From: Mycobacterium sp.
GTDB taxonomy: Bacteria > Actinomycetota > Actinomycetes > Mycobacteriales > Mycobacteriaceae
Direction of reading: 5' to 3'
Assembly (NCBI GenBank): GCA_020438865.1
Contig: JAGQTU010000008.1
Location: forward strand, 28,855-84,724
Length of the DNA: 55,870 nt
In this document: piece by piece, positions 1-55,870 of the stretch
Position numbering within the stretch: the stretch's first letter is position 1
Layout of the letters: every line of letters begins with the position of its first letter
Notes under the pieces: generated by a model
The model's database searches: none
What the model saw: the letters and a program-made list of their open reading frames with translations, nothing else
Told to the model about the DNA's origin: nothing
Translations under genes and position numbers: made by a program

Positions 1-576
1 ACCGTCCTTGATCAGGTCGGTGATCGAACACTCGTGGAAGACCTTGATGCGCGCCTCGTAGTCGCCGAGTTCGGCCTTGTCCTCCTGCTGCAACGAGACG
101 ATCTTCTGCTGCAGGGTGCGGATGATCTCTAGGCCGGTGCGGTCACCGACGTGGGCCAGCCGCGGGTAGGTGTGGCCTCCGAAGTTCCGCTGGCTGATCC
201 GGCCGTCCTTGGTGCGGTCGAACAGCGCCCCGTAGGTCTCGAGCTCCCAGACCCGGTCCGGGGCCTCCTGGGCGTGCAGCTCGGCCATCCGCCAGTTGTT
301 GAGGAACTTGCCGCCGCGCATGGTGTCGGCGTAGTGGACCTGCCAGCTGTCCTTCGAATTGGCGTTGCCCATGGCGGCCGCACAGCCGCCCTCGGCCATC
401 ACGGTGTGGGCCTTGCCGAACAGCGACTTGGTCACCACGGCCACCCGCAGGCCCCGTTCCCGGGCCTCGATCACCGCGCGCAGACCCGAGCCGCCGGCGC
501 CGATCACGATCACGTCGTAGGAGTGCCGCTCGATCTCCGGTGCGGCGCTCGAATCAAGAGCCTCAGACCCTGCCAT
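1..576 (-). CDS. sdhA: Succinate dehydrogenase 1 flavoprotein subunit (5' part, runs off left edge)
   Basis: This is the N-terminal 192 codons of an FAD-dependent succinate dehydrogenase/fumarate reductase, which oxidises succinate at the cytoplasmic face of the membrane. The translation begins MAGSEALDSS and has the dinucleotide-binding VIVIGAGGSGL, then KSLFGKAHTVMAEGG, whose His is the usual covalent FAD anchor. The reading frame is open to the window edge, so the 3' end and the iron-sulfur subunit gene should lie to the left. The ATG at 576 lies 32 bp after the membrane anchor stop, so the two are probably co-transcribed. Anchor and small-protein neighbours identify it as the mycobacterial Sdh1 type (Rv0248c-like). 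Confidence 0.93.
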   Translation of the reverse strand, partial: MAGSEALDSSAAPEIERHSYDVIVIGAGGSGLRAVIEARERGLRVAVVTKSLFGKAHTVMAEGGCAAAMGNANSKDSWQVHYADTMRGGKFLNNWRMAELHAQEAPDRVWELETYGALFDRTKDGRISQRNFGGHTYPRLAHVGDRTGLEIIRTLQQKIVSLQQEDKAELGDYEARIKVFHECSITDLIKDG

Positions 577-608
577 GAAACCTCACTAGAACTAAGGGGA
601 TTCGCTTG

Positions 609-1436
609 TCAGCCAATGAATCTCAGGTCGGAGATCGTGCCACTGGCCACGAGCATGATGTAGAAGTCGGTGAACATCAGCGTGCCCAGCGTGATCCACG
701 CGAACTTCTTGTGGTGGACGTTGAGCTTGCTGATCTCGGTCCACAACCTGTAGCGCACCGGGTGCTTGGAGAAGTGCTTGAGCCGACCGCCCATGACGTG
801 CCGGCAGGTATGGCAGGAGATCGTGTAGGTCCACAGCAGGATCACGTTGATCCACAGGATGACGTTGCCCAGGCCGAACCCGAATCCGGACGGCGAGTGC
901 ATGGCGTTGATGGCGTCCCAGGTGTTGATCACGGAGATGATCGCCGCGATGTAGAAGAAGTAGCGGTGCAGGTTCTGCAGGATCAGCGGGAAGCGGGTCT
1001 CGCCGGTGTACTTGGCGTGCGGCTCGGCCACCGCGCACGCGGTCGGGGCCTGCCAGACCGAGCGGTAGTAGGCGCCGCGGTAGTAGTAGCAGGTGAGCCG
1101 GAACAGCAACAGGAACGGCAGCGACAGTAGGGCGTAGGGCAGCAGCGACAGCGGGCCCGAGGCGGGCAGGATCTGCGGCCAGAACTCGCTGGCCTCGCCG
1201 CACTTGACGGACAGGCACGGGGAGTAGAAGGGCGTCAGGTAGTGGTACTTCTCCACGAAGAAGTGGTCGCGCTGGAACGCTCGAACCGTGGCGTAGATGA
1301 TGAACGCGGCGAAGCCCAGGTCGACGACGATCGGTGACTTCAGCCAGTTGTCGGTACGGAGTGTGCGTGCCGGTATCTCGGCGCGCCCGGCCGAGAAGAC
1401 GCCGGTGCCAGGGCGGTTCGCCGCAGGTGCGCTCAT
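609..1436 (-). CDS. sdhC: Succinate dehydrogenase 1 membrane anchor (Rv0249c-like)
   Basis: A 275-residue integral membrane protein with about five hydrophobic segments (near 35-53, 95-115, 152-172, 185-206, 246-265). It should anchor the dehydrogenase and pass electrons to the quinone. A Cys/His cluster, C208-H209-T-C211-R-H213, sits after the fourth segment, and further cysteines lie at 74, 79 and 116. Such ligands would suit the membrane-embedded Rieske-like cluster reported for mycobacterial Sdh1; that link is knowledge of the family plus inference. It lies between the flavoprotein gene and the small conserved gene, in one minus-strand operon. The ATG has a purine-rich AAGGGGAT about 10 bases upstream. 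Confidence 0.9.
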   Translation of the reverse strand: MSAPAANRPGTGVFSAGRAEIPARTLRTDNWLKSPIVVDLGFAAFIIYATVRAFQRDHFFVEKYHYLTPFYSPCLSVKCGEASEFWPQILPASGPLSLLPYALLSLPFLLLFRLTCYYYRGAYYRSVWQAPTACAVAEPHAKYTGETRFPLILQNLHRYFFYIAAIISVINTWDAINAMHSPSGFGFGLGNVILWINVILLWTYTISCHTCRHVMGGRLKHFSKHPVRYRLWTEISKLNVHHKKFAWITLGTLMFTDFYIMLVASGTISDLRFIG

Positions 1437-1504
1437 CTACTGTGATCCCCTTCGCAGAAACTTCTCGGAGCGTACCTAGATCACGGCACCCGCGTGCAGG
1501 CGGG

Positions 1505-1801
1505 TCAGCGTCGGTTGTGCCCGCCGACGCCCTCGTCGTCGACGTCGCGCCAGAAGGCTGTGTCGTACGGGGTGTCCGGGATCGGGATCTTTTCGGCGGA
1601 GACCACCACGGTGTGCTCGCCGAGGCCGAGTTCGGCGGCGTCGATCTCGAGAAGTTCGACGTCATTGAGGATTCGCGCGGTGTCGTTGACGACGCGCCGC
1701 ATCTGCGGCGAGTCGCCGTACTGCGACTGCAGCGAGGTCACGCACCGCCGCAGGCTGCCGATCAGGTGGTGAAGTTCGGCGAGTTCAGTGGTGGCGGACA
1801 T
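1505..1801 (-). CDS. Small conserved protein at the head of the sdh1 operon (Rv0250c-like)
   Basis: A 98-residue soluble protein, predicted to be helical in its first half. I chose the internal ATG at 1801 (MSATTELAEL) because it has a strong AAGGAG at 1808-1813 with good spacing; the longer reading from 1831 would swallow that site. It is the first gene of the sdh1 operon, 68 bp before the anchor gene, as in other mycobacteria. No enzymatic motif is visible. It could be an accessory or assembly factor, or the extra small subunit described for mycobacterial Sdh1, but the sequence alone does not decide. Two CRP-like dyads lie just upstream. Confidence 0.8.
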   Translation of the reverse strand: MSATTELAELHHLIGSLRRCVTSLQSQYGDSPQMRRVVNDTARILNDVELLEIDAAELGLGEHTVVVSAEKIPIPDTPYDTAFWRDVDDEGVGGHNRR

Positions 1802-1823
1802 CGGGAACTCCTTGAAAAACTGA

Positions 1824-1839
1824 GGTGTCACAGATCACA
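1824..1839. promoter_or_regulatory. CRP-like site proximal to the sdh1 operon
   Basis: The bases GGTGTCACAGATCACA match 8 of 10 defined positions of the CRP/FNR-family consensus TGTGA-N6-TCACA. The site ends 23 bp upstream of the small first gene of the sdh1 operon, so it overlaps the expected promoter or leader. Binding is inferred, not shown. Confidence 0.5.
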
Positions 1840-1869
1840 GTACGCACCCGATGCTAACGACGCCCCGCG

Positions 1870-1895
1870 CCGAACGTGAGAGAAGTCACGTTCGG
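1870..1895. promoter_or_regulatory. Perfect 10-bp-arm palindrome with CRP core
   Basis: Arms CCGAACGTGA and TCACGTTCGG are exact reverse complements separated by 6 bases, and their inner part is GTGA-N6-TCAC, the CRP core. The dyad centre lies about 51 bp from that of the site at 1824-1839, close to five helical turns. It sits in the divergent region between the sdh1 operon and the ICL/PEP-mutase-family gene and could serve either promoter. Confidence 0.6.
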
Positions 1896-1955
1896 TAAGC
1901 CTCTCGGGACGGCCGCGTTGCACCGGTGGAAATCCGCCCAGACAAGGAGTGAGCC

Positions 1956-2717
1956 GTGCCCGATCAGAACAGCCTCGCGCAGCGCGCCGAAACGTTGTTG
2001 GCGCTTCACCAGCCCGGAAATCCCGTGGTGCTGCCCACGGTCTGGGACGCCTGGTCGGCCCGGCTCGCCGTCGACGCCGGCTTCGCGGCGCTGACCGTCG
2101 GCAGCCACCCGGTCGCGGATTCGGTCGGCAAGCCGGACGGCGAGGGCATGTCGTTCGAGGACCTGCTGGCCCGCGTCGAGCAGATCACCGCAGCGGTCGA
2201 CGTTCCGGTGTCCGTGGACGTCGAGTCCGGCTACGGGCAGTCCGGCCGTCGGCTCGTCGACGGGCTGCTGGGTGCTGGCGCCGTCGGACTCAACGTCGAA
2301 GACACCGTGCACAGCGAGGGCAAGCGGCTGCGGTCCGCGGCCGAGCATGCCGAGCTGGTGGCCGCGTTGCGGGCGGCGGCCGACGCGGCCGGGGTGCACG
2401 TGGTGATCAACGCGCGCACCGACCTGTTCCTGCGCCAGGACGGCGACGCCGCCGACCGGGTCGAGCGGGCCGTCGCCCGGCTGACCGAGGCTGCGCGGTC
2501 CGGCGCCGACGTGCTGTACCCGGTGGGCCGCCACGATCCGGACACGCTGCGGCGCCTGGCCGCCGAGCTGCCGCTGCCGATCAACGCGATCGCGATACCC
2601 GAATCCGACGATCCGGCCTCGTTCGGTCCGCTGGGTGTGGGCCGGATCAGCTTCGGGCCGTTCTGGCAGGCGGCGCTGGCGGTGCGGGCCCGGGAGATCC
2701 TCAGCCGCTGGCGCTGA
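1956..2717 (+). CDS. Isocitrate lyase / PEP phosphonomutase family protein
   Basis: A 253-residue TIM-barrel protein of the ICL/PEP-mutase superfamily, whose members make or break C-C or P-C bonds of 2- or 3-carbon acids. Visible signatures are VGSHPVADSVGKPDGEGMSF near 47, the metal-site region VSVDVESGYG near 87, VNVEDTVHSEGKRL near 112 and INARTDLF near 150. It is much shorter than true isocitrate lyase and lacks the KKCGH catalytic loop, so it is not Icl; it resembles the small carboxyvinyl-carboxyphosphonate-mutase-like proteins of unknown substrate. The GTG start at 1956 has AAGGAG 9 bases upstream. It is divergent from sdh1 and shares the CRP-like region. Confidence 0.85.
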   Translation: MPDQNSLAQRAETLLALHQPGNPVVLPTVWDAWSARLAVDAGFAALTVGSHPVADSVGKPDGEGMSFEDLLARVEQITAAVDVPVSVDVESGYGQSGRRLVDGLLGAGAVGLNVEDTVHSEGKRLRSAAEHAELVAALRAAADAAGVHVVINARTDLFLRQDGDAADRVERAVARLTEAARSGADVLYPVGRHDPDTLRRLAAELPLPINAIAIPESDDPASFGPLGVGRISFGPFWQAALAVRAREILSRWR

Positions 2718-2719
2718 CC

Positions 2720-2745
2720 GGCCGGGTCACTGCGGGTGACCGGCC
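2720..2745. terminator. Hairpin between convergent genes
   Basis: GGCCGGGTCAC (2720-2730) and GTGACCGGCC (2736-2745) form a GC-rich stem with a single bulged G and a 5-base loop. It lies between the stops of two convergent genes. There is no T tract, which is usual for mycobacterial hairpin terminators, so the role is inferred from position. Confidence 0.4.
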
Positions 2746-3707
2746 AGGTATTCGCCGACCGGGACCGCGGCGGGTTCGGCATAGCCGATCGGGAGCAGCA
2801 CGTCGCCCGCGGTGGTCGCGTAGTAGACGTCCCAGTTGTAGTAGCCGGCGAACGCGGCCGGGTCGGCGGCCAGCACCGCGGCGAAGTCGTTGACCGCCCG
2901 CACGTACTGATCGGCGTGGTTGTAGCGGTAGATGGCGTGGTCGGGGTCGCCGGCGAAGCCGTTGGCGGCCAGGTACCGCCCGGCGGCCAGGATGCTGTCG
3001 CGGGGCGAATGGATGTCGCCGCCCTCGCCGTAGCCGGCGAACGTTGACGGCAGGAACTGCATCGGGCCCTGCGCGCCCGCTGTGCTGTCGCCGACGATGC
3101 TGCCGAAGCGGGTCTCGATCAGGTTGATCGCGGCCAGGTAGTTCCAGCCGACGCCGGAGGCCGCTTCCGCCTCCCGATAGAACGCCAGCAGGTCGTCGGC
3201 CGGGGCGGGCGGCTGGATGCGCCACGGCGGCACGGTGTCCTTGAGCGGGGTCATCGAGTTGAGCTGGCGACGCGCGTCGATGTTGCGGTTGTACGTCTCG
3301 ATCAGGGTGGCCGGGATCCGGGGCACGATGATCGCATCCCATTCGGGGTGGCGGCCGATCGCCCGGTAGGCGGCCTGCTGCCGACGTGCGGCCGCGACCA
3401 GCGCGTCCGGCGGTGTGGACGGGTCGCGGATCGCCGATTCGTCGGCGACCAGGTCATCGGCGAGCTGGGCCGGATCGGCTGCCAGCCGTGGTTGCGCGCC
3501 GGTCGGGGCGGCCGGGGTGATTTCGTCCAGCATGGTGGCGGGGATCGGTGCGGCGGCGGGTGCGTGAATCGGTCCGGTGCCGACCACCTCCGCTGCGGGC
3601 GGTCGTTCCGGCTTGGTGCACCCGACGATGACGGCCAGCACCATGCCGGCGGCGAATGGAAGAACTACAACGGTCCGGGCGCGCCTCACCGGGGAAGTCT
3701 CCCGCAC
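2727..3707 (-). CDS. Lipoprotein lytic murein transglycosylase
   Basis: A 326-residue exported lipoprotein. The N-terminus has an Arg-rich start, a hydrophobic stretch and a lipobox I-V-G-C with the lipidated Cys at 30. After an Ala/Pro-rich linker, a soluble-lytic-transglycosylase domain (about 160-315) carries the catalytic Glu in AAINLIETRFG and the following GAQGPMQFLPSTF, which is typical of enzymes that cleave peptidoglycan to 1,6-anhydroMurNAc products. The GTG at 3707 is taken as start; a second GTG at 3689 would only shorten the cytoplasmic tip. It acts outside the membrane in cell-wall turnover. It is transcribed convergently to the ICL-family gene and appears monocistronic. Confidence 0.88.
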   Translation of the reverse strand: MRETSPVRRARTVVVLPFAAGMVLAVIVGCTKPERPPAAEVVGTGPIHAPAAAPIPATMLDEITPAAPTGAQPRLAADPAQLADDLVADESAIRDPSTPPDALVAAARRQQAAYRAIGRHPEWDAIIVPRIPATLIETYNRNIDARRQLNSMTPLKDTVPPWRIQPPAPADDLLAFYREAEAASGVGWNYLAAINLIETRFGSIVGDSTAGAQGPMQFLPSTFAGYGEGGDIHSPRDSILAAGRYLAANGFAGDPDHAIYRYNHADQYVRAVNDFAAVLAADPAAFAGYYNWDVYYATTAGDVLLPIGYAEPAAVPVGEYLAGHPQ

Positions 3708-3826
3708 CGCTGTTCACGGCGCGGGCATTACGGGGTGGACAACCGTGATGACTTGCCGAGGTGGCTGAGTACGCGCCGGCCGCGGCGGACCGACCGATGG
3801 ACGTTGATAGCTATCTCCGGCGACGA

Positions 3827-7437
<3,611 letters not shown>

Positions 7438-7438
7438 G

Positions 7439-8065
7439 TCAGACCGCCCGGAACCGGACCCACATGCCGGGCCGCAGCAAGGCCGGTGGGGTGCGGTCGA
7501 TGTCCCACAGCACGGCCTCGGTGCGGCCGATCAACTGCCAGCCGCCCGGCGAGTCGCGTGGATAGACCCCGCTGAACTCGCCGGCCAACCCGACCGACCC
7601 GGCGGGCACCCTGGTGCGCGGCTCGGCCCGCCGCGGCACCGCCAGGCGCGGATCACCGCCGACGAGATAGGCGAAACCCGGTGCGAAGCCACCGAATCCG
7701 ACCCGCCACGGGGTGGCGACGTGGGCGTCGACAACCGCCGCGACTGTCAGCCCGGTGTGCTGCGCCACTTCGGCCAGGTCGGCGCCGTCGTAGATCACGT
7801 CGATCACCACGTCGGCTCCGTCTGGGGGTGTGCCGGCGACCGCGGGGTCGATCGTCAGCGCGCTCAGCCGCTGTCGCGCCGCGGCCTGCTGGGCCGGCTC
7901 GGCCAGCACCACCAGCACGGTGCGCGCCGCGGGCACGATGTCGAGCACGCCGGCCAGGTCGGCGTCGCGGATGGCGGCACCGGCCGCCAGCACCTCGTCG
8001 GTCGAGCCGCATTCCAGTAGCAGCGCCCGGTCGCCGTAGTCATGAATAATTCGAGCGGCCAGCAT
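7439..8065 (-). CDS. pxpB: 5-oxoprolinase subunit PxpB (allophanate hydrolase subunit 1 family)
   Basis: A 208-residue partner of PxpC, Rv0264c-like, with the KipI/allophanate-hydrolase-subunit-1 fold. Conserved stretches are [20 protein letters not shown] (about 124-143), [17 protein letters not shown] and [11 protein letters not shown], all diagnostic of this family. It is cytoplasmic and supports ATP-dependent hydrolysis of 5-oxoproline. It starts at the ATG at 8065, just 3 bp after the stop of the transporter gene, and its own stop abuts the PxpC start, so transport protein, PxpB, PxpC and AAC(2') read as one operon. Confidence 0.88.
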
Positions 8066-8068
8066 GTT

Positions 8069-8788
8069 TCACACCAGAGCGGTGTAGGTCGGCTCGTGGC
8101 GCTTGATGTAGCCGATCACCCGGTAGGTGATCGGCAGCATCACCACCTCGACGGCGGTCTTGTACACCCAGCCAAGGGCGGTGTAGGTGGCGAAGTCACC
8201 GAAGCTGGTGATGCCGATCGCCCCGGCGGCGATGCTGCAGAACACCAGGGTGTCGCCGAGTTGGCCGGCGAAGGTGGAGCCGACCAGCCGGGCCCACAGG
8301 TGCTTCTCCTTGGTGCGTTCCTTGATCTTGACGACGGTCCAGGCGTTGATGGTCTGGCCGACGATGAACCCGGCCAGCCCGGCCACGATCAGCTGGGTGT
8401 AGGCGTGCACGACGTTTTCGAAGTGTTCCTCGTTGGTGTAGAAGTCGGCGGCCGGCAGATAGATCGTCACCCAGAAGGCCAGGGCGGCCAGCCCGTTCAT
8501 GGTGAAGCCGAGGATGATCGCCTTGCGGGCGGCCTTGAACCCGTACACCTCTGAGAGGACGTCGCCGATCACGTAGGTGACCGGGAAGACGATGAAACCG
8601 CCGTCGGTGATGATCGACCAGTTTCCGATGATCGGCCCGAAGGCGACGCCCTTGGTCGCGGTGACGTTCGAGATGATCACCAGCGCGGTGAACACGGCGA
8701 CGAGCACCGGATAGTAGGCCGAACCGACCTGGGCGAAACCGGGGGTCGGGGTGCCCCGCTGGGCGGTGTCGGCCTTACTGCTCGTCAC
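8069..8788 (-). CDS. Queuosine-precursor transporter family (VUT/YhhQ) membrane protein
   Basis: About 239 residues with six predicted membrane helices. Family features include ISNVTATKGVAFGP near the N-terminus, FPVTYVIGDVLSEVYGFKAAR and the C-terminal KTAVEVVMLPITYRVI. Proteins of this family take up deazapurine queuosine precursors such as preQ0/preQ1 in E. coli. I start it at the GTG at 8788 (VTSSKADTAQ) because longer readings have a Pro/Arg/Cys-rich tail that overlaps the FecB-type gene. No queuosine salvage gene is nearby, so the true cargo is open. It heads the PxpBC-AAC operon. Confidence 0.85.
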   Translation of the reverse strand: MTSSKADTAQRGTPTPGFAQVGSAYYPVLVAVFTALVIISNVTATKGVAFGPIIGNWSIITDGGFIVFPVTYVIGDVLSEVYGFKAARKAIILGFTMNGLAALAFWVTIYLPAADFYTNEEHFENVVHAYTQLIVAGLAGFIVGQTINAWTVVKIKERTKEKHLWARLVGSTFAGQLGDTLVFCSIAAGAIGITSFGDFATYTALGWVYKTAVEVVMLPITYRVIGYIKRHEPTYTALV

Positions 8789-8810
8789 ATCGTCATCCAA
8801 GCACGGGCCG

Positions 8811-9821
8811 TCAGCCCAGCGCTCGGGACAACAGTGCGGGCAACTGGTCGGCCACCACCGGGTAGGACAGCGGCGAGGCGAAGGCGATCGCCCCGGCGAG
8901 GTCCTTGGTGGTGAAGACATTGCGGTTCTGCTTGGTGGCGCGCAGATCCGCGACGGCAGGGTCGGCGAGCAGCGCCGCCTGTTCGGGCTCGCTCTCGGTG
9001 GACCAGATCAGCACGTCCGCCGCGTCGAGTGCCTCGGCCAGTTTGTCGCGGGGGATGGCCGCCCGGTGGTTATCGACGGCGAAACCCGTGACGCTATCCG
9101 GGATCTGCAGACCCATCGCGGTCAGGAAGTCGGTGCGCCAGCCGGGCAGCGTCGCCGTCACGGTGCCGCCGAAGAAGCGGCCCGCCAACAACAGCGCCGT
9201 GCGGTCCTTGAACCCGGCGTTGTTCTTGGCCACCTCGGCGAACTTGGTGTCGACGTCGGTGATCAGCTGCCTCATCGTGTCGTCCTGGAACACCGCGGTG
9301 CCCACCGCGGTGGCCTGGTCCTTCCAGGGCTCGAAGAAGGCGTCGTCGCCGGACTGGGCGATGGTCGGGGCGATCGCGGTGAGCTTCTGGTAGGTGTCGG
9401 CGTCCAGGCCGGCATTGACGGCGACGATCAGGTCGGGCTTGAGCTCGGCGATCTCGTCGACCTGAATTCCGTTGTCCAGGTTGAGCACAACGGGGCGGGC
9501 CGTCCCCAGCTTGGGTTGCGCCCAGGGCCATACCCCGAATGGTTGGTCACCGAACCAGTTCGTGACGGCGACCGGCACGACACCGACGGCCAGCAGGTCG
9601 TCCTGTTCGGTGAAGCCGGCGCTGACCACCCGTTTGGGTGGGGCCGGGATGGTGGTCTCGCCGAAGATGTGCTTGACGGTGACCGATTTCGGGGCGGAGT
9701 TGCCGCCGGAGCCCTTGGTCGAACACCCGGCCGCCATCATCAGCCCGCCCACGGCGGCGGCCCCCAGGAACTCCCGCCTGCGCAATGGCCCCACGGCGCG
9801 AGAGTAGCGAGCCTCAGTCAA
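8811..9821 (-). CDS. fecB2: Iron-siderophore substrate-binding lipoprotein (FecB2/Rv0265c-like)
   Basis: A 336-residue periplasmic-binding protein of the FecB/FhuD class that captures ferric siderophores or heme outside the membrane. The N-terminus has twin arginines (LRRREFLGAAAVGG) and the lipobox AAGC, so it is likely Tat-exported and lipidated. The fold markers PKRVVSAGFTEQDDLLAVGV and ELKPDLIVAVNAG are present. No permease or ATPase gene is beside it, as for Rv0265c. The first codon at 9821 is TTG and overlaps the TetR stop; an in-frame GTG at 9794 is an equally good start. No IdeR-type iron box was seen upstream. Confidence 0.88.
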   Translation of the reverse strand: MTEARYSRAVGPLRRREFLGAAAVGGLMMAAGCSTKGSGGNSAPKSVTVKHIFGETTIPAPPKRVVSAGFTEQDDLLAVGVVPVAVTNWFGDQPFGVWPWAQPKLGTARPVVLNLDNGIQVDEIAELKPDLIVAVNAGLDADTYQKLTAIAPTIAQSGDDAFFEPWKDQATAVGTAVFQDDTMRQLITDVDTKFAEVAKNNAGFKDRTALLLAGRFFGGTVTATLPGWRTDFLTAMGLQIPDSVTGFAVDNHRAAIPRDKLAEALDAADVLIWSTESEPEQAALLADPAVADLRATKQNRNVFTTKDLAGAIAFASPLSYPVVADQLPALLSRALG

Positions 9822-10416
9822 GCTGCAAACCCGATTCCAGGAACTTCATTGCCTTGTCGACGTTCTCGAGCGAGAACGGGCCGCTCGTGCCGAGCGCCAT
9901 CACGGCACCGATCACTGCGCCCGCGAACACCCGGATCTCGAGCTCGTGCGGTCCGCGGCCGAGCCTTCGCGCCATCGCCTTGGCGATCCCGTCGACCAGC
10001 GTGTTGTACTCGTCGCGCAGGGCCGGCTGCAGGTCGGGCAGCGAGTAGATGAGCCGCTGGCGGGTGTTCTCGTCCTGCCACTGCTCGGCGGTCATCTGTT
10101 CGTAGGCGTCGTGCACGGCGGCCCGGAAGGCGGCGACGTGGGGCATCTCCAGCGGCTGCGCCGCGAGTGCCTCGAGCATGACCGCACTGAGGTCGTCCGC
10201 CAGCAGCACCGATTCCTTGCTGGGGAAGTACCGGAAGAAGGTGCTCGGCGAGATGTCGGCGGCTTCGGCGATCTGCTCGATCGTGGTGTCGGCGAAGCCC
10301 CGCTCGTCGAACAGCCGGAAGGCTTCGCGCCGGATCGTCTCGCGAGTGCGGAGCTTCTTTCGTTCTCGCAGGCCGGGCGAACGCGCGGGCTCCGACATGG
10401 GTCGATTGTGGACCAT
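9814..10416 (-). CDS. TetR-family transcriptional regulator
   Basis: About 200 residues. The N-terminal TetR helix-turn-helix is clear: RETIRREAFRLFDERGFADTTIEQIAEAADISPSTFFRYFPSKESVL, roughly residues 24-70, followed by an all-helical ligand domain. The ATG at 10416 has GGGGAA at suitable spacing; the ATG at 10398 is an alternative. Its stop overlaps the start of the FecB2-like gene by 8 bp on the same strand, so it may control or be co-transcribed with that lipoprotein. The inducer is unknown. Confidence 0.87.
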   Translation of the reverse strand: MVHNRPMSEPARSPGLRERKKLRTRETIRREAFRLFDERGFADTTIEQIAEAADISPSTFFRYFPSKESVLLADDLSAVMLEALAAQPLEMPHVAAFRAAVHDAYEQMTAEQWQDENTRQRLIYSLPDLQPALRDEYNTLVDGIAKAMARRLGRGPHELEIRVFAGAVIGAVMALGTSGPFSLENVDKAMKFLESGLQLD

Positions 10417-10454
10417 GACGCGTTCCCCGCGCCTGCCGACGCGGCATTTTCCGT

Positions 10455-11054
10455 TCAGGACAGGACCAGTGCGGCGCCCAGGCCGATCATGGTCAGCGCG
10501 ATCACCCCGTCGAGGATTCGCCAGGTCAGCGGGGTGGCGAACAGGCCGGCCAGTCGTCGGGCGCCGAAGCCGAGGCTGACGAACCACACCACGCTGGCGG
10601 TCACGGCGCCGATACCGAACAACCATCGGCCGTCGGCGTGCTGATTGGCCAGGGTTCCCAGCAGTACAACCGTGTCGAGATAGACGTGCGGGTTGAGGAA
10701 GGTCAGCGCCAGGCAGGTCAGCACCACCGAGATCAGCCGGGCCGATCCGTCCTGGGTCGGGGCCATGGTGGAGGGGCGCAGGGCCCGGCGGGCGGCCAGG
10801 GCGGCGTAGCCGAACAGGAACGCCGCGCCGCCGAGTTTGACGACGGTGACGGTCTGCGGGTGCGCGGTGATGAGCGCGCCGACGCCGGCGATCCCTGCGG
10901 TGATGAGCAGCAGATCCGACAGGGCGCAGACGCTGACCACGGCCAGCACGTGCTCGCGCCGGATGCCCTGGCGCAGCACGAACGCGTTCTGGGCGCCGAT
11001 CGCTGCGATCAGGGTGAACGAGGTCAGGAATCCGACCAACAGGGGCGAGCTCAT
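10455..11054 (-). CDS. lysE: LysE/ArgO-type basic amino acid exporter
   Basis: A 199-residue membrane protein with about six hydrophobic helices. The N-terminal [28 protein letters not shown] is the hallmark of LysE/ArgO exporters, which expel excess lysine or arginine. It is divergent from the LysR-type regulator 71 bp away, the standard lysE-lysG arrangement (Rv1986/Rv1985c in M. tuberculosis). The ATG is preceded by GTGGGGGG. Expression should need the regulator bound to intracellular basic amino acid. Confidence 0.92.
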
Positions 11055-11097
11055 CCCCCCACGTTAGGAACTCCCCGCCGTATCAGTCCAGCTAAAG

Positions 11098-11119
11098 AAT
11101 CTTGGTTGGCATTAAGATT
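11098..11119. promoter_or_regulatory. Candidate LysG operator
   Basis: AATCTT and AAGATT form a perfect inverted repeat with a 10-base AT-richer spacer inside the lysE-lysG divergent region. LysR-type regulators bind such partially dyadic sites. It ends 6 bp before the chosen lysG start, so bound protein could also repress its own gene. Confidence 0.5.
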
Positions 11120-11125
11120 GCTAAT

Positions 11126-12260
<1,135 letters not shown>

Positions 12261-12281
12261 TGCCCGCAGACACCTGAACGG

Positions 12282-13229
12282 TTAGGCGGCGCTGTCGAGC
12301 CGCTGCAGTTCGTCGAACATCCGGTTCTGGATCTCGACGATCGGGCCGGGCCTCAGGTTCGGATCGATGTGGTAGGCGTCGGGGACCTCCGCGACGAGAT
12401 GGAACAGCCCCTCGGACTCGGCCACCCTCTTGTTGGTGTCCGCGTTGAAGATCGCGGAGCGGCCCAGCACCAGCAACCCGACCTTGATTCCTTTACGCTT
12501 CGCCGCCTCCAGATGCGGGCGCATGTCCGGGTTGCGCAACCCGACGACCTCACGCAGCGACAGCAGCGGGTTGTCGGTGACATGCCGGACGACGTTCCGC
12601 ATCGTGTTGTCCGGCATGTCGTCGAGGCCCAGGAAGTGCGACATCGCCGGCTTCAGTTCCTTGTTCCAGAGCTCGCCCAGTTTCAGATCGTGCTGCGCGA
12701 TCCCCGAAGGGTCCTGCAACACCATGCTTTCCAGGTGCTCCCCGCAGAACGAGGCCATGGTCGACAGCGTCAGCCCGGCGTAGGAGTGGCCGCTGGCCCG
12801 CACCCGGTCCACGCCGGTCCGCCGGATGGTGGCCTTGACGACTTCCCGGCCGTTCTGCGCGGTGTGCAGATACGGGCTGTTGCGGTGGCGATGGTCCAGC
12901 AGTTGGACCCACGGCGGCAGGTGGCGGTGGGTGGCGAAGGTGACGAACCGCCGCCCCGACTGTGCGGTGGCGGCCGCCTCCCCCTTGTACAGATTTCCGG
13001 TCGTGAACAGGCCGCCGAACTTGACGGTCGGAACCTCCGACTCGAGTCGGACTTCCTTGGTGTCGGGCTCGTAGAGGAAGACATCCCGCATCGCCCTGCC
13101 CTTGACCGTCACTGCCAGCCGTTCCCGGAAGTAGGGCGGGCTGTCGTCGCGGGGAACGATGTGCTCTCGGTCCGGCCCGGCGGCCGGGTAGGACCGGGTG
13201 CCGTGGCGGTCGACGGTTTCGTGGCGCAT
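12282..13229 (-). CDS. Alpha/beta hydrolase-fold protein of unknown substrate
   Basis: A 315-residue protein with a nucleophile elbow ASGHSYAGL (about 150) and a late DAYHIDP that could carry the catalytic His. Sequence before the elbow, THRHLPPWVQLLDHRHRNSP, shows the usual strand-loop pattern. The ATG at 13229 is selected because AGGAAG lies about 8 bases upstream; the longer frame to 13628 is Arg/Pro-rich and looks non-coding. No signal peptide is visible. It converges on the ferredoxin gene with a 21-bp gap. Function cannot be assigned beyond hydrolase-like. Confidence 0.75.
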   Translation of the reverse strand: MRHETVDRHGTRSYPAAGPDREHIVPRDDSPPYFRERLAVTVKGRAMRDVFLYEPDTKEVRLESEVPTVKFGGLFTTGNLYKGEAAATAQSGRRFVTFATHRHLPPWVQLLDHRHRNSPYLHTAQNGREVVKATIRRTGVDRVRASGHSYAGLTLSTMASFCGEHLESMVLQDPSGIAQHDLKLGELWNKELKPAMSHFLGLDDMPDNTMRNVVRHVTDNPLLSLREVVGLRNPDMRPHLEAAKRKGIKVGLLVLGRSAIFNADTNKRVAESEGLFHLVAEVPDAYHIDPNLRPGPIVEIQNRMFDELQRLDSAA

Positions 13230-13663
13230 GCGTCTTCTTCCTGTGGCTCGGCGATCACGATGGTCACCGGCATCACGTCTTGGCGGTATGGCGGTATGGG
13301 CCAGTACAGAAGCTGACGGGCATTTCGTCGCGGTGTTTCGGCAGGCACCAATGCGTCGAAGCCTCACCCCGGGACGCGTTGGTGTCGGAACCACCTTACG
13401 CGATCCCGGGCCATTTTTGACGCATTTGCATATTCGTGACCTGGGAGTTTTCCCCAGGGGCTCACTCAGATGCCGTTCGCCAGGCCCAGCGCCATCGCGG
13501 GTCCCCTGATCCTGCGACCGGGTGGTTCGGCCGGCGGCGCGAACGACAGGCCACGACGGCCATGCGGTCGCTGACGTCCAGCACCTCGCTGTCCCCGCGC
13601 GCAACTGCCGAAAGCGCGCGGATTCCACCCGGCAGCAGGCGGCGGCGGTGGCAAGGTGAGGCC
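13230..13663. other. Intergenic region without a convincing gene
   Basis: These 434 bp separate the divergent hydrolase and POT transporter genes. I see a tandem 8-bp repeat GGCGGTAT (13282-13297) and a short hairpin CCTGGG/CCCAGG (13440-13458), but no complete gene; open frames here have Arg/Pro/Ser-rich shadow composition. Both promoters presumably lie here. Confidence 0.5.
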
Positions 13664-15130
13664 ATGGCTGAACTCGCCGAACGCACCGACCAGCCCGCGC
13701 CGCGCACCCTCTTCGGGCATCCCATCGGTCTGGCCAACCTCTTCGGGGTCGAACTTTGGGAGCGCTTCTCGTTCTACGGGATGCTCACCATTCTCGGCTA
13801 CTACCTCTACTACTCGTTGACCGACGGGGGCCTGGCGCTGCCCAAGGCCACCGCCACCGGCATCGTCGGCGCCTACGGCGGTCTGGTCTACCTGTCGACG
13901 GTCCTGGGTGGCTGGGTGGCAGACCGACTGCTCGGCATGGAACGCACCGTGCTCTACGGCGGTGTGGTGGTGATGTGCGGCCACATCGCGCTGGCACTGC
14001 TGCCGGGGCTGACCGGCGTCGCCGTCGGCCTGGTGCTGATCGCGCTGGGCTCCGGTGCGCTCAAGGCAAATGCCTCATCGCTGCTGGGAACCCTGTACGC
14101 CGAAGGCGATCCGCGCCGCGACGGCGGCTTCACGCTGTTCTATCTCGGCATCAACCTCGGCGCGTTCATCGGTCCGCTGATCACCGGCCTGCTGCAGACC
14201 CACCTCGGCTTCCACTACGGGTTCGGAGCCGCCGCCATCGGCATGGCACTGGGGCTGGCACAGTACGTCGCGTTCCGGCGCAACCTGGGGGAGCACGGCC
14301 GAGCCGTCCCGCATCCGTTGTCCCGCAACCAGTTCTGGCGGATGGCCGTGGCCACCGCGGTGGTCGTCGCCGTTGTCGTCATCGCCTTCCTGGTCGGGGT
14401 TATCAAGCTGGCCAACCTGTCCCAGGTAACCACCGGGATCATCGTCGTCGCGTCGATCAGCTACTTCGCCGTCATGCTGAACAGTCCCAAGGTCGATGCA
14501 CTCGAGCGCACGCGGGTGCGCGCCTTCATTCCGCTGTTCATCGCCAACGCCGTGTTCTGGTCGCTGTTCCAGCAGATCTTCACCGTGCTCGCGGTCTACT
14601 CCGACGAGCGGATGAACTGGTCGATCTTCGGCTGGACTGCACCGTCGAACTGGATCGGCTCCATCGAACCGGTGTGGATCATCCTGCTTTCACCCCTGTT
14701 CGCGCTGATGTGGACCAAGCTGGGCCGCCGCGCGCCCACCACCCCGCGGAAGTTCGCCTATGGCGTCATCGGGATGGGCGTCGCGTTCCTGCTGTTCCTG
14801 CCGATGGCGGCCACTACCGGCCGCGCCGTGCCGGCCCTCGTCGTGATGGCCATCATGGCGGTGTTCGCGGTGTCCGAGTTGATGCTGTCGCCGATCGGGC
14901 TTTCGGTGACCACGCAGTTGGCCCCCAACGCTTTCCGCGCCCAGATGATGGCCCTGTACTTCTTCTCGGTCGGGCTGGGAACGGCGATGTCCGGGGTGCT
15001 CGCCCGGTACTACGACGAGGAGCACGAGTTCGCCTACTTCGGTATCCTGGGCGCTGCCGCGATCGTGGTGGGCCTGGTCGTCTGGGGACTGGCCCCGCGG
15101 ATCAGCCGGCTGATGGAGGGCGTGCACTGA
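13664..15130 (+). CDS. Proton-dependent oligopeptide transporter (POT/PTR family)
   Basis: A 488-residue membrane protein with about 14 hydrophobic segments. Near the N-terminus, VELWERFSFYGMLTILGYYL contains the ExxERFxYY signature of POT carriers, which import di- and tripeptides with protons. A second family stretch is FTLFYLGINLGAFIGPLITG (about 155-175). The ATG at 13664 is preceded by AAGGTGAGG and gives the normal N-terminus; longer readings add an Arg/Ser-rich tail. Its stop is 2 bp before the next start, so the two genes should be co-translated. Confidence 0.92.
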   Translation: MAELAERTDQPAPRTLFGHPIGLANLFGVELWERFSFYGMLTILGYYLYYSLTDGGLALPKATATGIVGAYGGLVYLSTVLGGWVADRLLGMERTVLYGGVVVMCGHIALALLPGLTGVAVGLVLIALGSGALKANASSLLGTLYAEGDPRRDGGFTLFYLGINLGAFIGPLITGLLQTHLGFHYGFGAAAIGMALGLAQYVAFRRNLGEHGRAVPHPLSRNQFWRMAVATAVVVAVVVIAFLVGVIKLANLSQVTTGIIVVASISYFAVMLNSPKVDALERTRVRAFIPLFIANAVFWSLFQQIFTVLAVYSDERMNWSIFGWTAPSNWIGSIEPVWIILLSPLFALMWTKLGRRAPTTPRKFAYGVIGMGVAFLLFLPMAATTGRAVPALVVMAIMAVFAVSELMLSPIGLSVTTQLAPNAFRAQMMALYFFSVGLGTAMSGVLARYYDEEHEFAYFGILGAAAIVVGLVVWGLAPRISRLMEGVH

Positions 15131-15132
15131 CG

Positions 15133-16107
15133 ATGGCGGGCATACGGCAACGCCTGGTCGAGCGATACCGGCTGACCGGCGCCGACGTGCCGTTCGGTGA
15201 CCCGTTGCCGTCCCACCGCACCGAGATGGAGGGCTGGTTCTGGCGCGTCACCGAACCGTCATCGGGCCGGGCGGTCGTGGCGCTGTGCAGTGTCAACCGG
15301 CATCCCGCCGGTGACTGGTCCACCACCGCCGTCGCCCTGCACCCGGGAGGCATCGTGCGGGCCGGCGCGCTCGACGGTGCCGTCGCGACCGATTCGCCGT
15401 TCACGGTGTCAGCCGGCTCGGGTGCGTCGGCCTTCACCGCGGGCACCGACCGGGTGGACTTCCGCCTCGACGATCTACATCTCCGGATGGAGTTCAGCGA
15501 CCCGTTCGCCTGGCCCAAGGCATTCGCCGGCGGCGGCATCTTCTCCTCGATTCCGTACCTCAACCAGTACTGGCATCCGTACCGTCTGGGCGGACGGGCC
15601 TCCGGTTCGGTCGAATTCGCAGGCGAGCGATGGGATTTCACCGATGCGACGCTGTATGCCGAGCGCAATTGGGGCGCGGGTTTTCCGCTGCGCTGGTGGT
15701 GGGGTCAGGCGCACGACTTCGACGGTGCCGACGTGTCGGTCGCGTTCTCCGGTGGCCTGCTGGAACTCGGTCCGTTGCGTCGCGATGTGGCCGGGATCGT
15801 GGTCCGGTTGGGACGCAAGGTGATTCGACTGACTCCACCGATGCCGGTGCGTTCGGTCATCGGTGACAACTCTTGGAGCATCCGGGGACGGTCGCCGCGG
15901 TACCAGATCGAGTTGGAGGGCGACGGCACCGCGTTGCCCCCGCATGTCCTGCCCGTACCGTTGCCGGCCGAACGGCGGAACGTGGACACCGACTTCGAGC
16001 ACCTGGACGGGGTGCTGCACTGCACCGTCAAGGAGTCGGGGCGGGTGATCTTCGCCGGCACCTCGCATCTCGCCGGTCTGGAGGTCGGCAGCCGCCCACC
16101 CGGCTGA
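15133..16107 (+). CDS. Tocopherol-cyclase-like beta-barrel protein
   Basis: A 324-residue protein similar to the tocopherol-cyclase-like family (carotenoid/vitamin E cyclase fold). Supporting stretches are the early EMEGWFWRVTE, FSDPFAWPKAFAGGGIFSSI and NQYWHPYRLGG, then ATLYAERNWGAGFPLRWWWGQAHDF in the middle, a pattern typical of the lipocalin-like barrels of this family. No signal peptide or membrane span is seen. It is translationally coupled to the POT transporter (2-bp gap). True tocopherol synthesis is not expected in this organism, so the ligand is probably another prenyl or lipid compound. Confidence 0.78.
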   Translation: MAGIRQRLVERYRLTGADVPFGDPLPSHRTEMEGWFWRVTEPSSGRAVVALCSVNRHPAGDWSTTAVALHPGGIVRAGALDGAVATDSPFTVSAGSGASAFTAGTDRVDFRLDDLHLRMEFSDPFAWPKAFAGGGIFSSIPYLNQYWHPYRLGGRASGSVEFAGERWDFTDATLYAERNWGAGFPLRWWWGQAHDFDGADVSVAFSGGLLELGPLRRDVAGIVVRLGRKVIRLTPPMPVRSVIGDNSWSIRGRSPRYQIELEGDGTALPPHVLPVPLPAERRNVDTDFEHLDGVLHCTVKESGRVIFAGTSHLAGLEVGSRPPG

Positions 16108-16113
16108 GCCGCC

Positions 16114-16872
16114 CTACGTCCTGAGTACGCAAGGGCCCAGTGCCTCGTAACGCTGTGCCTCTGTGGCGCTCAACTCCGAACCGGTGACAATCGTCTCGAA
16201 GTCGGCGATCTCCGCGAACCGGCAGAAACTGTCGGCGCCGAACTTCGAGTGGGCGGCGACCAGGATGCGGCGACGCGCGGCCTTGACGGCGGTCTGCTTG
16301 ACCGCCGCGACCGCGGGATCCGGGGTGGTCAACCCGTGCTCGATGGAAATTCCGTTCGTGCCAAGGAAAGCCACGTCGATCACTAGGCCGGCCAGCATTT
16401 CCGTGGCCCAGTGGTCAACGGTGGCCAGGGTGCGGCCCCGCATCCGACCGCCGAGCAGCAACACGGTCACGGTTTCGCTGTTCGCCAGTGCTTCGGCGGC
16501 CAACAGTGACGCGGTGACGACCGTGAGCTCGTGGTCCGCGAGCCGCTCGGCGATCAGCCGCGGCGTGAATCCCTCATCCAGATAGACGGTCTCGGCTCCC
16601 TGCAGCAGTTGCACCGCACCCGCTGCCATCCGGTGTTTCTCGGCCAGGTCGACCTGGCTGCGATACTCCACGGTGGATTCGAAGGCGGCCGTCTCCAGCG
16701 GAACCGCACCGCCGTGCACCCGTTTCAGCAGCCGCCGCCCGGCAAGAACCTTCAGGTCCCGGCGGATGGTCTCCGCGGCGACGTCGAACTCGTCGGCCAG
16801 CGACAGCACCTCGACCCGCCCGCGGGTGCGGGCGAATTCGACGATGCGGCTTTGGCGGGTGTCGGAGTCCAC
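16114..16872 (-). CDS. DeoR-family regulator of the hexitol PTS genes
   Basis: A 252-residue repressor. The N-terminal DeoR helix-turn-helix reads VLSLADEFDVAAETIRRDLK (about 21-40), followed by HGGAVP; the C-terminal sugar-phosphate-sensing domain is indicated by YLDEGFTPRLIAERL and LGTNGIS. It lies 11 bp after the PTS gene on the same strand, so it is probably co-transcribed and autoregulated. Expected inducers are phosphorylated polyols or sugars. Its operators are likely the direct repeats at 18914-18956. Confidence 0.88.
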   Translation of the reverse strand: MDSDTRQSRIVEFARTRGRVEVLSLADEFDVAAETIRRDLKVLAGRRLLKRVHGGAVPLETAAFESTVEYRSQVDLAEKHRMAAGAVQLLQGAETVYLDEGFTPRLIAERLADHELTVVTASLLAAEALANSETVTVLLLGGRMRGRTLATVDHWATEMLAGLVIDVAFLGTNGISIEHGLTTPDPAVAAVKQTAVKAARRRILVAAHSKFGADSFCRFAEIADFETIVTGSELSATEAQRYEALGPCVLRT

Positions 16873-16882
16873 GGCGACGGTC

Positions 16883-18853
16883 TCACTTGCCGGTGTTGCC
16901 GAGCACCTCCCGGACCTCCTCGGGAGTTTTGGCTTGGCGCAGCCGGGCCACCTCGTCCTTGTTCAGGAACACCCCGGCGATCTTCGTGAGCAGCGCCATG
17001 TGGTCCTTGCCGGCGCCGGCGATGCCGACGACGAACTCGGCGGGCTTGCCGTTCCAGTCGATCGGCTCGGGGTAGCGCACGAATGAGATGCCGGTGCGTT
17101 TGATCGCGGACTTCGCGTCGTTGGTGCCGTGCGGGATTGCCAGGCCGTTGCCCATGTAGGTGGACACCGAACCCTCCCGCTCGTACATCGCCTCGACGTA
17201 GGCCGGCTCGACGGCGCCACAGGCCACCAGCAGTCGCCCGGCCTCACCGATCGCCCCGTCGCGGGTGGTCGCCGTGCCGGCCAGCACGATCGACTCGACG
17301 GACAGTGCATCCTCGGACGCCGACTCCTCGGCCTGCACCACGGGTGCGGTTCCCGCAGCACCGTTGCCGCCGTTGACCTTCCCGAGCAGTGCGACGATCT
17401 CGTCGTACTGCGGGGCGTTCATGAAGTTCTCCACCGAGACGTGCACCGCCGACGGTGTCCGCTGCCGGGCGCGGGCGGTCAGGTCCTGATGGGTGACCAC
17501 CAGTCCATAGGTATCGGTCAGGTTGGCGATGGACTGGTTGGTGACCTTGACGTCGGAGAAGCCTGCACCCTGCACCTTCTTACGCAGCACCGAGGCCCCC
17601 ATGGCCGACGACCCCATGCCGGCGTCGCAGGCGAACACGATGCTGGTGATGGGACCGGACTCGGCCGAGCCCACCAAAGCCGAGGACACGCTGGACTTCT
17701 TGCCCTTCAGCGCCTCCATGTCGGCGGTCGCCGCGGCCAGGTCCCCGCCGTCGTCGGAGCGGTCGGTCTTCAGCAGCAACGATGCCACGGCGAACGACAC
17801 CGCCGCCGCGCCCACGACCGACAGGATGACACCGACGTAGCTGCCCGTGGCGGTCTGCGCGAGCACCGCGATGATCGAGCCGGGTGCGGCCGGTGCGCGC
17901 AGCCCGGATCCGAAGAGCACGTTGATGAAGATGCCGGTCATCCCGCCGAGGATGGTTGCGGCGATCAGCTTCGGCTTCATCAGCACGTACGGGAAGTAGA
18001 TCTCGTGGATTCCGCCGAAGAACTGGATGATCGCCGCGCCCGGGGCCGACGCCTTCGCTGCACCGCGTCCGAAGACCGTGTAGGCCAACAGGATTCCCAG
18101 GCCGGGTCCGGGGTTGGCCTCGAGCAGGAACAGCACGGATTTGCCCGTCTCCAATGCCTGCGTGGTGCCCAGCGGGGTGAGCACCCCGTGATTGATGGCG
18201 TTGTTGAGGAACAACACCTTGGCCGGCTCGATGAAGATCGACGTCAGCGGCAGCAGATTGTGGGCGACCAGGAAGTCGACGACGTGACCGGCGCCCTTGG
18301 AGAACGCCGTCACGATCGGCCCGATCCCGAAGAAGCCGAACACCGCCAGGATCAGCCCGACGATGCCGGCGGAGAAGTTGTCGATGAGCATCTCGAAGCC
18401 GGGCCGGATCTTGCCGTCCCACAGCGCGTCGACCTTCTTCATCACCCAGCCACCGAGCGGGCCCATGATCATGGCGCCGAGGAACATCGGGATGTCCGAG
18501 CCGCTGATCACCCCCATGGTGGCGATGGCGCCCACCACGCCGCCGCGAACCCCGTACACCATCCGGCCACCGGTCGCCCCGATCAGGATCGGCAGCAGGT
18601 AGGTGATCATCGGCGCGACGATGCCGCCGTCGGCGAAGTCGCCCCAGCCGCCGATCTTGGCCACCCAGCCGGCCGGATCGCGCAGGCCACTGAACAGGCC
18701 GGTCAGCCAGCCCGCCTTGATGAACAGGGCGGTGATCAGGCCCCACGCGATGAAGGCGCCGATGTTCGGCATGACCATGTTCGACAGCGACGTGCCCAGC
18801 TTCTGCACGTGCACCCGCGCCCCGGTCCGCGGTTTGGGCTCCGTTGTGGTCAC
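16883..18853 (-). CDS. mtlA: Mannitol-type PTS permease, fused EIICBA
   Basis: A 656-residue three-domain phosphotransferase permease that imports and phosphorylates a hexitol. EIIC occupies about 15-360 with the GGIHEIYFPY motif at 280-289; EIIB carries the phospho-Cys C409 in FACDAGMGSSAMGAS; EIIA carries the phospho-His H575 in GLAIPHGTNDA. All catalytic residues are present, and the domain order matches E. coli MtlA. General PTS proteins EI and HPr are not in the window. The GTG start has GGAGG upstream. Together with the downstream DeoR gene and divergent dehydrogenase it forms a complete uptake-and-oxidation module. Confidence 0.92.
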   Translation of the reverse strand: MTTTEPKPRTGARVHVQKLGTSLSNMVMPNIGAFIAWGLITALFIKAGWLTGLFSGLRDPAGWVAKIGGWGDFADGGIVAPMITYLLPILIGATGGRMVYGVRGGVVGAIATMGVISGSDIPMFLGAMIMGPLGGWVMKKVDALWDGKIRPGFEMLIDNFSAGIVGLILAVFGFFGIGPIVTAFSKGAGHVVDFLVAHNLLPLTSIFIEPAKVLFLNNAINHGVLTPLGTTQALETGKSVLFLLEANPGPGLGILLAYTVFGRGAAKASAPGAAIIQFFGGIHEIYFPYVLMKPKLIAATILGGMTGIFINVLFGSGLRAPAAPGSIIAVLAQTATGSYVGVILSVVGAAAVSFAVASLLLKTDRSDDGGDLAAATADMEALKGKKSSVSSALVGSAESGPITSIVFACDAGMGSSAMGASVLRKKVQGAGFSDVKVTNQSIANLTDTYGLVVTHQDLTARARQRTPSAVHVSVENFMNAPQYDEIVALLGKVNGGNGAAGTAPVVQAEESASEDALSVESIVLAGTATTRDGAIGEAGRLLVACGAVEPAYVEAMYEREGSVSTYMGNGLAIPHGTNDAKSAIKRTGISFVRYPEPIDWNGKPAEFVVGIAGAGKDHMALLTKIAGVFLNKDEVARLRQAKTPEEVREVLGNTGK

Positions 18854-18913
18854 TGCGGGCCTCCGATCTGGGAGTCTGTGGTGATGCCAGTCACACTAGG
18901 GCATCAGTAAACC

Positions 18914-18956
18914 GCATAAACGGGCACCGGTGCAAGCAAATGGGCATAAACGGGCA
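18914..18956. promoter_or_regulatory. Two 13-bp direct repeats, candidate DeoR-type operators
   Basis: GCATAAACGGGCA occurs exactly at 18914-18926 and again at 18944-18956, a 30-bp period close to three helical turns. Both lie in the 186-bp divergent region between the PTS gene and the zinc dehydrogenase. DeoR-family repressors often bind repeated short sites. Assignment to the adjacent DeoR gene is inference. Confidence 0.6.
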
Positions 18957-19039
18957 GAGTTTGTGGTGGATTTGTGCCCGGATTGCGCTAGAGTGCTGGC
19001 GTATCAGAGTCGGATAGGTCGGTGGGAAGGACGAGCACG

Positions 19040-20101
19040 ATGAAGGCCCTGCGCTTCTACGCACCCGAGGACGTTCGACTCGAAGACGTACCGGAACCCG
19101 ACTGCGGCGCGGACGAGATCAAGATCCGGGTGCGCAACTGTTCGACCTGCGGCACCGACGTGAAGATCTTCCACAACGGGCACCAGAACCTGACCCCGCC
19201 GCGGACCATCGGTCACGAGATCGCCGGCGAGATCGTCGCGGTCGGGGCCGATGTCAACGAGACCTACGGCAGCGAGTGGACGGTCGGCGATCGAGTGCAG
19301 GTCATCGCCGCCGTCCCGTGCGGTGAGTGTCACGAGTGCCGCAAGGGCTGGATGGCGGTCTGCCAGAACCAGACGTCGGTCGGTTATCAGTACGACGGCG
19401 GATTCGCCGAGTACATGATCGTGCCCAAGGAGGTGCTCAGGGTCGACGGCCTCAATCGCATCCCGGACAACGTCGGCTTCGACGAGGCCTCGGCCGCCGA
19501 ACCGTTCGCCTGCGCCATCAATGCCCAGGAACTGCTCGGTATCGAGGAGGGCGACACCGTCGTGGTGTTCGGCGCCGGCCCGATCGGCTGCATGCACATC
19601 CGGATCGCGCGCGGCGTCCACAAGTGCGGGCCGGTCTATCTCGTCGACGTCAACGACAGCCGCTTGGCGATGTCGGCCGACGCCGTCCATCCCGACGAGG
19701 TGATCAACGCCGCCGAAGTCGACGTGGTGGCGAAGGTCATGGAACTGACCGGCGGCCGCGGTGCGGACGTCATCATCACCGCCACCGCCGCCAACATCAC
19801 CCAGGAACAGGCGATCGCCATGGCGGCGCGGAACGGCCGCATCTCGTTCTTCGGCGGGCTGCCGAAGACCAACCCCACGATCACCTGCGACTCCAACGTC
19901 GTGCACTACCGCCAACTGCACATCCACGGTGCCAACGGCTCCGCGCCCGAACACAACAAGCGCGCGCTGCAATACATCTCGACCGGACAGGTTCCGGTCA
20001 AAGACCTCATCACCCGGCACATCTCGTTGAACAACGTGCTCGATGCGTTCGACATCGTCAAGAGCGGCGAGGCCATCAAGGTGACCGTCGAGCCCAAGTA
20101 A
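19040..20101 (+). CDS. Zinc-dependent medium-chain alcohol (polyol) dehydrogenase
   Basis: A 353-residue MDR-family dehydrogenase. Catalytic zinc ligands are C37 in STCGTD and H59-E60 in IGHEIAG; the structural zinc loop CGECHECRKGWMAVC is intact; the NAD(P) site is VVFGAGPIG. It starts at the ATG at 19040 with GGAAGG upstream; the reading from 19022 adds six residues without a better signal. Divergence from a hexitol PTS gene suggests it oxidises the imported polyol phosphate, by analogy with galactitol-1-phosphate or sorbitol dehydrogenases of the same superfamily. It would replace the MtlD-type enzyme normally paired with MtlA. The exact substrate is unknown. Confidence 0.87.
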   Translation: MKALRFYAPEDVRLEDVPEPDCGADEIKIRVRNCSTCGTDVKIFHNGHQNLTPPRTIGHEIAGEIVAVGADVNETYGSEWTVGDRVQVIAAVPCGECHECRKGWMAVCQNQTSVGYQYDGGFAEYMIVPKEVLRVDGLNRIPDNVGFDEASAAEPFACAINAQELLGIEEGDTVVVFGAGPIGCMHIRIARGVHKCGPVYLVDVNDSRLAMSADAVHPDEVINAAEVDVVAKVMELTGGRGADVIITATAANITQEQAIAMAARNGRISFFGGLPKTNPTITCDSNVVHYRQLHIHGANGSAPEHNKRALQYISTGQVPVKDLITRHISLNNVLDAFDIVKSGEAIKVTVEPK

Positions 20102-20193
20102 CCCGGGGCGTTGAAACCGCAACCAGTGCGAATTATCGAGGGTTTCGTCGCTCTCAGTGCGTTCTCAGCGGCGTTCTCAACGCTGTAGGCGGG

Positions 20194-21657
20194 CTACGCG
20201 CCGGGCCGGCCGCCTCGAAGGTACACCGTCGTGGTGTGGGTGAAGAACTCCCGCGCGGCGGTGCCCTGCTCCTTCGGACCCAGCCCACTCTTCTTGGCCC
20301 CGCCGAACGGGACATGTGGATCGGCGCCCGCCGACTCGGAGTTCACATGCAGCACACCCACGTCGACCTGCTCGACGGCCTGCAGCACCCGCGTGAGATC
20401 CTGCGTGAAAACCGCTGCGGACAAGCCGAATTCGCTGTCATTGGCCAGTTCGAACGCCTCGTCGGCATCGGCGGCGCGGCGGACCGCGAGCACCGGGCCG
20501 AAGAGTTCCTCGGACCAGACGTCGGCGGGCTTGCTCAGTTCCACCACGGTCGGCGCGATGAAGTATCCCTCGGCCAGCGGCCCGTCACCGTAGGGCGTAC
20601 CGCCGGCGAGTACGGCGCCGCCCTGCGCTATCGCCGAATCGATGCCGGCCTGGATGCTCTTGCGCGCCGAACCGCTGACGACCGGACCCATCTGCGTCGC
20701 GTCGTCGGTCGGGTCGCCGACCGCCAGGGCGTCGGCCCGTCCCGCGAGGGCCGCCAGGAACCGGTCGGCGATCTTCTCGGTGACGATCAAACGTGAAGTG
20801 GCGGTGCACTTCTGGCCGGTGGAACGGAACGCGCCCAGCATCACCTGATCCAGCGCGAGGTCGAAGTCGGCATCATCGAGCACGATGGCGGCGTTCTTGC
20901 CGCCCATCTCGGCCTGCACCGGAACCCCGCGCGCCGCGGCGGCGGCGGCGATCCGCCGCCCCACCCCGGTGGACCCGGTGAACGTGATCGCTTCAATGCC
21001 GTCGTGGTTGACCAGCGCGTCGCCGATCGCCGAATCGCCCATCACCAGATTCAGCGCACCCGGCGGCAGGCCTGCCGCCGTCAGCGCGTCCGCGAGCCGG
21101 ACCGCCAGCAGTGGAACCGTGCTGGCCGGCTTCCACACGACGGTGTTGCCGTAGACCAGCGCCGGGGCGATCTTCCAGGCCGGGATGGCGATCGGAAAGT
21201 TGAACGGGGTGATAACGGCGACCACACCGATCGGCTTCCGCGTCACCAGGATCTGCTCGCCGGCACGCGGCGAGGAGAAGATCTCGCCGGCCTGCCGGTC
21301 GCCTTCGTTGCCGTAGTACCGCAGGATCTGGGCGGCGCGGCGCACTTCGCCCACCCCTTCAGCGCGGGTCTTGCCCTCCTCGACCGCCAGCTCCAGACCC
21401 CAGTCGTCGGCGTTGCGGTCGATCACCGCCGCGGCGTCGATCAGGATCGAGCCGCGCTGATGAGCGGGCGTTCCGGCCCACCCGGCGCGGGCCTGCCTGG
21501 CGGCGTCCACGGCCGTCTCTAGCTCGGCTGTGGTCGCCGAATCACCCTGGGCGACAACGACCGTGGGATGCGCCGGGTTGACGCTGAGCAGGCTGGAGCC
21601 GGCTCCGGCCCGCCATTCCCCGGCGATGAGGTGGCGCAGCTCGACCGTACCGGTCAT
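20194..21657 (-). CDS. NAD(P)-dependent aldehyde dehydrogenase
   Basis: A 487-residue ALDH. Catalytic residues are visible: Asn in PFNFPIAIP, Glu in QAEMGGKNAA and the nucleophile Cys in STGQKCTATSRL; GSTGVG marks the cofactor site. The N-terminal HLIAGEWRAGAG and the AHPTVVVAQ region recall alpha-ketoglutarate-semialdehyde-type enzymes, but I cannot fix the substrate. I use the ATG at 21657, 1 bp beyond the stop of the acyl-CoA dehydrogenase gene, so it is the third gene of a tightly coupled operon with two other dehydrogenases. Confidence 0.88.
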   Translation of the reverse strand: MTGTVELRHLIAGEWRAGAGSSLLSVNPAHPTVVVAQGDSATTAELETAVDAARQARAGWAGTPAHQRGSILIDAAAVIDRNADDWGLELAVEEGKTRAEGVGEVRRAAQILRYYGNEGDRQAGEIFSSPRAGEQILVTRKPIGVVAVITPFNFPIAIPAWKIAPALVYGNTVVWKPASTVPLLAVRLADALTAAGLPPGALNLVMGDSAIGDALVNHDGIEAITFTGSTGVGRRIAAAAAARGVPVQAEMGGKNAAIVLDDADFDLALDQVMLGAFRSTGQKCTATSRLIVTEKIADRFLAALAGRADALAVGDPTDDATQMGPVVSGSARKSIQAGIDSAIAQGGAVLAGGTPYGDGPLAEGYFIAPTVVELSKPADVWSEELFGPVLAVRRAADADEAFELANDSEFGLSAAVFTQDLTRVLQAVEQVDVGVLHVNSESAGADPHVPFGGAKKSGLGPKEQGTAAREFFTHTTTVYLRGGRPGA

Positions 21658-21658
21658 G

Positions 21659-22858
21659 TCAGCGGAACGCGGCTTGTCCGGTGAGGGCCTTACCGATCGA
21701 CAGCAAATGCATCTCGGAGGTGCCCTCATAGGTCAGCACCGATTCGAGGTTGTTGGCATGCCGCAGCGGTGAGTACTCCAGGGTGATGCCGCTGCCACCC
21801 AGCAGGGTGCGGCACTCCCGGGCGATCGCCAGCGCCTCGCGCACGTTGTTGAGCTTGCCCAGGCTGATCTGCTCGGGACGAACCCCTTCGGCGTCCTTGA
21901 TCCGGCCGAGGTGGATGGCCAGCAGCATGCCCTTGCCCAGTTCCAGGGTCATATTGGCCAGCTTCTCCTGGGTCAGCTGGTAGCTCGAGAGCGGACGGTC
22001 GAAGACGTCGCGCGACTGGGTGTAGGCGATGGCCGTCTCGAGGCTGTCCCGGGCGGCCCCTAGCGAGCCGAACACGATGCCGAACCGCGCCTCGTTCAGG
22101 CAGGACAACGGGGCACCGAGACCCTGGGCGAGCGGCAACTGCGCCGAGGCGGGCAGGCGGACGTTGTCCAGCACCAATTCCGAGGTCACCGACGCCCGCA
22201 GCGACAGCTTCTTGTGAATCGCATTGGCGGTGAACCCGGGGGTGTCGGTGGGCACCAGGAATCCGCGGATCCCCCCGTCGGTCTGCGCCCACACCGTCGC
22301 CACGTCGGCGAGGTTGCCGTTGGTGATCCACATCTTCGTGCCGTTGAGCACCCAGTCGCTGCCGTCGCGGCGGGCCCGGGTCCGCATGCCGGCCGGGTTA
22401 GAGCCGAAATCCGGCTCGGTCAGCCCGAAACAGCCGATGGCCTCGCCCGCGGCCAGCCGGGGCAGCCACTCGTTCTTCTGCTCCTCGGAGCCGTAGCGGT
22501 GGATCGAGAACATCGACAGCGAGCCCTGTACGGACACGAAGCTGCGAAAGCCGCTGTCGCCCGCCTCGAGTTCCAGGCAGGCCAAGCCGTAGCTGACTGC
22601 GTTGGTGCCCGCACACCCGTAGCCCTGCAGGTGCATGCCGAGCACGCCGAGCTCACCGAACTCCTTGGCGAGTTCCTTTGGCAGGGTGGCGGATTCGAAC
22701 CAGTCCTCGACGTTGGGCTTCAGCCTGGTCTCGACGAACTTGCGCACCGTGGCGGCGATGTCGCGTTCGTCGGAGTCGAGCAGCCGGTCGATGCCGAACA
22801 GCTCCAGCGGTGTGTAGGTGTCCTTCGCCGGTGGCGCGGCAACGCTGCTCATCGTCAT
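21659..22858 (-). CDS. Acyl-CoA dehydrogenase, glutaryl-CoA dehydrogenase-like (FadE7 type)
   Basis: A 399-residue flavoprotein of the acyl-CoA dehydrogenase family. LTEPDFGSNPAGMRT and MWITNGNLADVATVWAQ are the flavin and substrate signatures, and the catalytic base is the Glu of VLTYEGTSEMH near the C-terminus. Overall it resembles glutaryl-CoA dehydrogenases (FadE7/Rv0400c), which oxidise and decarboxylate glutaryl-CoA to crotonyl-CoA. It overlaps the preceding semialdehyde dehydrogenase gene by 4 bp and abuts the following ALDH gene. The context points to breakdown of a C4-C5 dicarboxylate or of lysine/5-aminovalerate-like substrates. Confidence 0.87.
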   Translation of the reverse strand: MTMSSVAAPPAKDTYTPLELFGIDRLLDSDERDIAATVRKFVETRLKPNVEDWFESATLPKELAKEFGELGVLGMHLQGYGCAGTNAVSYGLACLELEAGDSGFRSFVSVQGSLSMFSIHRYGSEEQKNEWLPRLAAGEAIGCFGLTEPDFGSNPAGMRTRARRDGSDWVLNGTKMWITNGNLADVATVWAQTDGGIRGFLVPTDTPGFTANAIHKKLSLRASVTSELVLDNVRLPASAQLPLAQGLGAPLSCLNEARFGIVFGSLGAARDSLETAIAYTQSRDVFDRPLSSYQLTQEKLANMTLELGKGMLLAIHLGRIKDAEGVRPEQISLGKLNNVREALAIARECRTLLGGSGITLEYSPLRHANNLESVLTYEGTSEMHLLSIGKALTGQAAFR

Positions 22859-24198
22859 CCGATCCGAATGAGCTTCTTGTTCACGAACTCGTCGATGCCG
22901 AACCGGCCGAGCTCGCGGCCGAAGCCGGAGCGCTTCACACCACCGAACGGCAGTTCCATGCTGTCGGCGCCGACGATGTTGACGAAAACCATGCCGGCCT
23001 CGATCTTGTCGGCCACCCGCTTGGCCTGCTCCGGATCGGTGGTGAACAGATAGGAGCCCAGGCCGAACGGGATGTCGTTTGCGATCTCCACCGCCTCGTC
23101 CTCGGAGCCTGCCTTGAACACCATGGCGACCGGCCCGAACAGCTCCTCGCGATAGGTCGCGGAGTCGGGGGAGACGCCGGTGAGCACGCCGGGCGGGAAA
23201 TGGGCGCCCTGGCGCTCACCCTGGGACGCCAGGTTCGCGCCGTCGGCCACCGCACGGTCGACCTGCTCGCCGAGGCGGGTGGCGGCGGCCGCCGAGGAGA
23301 GCGGGGCCAGGCCGTCAGCGGTCTCGAGCACCTTCTTGGTGAACTTGTCCAGGAACTCGTCGTAGAGGTCGGCGGCGACGATGAACCGCTTGGCGGCGTT
23401 GCAGGCCTGCCCGGTGTTCTCGAACCGCCCGGCGACGGCGAGGTCGATCGTGCCGTCCAGGTCGTCGGTGCTCAGCAGAATGAAGGGGTCGGATCCGCCC
23501 AGTTCGAGGACCACCTTCTTGAGGTTGCGGCCGGCGATCTCGGCCACCGCCGCGCCCGCCCGCTCCGAGCCGGTGAGCGACACACCCTGCACCCGCGGGT
23601 CGGCGATCGCCTTCGCGATCTGCTCGTTCGTGGCGTAGACGTTGACGTAGGCGCCCGCGGGGAAGCCGGCGTCGTCGAAGATCTTCTGGATGGCTGCCGC
23701 GGACTCGGGGCACTGCGGAGCGTGCTTGAGCACCACGGTGTTACCCAGCGTCAGGTTGGGTCCGGCGAACCGGGCCACCTGGTAGTACGGGTAGTTCCAC
23801 GGCATGATGCCCAGCAGCACGCCGACCGGGCCGCGCCGGATCACCGCGCTGCCCTCGCCGCCGAGCAGTTCGATCGGCTCGTCGGCCAGGAACTTCTCGG
23901 CGTTTTCGGCGTAGTACTCGTAGATCGCGGCGCTGAAGTCCACCTCGCCCAGCGCCTGGTCGACGGGCTTGCCCATCTCGCGGTGGATGATCTCGGCCAA
24001 CTCGTCGCGGCGTTCGGTGTGCAGCGCGCCGACGCGGCGGATCAGGTCCGCACGCTCGGCCAGCGTCGACTTCTTCGCCCACTCGCGGTAGGCCTTGCTG
24101 GCCGAGGCCAGCGCCTGCTCGATCTGCTTGTCGGTCGCGGTCGGATACTCCCGAACGACGTCACCGGTCTTGGGGTCGACGACTGCGTACAGACTCAT
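22855..24198 (-). CDS. gabD: NAD(P)-dependent succinate-semialdehyde dehydrogenase-like ALDH
   Basis: A 447-residue ALDH of the GabD1/Rv0234c type, somewhat shorter than generic ALDHs. It begins directly with VVDPKTGDVVREYP, has the MPWNYPYYQV Asn motif, the Glu in VLELGGSDPF and the nucleophile Cys in NTGQACNAAKRF. The likely reaction is oxidation of succinate or glutarate semialdehyde to the dicarboxylate. It heads the operon (ATGA overlap with the acyl-CoA dehydrogenase) and is divergent from an XRE-cupin regulator across a 105-bp region holding a long dyad. No aminotransferase is encoded here, so the semialdehyde must be made elsewhere. Confidence 0.87.
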   Translation of the reverse strand: MSLYAVVDPKTGDVVREYPTATDKQIEQALASASKAYREWAKKSTLAERADLIRRVGALHTERRDELAEIIHREMGKPVDQALGEVDFSAAIYEYYAENAEKFLADEPIELLGGEGSAVIRRGPVGVLLGIMPWNYPYYQVARFAGPNLTLGNTVVLKHAPQCPESAAAIQKIFDDAGFPAGAYVNVYATNEQIAKAIADPRVQGVSLTGSERAGAAVAEIAGRNLKKVVLELGGSDPFILLSTDDLDGTIDLAVAGRFENTGQACNAAKRFIVAADLYDEFLDKFTKKVLETADGLAPLSSAAAATRLGEQVDRAVADGANLASQGERQGAHFPPGVLTGVSPDSATYREELFGPVAMVFKAGSEDEAVEIANDIPFGLGSYLFTTDPEQAKRVADKIEAGMVFVNIVGADSMELPFGGVKRSGFGRELGRFGIDEFVNKKLIRIG

Positions 24199-24213
24199 GT
24201 TCCATCCTGATGG

Positions 24214-24252
24214 TTTAGTGGTGTAAAACTACAGAAGTTATATACCGCTAAA
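24214..24252. promoter_or_regulatory. Long imperfect dyad, candidate operator of the XRE-cupin regulator
   Basis: The left arm TTTAGTGGTGTAAAAC (24214-24229) and the reverse complement of the right arm (24237-24252), TTTAGCGGTATATAAC, agree at 13 of 16 positions, with a 7-base spacer. It is strikingly AT-rich against its surroundings and sits 16 bp from the gabD-like start, in the divergent region shared with the regulator. Confidence 0.65.
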
Positions 24253-24303
24253 CTTTGACTCCGCAAGGCCCTGGCGGTCGGCAGACGATGGTGAGGTGCT
24301 CGG

Positions 24304-24936
24304 ATGTCCCGGAACGCAGCCACCGCCGATGACGTCGCCGACGCCACCGACGGCTGGATGACCCGCCTCGGGCCCAAGCTGCGCTCGCTGCGAAAGGACC
24401 GGGCGCTGACACTGGAGGCGGTCGCCGACCGCGCCGGCCTCACCAAGGGTTTCCTCAGCCTCGTCGAGCGGGGCCAGACCACCATCTCGGTGCCCAACCT
24501 GCTCAAGGTGTGCGACATCCTCGGGGTGTCGGTGGGTTCCCTCTTCGACTACCCGAAATCGCCGGTGGTGCGAAGCGGCCTGGGGGCGCCGATCGAGATG
24601 GGCGGCAGCGGAATTCGCGAATACGTGTTGACCCCGCAGAGCGAACGCCACCTGCAGGTGATGCGCTCGGTGCTCAAACCCGGCGGTGGCACCGGCGGCG
24701 CCTACACCCTGGACTCGGAGACCATCTTCGTCTTCGTCGTCCGCGGCTGCCTGCGCCTGACGGTCGAGGGCGCCGAGTCATTGCTGAAAACCGGCGACAG
24801 CTACACCTTCTCGGCCCGCGCCGTGCACTCCTGGGACAACCCCGGTGAGGAGGAGGCCGAGGTGCTGTGGTCCATTGTGCCGCCCATCCCGCGGGCCGGT
24901 TCCGGCAGTACGTCCGGTTCGGTGGCCGAGTACTGA
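24304..24936 (+). CDS. XRE-family regulator with C-terminal cupin domain
   Basis: A 210-residue regulator of the PuuR type. An XRE helix-turn-helix covers about 25-80 (LRKDRALTLEAVADRAGLTKGF then SLVERGQTTISVPNLLKV), followed by a cupin at about 110-195 with GGAYTLDSETIFVFVVRGCLRL and YTFSARAVHSWDNPGEEEAEV. Such proteins sense small amines, aldehydes or carboxylates through the cupin. It is divergent from the three-dehydrogenase operon and is its obvious controller. The ATG at 24304 is used; no competing start is convincing. Confidence 0.9.
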   Translation: MSRNAATADDVADATDGWMTRLGPKLRSLRKDRALTLEAVADRAGLTKGFLSLVERGQTTISVPNLLKVCDILGVSVGSLFDYPKSPVVRSGLGAPIEMGGSGIREYVLTPQSERHLQVMRSVLKPGGGTGGAYTLDSETIFVFVVRGCLRLTVEGAESLLKTGDSYTFSARAVHSWDNPGEEEAEVLWSIVPPIPRAGSGSTSGSVAEY

Positions 24937-25083
24937 AGCATCGTCGCTTCTCCAAACCGAGGCTTGGCTATTCGTTGGATTCCGGCTCGGTTGCACTTCG
25001 GTTGCGAATGCCGCAATCTCGTCCAAATTGTGAACCGGCGTGCTGTACTTGCGCAACTTGGACCGGAGTGGAGGTGAACCCTG

Positions 25084-25335
25084 ATGGCCAAACTGGGCAA
25101 GGTGTTGCGCCGCAAGGGCGCTGAACCGTCCATCGCGGTTGACCAGCGCGTGCGTGTCCACGTCGACGGCGACGTGGAGTCGCGTGGTGTCGTGGTCGAG
25201 GATTTCGGTGAGATGGCGGGCCAGCCGGTGGATCTGGGCGAGACGCACATCGCCGACGCCGCCCGGCGTTGGGCGGTGCTGCTCGACGAGGGCACGCTGT
25301 TGTTCGTCGACAGCCACCAGGTGACCCCCGAGTAG
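25084..25335 (+). CDS. Small conserved-looking protein of unknown function
   Basis: An 83-residue soluble protein (MAKLGKVLRRKGAEPSIAVD...). It has coding-like codon use, a GGAGG 11 bases before the ATG and no signal peptide. The body alternates short charged and hydrophobic beta-like stretches (VRVHVDGDVESRGVVVEDFGEM), which could be a small SH3-like or barrel fold; this is only a guess. It ends 3 bp before the convergent stop of the FAD monooxygenase. I do not recognise a family and assign no function. Confidence 0.7.
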   Translation: MAKLGKVLRRKGAEPSIAVDQRVRVHVDGDVESRGVVVEDFGEMAGQPVDLGETHIADAARRWAVLLDEGTLLFVDSHQVTPE

Positions 25336-25338
25336 ACC

Positions 25339-26868
25339 TCAGTGCGGCGCGGTGGGCCCCGGAGTGGGTAGCGTCGCGCAGATCTTCTGCACATCCCGGC
25401 CGGCGCTCAGCACCGTGTAGTCGGGCCGGACGACGGCCGCGTGCGCGCGCCCGCGGCGCAGCCATGCCGCCAGTTCCCCACCCGGTTCGACGATGTGCAC
25501 GGCGGCACCGCGGCTTTCGGCCAGCGACCGCTCGATCGGGCGCAACGGGCGGTCGACGATGACGGTGAATCCGTTGCCGGACGCGTCGTCGAATCGTCGC
25601 CCGTCGCGCAGCAGGGCGTTGGGGCACAACCTGCCCGCGAGTTCACCGGGCAGGTGGTACCGGTGTACCAGGGCGGTGCGGTTCAGCGGTGGGGTCTGGG
25701 AGTCGATGACGCGCTCGCGCAGTCCCGGCAGTAGATGCATCCGCGGCACGACGGTTCGGCGGGCCAGATCGCCGATCCGCCCGCCGGCGGTCATCGCCCG
25801 GCCGACCATCAGGGCGAGTCCGATCATCTTGCGGGCGTGCGGCTTCCGCTCCTGCTCGTAGGTGTCCAGAACCTCCGGACCGAGTGTGCCGTTCACGACG
25901 CCCGCGAGCTTCCAGGCCAGGTTCATCGCATCGCGTACTCCCGCGCACATGCCCTGACCCACGAACGGCGGGGTGAGGTGCGCCGCGTCGCCGAGCAGAA
26001 AGGTGTTGCCGCGCCGCCAGTGGTCGGCGATCTTCGCGCGGAAGGTGTACTCGGCCACCCGGATCACCTCGAGCTGGTCGTCGCCGACCGATCCGATCCA
26101 GGGCGCGATCAGCGGACGCAGCGCGCCGAGCGTTCGGAAGTCGTCGGCCGTCTCGCCCGCCAGCAGCCGGAACTCCCAGCGGTACCGGACGTCGCCGATC
26201 TGCATGAAGGTGCCGGCGCGGTGCGGGTCGCAGAGCTGGTGCACGCCCGCCCACTGGTCGAGGTCGGCCGTGGTGGCCACGTCCACCACCAGCCAGCGCT
26301 GCTCGAAGTTCAGGTCCCGCATGCTCGCCCCGATGCGGGTGCGCACCAGCGAGTTCGCCCCGTCGCAGCCCAGTACGTAATCCGCCTGAACCTCCTGGGT
26401 GCTCCCGTCGCCGCGGTCGGTGTAGCAGATGCGGCTACGGCCCTGCCCGATGTCGACGATGTCGCTGACCTCGACGTTGCCCCGCAGCGTGGCGGCCGGA
26501 TGGCGCTCGAGGTTGGTTCGCAGCAGCGCCTCGAACTCTGGCTGGTCGAACATGTTGGCCTCCGGGTGGCCGTGCCGGGTCCGGGCGGGATCGCGCTGGA
26601 ACTCGGCCAGGACGGTCATCGCCGGATCCAGCAGCCGCAGGCCGAGCGCGGGCCGGGAGATCTTGGCGAACTCGTCGGCGATGCCGAGCCGGTGAACGAT
26701 GCGATACACCTCGTCGTCGAGGTGGACCGCCCGGGGTTGGGGGTAGACGTCGGCCCAGCGGTCCAGGACGAGCGTTTCGACGCCGTTCTGGGCGAGCAGG
26801 GTGGCGGCGGTGACGCCGGTGGGTCCGGCGCCGATGACGACGACCGGCACGGTCTTGGATGCGATCAT
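25339..26868 (-). CDS. FAD-dependent aromatic monooxygenase (MhpA/PheA class)
   Basis: A 509-residue class A flavoprotein hydroxylase. The FAD site VVVIGAGPTGVTAATLL opens the protein, the DG-type motif is VLGCDGANSLVRTRIG (about 166), and the second FAD motif is FLLGDAAHLTPPFVGQGM (about 290), with a C-terminal thioredoxin-like extension as in 3-(3-hydroxyphenyl)propionate hydroxylases. It should add one oxygen to a phenolic ring using NAD(P)H and O2, making a catechol-type substrate for the ring-cleavage enzyme encoded at 28584. It is divergent from the TetR gene and carries the TGACGA/TCGTCA operator at its promoter. Confidence 0.9.
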   Translation of the reverse strand: MIASKTVPVVVIGAGPTGVTAATLLAQNGVETLVLDRWADVYPQPRAVHLDDEVYRIVHRLGIADEFAKISRPALGLRLLDPAMTVLAEFQRDPARTRHGHPEANMFDQPEFEALLRTNLERHPAATLRGNVEVSDIVDIGQGRSRICYTDRGDGSTQEVQADYVLGCDGANSLVRTRIGASMRDLNFEQRWLVVDVATTADLDQWAGVHQLCDPHRAGTFMQIGDVRYRWEFRLLAGETADDFRTLGALRPLIAPWIGSVGDDQLEVIRVAEYTFRAKIADHWRRGNTFLLGDAAHLTPPFVGQGMCAGVRDAMNLAWKLAGVVNGTLGPEVLDTYEQERKPHARKMIGLALMVGRAMTAGGRIGDLARRTVVPRMHLLPGLRERVIDSQTPPLNRTALVHRYHLPGELAGRLCPNALLRDGRRFDDASGNGFTVIVDRPLRPIERSLAESRGAAVHIVEPGGELAAWLRRGRAHAAVVRPDYTVLSAGRDVQKICATLPTPGPTAPH

Positions 26869-26887
26869 CCCAGCTCCTTCATATAAC

Positions 26888-26901
26888 TGACGAAATCGTC
26901 A
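26888..26901. promoter_or_regulatory. Catabolic-cluster operator, copy 1
   Basis: TGACGAAATCGTCA is a perfect dyad (6-bp arms, 2-bp centre) located 20 bp upstream of the monooxygenase start. It is part of a 24-bp stretch (26886-26909) repeated without change at 29735-29758. It is the likely binding site of the TetR protein encoded at 26975. Confidence 0.75.
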
Positions 26902-26974
26902 CATACGACTGGGCGCCAGTCAATGGGTATTGATGAATTCCTCAGAAATGAACATGGGCCGGTAGCATCGAGCC

Positions 26975-27613
26975 GTGGCCGAGGATTCCGAGCAGCGAGT
27001 CAACCGTCTGGAGCGCCGCAAGCAGCGGACGCGCGCCGCGCTGGTCCGGGCCGCGCAAGCACTGATCGCCGAGGGGCGGCTCAACGTTCCGGTCCTGGAG
27101 ATCACCCAAGCCGCGGACGTGGGCATGGGCTCGTTCTACAACCACTTCGACAGCAAGGAGCAGCTGTTCGAGGTCGCCGTGTCCGATGTCCTCGACACCC
27201 ACGGGGCGGTCCTGGACCACCTCACCGCCGACATCGAGGATCCCGCCGCGGTGTTCGCGTGCAGCTTCCGGCTGACCGGACGGTTCTTCCGGGAGCGGCC
27301 GCAGGAGAGCCGCATCCTGCTGGCCAACTGGTCGGCGCTGATGACATCCGACAAGGGCCTGGCGCCGAGGGCGATGCGTGACATCAAGGCCGCCGTCGCC
27401 GCCGGACGGTTCGACATCGACGATCCGGAACTGGCCCTCACCGTCGCGGCGGGAGCCCTGATGGGCCTTGGCCATCTGCTGGAGCGTCAGCCGCAGCGCG
27501 ATGCCGGCGCGACGGCCGATGCCGTCACCGAAAGCGTCCTGCAGCTGTTCGGGATGTCGCCCGAGGACGCCCGCGAGGTGTGCGCGCTGCCGCTGCCGGA
27601 CCTCGACTACTAG
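26975..27613 (+). CDS. TetR-family regulator of the aromatic catabolic cluster
   Basis: A 212-residue TetR repressor. The helix-turn-helix is LIAEGRLNVPVLEITQAADVGMGSFYNHFDSKEQLF (about 29-65), followed by a helical ligand domain. The GTG at 26975 is taken as start. It is divergent from the monooxygenase and convergent with the hydrolase-dioxygenase operon, and the only repeated dyad in the cluster flanks it. Its stop TAG lies in the first unit of a 4 x 13-bp tandem repeat. A pathway intermediate is the likely inducer. Confidence 0.9.
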   Translation: MAEDSEQRVNRLERRKQRTRAALVRAAQALIAEGRLNVPVLEITQAADVGMGSFYNHFDSKEQLFEVAVSDVLDTHGAVLDHLTADIEDPAAVFACSFRLTGRFFRERPQESRILLANWSALMTSDKGLAPRAMRDIKAAVAAGRFDIDDPELALTVAAGALMGLGHLLERQPQRDAGATADAVTESVLQLFGMSPEDAREVCALPLPDLDY

Positions 27614-27653
27614 GCTCGACTACTAGGCTCGACTACTAGGCTCGACTACTAGG
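27602..27653. repeat. Four perfect tandem copies of a 13-bp unit
   Basis: CTCGACTACTAGG is repeated exactly four times. The first copy holds the TetR stop (TAG 27611-27613) and the fourth holds the stop of the convergent hydrolase (27649-27651 on the minus strand). The second and third copies lie between the two genes. Both proteins are unaltered whatever the copy number. Confidence 0.97.
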
Positions 27654-28587
27654 CGTAGGCCACCGTCATCCGCTGCGTCCCGAGATCGATGGCACCGTCG
27701 TCGGTGGCCACCGAGGCCTCGATGAGGTCGCCGCTCTGCAGGTACTTCGGATTGCGCGCCTGGCTCTTGAAGAACGCCTTCCACTTCACCGCCGGCGGCA
27801 GCAGCGAGGCGATGAAGGCGATGGGTTTCGGGGGCGCGCTCAGCGCGGTGCCGACCGGTGTTCCGGTGAGGATCAAATCGCCCGGCGCAAGGTCCTGGAA
27901 CCGGCTCAGCGACTGCAGTGCCTGCAGCGGGGAGTACAGCATGTCGCCGTCGACCAGTGCGTTCTGGCGTTGCTGGCCGTTGACCCGCAGCTGCAGGCGA
28001 AGCTGCCCGAATCGCTTCAGTTCGTCGGTGTCGAGCAGCACCAGCGCCGGACCGGTGGGGGTGAAGCTCGGGTAGGACTTGGCCTCGTAGAACTGGGTCT
28101 GCGGCAACTGGATGTCGCGGGCTGAGATGTCGTTGGTCACCACCAGGCCGGCGATGTAGTCCGACAGGTTCGACTCGGAAATGTTTGTGCCGACCGGGAT
28201 GTCACGCCCGACGACGAGACCGATCTCCACCTCGTAGTCGAGGAACTTGACGTGGGCCGGCTTGATCACCCCGGCGAATGGACCGCTGATCGACGCCGAG
28301 GACTTGCGGAAGAACGTCAGCGGGATGGTTTTGGGGTCCATCCCGGCATCTTCGACGTGCGAGGCGAAGTTGGTCATCTGGGCCACCACCCGGCACGGTG
28401 TGGTCACCGGGGACAGCAGGGCGAGGTCGGCCACCGGGACGGTGCCGGTGCTGTCGGCGGCGGCCTGGATGGCGGCGCGATCGGCGAGCAACTCAGCGGT
28501 GGTGCGCGCCGACGTGGCGACCTTGGCGGCGCCGGCCGGGGTGGCGACCCACCAGGCGTCGGCGGTGCGGAGTACGGAGACGGTCAT
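27649..28587 (-). CDS. Fumarylacetoacetate hydrolase-family C-C hydrolase/isomerase
   Basis: A 312-residue FAH-fold enzyme. Metal ligands are visible in LDYEVEIGLVVG (two Glu) and TNDISARDIQ (Asp), and ILTGTPVG is the family oxyanion/metal loop. It most likely hydrolyses or isomerises the ring-opened acid made by the dioxygenase encoded immediately upstream. Its ATG at 28587 overlaps the dioxygenase stop by 4 bp, so the two are translationally coupled. Longer readings to 28764 are Arg/Pro-rich and overlap the dioxygenase, so I reject them. Confidence 0.88.
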   Translation of the reverse strand: MTVSVLRTADAWWVATPAGAAKVATSARTTAELLADRAAIQAAADSTGTVPVADLALLSPVTTPCRVVAQMTNFASHVEDAGMDPKTIPLTFFRKSSASISGPFAGVIKPAHVKFLDYEVEIGLVVGRDIPVGTNISESNLSDYIAGLVVTNDISARDIQLPQTQFYEAKSYPSFTPTGPALVLLDTDELKRFGQLRLQLRVNGQQRQNALVDGDMLYSPLQALQSLSRFQDLAPGDLILTGTPVGTALSAPPKPIAFIASLLPPAVKWKAFFKSQARNPKYLQSGDLIEASVATDDGAIDLGTQRMTVAYA

Positions 28588-29714
28588 GAGGTGGCAACTT
28601 TCAGCAGTCCGATGAGGCGGGTGAGGTCGAATTCGTTCTCCGCACGCAGCGCCGAGATCATCGAAAAAGCCTCGTGGCGAGCACTTTTCGGATCGGTGCC
28701 GAGGAAGTCTCGGGTGGCGCGCGGTCCCCACTGCGCCAGACCCGATGCGGTGAAGGGTGCCCACCCCGGCTCGAGGGTGTTGTCGAACATGTCGCCGTCG
28801 GCGTAATGCTCCATCAGGAAGCCCTCCGGGTCACGCCAATAGTCGAACAGCTGGCTGCCCTGGATGTGGCGGCCGATACCCCAGGATCGGAAGTATCCAC
28901 TGTCGTTGAGGAATTCACCGCCGGCGGCCAGCGCGTCGAGGTCACTGACCTGATAGGCCGAATGCACGTAGCGGTTGACCGGGCCCAGCGCCATCGCCAG
29001 GGTGTGGTGGTCGGAGGGGTCCGAGCCGCGGTCGCAACGGATGAAGCTCATCGTGGGACCGCGGTGGCGCTGGCCGGGGTAGTACAGGAAGTCGCTGACG
29101 ATCAAACCGAAGTGGTCGAGGTACCAGTTCAGCGCCTCGATGTATTTCGTGGACTGAAGCACCACGTGCCCCAGCCGCTGGATCGCGGCCGGCTGCCGCG
29201 GCGGACGCTGGGTGCCGTTGGCGCGGCACAGGTCGTGGCCGAAGTTGAACACGTGCGGCTGCTGGCTGGGTAGCCCGGGCAGTTCGTGCATGCCGGCGAC
29301 GACCTTCACCGGGGTGCCGCTGGGATCGGTGAGTTCGACGGCCACCCCGCCGAGCGACTCGGGCAGCCCGCGGGTGGGGGAGTTGGTCCGGTCGGCCAGC
29401 CGCAGCACGTCGATCTCGTCCTGGGCCTTGAACGCCACCCCGCAGAAGCGGCTCTGCGAGCCGCGGCGGACCAGTACGCAGGATGTGCCCGCGTCGGTCC
29501 CCCGGAGCAGCAGTTCGTCGGTACCGCGATGGGCGACGGCGAAGCCGAAGGCCCGGGCGAACGCCTCCGCCCTGGTCAGATCCGGCTTCTCGAACTCGAG
29601 CCAGGCCAGGTCGGCCACCTTGATGACCGGGTTGCGGGAGCGTCCCGGGTGCTCCCCGCGCACCGCGCCGTGCTCGCTGTGCAGGTCGTTGTGTGCGCCG
29701 ACGACATCGCTCAT
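28584..29714 (-). CDS. Extradiol (meta-cleavage) ring dioxygenase, VOC superfamily
   Basis: A 376-residue type I extradiol dioxygenase with two VOC modules and an N-terminal tail of about 28 residues. Iron ligands fall at H183 (RLGHVVLQ), H251 (YVHSAYQ) and E302 (FLMEHYADGD), with the spacing of BphC-type enzymes, and SDHHTLAMA supplies the second-shell His. It should open a catechol ring next to the diol. It is transcribed from the divergent promoter it shares with the P450, first in a two-gene operon with the FAH-family hydrolase. Confidence 0.9.
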   Translation of the reverse strand: MSDVVGAHNDLHSEHGAVRGEHPGRSRNPVIKVADLAWLEFEKPDLTRAEAFARAFGFAVAHRGTDELLLRGTDAGTSCVLVRRGSQSRFCGVAFKAQDEIDVLRLADRTNSPTRGLPESLGGVAVELTDPSGTPVKVVAGMHELPGLPSQQPHVFNFGHDLCRANGTQRPPRQPAAIQRLGHVVLQSTKYIEALNWYLDHFGLIVSDFLYYPGQRHRGPTMSFIRCDRGSDPSDHHTLAMALGPVNRYVHSAYQVSDLDALAAGGEFLNDSGYFRSWGIGRHIQGSQLFDYWRDPEGFLMEHYADGDMFDNTLEPGWAPFTASGLAQWGPRATRDFLGTDPKSARHEAFSMISALRAENEFDLTRLIGLLKVATS

Positions 29715-29736
29715 GTCGAGCCTCCCTCAAAATGAC

Positions 29737-29750
29737 TGACGAAATCGTCA
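29737..29750. promoter_or_regulatory. Catabolic-cluster operator, copy 2
   Basis: The same perfect TGACGAAATCGTCA dyad as at 26888-26901, again 23 bp from a start (dioxygenase at 29714) and 25 bp before the P450 start. The surrounding 24 bp are identical to copy 1, which argues for one regulator acting on both divergent promoters. Confidence 0.75.
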
Positions 29751-29774
29751 CATACGACGGATGAATCAGTCAAG

Positions 29775-30968
29775 ATGTCAGGCATGGGTATTCCTCCCGC
29801 CGTGCCGAGCTATGAGGTGAACATCTACACCCCCGAGGCCATCCTCGACCCGTATCCGCACTACCGGCGACTGCGGGCGTTGGGGCCAGTGGTGTGGCTG
29901 TCCCGGCACCGGGTGTACGCCCTGCCGCGCTATACCGAGTCCAAGGCGGCGCTGCGTGACGATGCCACCTTCCGGTCCGCCGGCGGGGTGGCCCTGAACC
30001 CGCTGAGCAACAGATTGTCCCTGGGTACCACCCTGGCCAGCGACGGCGCCGAGCACGAGCGACGCCGCAAACTCGTGGCCCACCGGATGCTTCCCCGGGC
30101 GCTCGGTGCGATCAACGACCAGGTGCGCCGTCGTGCCGCGGAGGTGGTCGACGCGGCGCTTCGCCGGGGTGAGGTCGACGGCGTGGACCTCGCCACCGCG
30201 CTGCCGATGGCGGTGATACCCGAGTTGGTCGGCTGGCCGGCCGATCAGCGCGAGCACCTGATCGAGTGGGCCGGTGCGACTTTCGACATCCTCGGACCGG
30301 GCAATCGCAGGATGGTGGCCGGGATTCCCCGTGCGTTCCAGATGCTCCGTTTCGCGCGCCGGGTGGTTCGTCACCGCAGTGCTGTTCCGGGCAGCATGGC
30401 CGACGACCTGTTGACCGCCGCAGGGAAGGGGACCATCGAACGCGGCGAATGCCCGGCCCTCTTGGTGGACTACCTCGGACCCGCGCTGGACACCACGATC
30501 AGTGCGATGTCCACGGCGTTGGCGCTGTTCGCCACCCTTCCGGAGCAGTGGGACCTGCTGAGGCGCGAGCCCGAGCGAATCCCCAACGCGATCAACGAGA
30601 TCGTGCGGTTCGAGTCCCCGGTCCGCGCCTTCGGGCGGCGGGTGGGGCGCGACACCGAGATCGCCGGGGTCCGCGTTCCTGCGGGCTCGCAGATGCTGAT
30701 CATGTACGCCTCAGCCAACCGCGACGAGTTGGAGTGGGAACGCCCGGACGTCTTCGACATCACTCGCGACGCCGGGCGGCATGTCGGCTTCGGCCAGGGT
30801 GCGCACGCGTGCGCGGGGCAGGCGCTGGCGCGGCTGGAGACAACCGAATTCCTGCGGGCGCTCATCGCGCGCATCGGTCGCCTCGAACTAACCGGACCGC
30901 CGGAGTGGACGCTGAACAACATCATCCGCAGGCACAGCCGGGTGCCGCTGCGCCTGGTCGCCCCCTGA
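29775..30968 (+). CDS. Cytochrome P450
   Basis: A 397-residue soluble P450. The heme-binding loop is GFGQGAHACAGQALARLE with the Cys ligand near 346; the ExxR pair is in NEIVRFESP; the I-helix has GPALDTTIS with the acid-threonine pair. It needs a ferredoxin and reductase, neither of which is adjacent (a small ferredoxin is at 12069). Divergence from the dioxygenase operon across the TetR-type operator implies it oxidises the pathway substrate, for example by hydroxylation or O-demethylation. I cannot assign a CYP family. Confidence 0.92.
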   Translation: MSGMGIPPAVPSYEVNIYTPEAILDPYPHYRRLRALGPVVWLSRHRVYALPRYTESKAALRDDATFRSAGGVALNPLSNRLSLGTTLASDGAEHERRRKLVAHRMLPRALGAINDQVRRRAAEVVDAALRRGEVDGVDLATALPMAVIPELVGWPADQREHLIEWAGATFDILGPGNRRMVAGIPRAFQMLRFARRVVRHRSAVPGSMADDLLTAAGKGTIERGECPALLVDYLGPALDTTISAMSTALALFATLPEQWDLLRREPERIPNAINEIVRFESPVRAFGRRVGRDTEIAGVRVPAGSQMLIMYASANRDELEWERPDVFDITRDAGRHVGFGQGAHACAGQALARLETTEFLRALIARIGRLELTGPPEWTLNNIIRRHSRVPLRLVAP

Positions 30969-31063
30969 CGATGCCCTGTCGGTGTCGGCGCGATCGTTGT
31001 TGCCGCGCCGAGCTGTTCGTGGTCTGTGCCGGTTGGATGGTGACCAATTCCACAGTTGGAAAC

Positions 31064-31079
31064 ATACCCGTGGGGGTAT
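31064..31079. promoter_or_regulatory. CsoR/RicR-type copper operator-like dyad
   Basis: ATACCC and GGGTAT are exact inverted arms around a 4-base G-rich centre, 42 bp before the ATG of a small exported protein. This is the form of Cu(I)-responsive CsoR-family operators in actinobacteria; related sulfur-sensing CstR proteins use similar sites. Metal response is inferred. Confidence 0.6.
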
Positions 31080-31121
31080 TGTGGAGTTATCGGGAAATCC
31101 CACAGAAGGGGGTAGCTGGCA

Positions 31122-31352
31122 ATGATCAAGACGAAGCTTGCGGCCTGGGTTGCGGCGACAGCGGCGGTGACGGTGATCGGGGGCGCCACGGGCGGACAAG
31201 CCGTCGCGGCGAGTTCGGCGACGGATACCGGTCAGACGACGCCGACGACGAACTCGCAGACCCTGGTGATGGATCCGACCAAGAGTTTCGCGATGAAGGC
31301 CACGCCGTCGGTCAAGGCAACCCCGTACTGGGGTGAGAAGAAGCCCGGCTAG
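31122..31352 (+). CDS. Small exported protein behind a copper-type operator
   Basis: A 76-residue protein with a Sec signal peptide: MIKTKLAAWVAATAAVTVIGG then GGQAVA-A, giving a predicted cleavage near residue 29. The mature peptide of about 47 residues is Thr/Ser/Lys-rich, has two Met, one Trp and one Tyr, and no Cys or His, so it is not a metallothionein. GAAGGGGG lies before the ATG. Its stop codon is the TAG of a CTAG whose other strand is the stop of the sulfatase. I recognise no family; the upstream dyad suggests copper-responsive expression and a role outside the membrane. Confidence 0.78.
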   Translation: MIKTKLAAWVAATAAVTVIGGATGGQAVAASSATDTGQTTPTTNSQTLVMDPTKSFAMKATPSVKATPYWGEKKPG

Positions 31353-33112
31353 CCGAAGAACAACCTGCGCCGTCGGGCGTGCGGCTCCCTGCGTACGTAC
31401 GGCCACGGATTGTTCCGTTCCGGAACCGATTCAGCCCGAGCCTGTTTCAGCTGTACCTTCAGATACTGCCGCAGGTCATCCAGATCGGGGTCGGACCAGC
31501 GGTTGTCCGCCTCGATCGGGTCGTCGGTGAGGTCGTAGAGCTCCCACTGGTCGTCGAGTGGGCTGGTGCGGTATGTCTCACCGCCCAGGCCGTTTGCCGC
31601 GAGATTTCGCACCCCAGGTTCGGTCCAGGTCGACGGATCGTCGAAGGTGCGGACGAGCTTCCACAGGTGTTCGCCGACCCGCATCACCAATCCCTCGAAA
31701 TTGGACGCGGTATGCGCCGGGATCCGGATCCTCAGCGGCGCAGGCGGATTCGAGGTCCGCTTCAAAGCGCGCGCCAGCCCCGACGCGCCGGTGTCGCCGT
31801 CGAGCATGTTGTCCCGGGTCACCAGATAAATCGCCCGCTCGTCGTCGGCCGGCGCGCCGTCCACCACCGGCATGAGATCCCGGCCCGGCAGTGGGTGCAC
31901 CTCGGAGAACGACTCACGCAGGACGGCGGCGAGTGAGGGGACGTCGAGACCGGCGGCGCCGAGCAGGGTCGGAACCAGGTCGACGTGCGAGGTCGGTGTG
32001 CTCACCACCCGCGGTTGGGTGGCGCGCTCGCCGATCCGGGCGATCACGAACGGCACCCGGGTGGCCTCGTCGTAAAGGTTGAACCACTTCTGGTGCAGCC
32101 CGCCGTGCGCGCCGAGTAGATCGCCGTGGTCGGCGGTGCGGACCAGCACCGCGTTGTCCGAACCGCCATCCGTGACAGCTCTCCGCACCCGGTCGATGGG
32201 GATGTCGACCTCGGCGTGCAGTCGGTAGTAGAGGTCGCGGTACTGCTGCGCGTTGCGCTGGTAGATCCGCTCGATGGCCGCTGCCGGGCCGTAGCCGGAG
32301 TAGTAGGCCTCGCGGAAGGCGATCTGCGCGGCGGGTTTGGTCCGCAGATCCTCGCCGCCGGTCGGCGCCGGTGGCACCGTCGGCGGATCGACGGATGACG
32401 GGTCCAGCGGACCGCGGCGGACCCACGTCGGGAACAGCACGATGTCGTGCGGGTTCACAAAACTGGCGACCAAGAGGAAGGGTCGGCCCGCGGCCGGATC
32501 ACCGGCGCGGCGGCGGGCGTAGCGGTCGGTCAGCCATGCGACCACCCGATCGGCGATCAACGGGTCGCGGCGCAATCCACTGTTGGCCAGGCCAGCTCCG
32601 TGCGGTTCGGGGCCGACCCACCCGGAGAAGCCGAATGCCGACAGCGGGTCGGCGTCGAGGTACTGCTGCACGGCCGCCGAATCGACGACCCCGTTGTCGT
32701 CGTTGGTGGCCAGCGGTCCCCCGGTGGCGGAGTCGTGCAGGTCGGCGTGCGAGATGTGCCACTTGCCGTCGTAGAGGGTGTCGTACCCCGCCGCGCGGAA
32801 CCAGTTGCCCAGGGTGGGCACCTCGCCGCGCCGCAGCCAGCGCATCCGGGAGTCGTCGTAGGCCTTGCCGATGCCGTCGGTCTGGGTGACACCGTGCAGG
32901 TCCGGGTACTGGCCGGTGAAGATGGTCGGACGGCTCGGGACGCAGGCCAGCGATCCGGTGTAGTGCCGGGTGAAGCTGACGCCGTGCTCGTCGAACCAGC
33001 GTCGGCCGGTCAGGACGCGTTCACGCCAGGCGAGGACGGCCTCGTCCTCGTAGGGCGGGATGGCGCGTTCCTCGTCGGTCATCACGATGACGATGTCGGG
33101 GCGATCAGTCAT
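31349..33112 (-). CDS. Sulfatase (formylglycine type)
   Basis: A 587-residue alkaline-phosphatase-superfamily sulfatase. The modification site C57-V-P-S-R61 in SLACVPSRPTIFTGQYP is intact, so it needs formylglycine-generating enzyme. The N-terminal metal site IVIVMTDEER and the downstream VLVRTADHGDLLGAHG and HQKWFNLYDEATRVPFV are typical of choline-sulfatase/arylsulfatase-like enzymes. No signal peptide is seen, which suggests a cytoplasmic substrate. The ATG at 33112 overlaps the SRPBCC stop by 8 bp. The specific sulfate ester is unknown. Confidence 0.9.
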   Translation of the reverse strand: MTDRPDIVIVMTDEERAIPPYEDEAVLAWRERVLTGRRWFDEHGVSFTRHYTGSLACVPSRPTIFTGQYPDLHGVTQTDGIGKAYDDSRMRWLRRGEVPTLGNWFRAAGYDTLYDGKWHISHADLHDSATGGPLATNDDNGVVDSAAVQQYLDADPLSAFGFSGWVGPEPHGAGLANSGLRRDPLIADRVVAWLTDRYARRRAGDPAAGRPFLLVASFVNPHDIVLFPTWVRRGPLDPSSVDPPTVPPAPTGGEDLRTKPAAQIAFREAYYSGYGPAAAIERIYQRNAQQYRDLYYRLHAEVDIPIDRVRRAVTDGGSDNAVLVRTADHGDLLGAHGGLHQKWFNLYDEATRVPFVIARIGERATQPRVVSTPTSHVDLVPTLLGAAGLDVPSLAAVLRESFSEVHPLPGRDLMPVVDGAPADDERAIYLVTRDNMLDGDTGASGLARALKRTSNPPAPLRIRIPAHTASNFEGLVMRVGEHLWKLVRTFDDPSTWTEPGVRNLAANGLGGETYRTSPLDDQWELYDLTDDPIEADNRWSDPDLDDLRQYLKVQLKQARAESVPERNNPWPYVRREPHARRRRLFFG

Positions 33113-33557
33113 GGGAGCCCTCCACTTTCTCGGCCAGCCCGGCCAGCAGGAGGTCGAGCTGTCTTGCGGTGATGCGGCCGAAGATCCGTTCGGCCAGCCG
33201 CTGCACCGGGTTGCTTCCGATCTCCACCGCGCTGGCCAGGGTGACCTCGGTGAAGCCGGGTGCGGTCGGCCGCAGGGTCCACCGGCTGCGCAGGTGCCGC
33301 ACCTGTCGGGGCAGGCCTTCGACGTCATAGGCCAGCGTGGCCGGCGGGTCGAAGTCGGTGATCCGTTCGACCAAGGTGTTGCGTCCGAGCTGGATTCGCC
33401 GGGAGACGCCGATGGCGCCGCCGTCAGCGCCGTGCTCCAGCAGGCAGGAGTGATCGACGAACTCGGCCCAGGAACTGACCGCACCGAAGTCGGCCAGCAC
33501 GTCCCAGATTCTCTGCGGGTCTGCCGCTAGTGTTCGCACCCGGCGAATCTCGGCCAC
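33105..33557 (-). CDS. SRPBCC (START/polyketide cyclase-like) protein
   Basis: A 150-residue helix-grip protein. The opening IRRVRTLAADPQRIWDVLADFGAVSSWAEFV and later RWTLRPTAPGFTEVTLASAVE are typical of the SRPBCC superfamily, which binds hydrophobic ligands in a deep pocket. The start codon is GTG at 33557. It is co-transcribed with the sulfatase by an 8-bp overlap, so the two may act on or deliver the same lipophilic compound. No catalytic residues can be named. Confidence 0.82.
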   Translation of the reverse strand: MAEIRRVRTLAADPQRIWDVLADFGAVSSWAEFVDHSCLLEHGADGGAIGVSRRIQLGRNTLVERITDFDPPATLAYDVEGLPRQVRHLRSRWTLRPTAPGFTEVTLASAVEIGSNPVQRLAERIFGRITARQLDLLLAGLAEKVEGSHD

Positions 33558-33572
33558 CTCAACACCATAGGG

Positions 33573-34778
33573 TCACGGGCGCATCTGATGGCCCGAATAC
33601 CCTTCCCAGGGGCTGTAATCCGCGATGAGTTCCTCTTGTTCGGGGCGGTGCGGCTGCGGCACATGCTCGAGATTGATCCGGATGCGATACCAGATGGAAC
33701 TCGGGCCGCGCATCCCGTCGACCAGGATGTCCGTCGGTTTCAGCGCCGCCGCTGCCTCGGGGTGCCGCGAGCGCCAGACGTCCAGGGCCGCGAGCGCCTC
33801 GTCCCGGTTCTTGGTGCGGGCGATCTCGATCAGCGGCTTGCCGCCCTTCGGCGGCTTCTGCGCCGGACCGAGTTCCTCGGCCAGCCGCAGCAGCGGGTCG
33901 AGCGACCCGACCGCGTCGTCCATCGGCTCCCAGGGGTCGCCGCGTTCGGCGAAGCGGGCGGGCACCGTGGCTATCGTGAACAGTTCGGGTCGGCAGCCGG
34001 GGACCTCGTCCCAGGTCAACGGCGTCGATACCCGGGCGTCCGGCGTCGCCCGCACCGAATAGGCCGAAGCGACCGTGCGGTCCTTGGCGTTCTGGTTGAA
34101 GTCGACGAACACCCCCTGCCGATCCTCTTTCCACCAGCGGCTGGTGGCCAACTCGGGCGCTCGGCGCTCGACTTCGCGCGCCACCGTCTCGGCGGCCAAC
34201 CGGACCTGCTTGAAGGGCCACCGCGGAGCGATGCGGGCGTAGATGTGAAAGCCGCGCGAACCCGAGGTCTTGGGCCATGCCGTCAGCCCGTGGTCCTCGA
34301 GGACCTCGCGCGCCACCTGTGCCACGTCGAGGATCTGCGGCCATCCGACGCCGGGCATCGGATCCAGGTCGATGCGCAGCTCGTCGGGATGGTCCAGGTC
34401 GCCGGAACGCACCGGATGCGGGTTGAGGTCCACGCAGCCGAGGTTGACCGCCCACACCAAACCCGCCGGCTCCCGGACCACCGCCTCCCTGGCCGAGGTG
34501 CCCCGCGCGTAGCGCAGTTCGGCGACGTCGATCCAGTCCGGTCGTTTCTCCGGGGCGCGCTTCTGGAAGATCGCCTCCTCGGTGATGCCCTTGACGAACC
34601 GCTTCAGGATCATCGGCCGGTCGGCCACCCCGCGCAGTGCGCCGTCGGCCACGGCCAGGTAGTAGTCGACGAGGTCGATCTTGGTCACCGGCTCTCGTCC
34701 GTCGAATGGCGGAAAGACGACTTTGTCAGGATGACTGATACTGACCTGGCGGTCCCCGATCCCGATGAAGTCCCCCAT
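33573..34778 (-). CDS. Stand-alone LigD-type polymerase/primase domain protein (Rv0269c-like)
   Basis: A 401-residue AEP-superfamily polymerase like the POL domain of bacterial ligase D. The metal-binding acids are in LRIDLDPMPG, the NTP site is SGSRGFHIYARI and the third acid is in VFVDFNQNAKDRTVASAYSVR. It lacks ligase and nuclease domains, so it matches the separate PolD proteins of mycobacteria used in end joining or gap filling, with a preference for ribonucleotides in relatives. It lies 15 bp after the SRPBCC gene start on the same strand and next to fadD2, as Rv0269c is next to Rv0270. Confidence 0.9.
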   Translation of the reverse strand: MGDFIGIGDRQVSISHPDKVVFPPFDGREPVTKIDLVDYYLAVADGALRGVADRPMILKRFVKGITEEAIFQKRAPEKRPDWIDVAELRYARGTSAREAVVREPAGLVWAVNLGCVDLNPHPVRSGDLDHPDELRIDLDPMPGVGWPQILDVAQVAREVLEDHGLTAWPKTSGSRGFHIYARIAPRWPFKQVRLAAETVAREVERRAPELATSRWWKEDRQGVFVDFNQNAKDRTVASAYSVRATPDARVSTPLTWDEVPGCRPELFTIATVPARFAERGDPWEPMDDAVGSLDPLLRLAEELGPAQKPPKGGKPLIEIARTKNRDEALAALDVWRSRHPEAAAALKPTDILVDGMRGPSSIWYRIRINLEHVPQPHRPEQEELIADYSPWEGYSGHQMRP

Positions 34779-34843
34779 GGGGCCATGTTAGTTACCCGCG
34801 CATTCCGCTCTGTCTGAAAGCTGAGTCACATTAGGGTTGCCGC

Positions 34844-36523
34844 ATGCTCAATCTGTTCGACCTGCCCGCACAGGTGATGGCCAAGGCCCAGCAATACGCC
34901 GAACGCGGGTCCGCGGAGTTGCACTACCTGCAGAAGATGATCTCCGCGGGCGCGTTCCGGCCCGAGCCGCCGCAGAACCTCGCCGCGATGGTTGCCGACA
35001 TCAGGCGCTGGGGCGAGGTCGGAATGATCCCCGCGCTCAACGCCCGCCGCACCCCCGACAAGTTGGCGATCATCGACGACGAGGGATCGCTGACTTACCA
35101 GGAACTCGACGACGCCACCAATGCGCTCGCCAACGGACTGCTGGCGATGGGGGTCAGGGGCGGTGACGGTGTGGCGATCCTGGCCCGCAATCACCGCTGG
35201 TTCACCATCGCCAACTATGCCGGGGCCCGGGTGGGTGCCCGCACCATCCTGCTCAACACCGAATTCTCCGGACCGCAGATCAAGGACGTCTCCGAACGCG
35301 AAGGCGCCAAGGTGATCATCTACGACGAGGAGTACGCCGAGGCGGTGAAACTGGCCGACCCGCCGCTGGGCAAGCTTCGGGCTCTCGGCGTCAACCCGGA
35401 TGCCGCCGGACCACCGATCGGCGAGCACGAGACGCTGGCCGAAGTCATCGCCCGCAGCAGCACGGCGCCCGCGCCGAAGGCCACGAAGAAGTCGGCCATC
35501 ATCGTTTTGACCAGCGGCACCACCGGCACCCCGAAGGGCGCCACCCGGCACACCCCTCCGACGCTGGCCCCGATCGGCGGTGTGTTGTCGCTGGTGCCGT
35601 TCAAGGCCGGCGAGGTCACCTCGCTGCCGTCCCCGATGTTCCACGCGTTGGGCTACCTGCACGCCACGATCGCGCTGACGCTGGGCTCCACCCTGGTGCT
35701 GCACCGAAAGTTCAAGCCGGCCGCCGTCCTCGCGGACATCCCCGAACACAAGGTGACCGCGATCGTGGTGGTGCCGGTCATGTTGTCGCGGATGCTGGAC
35801 ACGCTGGAGAAGATGGACCCCAAGCCGGATTTGTCCTCGCTTCGGATCGTGTTCGTCTCCGGCTCCCAGCTCGGCGCGGAGCTGGCCACCCGAGCCCTGA
35901 AGGCGCTGGGTCCGGTCGTGTACAACCTTTACGGCTCAACCGAAATCGCGTTCGCCAGCATCGCCCGCCCGGAGGATCTGCAGAAGAACCCGGCCACGGT
36001 GGGCCCGGTGGTCAAGGGCGCCAAGGTCAAGATCCTCGACGACAATGGCAAGGAGGTGCCGCAGGGCGAGGTCGGTCGGATCTTCGTCGGCAACACCTTC
36101 CCGTTCGAGGGCTACACCGGCGGTGGTGGCAAGCAGATCATCGACGGCCTGCTGTCCTCCGGCGACGTGGGTTACTTCGACCACAACGGACTGCTGTACG
36201 TCAGTGGCCGCGACGACGAGATGATCGTCTCCGGCGGCGAGAACGTCTTCCCCGCCGAAGTGGAAGACCTCATCAGCGGCCACCCCGACGTCGTCGAGGC
36301 GACCGCCGTTGGCGTCGAGGACAAGGATTTCGGGGCCCGCCTGCGGGCATTCGTGGTGCTTCGCGACGAAGCCGAGGTCACCGAGGACGCCATCAAGAAC
36401 TATGTGCGGGAACACCTTGCGCGCTACAAGGTTCCGCGGGAGGTCATCTTCCTTACCGAACTGCCGCGCAACCCGACCGGCAAGATCCTCAAACGCGAAC
36501 TTCGCCAGATCGAGGTGAAGTAG
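34844..36523 (+). CDS. fadD2: Fatty acyl-AMP/CoA ligase FadD2
   Basis: A 559-residue adenylating enzyme, the same size as Rv0270 FadD2. The AMP-binding P-loop is IIVLTSGTTGTPKGATRHT (about 220), the A5 motif is YNLYGSTEIAF, and the hinge is YVSGRDDEMIVSGGENVFPAEVE with a final PRNPTGKILKREL holding the catalytic Lys. It activates a fatty acid with ATP and CoA. It is divergent from the polymerase gene and convergent with fadE6, keeping the H37Rv order. Confidence 0.93.
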   Translation: MLNLFDLPAQVMAKAQQYAERGSAELHYLQKMISAGAFRPEPPQNLAAMVADIRRWGEVGMIPALNARRTPDKLAIIDDEGSLTYQELDDATNALANGLLAMGVRGGDGVAILARNHRWFTIANYAGARVGARTILLNTEFSGPQIKDVSEREGAKVIIYDEEYAEAVKLADPPLGKLRALGVNPDAAGPPIGEHETLAEVIARSSTAPAPKATKKSAIIVLTSGTTGTPKGATRHTPPTLAPIGGVLSLVPFKAGEVTSLPSPMFHALGYLHATIALTLGSTLVLHRKFKPAAVLADIPEHKVTAIVVVPVMLSRMLDTLEKMDPKPDLSSLRIVFVSGSQLGAELATRALKALGPVVYNLYGSTEIAFASIARPEDLQKNPATVGPVVKGAKVKILDDNGKEVPQGEVGRIFVGNTFPFEGYTGGGGKQIIDGLLSSGDVGYFDHNGLLYVSGRDDEMIVSGGENVFPAEVEDLISGHPDVVEATAVGVEDKDFGARLRAFVVLRDEAEVTEDAIKNYVREHLARYKVPREVIFLTELPRNPTGKILKRELRQIEVK

Positions 36524-36559
36524 CCCGATTCCTCCCGCTCGGCGAAGAGGGTGACCCGG

Positions 36560-38761
36560 TTACGGGTCGCGGGGGAGCCCGAGCAGCCGCTCGGCGATGA
36601 TGTTCAACTGCACCTCCGAGGTGCCGCCGTAGATGGTGGTCGCCCGGCTGGCCAGCAGGTAGTCGGCCCACTTGCCCTGTGGTGAATCGGGATCACCGAT
36701 CGCGCCGTCGATGCCGAATGACGACACCGCGAACTCGGCGTAGCCCTGTCCGGTGCGCATCGACAGCAGCTTGGAGATGGCCGCCGAGGGCATGGCGTCA
36801 CCACCGGCCAGGGTCAGCAGCGTCGAGCGGATGTTCAGCAGCTTGGCGGCGTGGCCCTCGGCGATCAGTTCCCCGGCCCGATGGTGGCCGATCTGATCGA
36901 AGTGGCCCTGCGAGACGAACTCGACGAAGCCCTCGAGGTTGGCCAGGAAGCCGGGTTCGCTGCTACCGATCGAAACCCGTTCCGCGGTAAGGGTATTGCG
37001 ACTGACCTCCCAGCCGCGGTTGACCTCGCCGAGCACCAGATCGTCGGGCACGAATACGTCGTCGATGAACACCGTGTTGAACATCGCGTTGCCGGTCAGT
37101 TCGCGAAGCGGTTTGACCTCGACGCCCGCGCTGCTCATGTCGAGCAGAAAATAGGTGATGCCGTTGTGTTTCGGCGCGCTCGGATCAGTCCGCGCCAGCA
37201 GCGCTCCCCACTGGGAGAACTGGGCGCCGGTGGTCCAGATCTTTTGACCGGTGATGCGCCAGCCGCCGTCGACCTTGGTGGCCTTGGTGGTCAGGCTGGC
37301 CAGGTCCGATCCGGCTCCCGGCTCGGAGAACAGCTGGCACCAGATCATCTCGCCCCGGAAGGTGGGCGGCAGGAAGCGCTGCTTCTGGGCGTCGGTGCCG
37401 AACGCGACGATCGACGGGATCAGCCACGCTGCGATGCCCATCTGCGGCCGGCGCACCCGGCCGGCAGCGAACTCCTGGGCGATGATGATCTGCTCGACCG
37501 GGCTGGCCGCCCGCCCCCACGGCTGGGGCAGGTGTGGCTGGACCCAGCCACCCTCGGCGATGGCCGCCTTGCGTTCCTCGCGCGGAATCGCCTTCAGCGC
37601 TTCGACTTCGGCCCGGATCTCGCCGCGCAGCTTCTCGGTCTCGGGATCGAGGTCGATGTTGACTGGGCGCATGCCGGTGGTGGTGGCGGTGTCGAAAACC
37701 TTCTGCTGGTACTCCGTAGAACGCCCGAACGCGGCGACCAGTCCCAGCGCCCGCCGGTAGTAGACGTTGGTGTCGTGCTCCCAGGTGAACCCGATGCCGC
37801 CGTGCACCTGGATGCAGTCCTGCGCACAGTGCTGGGCGGCGACCGGCGCCAGGGTGGCGGCCACCGCGGCGGCGAATTCGTAGGCGGTTTCGGTGTTGTC
37901 CCAACCTGACTCGGCCGCCTCGTCCAGGGCGCGTGCGGCGTCCCATACCGCGGCGGTGGCCCGCTCGGTGGTGGCGATCATCTCCGCGCACTTGTGCTTG
38001 ATCGCCTGGAACTGCCCGATCGGGCGGCCGAACTGTTCGCGGATCTTGGCATACGCCGAGGCGGTGTCGGTGGCCCAGCGGGCGATGCCGACGGCCTCGG
38101 CCGAGAGCAGGGTGGTGACGATGGCCCGGCCCGCGGACTGGGACAAATTCGACAGCAGTCGGTCGCTGCCGATCTCCACACCGCTGGCCTGGACGTGGGC
38201 GACCGGGCGCAGCGGGTCGACCGAGCGCACTGGTTTGATCTCCAGGCTGGCCGCATCCAGCGCCACCCATTCGATGCCGCTGCCGATCGCGACCGGCAGC
38301 ACCAGGATCGCCGCTTGGGCGGCCGCGGGCACCGAACGCGCCTCACCGCGGATGACCAGTTCACCGTCGCCCTGCTCTTCGGCGGTCAGGTCCGACTCGA
38401 GCGCGTAGGCGCCGATCAGGTCCCCGGATGCCAGCTGGCTGAGCAGCTTGGCCTCACGGTCGTGGGCGGCGATCAAGGCGCTGGCGATCACCGACGGGAC
38501 GAAGGGTCCCGGCACCGCGCCGTAGCCGAACTCCGCGATCACGATCGCCAACTCCAGCAGCCCGAAGCCCTGACCGTCGACCGACTCGGCCAGGTGTACG
38601 CCGTGCAGGCCCTGCTCGGCGGCGGCCCGCCAGTATGCCGGCGGGTTGGGGATCGGGGTCTCGAGCGCTTCGTGCAGGACCTCTGCCGGTGCGACCCGCG
38701 ACACCAGCGACTTCACCGAATCTGCGAGATCGTGGTGCTCGGGGATGATCGCGATGGGCAT
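36560..38761 (-). CDS. fadE6: Double-length acyl-CoA dehydrogenase FadE6
   Basis: A 733-residue protein made of two acyl-CoA dehydrogenase units in tandem, as in Rv0271c. The first half (1-370) has QFGRPIGQFQAIKHK and QVHGGIGFTWEHD; the second half (380-733) has LFSEPGAGSDLASLTTKA, the flavin motif WRITGQKIWTTGAQFS and a C-terminal TTIYGGTSEVQLNIIAERLLGLP. It probably desaturates a bulky or long acyl-CoA in the cytoplasm. The tandem fusion is normal for this group. Its start follows a 192-bp spacer that contains a partial duplicate of the MFS gene end. Confidence 0.93.
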   Translation of the reverse strand: MPIAIIPEHHDLADSVKSLVSRVAPAEVLHEALETPIPNPPAYWRAAAEQGLHGVHLAESVDGQGFGLLELAIVIAEFGYGAVPGPFVPSVIASALIAAHDREAKLLSQLASGDLIGAYALESDLTAEEQGDGELVIRGEARSVPAAAQAAILVLPVAIGSGIEWVALDAASLEIKPVRSVDPLRPVAHVQASGVEIGSDRLLSNLSQSAGRAIVTTLLSAEAVGIARWATDTASAYAKIREQFGRPIGQFQAIKHKCAEMIATTERATAAVWDAARALDEAAESGWDNTETAYEFAAAVAATLAPVAAQHCAQDCIQVHGGIGFTWEHDTNVYYRRALGLVAAFGRSTEYQQKVFDTATTTGMRPVNIDLDPETEKLRGEIRAEVEALKAIPREERKAAIAEGGWVQPHLPQPWGRAASPVEQIIIAQEFAAGRVRRPQMGIAAWLIPSIVAFGTDAQKQRFLPPTFRGEMIWCQLFSEPGAGSDLASLTTKATKVDGGWRITGQKIWTTGAQFSQWGALLARTDPSAPKHNGITYFLLDMSSAGVEVKPLRELTGNAMFNTVFIDDVFVPDDLVLGEVNRGWEVSRNTLTAERVSIGSSEPGFLANLEGFVEFVSQGHFDQIGHHRAGELIAEGHAAKLLNIRSTLLTLAGGDAMPSAAISKLLSMRTGQGYAEFAVSSFGIDGAIGDPDSPQGKWADYLLASRATTIYGGTSEVQLNIIAERLLGLPRDP

Positions 38762-38853
38762 GAACGATGGGCCTCTCTCGTCTCGGCTGACGCCCGGTTA
38801 CACGGATGACCGATTAACCGGTGGGTTGGGACCGAGGGTACCCCCCGCCGTCA

Positions 38854-38994
38854 CGTCGGGATCGGGGGTGGCACGCAGCAACCAGGAAGTCGACTCTGCG
38901 CACAGATCGCATTCAGGGGCTGAAATCACGCTCCACACGCAGACTCGATGCCGCTACCGCGGACTCGCGTCGGGATCGGGGGTGGCACGCAGCA
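38854..38994. repeat. 27-bp direct repeat, one copy in the MFS gene end and one in the spacer
   Basis: The 27 bases at 38968-38994 (the codons for the last part of the MFS transporter) recur exactly at 38854-38880 in the spacer before fadE6, 114 bp away and in the same direction. The intervening sequence is not repeated. It looks like a remnant of a tandem duplication or of a lost paralogue. Confidence 0.9.
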
Positions 38995-40279
38995 CGACCA
39001 CCAGCGCGGCCGCCAGGACCATGATCGCGCCGACGGCCCACATGCCGGCCCGGCCGCTGCCGGTCCACTGGTCCAGCGCGCCGGTGGCGTACGGGGCGGC
39101 GAACCCGCCGAGGTTGCCGACCGAGTTGATCAGCCCGATGCCGCCCGCCGCCGCCGCACCGGTGAGGAAGCGGGACGGCAATGCCCAGAAGCTGGGAATC
39201 GCACTGTAGACACCCACCGCGGCGACGATCACCGGAATCATCGCCAGGACTGGGCTGTGCAGGTAGAGCGCGACCGGAATGGCCAAGCCGCCCAGCAGCA
39301 TTGGGATCGCGACATGCCAGACGTGTTCCCCCGTCTTGTCGGCGTGGCGTGACCACAGGTACATCGCGACCGCGGCGAAGGTGTAGGGGATGGCGGTGAT
39401 CAAGCCGATCTGCACGATGGACAACTGCAAGCCGAGGGTCTTCTTGAAGCCGGTGATGATCGATGGCAGGAAGAACGCCAGTGCGTAGAGGCCGTAGGCG
39501 ATGCCGAAGTACACCATGGCAAGGGCCCAGATCCGGGGACTGGTCAGCGCCCGCCGCAGTGGGAAGTCGAAGTGGCCGCTGACGTGGCGCTCCTCGTCGG
39601 CCAGCACGTCGATCAACCACTGCCGCTCATCGGGCGACAACCAGTCGGCGTCCGTCGGCCGGTCGGTCAGATAGAACCAGCAGACCATGCCCAGGATGAT
39701 CGCGGGCAACCCCACCGCGACCATCATGAACCGCCAACCCGCCAGCCCGAACACGCCGTCGCCGGACTGGATCAGCCACGCCGCCAACGGTGTTCCGACC
39801 GCCGCCGCGACCGGACTGGCCATCATGAACATCGCCACGATCCGCACCCGGTACTCGGCCGGGAACCAGCGGCTCAGATAGAAGATGACGCCGGGGAACA
39901 GCCCGGCCTCGGCAACCCCGAGCAGGAACCGCAGCGCCAGTAGCGTGGCGGCGTTGGGCGCGAATCCGATTGCGACCGCGACGATTCCCCACGACACCGC
40001 GATGCGGGCCAGCCAGCGCCGGGCGCCGAACCGCTCCAGGGCCAGGTTGGAGGGCACCTCCACCAGGACGTATCCGATGAAGAAGATGCCCGATGCCAAC
40101 CCGAACATGCTGGCGGTCAACTGCAGGTCGGCGCTCAGGTCGGTCTTGGCGATGCCGAGGTTGGTCCGGTCCAGGTAGTTGACGAAGTACAGCGCCATCA
40201 CGAAGGGGACCAGTCGGATGGTCACCTTGCGCAGCGTGCGCTGCCGCAACGAGTCACCCTTCGGGGGTGCGACGGACAT
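38954..40279 (-). CDS. MFS transporter, anion:cation symporter (ACS) type
   Basis: A 441-residue carrier with 12 predicted membrane helices. VNYLDRTNLGIAKTDL in the first helix and the following FGLASGIFFIGYVLVEVPSNL mark the ACS subfamily, which takes up organic acid anions such as phthalate, tartrate or hydroxyacids. The start at 40279 has CGGGAGG upstream; longer readings run through the hydroxyacid dehydrogenase gene. It overlaps that gene by 26 bp. Pairing with a D-2-hydroxyacid dehydrogenase and a hydrolase suggests uptake of a hydroxyacid-type substrate. Confidence 0.9.
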   Translation of the reverse strand: MSVAPPKGDSLRQRTLRKVTIRLVPFVMALYFVNYLDRTNLGIAKTDLSADLQLTASMFGLASGIFFIGYVLVEVPSNLALERFGARRWLARIAVSWGIVAVAIGFAPNAATLLALRFLLGVAEAGLFPGVIFYLSRWFPAEYRVRIVAMFMMASPVAAAVGTPLAAWLIQSGDGVFGLAGWRFMMVAVGLPAIILGMVCWFYLTDRPTDADWLSPDERQWLIDVLADEERHVSGHFDFPLRRALTSPRIWALAMVYFGIAYGLYALAFFLPSIITGFKKTLGLQLSIVQIGLITAIPYTFAAVAMYLWSRHADKTGEHVWHVAIPMLLGGLAIPVALYLHSPVLAMIPVIVAAVGVYSAIPSFWALPSRFLTGAAAAGGIGLINSVGNLGGFAAPYATGALDQWTGSGRAGMWAVGAIMVLAAALVVVLRATPDPDASPR

Positions 40280-41228
40280 CCTGCCTCCCGTTGACGACGT
40301 TGACCAGGTCCTGCCCGTCCCGCAACCGTCGGCAGTTGTCGACCGCCTCGATGAGGTAGCGCCGCATGGTGTCCACGGTGTACCAGCTGACATGAGGCGT
40401 GAGGACGACGTTGTCCAGCCGCAGCAGCGGGTTGTCCGGGGCGACCGGTTCGACCGCGAACACGTCGAGGCCCGCACCGGCCAGCCGCCCGTCGCGCAGG
40501 GCGTCGATCAGGGCCGCCTCGTCGACGACGCCGCCGCGAGAAGTGTTGATCAGCACCGCCTCCGGCTTCATGCGGTCCACGGCGTCGCGGTCGATCAGCC
40601 CGCCCGTGTCGGCGGTCAGCGGTAGGTGCAGGCTGACTATGTCGCTCTGCGCGAGTAGGTCGGGCAACGGTCGCCAGCCCTCGGTGCCGTCGTCGGAGGT
40701 GCTGGTGTGCAGCACGGCCGCACCCATCGCCCGCACGATCCGTTCGACCCGCTTGGCGATGTTGCCGTATCCGACCAGGCCCACCGTGCAGCTTCCGATG
40801 TCTCGCACGGTCTCGCCGAGGGTCGAGTCCGACGGCCAGCCGCGGCCCTCGCGGGTCGCCCCGTCCAGCACCGGCAGCCGGCGCAGCGCGGCAAGCATCA
40901 ACAGCACTGCGCCCTCGGCGACCGACGGAGCGTTGGCGCCGGGCATGTTGGCCACCGCGATGCCGAGTTCGGACGCGGTCTCGACATCGATGGTGTTCAC
41001 CCCGGCGCCGAGTTTGTGTACCAGCCGAAGCCGCTCGCCGCGCCGTAGGTCGTCGCCCGACAGCGGACGAAGCACGTGCCAGACCACCTCGGCCTCGGGC
41101 AGTTCGCGGTGCAGGGTGTCGTCGTCGTCCTCGTGGCACCAGCGCACGTCGAGCCAATCGGACTCTGTGGAAACGATTTCCAGCACCGGCTCACCGGGCA
41201 GGAAGTGCGCCAGAACTCTCAGCGCCAC
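40254..41228 (-). CDS. D-isomer-specific 2-hydroxyacid dehydrogenase
   Basis: A 324-residue NAD-dependent oxidoreductase that interconverts 2-oxo- and D-2-hydroxyacids. KLGAGVNTIDVETASELGI is the substrate-domain signature, VGLVGYGNIAKRVERI the Rossmann loop, LINTSRGGVVDEAAL contains the catalytic Arg and LTPHVSWYT the catalytic His. I place the start at the GTG at 41228, which overlaps the hydrolase stop by 10 bp; longer readings lie inside the hydrolase gene and are Arg/His-rich. It is the middle gene of hydrolase-dehydrogenase-MFS. Confidence 0.88.
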   Translation of the reverse strand: MALRVLAHFLPGEPVLEIVSTESDWLDVRWCHEDDDDTLHRELPEAEVVWHVLRPLSGDDLRRGERLRLVHKLGAGVNTIDVETASELGIAVANMPGANAPSVAEGAVLLMLAALRRLPVLDGATREGRGWPSDSTLGETVRDIGSCTVGLVGYGNIAKRVERIVRAMGAAVLHTSTSDDGTEGWRPLPDLLAQSDIVSLHLPLTADTGGLIDRDAVDRMKPEAVLINTSRGGVVDEAALIDALRDGRLAGAGLDVFAVEPVAPDNPLLRLDNVVLTPHVSWYTVDTMRRYLIEAVDNCRRLRDGQDLVNVVNGRQDVRRTPEG

Positions 41229-42340
41229 CGCTTGGCGATCCACTTCGCGATGGTGTCGGCCTGTTCGGTGCGGGCTCCCGGCGTGGTGAAGTAGTGGTCG
41301 GTGTCGATGGCGCACATCGTCTTGTCGGTGCCGGCCAACGCGTCGAAGATGCGTTTGGCGTCCGAGGGGAAGACGCCGGTGTCCTGTTCGGCGTTGATCA
41401 CCAACGCGGGGCAGGTGATGCGGGCCAGATGGGGTTCGGCCCCAGTCTGCGCCACCTTCAGGCTCCACATCCCCAGCCAGCTCCGCAGGGTGCAGGCCGC
41501 GGCGATGCCGTGCGCGGAGCGGTTGGCCCGCACCGGCACCCCCGCGTAGCAGAGATTCGGTTGGCGTTTGGTGGGTTCGATCGTCGGATCCACCATGCGT
41601 GGGTCGGCCCAGGTGCGCATCACGGTGAAGGGCCGGTCGGAGAATCCCGCGGCCTCGACCCGCTTGAGCTCGGTCTCGACCCAGTCGGTGATGGCGTGGT
41701 TGCGGGCGATCTGGGCGGCGCGGTAGCGACTGATGAAGTCGGCGGAGAACGGCGGCCCGTTGCGCTCATTGAACAGGTCGAGGTCGGGATCGCTGGCCAC
41801 CGGGTCGTTCTCGTCGGTCACCGCGGCGTCCATCCACGCCGTCAGCACCTCGGGCCTGCCGGGGTGGGCCGCGCTGGCGATGTAGCCGTCGGCCGGCGGG
41901 AGATCGGTCAGCCCGGCTGCGGGCCGCATACCGTCCAGCGGAGTGACGTTCGCTTCGACGGCCTGTGACTGATAGGCGGCCATCAACGATCCGCCACCCG
42001 AATTCCCCAGCAGCACAACGGTGTCCACCCCCTGGATCTCGCGCAGCCAGCGCACACCCACGCCGATGTCGACCAGGGCGTGGTCCAGCAGGAAGCTGCT
42101 CTCGAAGCCGCGGAAGCGGGTGTTCCAGCCCAGGAAACCGATGCCGCGAGTGGCCAGGTAGTCGGCGATGTAGTGCTCGGAGAAGTCGATCTGATAGTGC
42201 GTGGCGATGACCGCCACCTTCGGCTTGCGTCCCACGCCGCGGTGGTAGAGACCCTGGCACGGATGACCGCCGGCCCCAGCCCGGCGGGCGGTCGGCGACG
42301 AAATCCCGATGAACTCACGAATGACCCCGGGTGTTGGCAT
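41219..42340 (-). CDS. Alpha/beta hydrolase (Rv0272c-like)
   Basis: A 373-residue cytoplasmic hydrolase. The nucleophile elbow is VVLLGNSGGGSLM (about 145), a late Asp lies in LVINAEQDTGVFPSD and the His in AIDTDHYFTT, giving a complete triad. GAGGAGG precedes the ATG at 42340. It heads a three-gene unit with the hydroxyacid dehydrogenase and MFS carrier, and is divergent from the VOC gene, as Rv0272c is near Rv0274. An ester or C-C bond substrate is possible; nothing decides which. Confidence 0.85.
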   Translation of the reverse strand: MPTPGVIREFIGISSPTARRAGAGGHPCQGLYHRGVGRKPKVAVIATHYQIDFSEHYIADYLATRGIGFLGWNTRFRGFESSFLLDHALVDIGVGVRWLREIQGVDTVVLLGNSGGGSLMAAYQSQAVEANVTPLDGMRPAAGLTDLPPADGYIASAAHPGRPEVLTAWMDAAVTDENDPVASDPDLDLFNERNGPPFSADFISRYRAAQIARNHAITDWVETELKRVEAAGFSDRPFTVMRTWADPRMVDPTIEPTKRQPNLCYAGVPVRANRSAHGIAAACTLRSWLGMWSLKVAQTGAEPHLARITCPALVINAEQDTGVFPSDAKRIFDALAGTDKTMCAIDTDHYFTTPGARTEQADTIAKWIAKRWR

Positions 42341-42375
42341 TTGCTTCGGTGGCCTCCTCGGTGCGCGTCGCTCGC

Positions 42376-42406
42376 TTGACGATATTCGTCGGCGTCGGGA
42401 TATACG
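42376..42406 (+). promoter_or_regulatory. Candidate promoter with overlapping dyad before the VOC gene
   Basis: TTGACG (42376-42381) is followed after 17 bases by GATATA, or after 19 by TATACG. The -35 box overlaps a short dyad, GACGA-TAT-TCGTC (42378-42390). It points towards the VOC gene at 42490 and lies in the divergent region shared with the hydrolase operon. Confidence 0.35.
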
Positions 42407-42489
42407 CCCTATCGCGGCAGGTTTTTCGATTCCGCAATCAAGCATTCGGCCGGGGCGATCAGCGGATGCCGGAGTGTTAGGTTCAGGGC

Positions 42490-43068
42490 ATGGTCAGGCC
42501 GAATTTCACCAACACCGAGTTCGAGCTCGGGGGGATCAACCACGTGGCGATGGTGTGTTCCGACATGGAACGCACCGTGGACTTCTACACCAATGTGCTC
42601 GGCATGCCGCTGATCAAGGCGATCGACCTGCCCGACGGCATGGGCCAGCACTTCTTCTTCGACGCGGGCAACGGCGACTGTGTGGCGTTCTTCTGGTTCA
42701 CCGAGGCGCCGGACGGGGAGGCCGGCAGCACCCTTCCCGCGGCCCTGCCCGGCCTGGGTTCGATCGTCAGCGCGGTGGGCTCGATGAACCACCTGGCGTT
42801 CAACGTCCCCGAGGAGAAGTTCGACGAGTACCGACAGCGCCTCAAGGCCAAGGGGGTCAAGCTCGGGCCGGTGCTCAACCACGACATGAGCCCGTCACAG
42901 GTGTCGGCCAAGCTGTATCCCGGGGTGTACGTGCGGTCGTTCTACTTCGCCGATCCCGATGGCATTGTGTTGGAATTCGCCTGCTGGACAAAGGAATTCA
43001 CCGCTGAGCCGAAGGCCAAGCCGAAGACGGCCGCCGATCGCAAACCCAGGGTGCCCGCCACCCACTAG
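42490..43068 (+). CDS. VOC-family (glyoxalase/dioxygenase-fold) protein, Rv0274-like
   Basis: A 192-residue metalloprotein-like fold. GGINHVAMVCSDMERTVDFYTNVLGMPL (about 16-43) and SMNHLAFNVPEEKFDEYRQRLKAKG (about 97-121) are the two beta-alpha modules, and FADPDGIVLEFACW carries the typical C-terminal Glu ligand. With the His residues of the two NHVA/NHLA motifs this suggests a metal site. Its catalytic role is unknown; lyase, isomerase or dioxygenase are all possible. Its TAG stop is the other strand of the TetR stop (shared CTAG). Confidence 0.85.
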   Translation: MVRPNFTNTEFELGGINHVAMVCSDMERTVDFYTNVLGMPLIKAIDLPDGMGQHFFFDAGNGDCVAFFWFTEAPDGEAGSTLPAALPGLGSIVSAVGSMNHLAFNVPEEKFDEYRQRLKAKGVKLGPVLNHDMSPSQVSAKLYPGVYVRSFYFADPDGIVLEFACWTKEFTAEPKAKPKTAADRKPRVPATH

Positions 43069-43685
43069 TCGCGGAAGCGTCGCGGATCCGTCAGCACGTC
43101 GACGATCGCGGCGAGTTGGTCGATGAGGTCGTCGGCCGACAGTCCCACGTCACCGGCCAGCCACCCACCCATCGTCTGGCCCACCCCGCCGACGACGAAG
43201 TGGGCGAACGCCTTGATCCGGTCGTTGGCCGGGCGGTTCAACGTCGCCTCGGCATGCTGGCCGCCCAACACGGCGAACAGCGGACCCAGTTCCTGGCGCT
43301 TGCGGATGACCGTTGAGTTGGACAGTTGGGCCCCGAACAGCAGCCGCCCGACCCGCGGATCGGTTTCGATGGTGCGCACCATGCTGGCGATGCCCGCCCG
43401 GTTCTGCTCGGCGGCCGGCGCGGTTGCCACGGCGGCCTGGGTGGTGACGGCCAACTCGGCCACCACCCAGTCGAACACCGCCCCGACGAACTCGTCCTTG
43501 TCGACGAAGCTCTCGTAGAAGTAGCGGGTGGCCACCCCGGCCTGCCGGCAGACGCCGCGCACGGTGAGTTCGGCGGGGTCGATGTCGGTGCCCAGCAACT
43601 CCAGCCCGGCCTCGAGCAACCCGGCCCGGCGGCGGGCCAGCCGGTCGGCGGCATCCACGCCGCCGTATGGCCGGGCCTGGGTCAT
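43065..43685 (-). CDS. TetR-family regulator (Rv0275c position)
   Basis: A 206-residue TetR protein. The DNA-binding helices read LTVRGVCRQAGVATRYFYESFVDKDEFVGAVF (about 40-72), and the rest is a helical ligand domain. It is divergent from the DUF2236 gene by 80 bp and convergent with the VOC gene, their stops sharing one CTAG. By position it corresponds to Rv0275c. Probable targets are its own promoter and the DUF2236 gene; no strong dyad was seen between them. Confidence 0.88.
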   Translation of the reverse strand: MTQARPYGGVDAADRLARRRAGLLEAGLELLGTDIDPAELTVRGVCRQAGVATRYFYESFVDKDEFVGAVFDWVVAELAVTTQAAVATAPAAEQNRAGIASMVRTIETDPRVGRLLFGAQLSNSTVIRKRQELGPLFAVLGGQHAEATLNRPANDRIKAFAHFVVGGVGQTMGGWLAGDVGLSADDLIDQLAAIVDVLTDPRRFRD

Positions 43686-43765
43686 CCCGCAATCTTGACA
43701 CCGGCATTCGGCGGCGGCAAGATCAGGAAACGGACGTTCTCAGATTACCTGCCGGATGAGGGACA

Positions 43766-44662
43766 GTGACGATCAGCCAGCCGATCAGCCAGGTCGAACG
43801 CGCGGTGAGTGCACCACCACTGCATGACGCCGGCCGGTGGCCCGGCCGCCGCCCGGCCAATGACGGCCTGATGGGCGTCGCCCTGCTGGCCGGACCGGCC
43901 AACGTGATCATGGAACTCGCCCGCCCGGGCGTCGGGTACGGCGTGCTGGAGAGCCGGGTGGAAAGTGGCCGGGCGGATCGGCACCCGATCAAGCGGGCCC
44001 GCACCACGTTCACCTACCTGGCCGTAGCCCGGCGCGGGACCGACGCGCAGAAGAAGGCCTACAGTCGCGCCGTCAGTGGGTCGCACGCCCAGGTGTACTC
44101 CACCCCGGACAGCCCGGTCGAGTACAACGCCTTCGACAAGGACCTCCAGTTGTGGGTGGCCGCCTGCCTCTACAAGGGCGGCGTCGATGTCTACCGCATC
44201 TTCATCGGCGAGATGGACGACGAGACCGCCGACAAGTTCTACTGGGAGGCCAGGACGCTGGCCACCACCCTGCAGGTGCCGGAGCACATGTGGCCCGCCG
44301 ACCGCCGGGCCTTCGACCGCTACTGGCAGGAGTCGCTGGAGAAGGTGCACATCGACGACGCGGTTCGGGAGTACCTGTACCCCATCGCGGTGTCCCGCAT
44401 CCGCGGTGTCCGGCTGCCGGGGCCGCTTCAGCGGGCCGTCGAGGAATTCAACCTGCTGATCACCAGCGGGTTCCTGCCGCAGAAATTCCGCGATGAGATG
44501 CGATTCGAGTGGAACGCGGACAAGCAGCGGCAATTCGACCGGCTGATGCGGGCGATCCGCTTCGCCAACAACCTGGCGCCGCGGTTCATTCAGGAGTTCC
44601 CGTTCAATCTCGTGCTGCGCGACCTGGATTGGCGCATGCGCACCGGGCGCCCGCTGGTCTGA
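43766..44662 (+). CDS. DUF2236 oxygenase-like protein (Rv0276-like)
   Basis: A 298-residue helical protein of the DUF2236 group, related to the catalytic domain of latex-clearing protein (Lcp) and fungal MpaB. Typical stretches are RARTTFTYLAVARRGTDAQKKAYSRAVSGSHAQV and YNAFDKDLQLWVAACLYKGGVDVYR, in which conserved Arg, His and Asp residues would form the heme or metal pocket. Relatives cleave C=C bonds of isoprenoid chains with O2; activity here is inference. A GTG start follows GATGAGGGA. It sits downstream of the divergent TetR gene. Confidence 0.85.
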   Translation: MTISQPISQVERAVSAPPLHDAGRWPGRRPANDGLMGVALLAGPANVIMELARPGVGYGVLESRVESGRADRHPIKRARTTFTYLAVARRGTDAQKKAYSRAVSGSHAQVYSTPDSPVEYNAFDKDLQLWVAACLYKGGVDVYRIFIGEMDDETADKFYWEARTLATTLQVPEHMWPADRRAFDRYWQESLEKVHIDDAVREYLYPIAVSRIRGVRLPGPLQRAVEEFNLLITSGFLPQKFRDEMRFEWNADKQRQFDRLMRAIRFANNLAPRFIQEFPFNLVLRDLDWRMRTGRPLV

Positions 44663-44695
44663 GATCTGCCAGGATCGGCGCGTACCCTCGCGGTC

Positions 44696-45595
44696 GTGCG
44701 TAGTGACAACGACACCTGGGACATCACCACCAGCGTCGGATCGACGGCGCTGTTCGTCGCGGCCGCCCGTGCCCTGGAGGCGCAGAAGCCCGGGCCGCTT
44801 GCCGTCGATCCGTACGCAGAGGTGTTCTGCCGCGCGGTCGGCGGGCCGTGGGCCGCAGTGCTGGACGGCACCGCGCCGGATCACCCACTCAAGGCGGCCG
44901 GCTTCGGCGAAGCGTTCGTCAACTTCCAGGCGGCGCGCACCCGCTACTTTGACAACTACTTCCGCGGGGTTGCCGCAGCCGGCGTGCGTCAAATCGTGAT
45001 GCTCGCCGCGGGCCTGGACTCGCGGGCCTTCCGGCTCGACTGGGCCGACGGCACCGTCGTGTACGAAGTCGATCAGCCACGGGTGCTGGAATTCAAACGC
45101 GAGGTTCTCACGGCGACCGGCGCGCAGGCCCATGCCGACCGGCGTGAGGTGGCCGTCGACCTCCGCGACGACTGGCCGACTACGCTGCGCGATAACGGTT
45201 TCAGACCCGACGAACCATCGGCATGGATCGCCGAGGGACTGCTGATCTACCTGACCGCCGACGCGCAGGCGCAGTTGTTCACAGACCTCGACGCGCTGGC
45301 GTGCGCCGGAAGCCATGCCGGCATCGAGGAGGGTATTCCGATGGACCGCGATGCGTTCAGGGCCAGGCGCGAGTCGGCCAAGGATCTTCCCGACCACCGC
45401 GGCCAGTGGTGGCAGTTGATCTACAACGAGCGGCATGCCCCTGCTGCACAATGGTTCTCACGGCATGGCTGGACTGCCGTGGAAACCCCGCTCAGTGACT
45501 ACCTGACCACGAACGGCCGCGCCACACCGGCTGACGACGCCGAGGAGCGGAACATGATCGACAGCGTCCGACTGGTCGGCGCCGTCAAGAACTGA
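44696..45595 (+). CDS. SAM-dependent methyltransferase (mycobacterial Rv0281 group)
   Basis: A 299-residue class I methyltransferase of the large mycobacterial paralogue group related to leucine carboxyl methyltransferase. The start [23 protein letters not shown] and [11 protein letters not shown] are diagnostic; the SAM site is [17 protein letters not shown] (about 99-115), and [12 protein letters not shown] follows. The likely product is a methyl ester or ether on a small acid or lipid. GTG start. It converges with the hydrolase gene, overlapping it by 11 bp at the stops. Confidence 0.9.
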
Positions 45596-46796
45596 GCCGC
45601 GCCTCGTCCCGGTCCCACATGAACGGCCGCAGGAAGCGGTTAGTCCGGCGGAGGTACTCCGGCTGGCTGACGTGCAGGATGTGGTTACCCGGGAACCAGT
45701 GCAGCGCACAACGATCCCAGTGCTCCCAGAGCACCTCGGCCTGCTCGGGCGGGGCCAGCCGATCCCCGAGGCCGGTGATGATCAGCCGGCGGTCCGTGGG
45801 CACGAGCGGCCGATAGTTCAGCGGGCAGTGGTAGGCCGACGCCGCCGCCGACTCATCCCGACTCAGACCGCCGAGGCGGCGGCCCAGAGCGATGAGCTTG
45901 TTGGTCGGCCACCATTGGTCGAATGCCGACTCGGGAGTCACCACCGGCACGTTGGGAATCACCGCCTCCAGCCGGTCGTCGACCGACGCGACCAGGGCCG
46001 AGGTGTAACCGCCGAGCGACATGCCGGTCAGCGCGATTCGGTCCACGCCGGTGTCGCGCAACCAGTCGAGGATCGAGCGGAAGTCGTGCACGGCCTGCCC
46101 CATGGTTTCGGCGAAGCCGGCCATCCCCTGCGAGAAGAACCCGTAACCGCTGAAGGGCGAGCCCTTTTCGGCCCGCCTGCCGTGAAACGGCAGCGTGTAG
46201 AGCATGACGTCATAGCCGGTGCGGTAGAACCACGGCAGCGAGAAGAACAGGCCGTTGAACAGGTACGGCGAACCCATGAAGCCGTGGATCACGCACAGTG
46301 TCGGGCGCGGGCCGCCGTCATGGCGCCAGTGCTGAGCCCACACGACGTTGTTGCGCTTCAGCTTCTCCCACTGTGGCCGCAGGTCCGGGTTGACCGGCTC
46401 GAAGCTGCTCTCGAACGACAGGTTGTGCACGTTGCCGTGCGCGATGTACTCGGCGACTGGGTTGGCCCGGCGACTCGTAACCGTCGGGACCTCGGTCGGC
46501 GCCGGGAACGAGAGCGCCGGATCGTGGTGCGATGCGAGTTCGGCGTAGAACTCCAGGTTCTTGCGTTCGCGTCTCATCTCCGAACCACGGACAGCGCCGG
46601 CGGCGATCGTCGGCGCCAGGGCCGCTCCGACGAGCGACGAGATCGCGGTGCGCAGGCCGAGATCGGCGATCGCCGAGGTGTCGACGATGGTGCGCTGCAG
46701 CAGGGTCAGGTCGGACCTGCTCGGCAGCCCGCCGCGGCCGGCATCGGCGCCGGGCACATCGGGCATCGGGATGGGCATGTCGGCGTTCGACGTCAT
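45585..46796 (-). CDS. Alpha/beta hydrolase (Rv0293c-like)
   Basis: A 403-residue hydrolase with an N-terminal helical extension of about 150 residues before the core. [19 protein letters not shown] holds the oxyanion HG motif, [17 protein letters not shown] the Ser nucleophile elbow and [11 protein letters not shown] the C-terminal His. GGAAAGG precedes the ATG at 46796. It is divergent from tam, as Rv0293c is from Rv0294. No signal peptide is convincing. The substrate is unknown, plausibly a lipid ester. Confidence 0.85.
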
Positions 46797-46875
46797 CGTC
46801 GGGCGGCCTTTCCGGGGAACTCGAGGGCTCCGGTGCCCTCTATCGGGATGCTAGCCCGTGTGGTGAGGTAGCCGG

Positions 46876-47640
46876 GTGTGGAACCCACAGACCTATCTGG
46901 CATACGCCGACCAGCGATCGCGCCCGTTCTTCGACCTGCTCGCGCGGGTCGGCGCCGAATCGCCGCGCCGGGTCGCCGACCTGGGCTGTGGGCCTGGGAA
47001 CCTGACCGAACATCTCGCCGAGCGCTGGCCGGAAGCCGTCATCGAGGCGTGGGACAACTCGGCCGAGATGGTGGCGGCCGCCCGTGAGCGGGGTATCGAC
47101 GCCCGGGTCGGTGATGTGCGGGCCTGGATCCCCGCACCCGGCACCGATGTGGTGCTCAGCAACGCGGCGCTGCACTGGATTCCGGAGCACGCCGAGCTAC
47201 TGATCCGGTGGGTCGACCAGTTGGAGCGCGGCGCCTGGATCGCCGTGCAGGTGCCGGGCAATTTCGACGCACCCTCACACGCCTCCATCCGGGCGCTCGC
47301 CGAGCATCGGCCATGGTCGGAACCGTTGCACGACATCCCGTTTCGGAGCGGCAAGGTCGTCGAGTCCCCCGCGCGCTACGCTGAACTACTCACCGATGCC
47401 GGGTGCAGTGTCGATGTCTGGGAGAGCACCTACATCCACGAGCTGACCGGTGAGAACTCGGTGCTGAACTGGATCACGGGAACCGCGCTGACCCCGGTAC
47501 GGGACCGCCTCACCGAGGAGCAGTGGCAGCGGTTCCGCGCGGAACTGGCACCGATGTTGGACACCGCCTACCCGGTCCGACCCGACGGGCGCACGTTCTT
47601 CCCGTTCCGGCGGATCTTCATCGTCGCCAGGGTCGGCTGA
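46876..47640 (+). CDS. tam: Trans-aconitate 2-methyltransferase
   Basis: A 254-residue class I methyltransferase that methylates trans-aconitate, a spontaneous inhibitor of aconitase. The SAM loop [20 protein letters not shown] (about 33-52) and the family motif [10 protein letters not shown] are present, and the length and N-terminus [18 protein letters not shown] match Tam. The GTG start at 46876 is used. It is the last gene of the Rv02xx-type block; mutY follows convergently after 18 bp, a junction not found in H37Rv. Confidence 0.93.
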
Positions 47641-47658
47641 CGCCGATAGTCCTGTCTC

Positions 47659-48534
47659 TCAGTCACCTTCGCCGGCCAGCGCGAACCTGCCGTCCCCGGT
47701 CTGCTCCACCAGCCCGTCGATCAGCAGCGAGTCCAGCGCCCGGTCTCGTTGCGCGGTGTCGGTGAGCCACACGACGTCCAGTTGCGCCCGCTCGACCGGA
47801 GTCGAACTCGCCCTCAGCACGTCGAGCAGTCGGCCGCGCACCTGCCGGTCGGTACCGGCGTAGCGCTGCGCCGGGCGCGCGGCGGTGGTCGCGGGCGGAT
47901 ACCCGGCCGCCCGCCACGCGCACGCACTCAGCGGGCAGATGCCGCACTTCGGCGCCCGCGCGGTGCACACCGTCGCGCCCAGTTCCATCAGCGCGGCGGA
48001 GAACACCGGCGCGGTCCTGTCGTCGGGCAGCAGCGCCTCGACATCAGCGTGGTCGCGCACCGCCGAAGCGCTGCCCGCATCCGCGCGCCCGCGCACCGCG
48101 CGCGCGACCACCCGGCGCACGTTGGTGTCCACCACCGGCACCGCACGCTGGTAGGCGAAGCAGGCGACCGCCCGCGCGGTGTAGGCGCCCACGCCGGGCA
48201 GGGTCAGCAGGGTGTCCACATCGTCGGGCACCACGTCGGCGTGGTCGGTGGCGATCACCGTCGCGCACTCGTGCAGCCGTTTGGCCCGGCGCGGATAACC
48301 GAGTTTGCCCCACGCGCGCAGCACGTCTGCCGCGCCGGCGGCGGCCGTCGCCGATGGCGTGGGCCAGCGGGCCACCCAGTCCAGCCAGATCGGCGCCACC
48401 CGGGCGACCGGGGTCTGCTGCAGCATGAACTCGCTGACCAGGATCTGCCACGCGGTCACCCCCGGCGCGCGCCAGGGCAGGTCGCGGCGCGCGCGCCCGT
48501 ACCACTGCACCAACTCGGCGGCCGGGATGCTCAC
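47659..48534 (-). CDS. mutY: A/G-specific adenine glycosylase MutY
   Basis: A 291-residue base-excision-repair glycosylase that removes adenine mispaired with 8-oxoguanine. The catalytic Glu region is SEFMLQQTPVARV, the helix-hairpin-helix is LPGVGAYTARAV, and the catalytic Asp follows in VPVVDTNVRRV. The iron-sulfur cysteines are spaced C-x6-C-x2-C-x4-C (VCTARAPKCGICPLSAC), one residue shorter in the last gap than in E. coli MutY. The GTG at 48534 fits the family start. Divergent from the carbonic anhydrase gene by 37 bp. The C-terminal MutT-like domain is short, as in other actinobacteria. Confidence 0.92.
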   Translation of the reverse strand: MSIPAAELVQWYGRARRDLPWRAPGVTAWQILVSEFMLQQTPVARVAPIWLDWVARWPTPSATAAAGAADVLRAWGKLGYPRRAKRLHECATVIATDHADVVPDDVDTLLTLPGVGAYTARAVACFAYQRAVPVVDTNVRRVVARAVRGRADAGSASAVRDHADVEALLPDDRTAPVFSAALMELGATVCTARAPKCGICPLSACAWRAAGYPPATTAARPAQRYAGTDRQVRGRLLDVLRASSTPVERAQLDVVWLTDTAQRDRALDSLLIDGLVEQTGDGRFALAGEGD

Positions 48535-48571
48535 GGCATGCCGTCCTGGTGCGCAGGGCACAATGGGGCCC

Positions 48572-49189
48572 ATGCCCAACACCAGTCCCGCGACAGCTTG
48601 GAAAGCACTCAAGGAGGGTAACGAGCGATTCGTCGCCGGTAAGCCCGAGCATCCCAGCCAGAGCATCGAGCATCGGGCCAGCCTGGCCGGGGAGCAGCGC
48701 CCGACGGCGGTGGTGTTCGGCTGCGCCGACAGCCGGGTGGCCGCCGAGATCATCTTCGATCAGGGCCTCGGTGACATGTTCGTCGTGCGCACCGCAGGTC
48801 ACGTCATCGACGCTGCCGTCCTCGGCTCGATCGAGTACGCGGTCGTCGTGCTGAACGTGCCGTTGATCGCGGTGCTCGGCCACGACAGCTGCGGCGCGGT
48901 CAAGGCCACCATCTCCGCGCTCGATGACGGTCAGGTGCCCGCCGGGTTCGTCCGCGACGTGGTCGAGCGGGTCACGCCGTCGATCCTGCTGGGCCGCCGG
49001 GACGGGCTGACCCGGGTCGACGAGTTCGAGGCCCGCCACGTCACGGAGACCGCGGCCCAGCTCATGGCCCGTTCGTCGGCGATCGCCGACCGGGTCAAGG
49101 CGGGTGAGCTGGCCATCGTGGGGCTGACCTATCACCTCGCCGACGGCAAGGTCGGGCTGCGCAAACACATCGGCGACATCGGCGAATAG
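48572..49189 (+). CDS. canB: Beta-class carbonic anhydrase (Rv3588c-like)
   Basis: A 205-residue zinc enzyme interconverting CO2 and bicarbonate in the cytoplasm. Zinc ligands are C51 and D53 in FGCADSRV, and H104 and C107 in LGHDSCGAV, the complete beta-CA set, so a type II (closed-site) or type I fold is possible. The ATG at 48572 gives the usual N-terminus PATAWKALKEGNERF. It is divergent from mutY and followed by the Rv3587c-like membrane protein, matching the conserved mycobacterial neighbourhood. Confidence 0.94.
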   Translation: MPNTSPATAWKALKEGNERFVAGKPEHPSQSIEHRASLAGEQRPTAVVFGCADSRVAAEIIFDQGLGDMFVVRTAGHVIDAAVLGSIEYAVVVLNVPLIAVLGHDSCGAVKATISALDDGQVPAGFVRDVVERVTPSILLGRRDGLTRVDEFEARHVTETAAQLMARSSAIADRVKAGELAIVGLTYHLADGKVGLRKHIGDIGE

Positions 49190-49244
49190 TTCAGATTCGG
49201 CTAGTTAACAAGGCGACACGCCGAGCCGGGTCGGCCATCTGGCG

Positions 49245-50009
49245 GTGACCTGGCCTTACCGTGAGACCGTGCTGGATCTTGAACCGCATGGCCCGCTGCC
49301 CTCGCAAATCTATTGGCGACGCCGGGGACTGGCGCTGGGTATCGCCGTGCTGGTCATCGGAATCATCGCCGCCGTAGCCTTCACCGTGTTCGGCGGCTCC
49401 GACTCGAAGAGCACCGTCAAGAACGACGCCGTTCAGAGTCAGGTTCCGCAGCCGGAGAACAAGACGCCCGTCGTCGCCCCCCCGCCGGCCGCGTCGATTC
49501 CCCCGCCGACCCCGACGGCGACGGAGGCGGTGGCGCCGCCGCCGATCCTCAAGGAGGGTGACGACTGCCCGGACTCCGCCCTGGCGGTCAAGGGCATCAC
49601 CAACCAGCCGCAGTACGTCATCGGTGATCAGCCCAAGTTCACCATGGTCGTCACCAACATCGGCCTGGTGGCCTGCAAGCGGGACGTCGGTGCGGCCGTG
49701 CTCGCCGCCTACGTGTATTCGCTGGACAACAAGCGGTTGTGGTCCAATCTGGACTGCGCCCCGTCCAACGAAACCCTGGTCAAGACCTTCAACCCCGGTG
49801 AGCAGGTCACCACGGAGGTCACCTGGACCGGTATGGGCTCGGCCCCGCAGTGCCCGTTGCCGCGGCAGCCGATCGGCGCCGGCACCTACAACCTGGTGGT
49901 GCAATTGGGCAACCTACGTTCGGCGGCGGTGCCGTTCGCGCTCGCCGACGCACCACCCCCGGCGCCGGAGGCCCCGGCCGGTGAGGCGCCGCCTGCGCCC
50001 GTCGGCTGA
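49245..50009 (+). CDS. Single-span membrane protein with Pro-rich linker (Rv3587c-like)
   Basis: A 254-residue protein with a basic cytoplasmic tip (WRRRG), one membrane helix at about 29-50, a Pro/Thr/Ala-rich linker (about 65-105) and an extracytoplasmic domain with four Cys (C108, C144, C167, C201) that could form disulfides; its strand pattern (FTMVVTNIGLVACKRDVG) suggests an immunoglobulin-like fold. A second Pro/Ala tail ends the protein. GTG start at 49245; a GTG at 49269 is possible. It is convergent with disA. Function is unknown. Confidence 0.82.
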   Translation: MTWPYRETVLDLEPHGPLPSQIYWRRRGLALGIAVLVIGIIAAVAFTVFGGSDSKSTVKNDAVQSQVPQPENKTPVVAPPPAASIPPPTPTATEAVAPPPILKEGDDCPDSALAVKGITNQPQYVIGDQPKFTMVVTNIGLVACKRDVGAAVLAAYVYSLDNKRLWSNLDCAPSNETLVKTFNPGEQVTTEVTWTGMGSAPQCPLPRQPIGAGTYNLVVQLGNLRSAAVPFALADAPPPAPEAPAGEAPPAPVG

Positions 50010-50020
50010 CCGATACCGCG

Positions 50021-51130
50021 CTACACCAGCCGGTCGGCGATCGTCGACTCGGCCAACTGCGACAGACCCTCGCGGACGTGCCGTGCCCACATGGCGCCGA
50101 TGCCCTCGACGGACTGCAGATCGGTGGCGCTGGCCGCGAGCAGCCCCTGCAGCGAGCCGAACCGGCGGACCAGCAGGTCGACGTGGGCGAACTGCAGGCG
50201 CGGGATGTCGGCCATCGCGCGGTAGCCGCGCGCACTGAGCGCCGAATCCTGTGCCTCGGCCGTGGAGGGATAGCCGAACACCCGTGACAGCGCGGTGAAG
50301 TCCAGCAGTTCGGTGTCGGAGAGCCCGTCGAGTTCGGCCAGCGTCGCGGCCACCTGTGTCTTGGACGGCGGCTCGGGGTTGGCGTGGTAGTCCCGCACGA
50401 TCAGCTCGCGCGCGGTGTCGTTACCGCCGAGCAATTCCTCCAGCTGCAACCGCAACTGACGGCCGTCGGTGCCGAGTTCCACTGCGTCATAGTCGATTTC
50501 GAGACCGATGCGGCGGACCATCTCCAGCCGCTGCACGACGGTCATCACATCGCGCAGCGTGACGAAGTCCTCGATCTCGGCCGTGGACAGCTGCCGGGAC
50601 ACCTCGTCCAGCCGGGCCTTGTAGCGCTCCAGGGTCGCGATCGCCTGGTTGGCCCGCGACAGGATGGTCGCCGAGTCCGCAACCACGTGCCGCTCGCCGG
50701 CGACGTACACGGTCACGATGTTCATCGAATGGCTGACCGAGATGACCGGATAGCCGGTCTGGATCGCGGCGCGCTCGGCGGAACGGTGTCGGGTGCCGGA
50801 CTCGTCGGTGGGGATGGTGGGGTCGGGCACCAGTTGAACGTTGGCCCGGACGATGCGGCTGCCGTCGGTGGACAGGATCACCGCGCCGTCCATCTTGGAC
50901 AACTCACGCAACCGGGTCGGAGCGAACCGGACGTCAAGCGCGAATCCGCCGTCGCAGATGGTTTCGACGCGCTCGTCATACCCCAGCACGATCAGCGCGC
51001 CCGTGCGGCCGCGCAGGATGCGCTCCAGCCCGTCGCGCAGGGCGGTGCCGGGCGCCAGCCGCCCGATGGTCTCGCGCAGCGTGGCGGCCGTCGGCGGTGC
51101 CGACCCGTTGGACCGGCTTACGGTGCTCAC
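50021..51130 (-). CDS. disA: DNA integrity scanning protein DisA (c-di-AMP synthase)
   Basis: A 369-residue protein. The N-terminal diadenylate cyclase domain has DGA in SKMDGAVIL and RHR in [10 protein letters not shown], which bind ATP and form cyclic di-AMP. A helical linker follows, then C-terminal HhH DNA-binding motifs ([15 protein letters not shown]). In relatives it pauses synthesis at branched DNA and links c-di-AMP to replication stress. The GTG start overlaps the radA stop by 4 bp, so radA and disA are translationally coupled, consistent with the known RadA-DisA interaction. Confidence 0.95.
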
Positions 51131-52575
51131 AAGTGCTCATTGTCCATCGTGCCGGGTCCGCTGTCGTAGGAGTCGCGCCGATTCCGCCGAACGGCTGGTT
51201 CCGTGGGTAGCTCCGCGACGGCCAGCATCGCGCGCAGCGCGTCGCCGATCGTCGCGCACTCCAGGGCGCGCAGACCCTTCGGCACCGTCCCGCAACCGAT
51301 CGGCACCAGCGCGGTGGTGAACCCCAACCGCGCCGCCTCGGCCAACCGCCGATCCATGCCGGTGACCCGGCGCAGGTCCCCGGCCAGCCCGACCTCGCCG
51401 ATCACCACCATCGTGGCGGGCAGCGCCCGGTCGAAGCAGGCCGACGCCATCGCCATCGCCACCGCAAGGTCGGACGACGGGTCCGTCAGCCGCATCCCGC
51501 CGACCGTCGACAGGTAGATGTCGTTCGCGCTCACCTTCAGGGCCGCCCGCTTCTCGAGCACCGCGGTGATCATCGCGGTCCGGGCGTGGTCGACACCGCT
51601 GACCGCGCGGCGCGGGGAGGCCACATTGGTGGGTGGCGCCAACAGTGCCTGGATCTCGCCGATCAGCGGGCGCTTGCCGTCCAGGCTCACCGTCACCGCG
51701 GTGCCGGACACCGGACTCGGCCGCTGGTCCAGGAAGAGCCCGGACGGATCGGCCACGCCCTCGATTCCGTTGTCGTGCAACAGAAAACAGCCGACCTCGT
51801 CGGCGGCGCCGAACCGGTTCTTGATGCCGCGGACCATCCGCAGCGCGGTGTTGCGGTCGCCCTCGAAGTGCAGCACCACGTCGACGAGATGCTCCAGCGA
51901 GCGCGGGCCCGCGATGGCGCCGTCCTTCGTGACATGCCCGACGAGGATCATCGCCACACCACTCGACTTCGCCGCAGCGGTCAGCGCGGTGGTCACCGCC
52001 CGCACCTGCGTCACCCCGCCGACCACGCCGTCGGTGTCACCGGCCGTCATGGTCTGCACCGAGTCGACGATCACCAGGCCGGGCTGAACGGCGTCCAGGT
52101 GGCCCAGGACGGTGTGCACATCGGCCTCGGCGGCCAGGAAGACCTCGTCGTGGGCGCACCCGGTCCGCTCGGCGCGCATCCGGATCTGTCCGGCCGACTC
52201 CTCGCCGGACACGTACAGCGCCCGGCGCCCGGCCTGGGCCCACCGCTGGGCCACCTCGAGCAGCAGGGTCGACTTGCCGACGCCGGGATCCCCGGCCAGC
52301 AGTGTGACCGACCCCGGCACCACGCCGCCGCCGAGCACCCGGTCGAGTTCGGTTATGCCGGTGGGAAAGTGGCGGGTGCGGTCGGGATCGATGGAACTGA
52401 TCGGCACGGCGGGCGACGACGGCACCACCGAACGGTGCGGTGAGCCGCCGACGGCGGCAAGCGCAACCACCTCGTCGACGGTTCCCCAGGTGCCGCATTC
52501 CGGGCACCGACCCACCCACTTGGCGCTGATGTGGCGGCATTCCGAACAGCGGTACTGGGAACGTGCCTTGGCCAC
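51127..52575 (-). CDS. radA: DNA repair protein RadA (Sms)
   Basis: A 482-residue RecA-like helicase that acts in recombinational repair and branch migration. The N-terminal zinc finger is C-x2-C...C-x2-C ([20 protein letters not shown]), Walker A is [14 protein letters not shown] (about 94), the RadA motif is [11 protein letters not shown], and a Lon-like C-terminal domain follows ([19 protein letters not shown]). The GTG start at 52575 gives the standard [13 protein letters not shown]. It precedes disA in a two-gene operon and is divergent from the thioredoxin gene. Confidence 0.95.
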
Positions 52576-52652
52576 GCCGTGAGGCTATCCGGTGGCTATG
52601 ACAGTTCCGCGGATTCGCTCGGCTGTGTCAGAACCGTGCGCAGAATTGGGTC

Positions 52653-53081
52653 ATGCAAAGTGCCATCGTCGAGTGCCCCGGGTGCGGGCGTCGTAATCGG
52701 GTTCCAGCGTCCGTGTCGGGTAGGCCGCGTTGCTCGCAATGCAGGCAGTGGTTGCCCTGGATCGTCGATGCGGCGGACAGCGACTACGCCGCCGTGGTGG
52801 AGCAGTCCTCGGTCCCGGTGTTGGTGGACCTCTGGGCGCCGTGGTGCGGACCCTGCCGCATGGTCAGCCCGGCCCTGGAGCAGTTGGCCCGCGAGCGAGC
52901 CGGGACGCTGAAGTTGGTGAAGGTGAATGTCGACACCGCGCCGCAGATCTCCCAGCGCTTCGACGTGCAGGCCGTGCCCACGTTGTTGATCACCGACGGC
53001 GGCAAGGTCCTCGCCCGGCGGGCTGGTGCGGCGCCGGTGGCAGCGTTACGGACGTGGGTGGACGAAACCCTGCCGAGGTGA
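52653..53081 (+). CDS. Thioredoxin 2-like protein with N-terminal zinc motif
   Basis: A 142-residue thioredoxin. An N-terminal zinc-binding motif C8-x2-C11 and C27-x2-C30 precedes the redox domain, whose active site is W64-C65-G-P-C68, followed by the cis-Pro region VQAVPTLLI. This is the architecture of Trx2/TrxC, which reduces disulfides and responds to oxidative stress or zinc release. It lies alone between radA and lpqE, 77 bp from the radA start. M. tuberculosis has no gene at this place as far as I recall, so it is probably an insertion or loss difference. Confidence 0.9.
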   Translation: MQSAIVECPGCGRRNRVPASVSGRPRCSQCRQWLPWIVDAADSDYAAVVEQSSVPVLVDLWAPWCGPCRMVSPALEQLARERAGTLKLVKVNVDTAPQISQRFDVQAVPTLLITDGGKVLARRAGAAPVAALRTWVDETLPR

Positions 53082-53096
53082 CCGACCGGTCACCGG

Positions 53097-53648
53097 CTAT
53101 TCGTGGGCGGCCGCGGCGGCTTCCTGACGGGGGGCGGCACCGGCCGAGATCGGCACCTGGATCTTGGCCTCGCCGGCCTTGTCGAAGGTGAAGGTGAAGC
53201 CGTAGGTCAGCCCGTTGGTGATCGGCTGGCTCAGCGTCACCTCGGCCTTGGCGCCCTCGATGGAGGACAGCGGCGAGGCCTCGGCCGTGCGGTCGGCTGA
53301 ACCGACGATCAGCGCGCTGTTGGCCGGGATGGCGAGGTCGCCGGTGATGCTGACCGAGCCCACGTCCGAGGTGATCCCGAGCAGCTTGTCGTTGACGTCC
53401 GCCGAGGTGTTGACCGCCGCGAAGACCAGTTCCACCGTGCGGCCGGGCTTGAGGTAGTCACCGGTCTGCACCGCCTGCAGGTGCACGTTGCGCAGCGCGA
53501 TGTTCTTGACGTTGGCGGTCGAGCCGTTGACGGCCGACTCCTGGTCCGCGGTCTGCGAGATCTGCCCGGAGCTGCACCCGGTGATGATGAGGCCGCAGGC
53601 GGCGAGGCCCGCTGACGCGGCGAAGAGGCGATTGGTCGGGCGGTTCAC
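53097..53648 (-). CDS. lpqE: Lipoprotein LpqE
   Basis: A 183-residue lipoprotein. The signal peptide RLFAASAGLAACGLIITGC ends in the lipobox I-T-G-C with the lipid-bearing Cys near residue 26. The mature domain is a beta-sandwich copper-chaperone-like or DUF461-type fold (RNVHLQAVQTGDYLKPGRTVELVFAAVNTS). AGGAGG precedes the GTG at 53648; the longer reading is a poor N-terminus. It is convergent with the thioredoxin gene and divergent from carD. Its role in the envelope is unknown. Confidence 0.9.
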   Translation of the reverse strand: MNRPTNRLFAASAGLAACGLIITGCSSGQISQTADQESAVNGSTANVKNIALRNVHLQAVQTGDYLKPGRTVELVFAAVNTSADVNDKLLGITSDVGSVSITGDLAIPANSALIVGSADRTAEASPLSSIEGAKAEVTLSQPITNGLTYGFTFTFDKAGEAKIQVPISAGAAPRQEAAAAAHE

Positions 53649-53863
53649 AGCAGCCTCCTGCTTGGCCGGTGCGGTCGGCTCGATGGCGGCCCCCGCGGTT
53701 CGACTATGCAGAGTAGTAGGTCCGGGTCGCCGGCGGTAGCTGAGGGTGTCGACGACCCGCGCATCGGCAGCCCACGGCGTTGCTGGCAGGGGCCTGCGCA
53801 ACCGGCCCCGTGCACGAAATCGACACCCTGTCAACCCCCATTCTTCACCAGCGGTGCCCCTGA

Positions 53864-54421
<558 letters not shown>

Positions 54422-54437
54422 TTGCCTGAGGGAGCCG

Positions 54438-55100
54438 GTGTCCGACACGGTCGCGGTCGTCACGGCGGCCGGCTCGGGTGAACGGCTGGGCGCCGGATTT
54501 CCGAAGGCGTTCGTCGAACTCGGTGGTTGCACGATGCTGGAGCGCGCCGTCGACGGTGTGCTGGCTTCCGGAGTGGTCGATCGGGTGGTCGTCGCCGTGC
54601 CGGCCGACCGCGTGGACGAGGCGAAACTGCTGCTCGGTGAGCGAGCCGTGGTGGTCGAGGGCGGTGCCGAGCGTCCCGAGACGGTGCGCCGGGCATTGAC
54701 CGCCGTCGGGGACCCCGAGTTCGTCCTGGTGCACGACGCCGCCCGCCCGCTGACCCCCGTCGACCAGATTCAGCGGGTGGTCACCGCCCTGCGCGAGGGT
54801 CTTCGGGCGGTCATCCCGGTCCTGCCGGTGGTCGACACCGTCAAGGCCGTCGACGCCAACGGGGTGGTGCTCGGCACCCCCGAGCGATCCGGGCTGCGGG
54901 CCGTGCAGACCCCGCAGGGTTTCGAGACGGCGTTGCTGCGCCGTGCCTATGAGCGCTCGCCCGGTCTCGCCGTCACCGACGACGCCTCGTTGGTCGAGTA
55001 CCTCGGGACCCCGGTGCACACCGTCGCGGGGGACCCGCTGGCCTTCAAGATCACGACGCCGCTGGACCTGGCGCTGGCGCGGGCGGTGCTCAGCGCATGA
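54438..55100 (+). CDS. ispD: 2-C-methyl-D-erythritol 4-phosphate cytidylyltransferase
   Basis: A 220-residue MEP-pathway enzyme that transfers CMP to methylerythritol phosphate on the way to isoprenoids. The CTP-binding loop is [21 protein letters not shown], followed by [16 protein letters not shown] and the C-terminal [24 protein letters not shown] lies before the GTG at 54438. The stop overlaps ispF by 4 bp. The gene order carD-ispD-ispF-cysS is conserved in mycobacteria. Confidence 0.96.
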
Positions 55101-55603
55101 TCGCGCCGCTGCCCCGGGTCGGGCTCGGGACCGACGTGCACCCCATCGAGGCCGGCCGGCCGTGCTGGCTCCTCGGGTTGTTGTTCGACGGCGTCGACGG
55201 CTGCTCGGGGCACTCCGACGGGGACGTGGCCGTCCATGCGCTCTGCGATGCGCTGCTGTCGGCCGCCGGGCTGGGCGATCTGGGGGTGGTGTTCGGGGTG
55301 GACCAGCCGCAGTGGCGCGGTGCCACGGGCGCCCAGATGCTCGCCCACGTCCGCGATCTGCTCACGCGGGCCGGCTATACCACCGGGAACGCCGCGGTTC
55401 AGGTGATCGGCAACCGGCCCAAGGTGGGCCCCCGGCGCCAGGAGGCCCAGCGGGTGCTGGGTGAGTTGCTGGGGGCGCCGGTATCGGTGTCGGCGACGAC
55501 CACCGATGGTCTGGGTCTGACGGGCCGCGGTGAGGGAATCGCGGCGATCGCGACGGCCCTGGTTTTCGCCGCGTCGGCTCCGGTGCCGGATAACGCCGAA
55601 TAG
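55097..55603 (+). CDS. ispF: 2-C-methyl-D-erythritol 2,4-cyclodiphosphate synthase
   Basis: A 168-residue trimeric metalloenzyme converting CDP-methylerythritol phosphate to the cyclic diphosphate. The zinc ligands are in [10 protein letters not shown] (Asp, His) and the conserved [26 protein letters not shown] follows; [18 protein letters not shown] closes the active site. The ATG overlaps the ispD stop by 4 bp (translational coupling). It works directly after IspD and the unlinked IspE. Confidence 0.96.
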
Positions 55604-55622
55604 GCCGGTAAGCTGGCGCGTC

Positions 55623-55870
55623 GTGACCGACGGAGCCGCTGGGCCGGCGACAGATGGCGCTGGAGCCGCGACATCCGGGGGTGACACCGCTGCGGCGGTG
55701 GCGACCTCCGGTGGTGGCCTGCGACTCCACGACACCTACACCGGCGCCGTGCGCGAGTTCGTCCCGATCCGACCGGGGCATGCATCGATCTATCTCTGCG
55801 GCGCCACCGTCCAGGGCCTGCCGCACATCGGGCACGTCCGAAGCGGTGTGGCCTTCGACGTGCTGCGGCG
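55623..55870 (+). CDS. cysS: Cysteinyl-tRNA synthetase (5' part, runs off right edge)
   Basis: The first 82 codons of CysRS, starting at the GTG 20 bp after ispF. The catalytic start is recognisable: [21 protein letters not shown], containing the zinc Cys and the HIGH-type PHIGH motif, in the wording used by mycobacterial CysS1. Before the domain (LRLHDTYTG) is a Gly/Ala/Thr/Ser-rich tail of about 32 residues that shorter relatives lack. A later start inside the tail is possible, but no better ribosome site was seen. The rest of the gene lies to the right. Confidence 0.93.

Follow-up and report, generated by a model that had tools for sequence, protein, structure and literature searches.

Results

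Gene content of the locus

Within the 55,870 nucleotides of Mycobacterium sp. DNA analyzed here (the window), we examined a cluster which consists of genes for an FAD monooxygenase (FMO), a TetR-family regulator, a FAH-family enzyme, an extradiol dioxygenase, and a cytochrome P450. The coordinates of all five fit open reading frames (Table 1).

Table 1. Genes, operators, and candidate promoter elements of the cluster
Feature	Position	Strand	Remarks
FMO, MhpA/HbpA-type group A flavin hydroxylase	25339..26868	-	PF01494, E 2.9e-64
Operator copy 1 (24-mer; dyad core 26888-26901)	26886..26909	.	over the expected -10 of the FMO promoter
Candidate -35 box TTGACT, FMO promoter	26918..26923	-	begins 22 bp ahead of the dyad
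Operator copy 2, degenerate, TGATGAATTCCTCA	26931..26944	.	43 bp away from copy 1; TetR start on one side, FMO promoter on the other
TetR-family regulator, GTG start	26975..27613	+	PF00440 and PF21306
FAH-family enzyme, 312 aa	27649..28587	-	PF01557, E 7.4e-45; start overlaps the dioxygenase stop
Two-domain extradiol dioxygenase, vicinal-oxygen-chelate kind, C-terminal extension	28584..29714	-	BphC/HsaC-type matches
Operator copy 3 (same 24-mer; dyad core 29737-29750)	29735..29758	.	between the divergent dioxygenase and P450 genes
Candidate -35 box TTGACT, dioxygenase-FAH promoter	29768..29773	-	begins 23 bp ahead of the dyad
Cytochrome P450, CYP199 neighborhood	29775..30968	+	34% identity to CYP199A4; optional member

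The FMO scored 620.8 bits against NF004829 (cut-off 390), an NCBIfam subfamily named 3-hydroxyphenylpropionate hydroxylase, and its closest solved structure is 2-hydroxybiphenyl 3-monooxygenase. In the pathway proposed below, it would hydroxylate a resorcinol-type phenol; a score over this cut-off counts against that assignment. The dioxygenase matched TIGR03213, the 2,3-dihydroxybiphenyl 1,2-dioxygenase equivalog, at E 2.5e-13 and 50.1 bits, under the cut-off of 366.45, and is therefore not filed as a 2,3-dihydroxybiphenyl 1,2-dioxygenase. The original prediction of an extradiol site at H183/H251/E302 was confirmed, as these residues, which we take to be the 2-His-1-Glu iron site of type I extradiol dioxygenases, are invariant in 17/17 diverse and 25/25 mycobacterial dioxygenases. 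H236, H237, H283, and Y292, presumably the catalytic His/Tyr residues, are likewise invariant in 17/17 diverse sequences, and the protein aligns to BphC-type structures. The predicted structure of the dioxygenase had a mean pLDDT of 50.

In the FAH-family enzyme, H77, E119, E121, D153, and K170 are invariant in 17/17 sequences. We take E119, E121, and D153 to be the metal-binding Glu/Glu/Asp, and K170 and H77 to be the Lys and His residues of acylpyruvases. The closest solved relatives are decarboxylase/isomerases of the HpcE type, with 2,4-diketo acid hydrolase and the acylpyruvase FAHD1 lower in the ranking. Because the nearest structures are of the HpcE type, we only infer that the protein could act as a 2,4-diketo acid (acylpyruvate) hydrolase.

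Predicted operator sites and promoter layout

An unchanged 24-mer had been noted in front of the FMO and between the dioxygenase operon and the P450. Letter comparison bears this out: the two 24-mers are the same, and the identity ends exactly at both edges. Each holds the perfect TGACGA/TCGTCA dyad that had also been reported, TGACGA-N2-TCGTCA having two perfect matches in the window, and the TetR gene lies between them as described. With up to two mismatches, ten matches were found in the window; 100 shuffles averaged 3.0, and none of them reached ten.

In 80 related loci (1.47 Mb), 76 of the 77 perfect dyads fall within the 57.8 kb upstream of the dioxygenase, FMO, P450, or TetR genes. A perfect dyad is present ≤300 bp upstream of the dioxygenase in 64/80 loci and a one-mismatch dyad in 10, and in 62 of the 64 a TTGAC starts 23 bp ahead of the dyad. 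A second operator with zero to two mismatches follows at 42 to 45 bp in 52 of the 64 loci having a perfect first operator, to which copy 2 in the window is comparable. The predicted role of the dyad as a TetR operator thus has strong comparative support from these sequences. The claim that one repeated TetR-type operator unites the cluster is supported by this comparison; the number of sites has to be raised from two to three by the degenerate copy at 26931-26944.

The proposed genome-wide search for the 14-bp dyad, run on the organism's own genome, returned four perfect places. Two are those in the window; the two outside have other centers, one lying within a coding ORF and the other a short way past a VWA-type ORF. 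Allowing one mismatch gave at least 61 places versus 18 for the reversed pattern.

Covariation of the regulator with its predicted operator

The TetR protein carries the N-terminal HTH domain (PF00440, 34.1 bits, cut-off 24). Its Met51, in the region of the recognition helix, occupies a position that covaries with the operator in relatives, where residue 51 pairs with the fourth operator base as Met/C, Val/A, and Phe/T. Using 83 of 90 loci, we found Met51 with at least one C half-site in 73/73, Val51 with A/A in 5/5, and Phe51 with T in 3/3, and residue 51 had the highest mutual information among 85 positions. The 17 further family loci with a readable helix agree (Phe51 with T, 2/2; Met51 with C, 10/10). 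The covariation rests on few independent changes, with one independent pair on well-supported branches. On the dioxygenase tree, a single Val51 clade was rejected (p-AU 0.0007); among the Val and Phe rows alone, the Val rows fall together on one side of a branch. That the shared 24-mer is a chance match or a repeat without a regulatory role has a practically negligible probability, given the covariation of the operator with residue 51, and this reading was rejected on the placement of the 76/77 perfect dyads upstream of the four genes.

Distribution and partner genes

The dioxygenase occurs in 102/148 genomes examined from the genus (about two thirds), and a FAH-family gene adjoins it in 80/80 loci. 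The P450 was present in 29/80 loci at ≥53% identity, plus one cut by a contig end, and was not found in 49/80, some cut by contig ends. The P450, given earlier as a step of the cluster, is therefore an optional member.

Relatives of the cluster were also found on plasmid records of Rhodococcus, Streptomyces, Burkholderiaceae, and Microvirga. From matches in 159 + 34 records, 23 regions were taken; four of these (L124-L127), with FAH and FMO in an arrangement unlike that of the cluster, did not enter the counts of partner genes, giving 19 loci, of which L092 and L128 come from one plasmid. Similarly, 20 family regions became 19 on removal of L176 (FAH and FMO arranged otherwise). These more distant dioxygenase relatives (L124-L127, L176) accompany other enzymes.

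Counted by eye, the cluster includes a CoA ligase in 15/19 plasmid-record loci with dioxygenase and FAH genes, 9/80 related loci, and 6/19 family loci; none was found in the cluster in 71/80 related loci, some cut by contig ends. The ligase of Streptomyces L089, of which L107 is a near-copy, scored over the cut-off for acetoacetate-CoA ligase. In the window, the cluster itself lacks a CoA ligase; elsewhere the genome encodes one acetoacetate-CoA ligase over the cut-off, and no ligase of the NF005714 type passes its cut-off.

A second partner is a molybdoenzyme. The large subunit in L091 is of the pyrogallol-hydroxytransferase type (4v4c, E 2.9e-274; PF21423), and tblastn located it in 4/19 plasmid-record loci, all Burkholderiaceae (L091, L092, L109, L110), with no match in the 80 related loci. 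No FMO was found in the examined stretch of L091, L092, and L110, whereas L109 has both enzymes. According to PMC10100899, this Mo family holds resorcinol hydroxylase as well as pyrogallol transhydroxylase. In the four loci, a homologue of the RhL/PgtL molybdoenzymes (resorcinol hydroxylase, pyrogallol-phloroglucinol transhydroxylase) is thus found beside the dioxygenase and FAH genes, whereas the window has an FMO.

Flanking genes were less constant. The left block at 20194-24936 (XRE regulator, two aldehyde dehydrogenases, acyl-CoA dehydrogenase) recurs beside the cluster in some of the 80 loci, as do the right-hand sulfatase (9/80), SRPBCC, LigD-like, and FadD-like genes in some loci. Since both sets are absent beside the cluster elsewhere, they were not counted as parts.

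Discussion

Proposed pathway

With somewhat better than even confidence, we propose that the cluster forms a regulon, controlled by its TetR protein, for the catabolism of a resorcinol-type phenol of the 5-alkylresorcinol or orcinol class, possibly a methyl ether. The gene set, the operators, and the TetR-operator pairing are supported by sequence comparison; the substrate, all of the reactions, and the sense in which the regulator acts are inferred. The TetR protein would act as a repressor bound to operators that overlie the -10 regions expected for the dioxygenase-FAH and FMO promoters, until an inducer frees them. The P450, if present, would carry out a peripheral oxidation, e.g., O-demethylation. 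The FMO would add a hydroxyl to give a 2,3,5-trihydroxy-alkylbenzene, which the dioxygenase would cleave beside the alkyl group to the 2,4,6-trioxo acid R-CO-CH2-CO-CH2-CO-COOH. As an acylpyruvase, the FAH-type enzyme would then release pyruvate and the beta-keto acid R-CO-CH2-COOH, and a CoA ligase, which many relatives encode within the cluster and this genome encodes elsewhere, would ready the latter for thiolysis. Action of an acylpyruvase on an extradiol product requires oxygen at catechol ring position 5, which is the triol of the orcinol pathway. A resorcinol-type route is also indicated by the CoA ligases of relatives (acetoacetate-CoA ligase in Streptomyces) and the Mo enzyme of Burkholderiaceae. 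A plausible short ring-cleavage route ending without a hydratase or aldolase had been suggested originally, and the route drawn here would indeed require neither. The annotations of the cluster records place no alpha/beta hydrolase, hydratase, or aldolase in the operon.

Alternative routes

One alternative is an ordinary meta-cleavage of a 3-substituted catechol. In this case, the FMO, like HbpA or MhpA, would ortho-hydroxylate an alkyl- or aryl-phenol, the dioxygenase would cleave the catechol, and the FAH protein rather than an alpha/beta hydrolase would hydrolyze the product of ring opening. The subfamily score of the FMO, its best structures (HbpA), and the BphC/HsaC-like dioxygenase agree with such a route. 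However, FAH-type C-C hydrolases are known for acting on 1,3-diketones, the operon records lack the annotations just listed, and neither the Mo enzyme nor the acetoacetate-CoA ligase seen in relatives has a place in such a route, so we consider it unlikely. A homoprotocatechuate-like route, with the FAH protein as an HpcE-type isomerase/decarboxylase, appears quite improbable. The best PDB profile match of the FAH alignment is HpcE/HpaG (1gtt, E 4e-48) and aldehyde dehydrogenases are encoded close to the cluster in the window, L091, and L112, but the protein reaches 103.3 bits, far under the HpaG cut-off of 276.4, and the window's aldehyde dehydrogenases belong to the block that recurs beside the cluster in only part of the 80 loci.

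Two further routes start from the P450. The partnership of a P450 with an extradiol dioxygenase recalls the aed cluster of Rhodococcus sp. B50, which serves estrogen A-ring degradation (PMC12507874), and the CoA ligase in many relatives would suit that chemistry. The aed gene list there places AedG/AedH/AedJ and beta-oxidation genes beside the P450 and dioxygenase (PMC12507874), and the FAH and FMO, the constant members here, are not named in it. On reading through the recurring neighbors, we recognized neither AedG/AedH/AedJ-type genes nor such beta-oxidation genes, and the P450 is often missing; we therefore regard an estrogen-type route as very unlikely. As for the P450 itself, the nearest solved family is that of CYP199A4, a 4-methoxybenzoate demethylase, with which it shares the heme Cys loop and an Asp-Thr pair. 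It could accordingly be imagined as a demethylase feeding para-methoxybenzoate into the cluster, the remaining enzymes degrading hydroxybenzoate. We regard this as highly doubtful, since the identity is low (Table 1), the gene was not found in many loci, and R92, S95, R243, and S244, which we take to be the CYP199A4 residues holding the benzoate carboxylate, are replaced by a gap, Gly, Val, and Asp. As the carboxylate-binding residues are lost, CYP199A4-type benzoate demethylation was rejected.

Relation to known pathways

The resorcinol-type route has a counterpart in the orcinol pathway of Pseudomonas putida ORC, in which an FAD hydroxylase, extradiol cleavage of a 2,3,5-trihydroxy aromatic, and hydrolysis of a 2,4,6-trioxo acid follow one another. 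Likened by chemistry alone, the predicted steps of the cluster are the same; to our knowledge, a P450, a TetR operator, and a beta-keto acid ligase are no part of the P. putida pathway.

A parallel in gene content is central aromatic pathway "VIII" of Rhodococcus jostii RHA1 and R. opacus B4, an orphan pathway for which the substrate is given as unknown (PMC6498646). Compared by gene types alone, it shares an FAD hydroxylase, a dihydroxybiphenyl-type extradiol dioxygenase, and a possible fumarylacetoacetate hydrolase. The figure legend also names an acetoacetyl-CoA synthetase, whereas such a ligase lies in the cluster only in relatives here, and it differs in listing an AsnC-type regulator, a flavin reductase, and acyl-CoA-dehydrogenase-like genes and in naming neither a P450 nor a TetR operator (PMC6498646). 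Since a Rhodococcus pathway of the same make-up is in print, the enzyme combination is not wholly undescribed as originally claimed; novelty holds for the substrate and the regulon. In a literature search judged mostly by titles, with most subscription literature outside its reach, we recognized no paper naming the cluster in mycobacteria or giving it an alkylresorcinol or orcinol role.

A broader reading, which we offer tentatively and at somewhat less than even confidence, takes the cluster to be the general regulon by which actinobacteria degrade resorcinolic lipids or ethers of orcinol, with a flavin hydroxylase at its center in some versions and a Mo resorcinol hydroxylase of the anaerobe type in others. 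On this reading, the substrate of the orphan Rhodococcus pathway would be explained as well, and the TetR protein would read the fourth operator base through residue 51 (Met-C, Val-A, Phe-T). If residue 51 does so, regulator-operator pairs could be distinguished from sequence. The cluster may reveal the substrate of a pathway long noted in related bacteria, and the proposed class (orcinol, 5-alkylresorcinols, and their methyl ethers) makes the Rhodococcus question testable with available compounds. The operator itself would serve as a marker of the regulon and as a candidate sensor for orcinol and alkylresorcinol phenols.

Gene content and distribution of the cluster

The cluster encodes an FAD monooxygenase (FMO), a TetR-family regulator (TetR), a fumarylacetoacetate hydrolase-type protein (FAH), an extradiol dioxygenase and a cytochrome P450, and it is a widespread version of a kind of pathway that is known though as yet unassigned. 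No Pfam model matched the dioxygenase, and in NCBIfam it scored far under the cut-offs of the models that it matched, those of 2,3-dihydroxybiphenyl and further extradiol dioxygenases. A profile search matched it to structures of the BphC/HsaC type. The original prediction had placed an extradiol site at H183, H251 and E302, and these residues proved invariant in 17/17 sequences with identity down to 37%.

Features of the predicted aromatic catabolic cluster and its surroundings (window positions)
Feature	Position	Strand	Assignment or remark
XRE-family regulator, two aldehyde dehydrogenases, acyl-CoA dehydrogenase	20194-24936		
FMO	25339-26868	-	FAD_binding_3; NF004829 subfamily; closest solved structures HbpA
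Operator copy, 24-mer ACTGACGAAATCGTCACATACGAC	26886-26909		17 bases to FMO start
Third operator copy, degenerate TGATGAATTCCTCA	26931-26944		
TetR	26975-27613	+	TetR_N and TetR_C_40
Tandem repeat of 13-base unit CTCGACTACTAGG	27602-27653		four head-to-tail copies between convergent TetR and FAH ends; TAG in each
FAH	27649-28587	-	PF01557
Extradiol dioxygenase	28584-29714	-	
Operator copy, 24-mer ACTGACGAAATCGTCACATACGAC	29735-29758		20 bases to dioxygenase start; 16 bases to P450 start
P450	29775-30968	+	closest solved relatives CYP199
76-aa ORF behind P450	31122-31352		signal-peptide-like start MIKTKLAAWVAATAAV; perhaps a small exported protein
Sulfatase-like gene next to SRPBCC protein	31349-33100		

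A scan of a genome collection gave 441 stretches encoding dioxygenase relatives, of which the best 80 were kept; several of these loci end at contig ends, so that the absences reported here are upper bounds. FAH adjoins the dioxygenase in all 80. Under a length filter, FMO is found in 75/80 loci (cut by the contig end in L060, none seen in L041, L044, L052 and L059) and TetR in 72/80 (cut by the contig end in L011 and L074, none in the locus DNA of L044, L052, L059, L066, L068 and L078). The P450 is present in 30/80, at only 30% identity in L078, and is additionally cut by the contig end in L060. The commonest order is TetR, divergent, followed by dioxygenase-FAH-FMO(-P450). The window falls into a subgroup, including L005, L013, L032, L047, L054 and others, with TetR and FMO behind FAH; L013 and L054 also share the window's divergent arrangement of P450 and dioxygenase. 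The block led by the XRE-family regulator adjoins the cluster in the five named loci at 78-95% identity, and the sulfatase-like gene lies beside it in 9/80 loci at 79-85% identity. The dioxygenase was detected in 102/148 genomes of the genus, in 82/251 of the family (one a distant match at 35% identity) and in 10/396 of a phylum sample, own genome counted. The same TetR-dioxygenase-FAH-FMO cluster (L087) also lies on a plasmid of Prescottella equi whose typing was conjugative.

An eighth central aromatic pathway has been described in Rhodococcus jostii RHA1 and R. opacus B4 (PMC6498646). The figure legend for it lists a 2,3-dihydroxybiphenyl dioxygenase, a possible fumarylacetoacetate hydrolase, a PheA/TfdB-family monooxygenase and an acetoacetyl-CoA synthetase, plus other genes (PMC6498646). 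We think that the window cluster and the RHA1 pathway are probably of the same type. The genes named in the available parts of the reports on the estrogen aed cluster (PMC12507874), the 2-isopropylphenol ipp cluster (PMC12442392) and the acetosyringone asd cluster (PMC12911418) differ from those of the window cluster. No substrate assignment for the cluster was recognised in the literature search.

A probable conserved operator and its pairing with TetR

A 24-bp repeat had been noted to occur unchanged before the FMO and between the dioxygenase and the P450; the two copies are indeed identical, and identity stops at both edges. The perfect dyad inside it, TGACGA-N2-TCGTCA, occurs twice in the window, and dyads with up to two mismatches occur 10 times versus a mean of 3.0 in shuffled sequences. 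In the 300 bp preceding the dioxygenase, the dyad is perfect in 64 of the 80 loci and has one mismatch in 10, two in 3 and three in 3. These loci, 1,473,483 bases in all, contain 77 perfect dyads, 76 of which fall within the 57,815 bases upstream of the dioxygenase, FMO, P450 and TetR genes. The remaining one (L020, 17933) lies upstream of a large ORF that reads, from its translation, as GAF- and histidine-kinase-like. TTGAC begins 23 bp before the operator in 62/64 loci, which puts the operator over the expected -10 position, and a second operator (up to two mismatches) is located 42-45 bp upstream in 52/64; such a layout would be that of repression. The reading of the repeated sequence as an operator is well supported.

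A genome-wide dyad search had been proposed to define the regulon. In the own genome assembly (90.9% complete) the perfect dyad occurs in four places; two are the window sites, and the other two lie within a coding ORF and just behind a VWA-type ORF. With one mismatch allowed, at least 61 places were found versus 18 for the reversed pattern, and a wider regulon may use imperfect sites.

The pairing of regulator and operator was analyzed in the 83 of 90 loci in which the TetR helix could be read and an operator candidate was available, the candidate being picked irrespective of the fourth operator base. TetR residue 51 had the highest mutual information with this base among 85 positions (0.55 bits; runner-up 0.40). 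Met51 goes with C in one or both half-sites in 73/73 loci (in both in 63), Val51 with A in both half-sites in 5/5, and Phe51 with T in 3/3; the single Ile51 and Asn51 loci have C. On the dioxygenase tree with all rows, a single clade of the five Val51 loci was rejected (p-AU 0.0007); with the Val and Phe rows alone they form one side of a branch. Because of this single branch side, and because only one independent pair lies on well-supported branches of the dioxygenase tree, independent events are few. The 17 readable of 20 later family regions (L168 and L175 read by eye) agree with the pairing: C accompanies Met51 in 10/10, Asn51 in 3/3 and Leu51 in L183, T accompanies Phe51 in the imperfect palindromes of L168 and L177, and Thr51 in L178 has an A-type site. 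In L171 and L182 a site was found at just one of the two promoters examined.

Proposed chemistry

The short ring-cleavage route of the original prediction is retained as a pathway and refined here, with moderate confidence, to a resorcinol-type route, because the FAH gene directly follows the extradiol dioxygenase gene, CoA ligases accompany the cluster in relatives and a molybdenum enzyme does so in Burkholderiaceae. C-C hydrolases of the FAH type use 1,3-diketones as substrates, and for an extradiol product to be a 2,4-dioxo acid, the catechol must bear oxygen at ring position 5. If position 3 holds a carbon side chain, such a catechol is an intermediate of the 2,3,5-trihydroxytoluene type, as in the orcinol pathway. 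FAH would then act as an acylpyruvase, yielding a beta-keto acid and pyruvate.

CoA ligases are found in the cluster in 15/19 plasmid-record loci, 9/80 scan loci and 6/19 family loci. The Streptomyces locus L089 encodes an acetoacetate-CoA ligase (TIGR01217, 816 bits; cut-off 521), a copy 97% identical occurs in L107, and ligases of the NF005714 type, above cut-off, are present in L040, L090, L091 and L092. The operon of Burkholderia stagnalis (L091) encodes a molybdenum enzyme that, among solved structures, matches the large subunit of pyrogallol hydroxytransferase best (915.7 bits); it carries a PF21423 domain, and the large subunit has 138 residues ahead of the match. Homologs at 80-90% identity occur in L092 (Cupriavidus), L109 and L110 (Paraburkholderia), and no FMO was found within the locus stretches of L091, L092 and L110. 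Molybdenum enzymes of this type are known from anaerobes; in L091, L092, L109 and L110 the putative anaerobe-type enzyme shares an operon with an O2-dependent extradiol dioxygenase. The resorcinol hydroxylase RhL and the transhydroxylase PgtL are placed in one family in the available part of PMC10100899.

The P450 shares 34% identity with CYP199A4 over 387 aligned residues and retains its Phe183, Val296 and Phe299. At the positions that we take to bind the carboxylate in CYP199A4 (R92, S95, R243 and S244; chain numbers 93, 96, 244 and 245), the P450 has a gap, Gly, Val and Asp. Benzoate demethylation of the CYP199A4 kind is unlikely because of these replacements; more likely substrates are a neutral aryl ether or an alkylphenol. 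Six family regions have a P450 of just 36-41% identity close to the cluster, preceded by a dyad-like site in L169 and L179; these findings suggest that the P450 is a recurring but exchangeable peripheral step.

A PlsC/DAGAT-like acyltransferase gene lies beside the CoA ligase gene in L040 (13946-14719), and others are in or near the cluster in L035, L045, L050, L075, L168, L172 and L177. Speculatively, such an acyltransferase would suit a long side chain.
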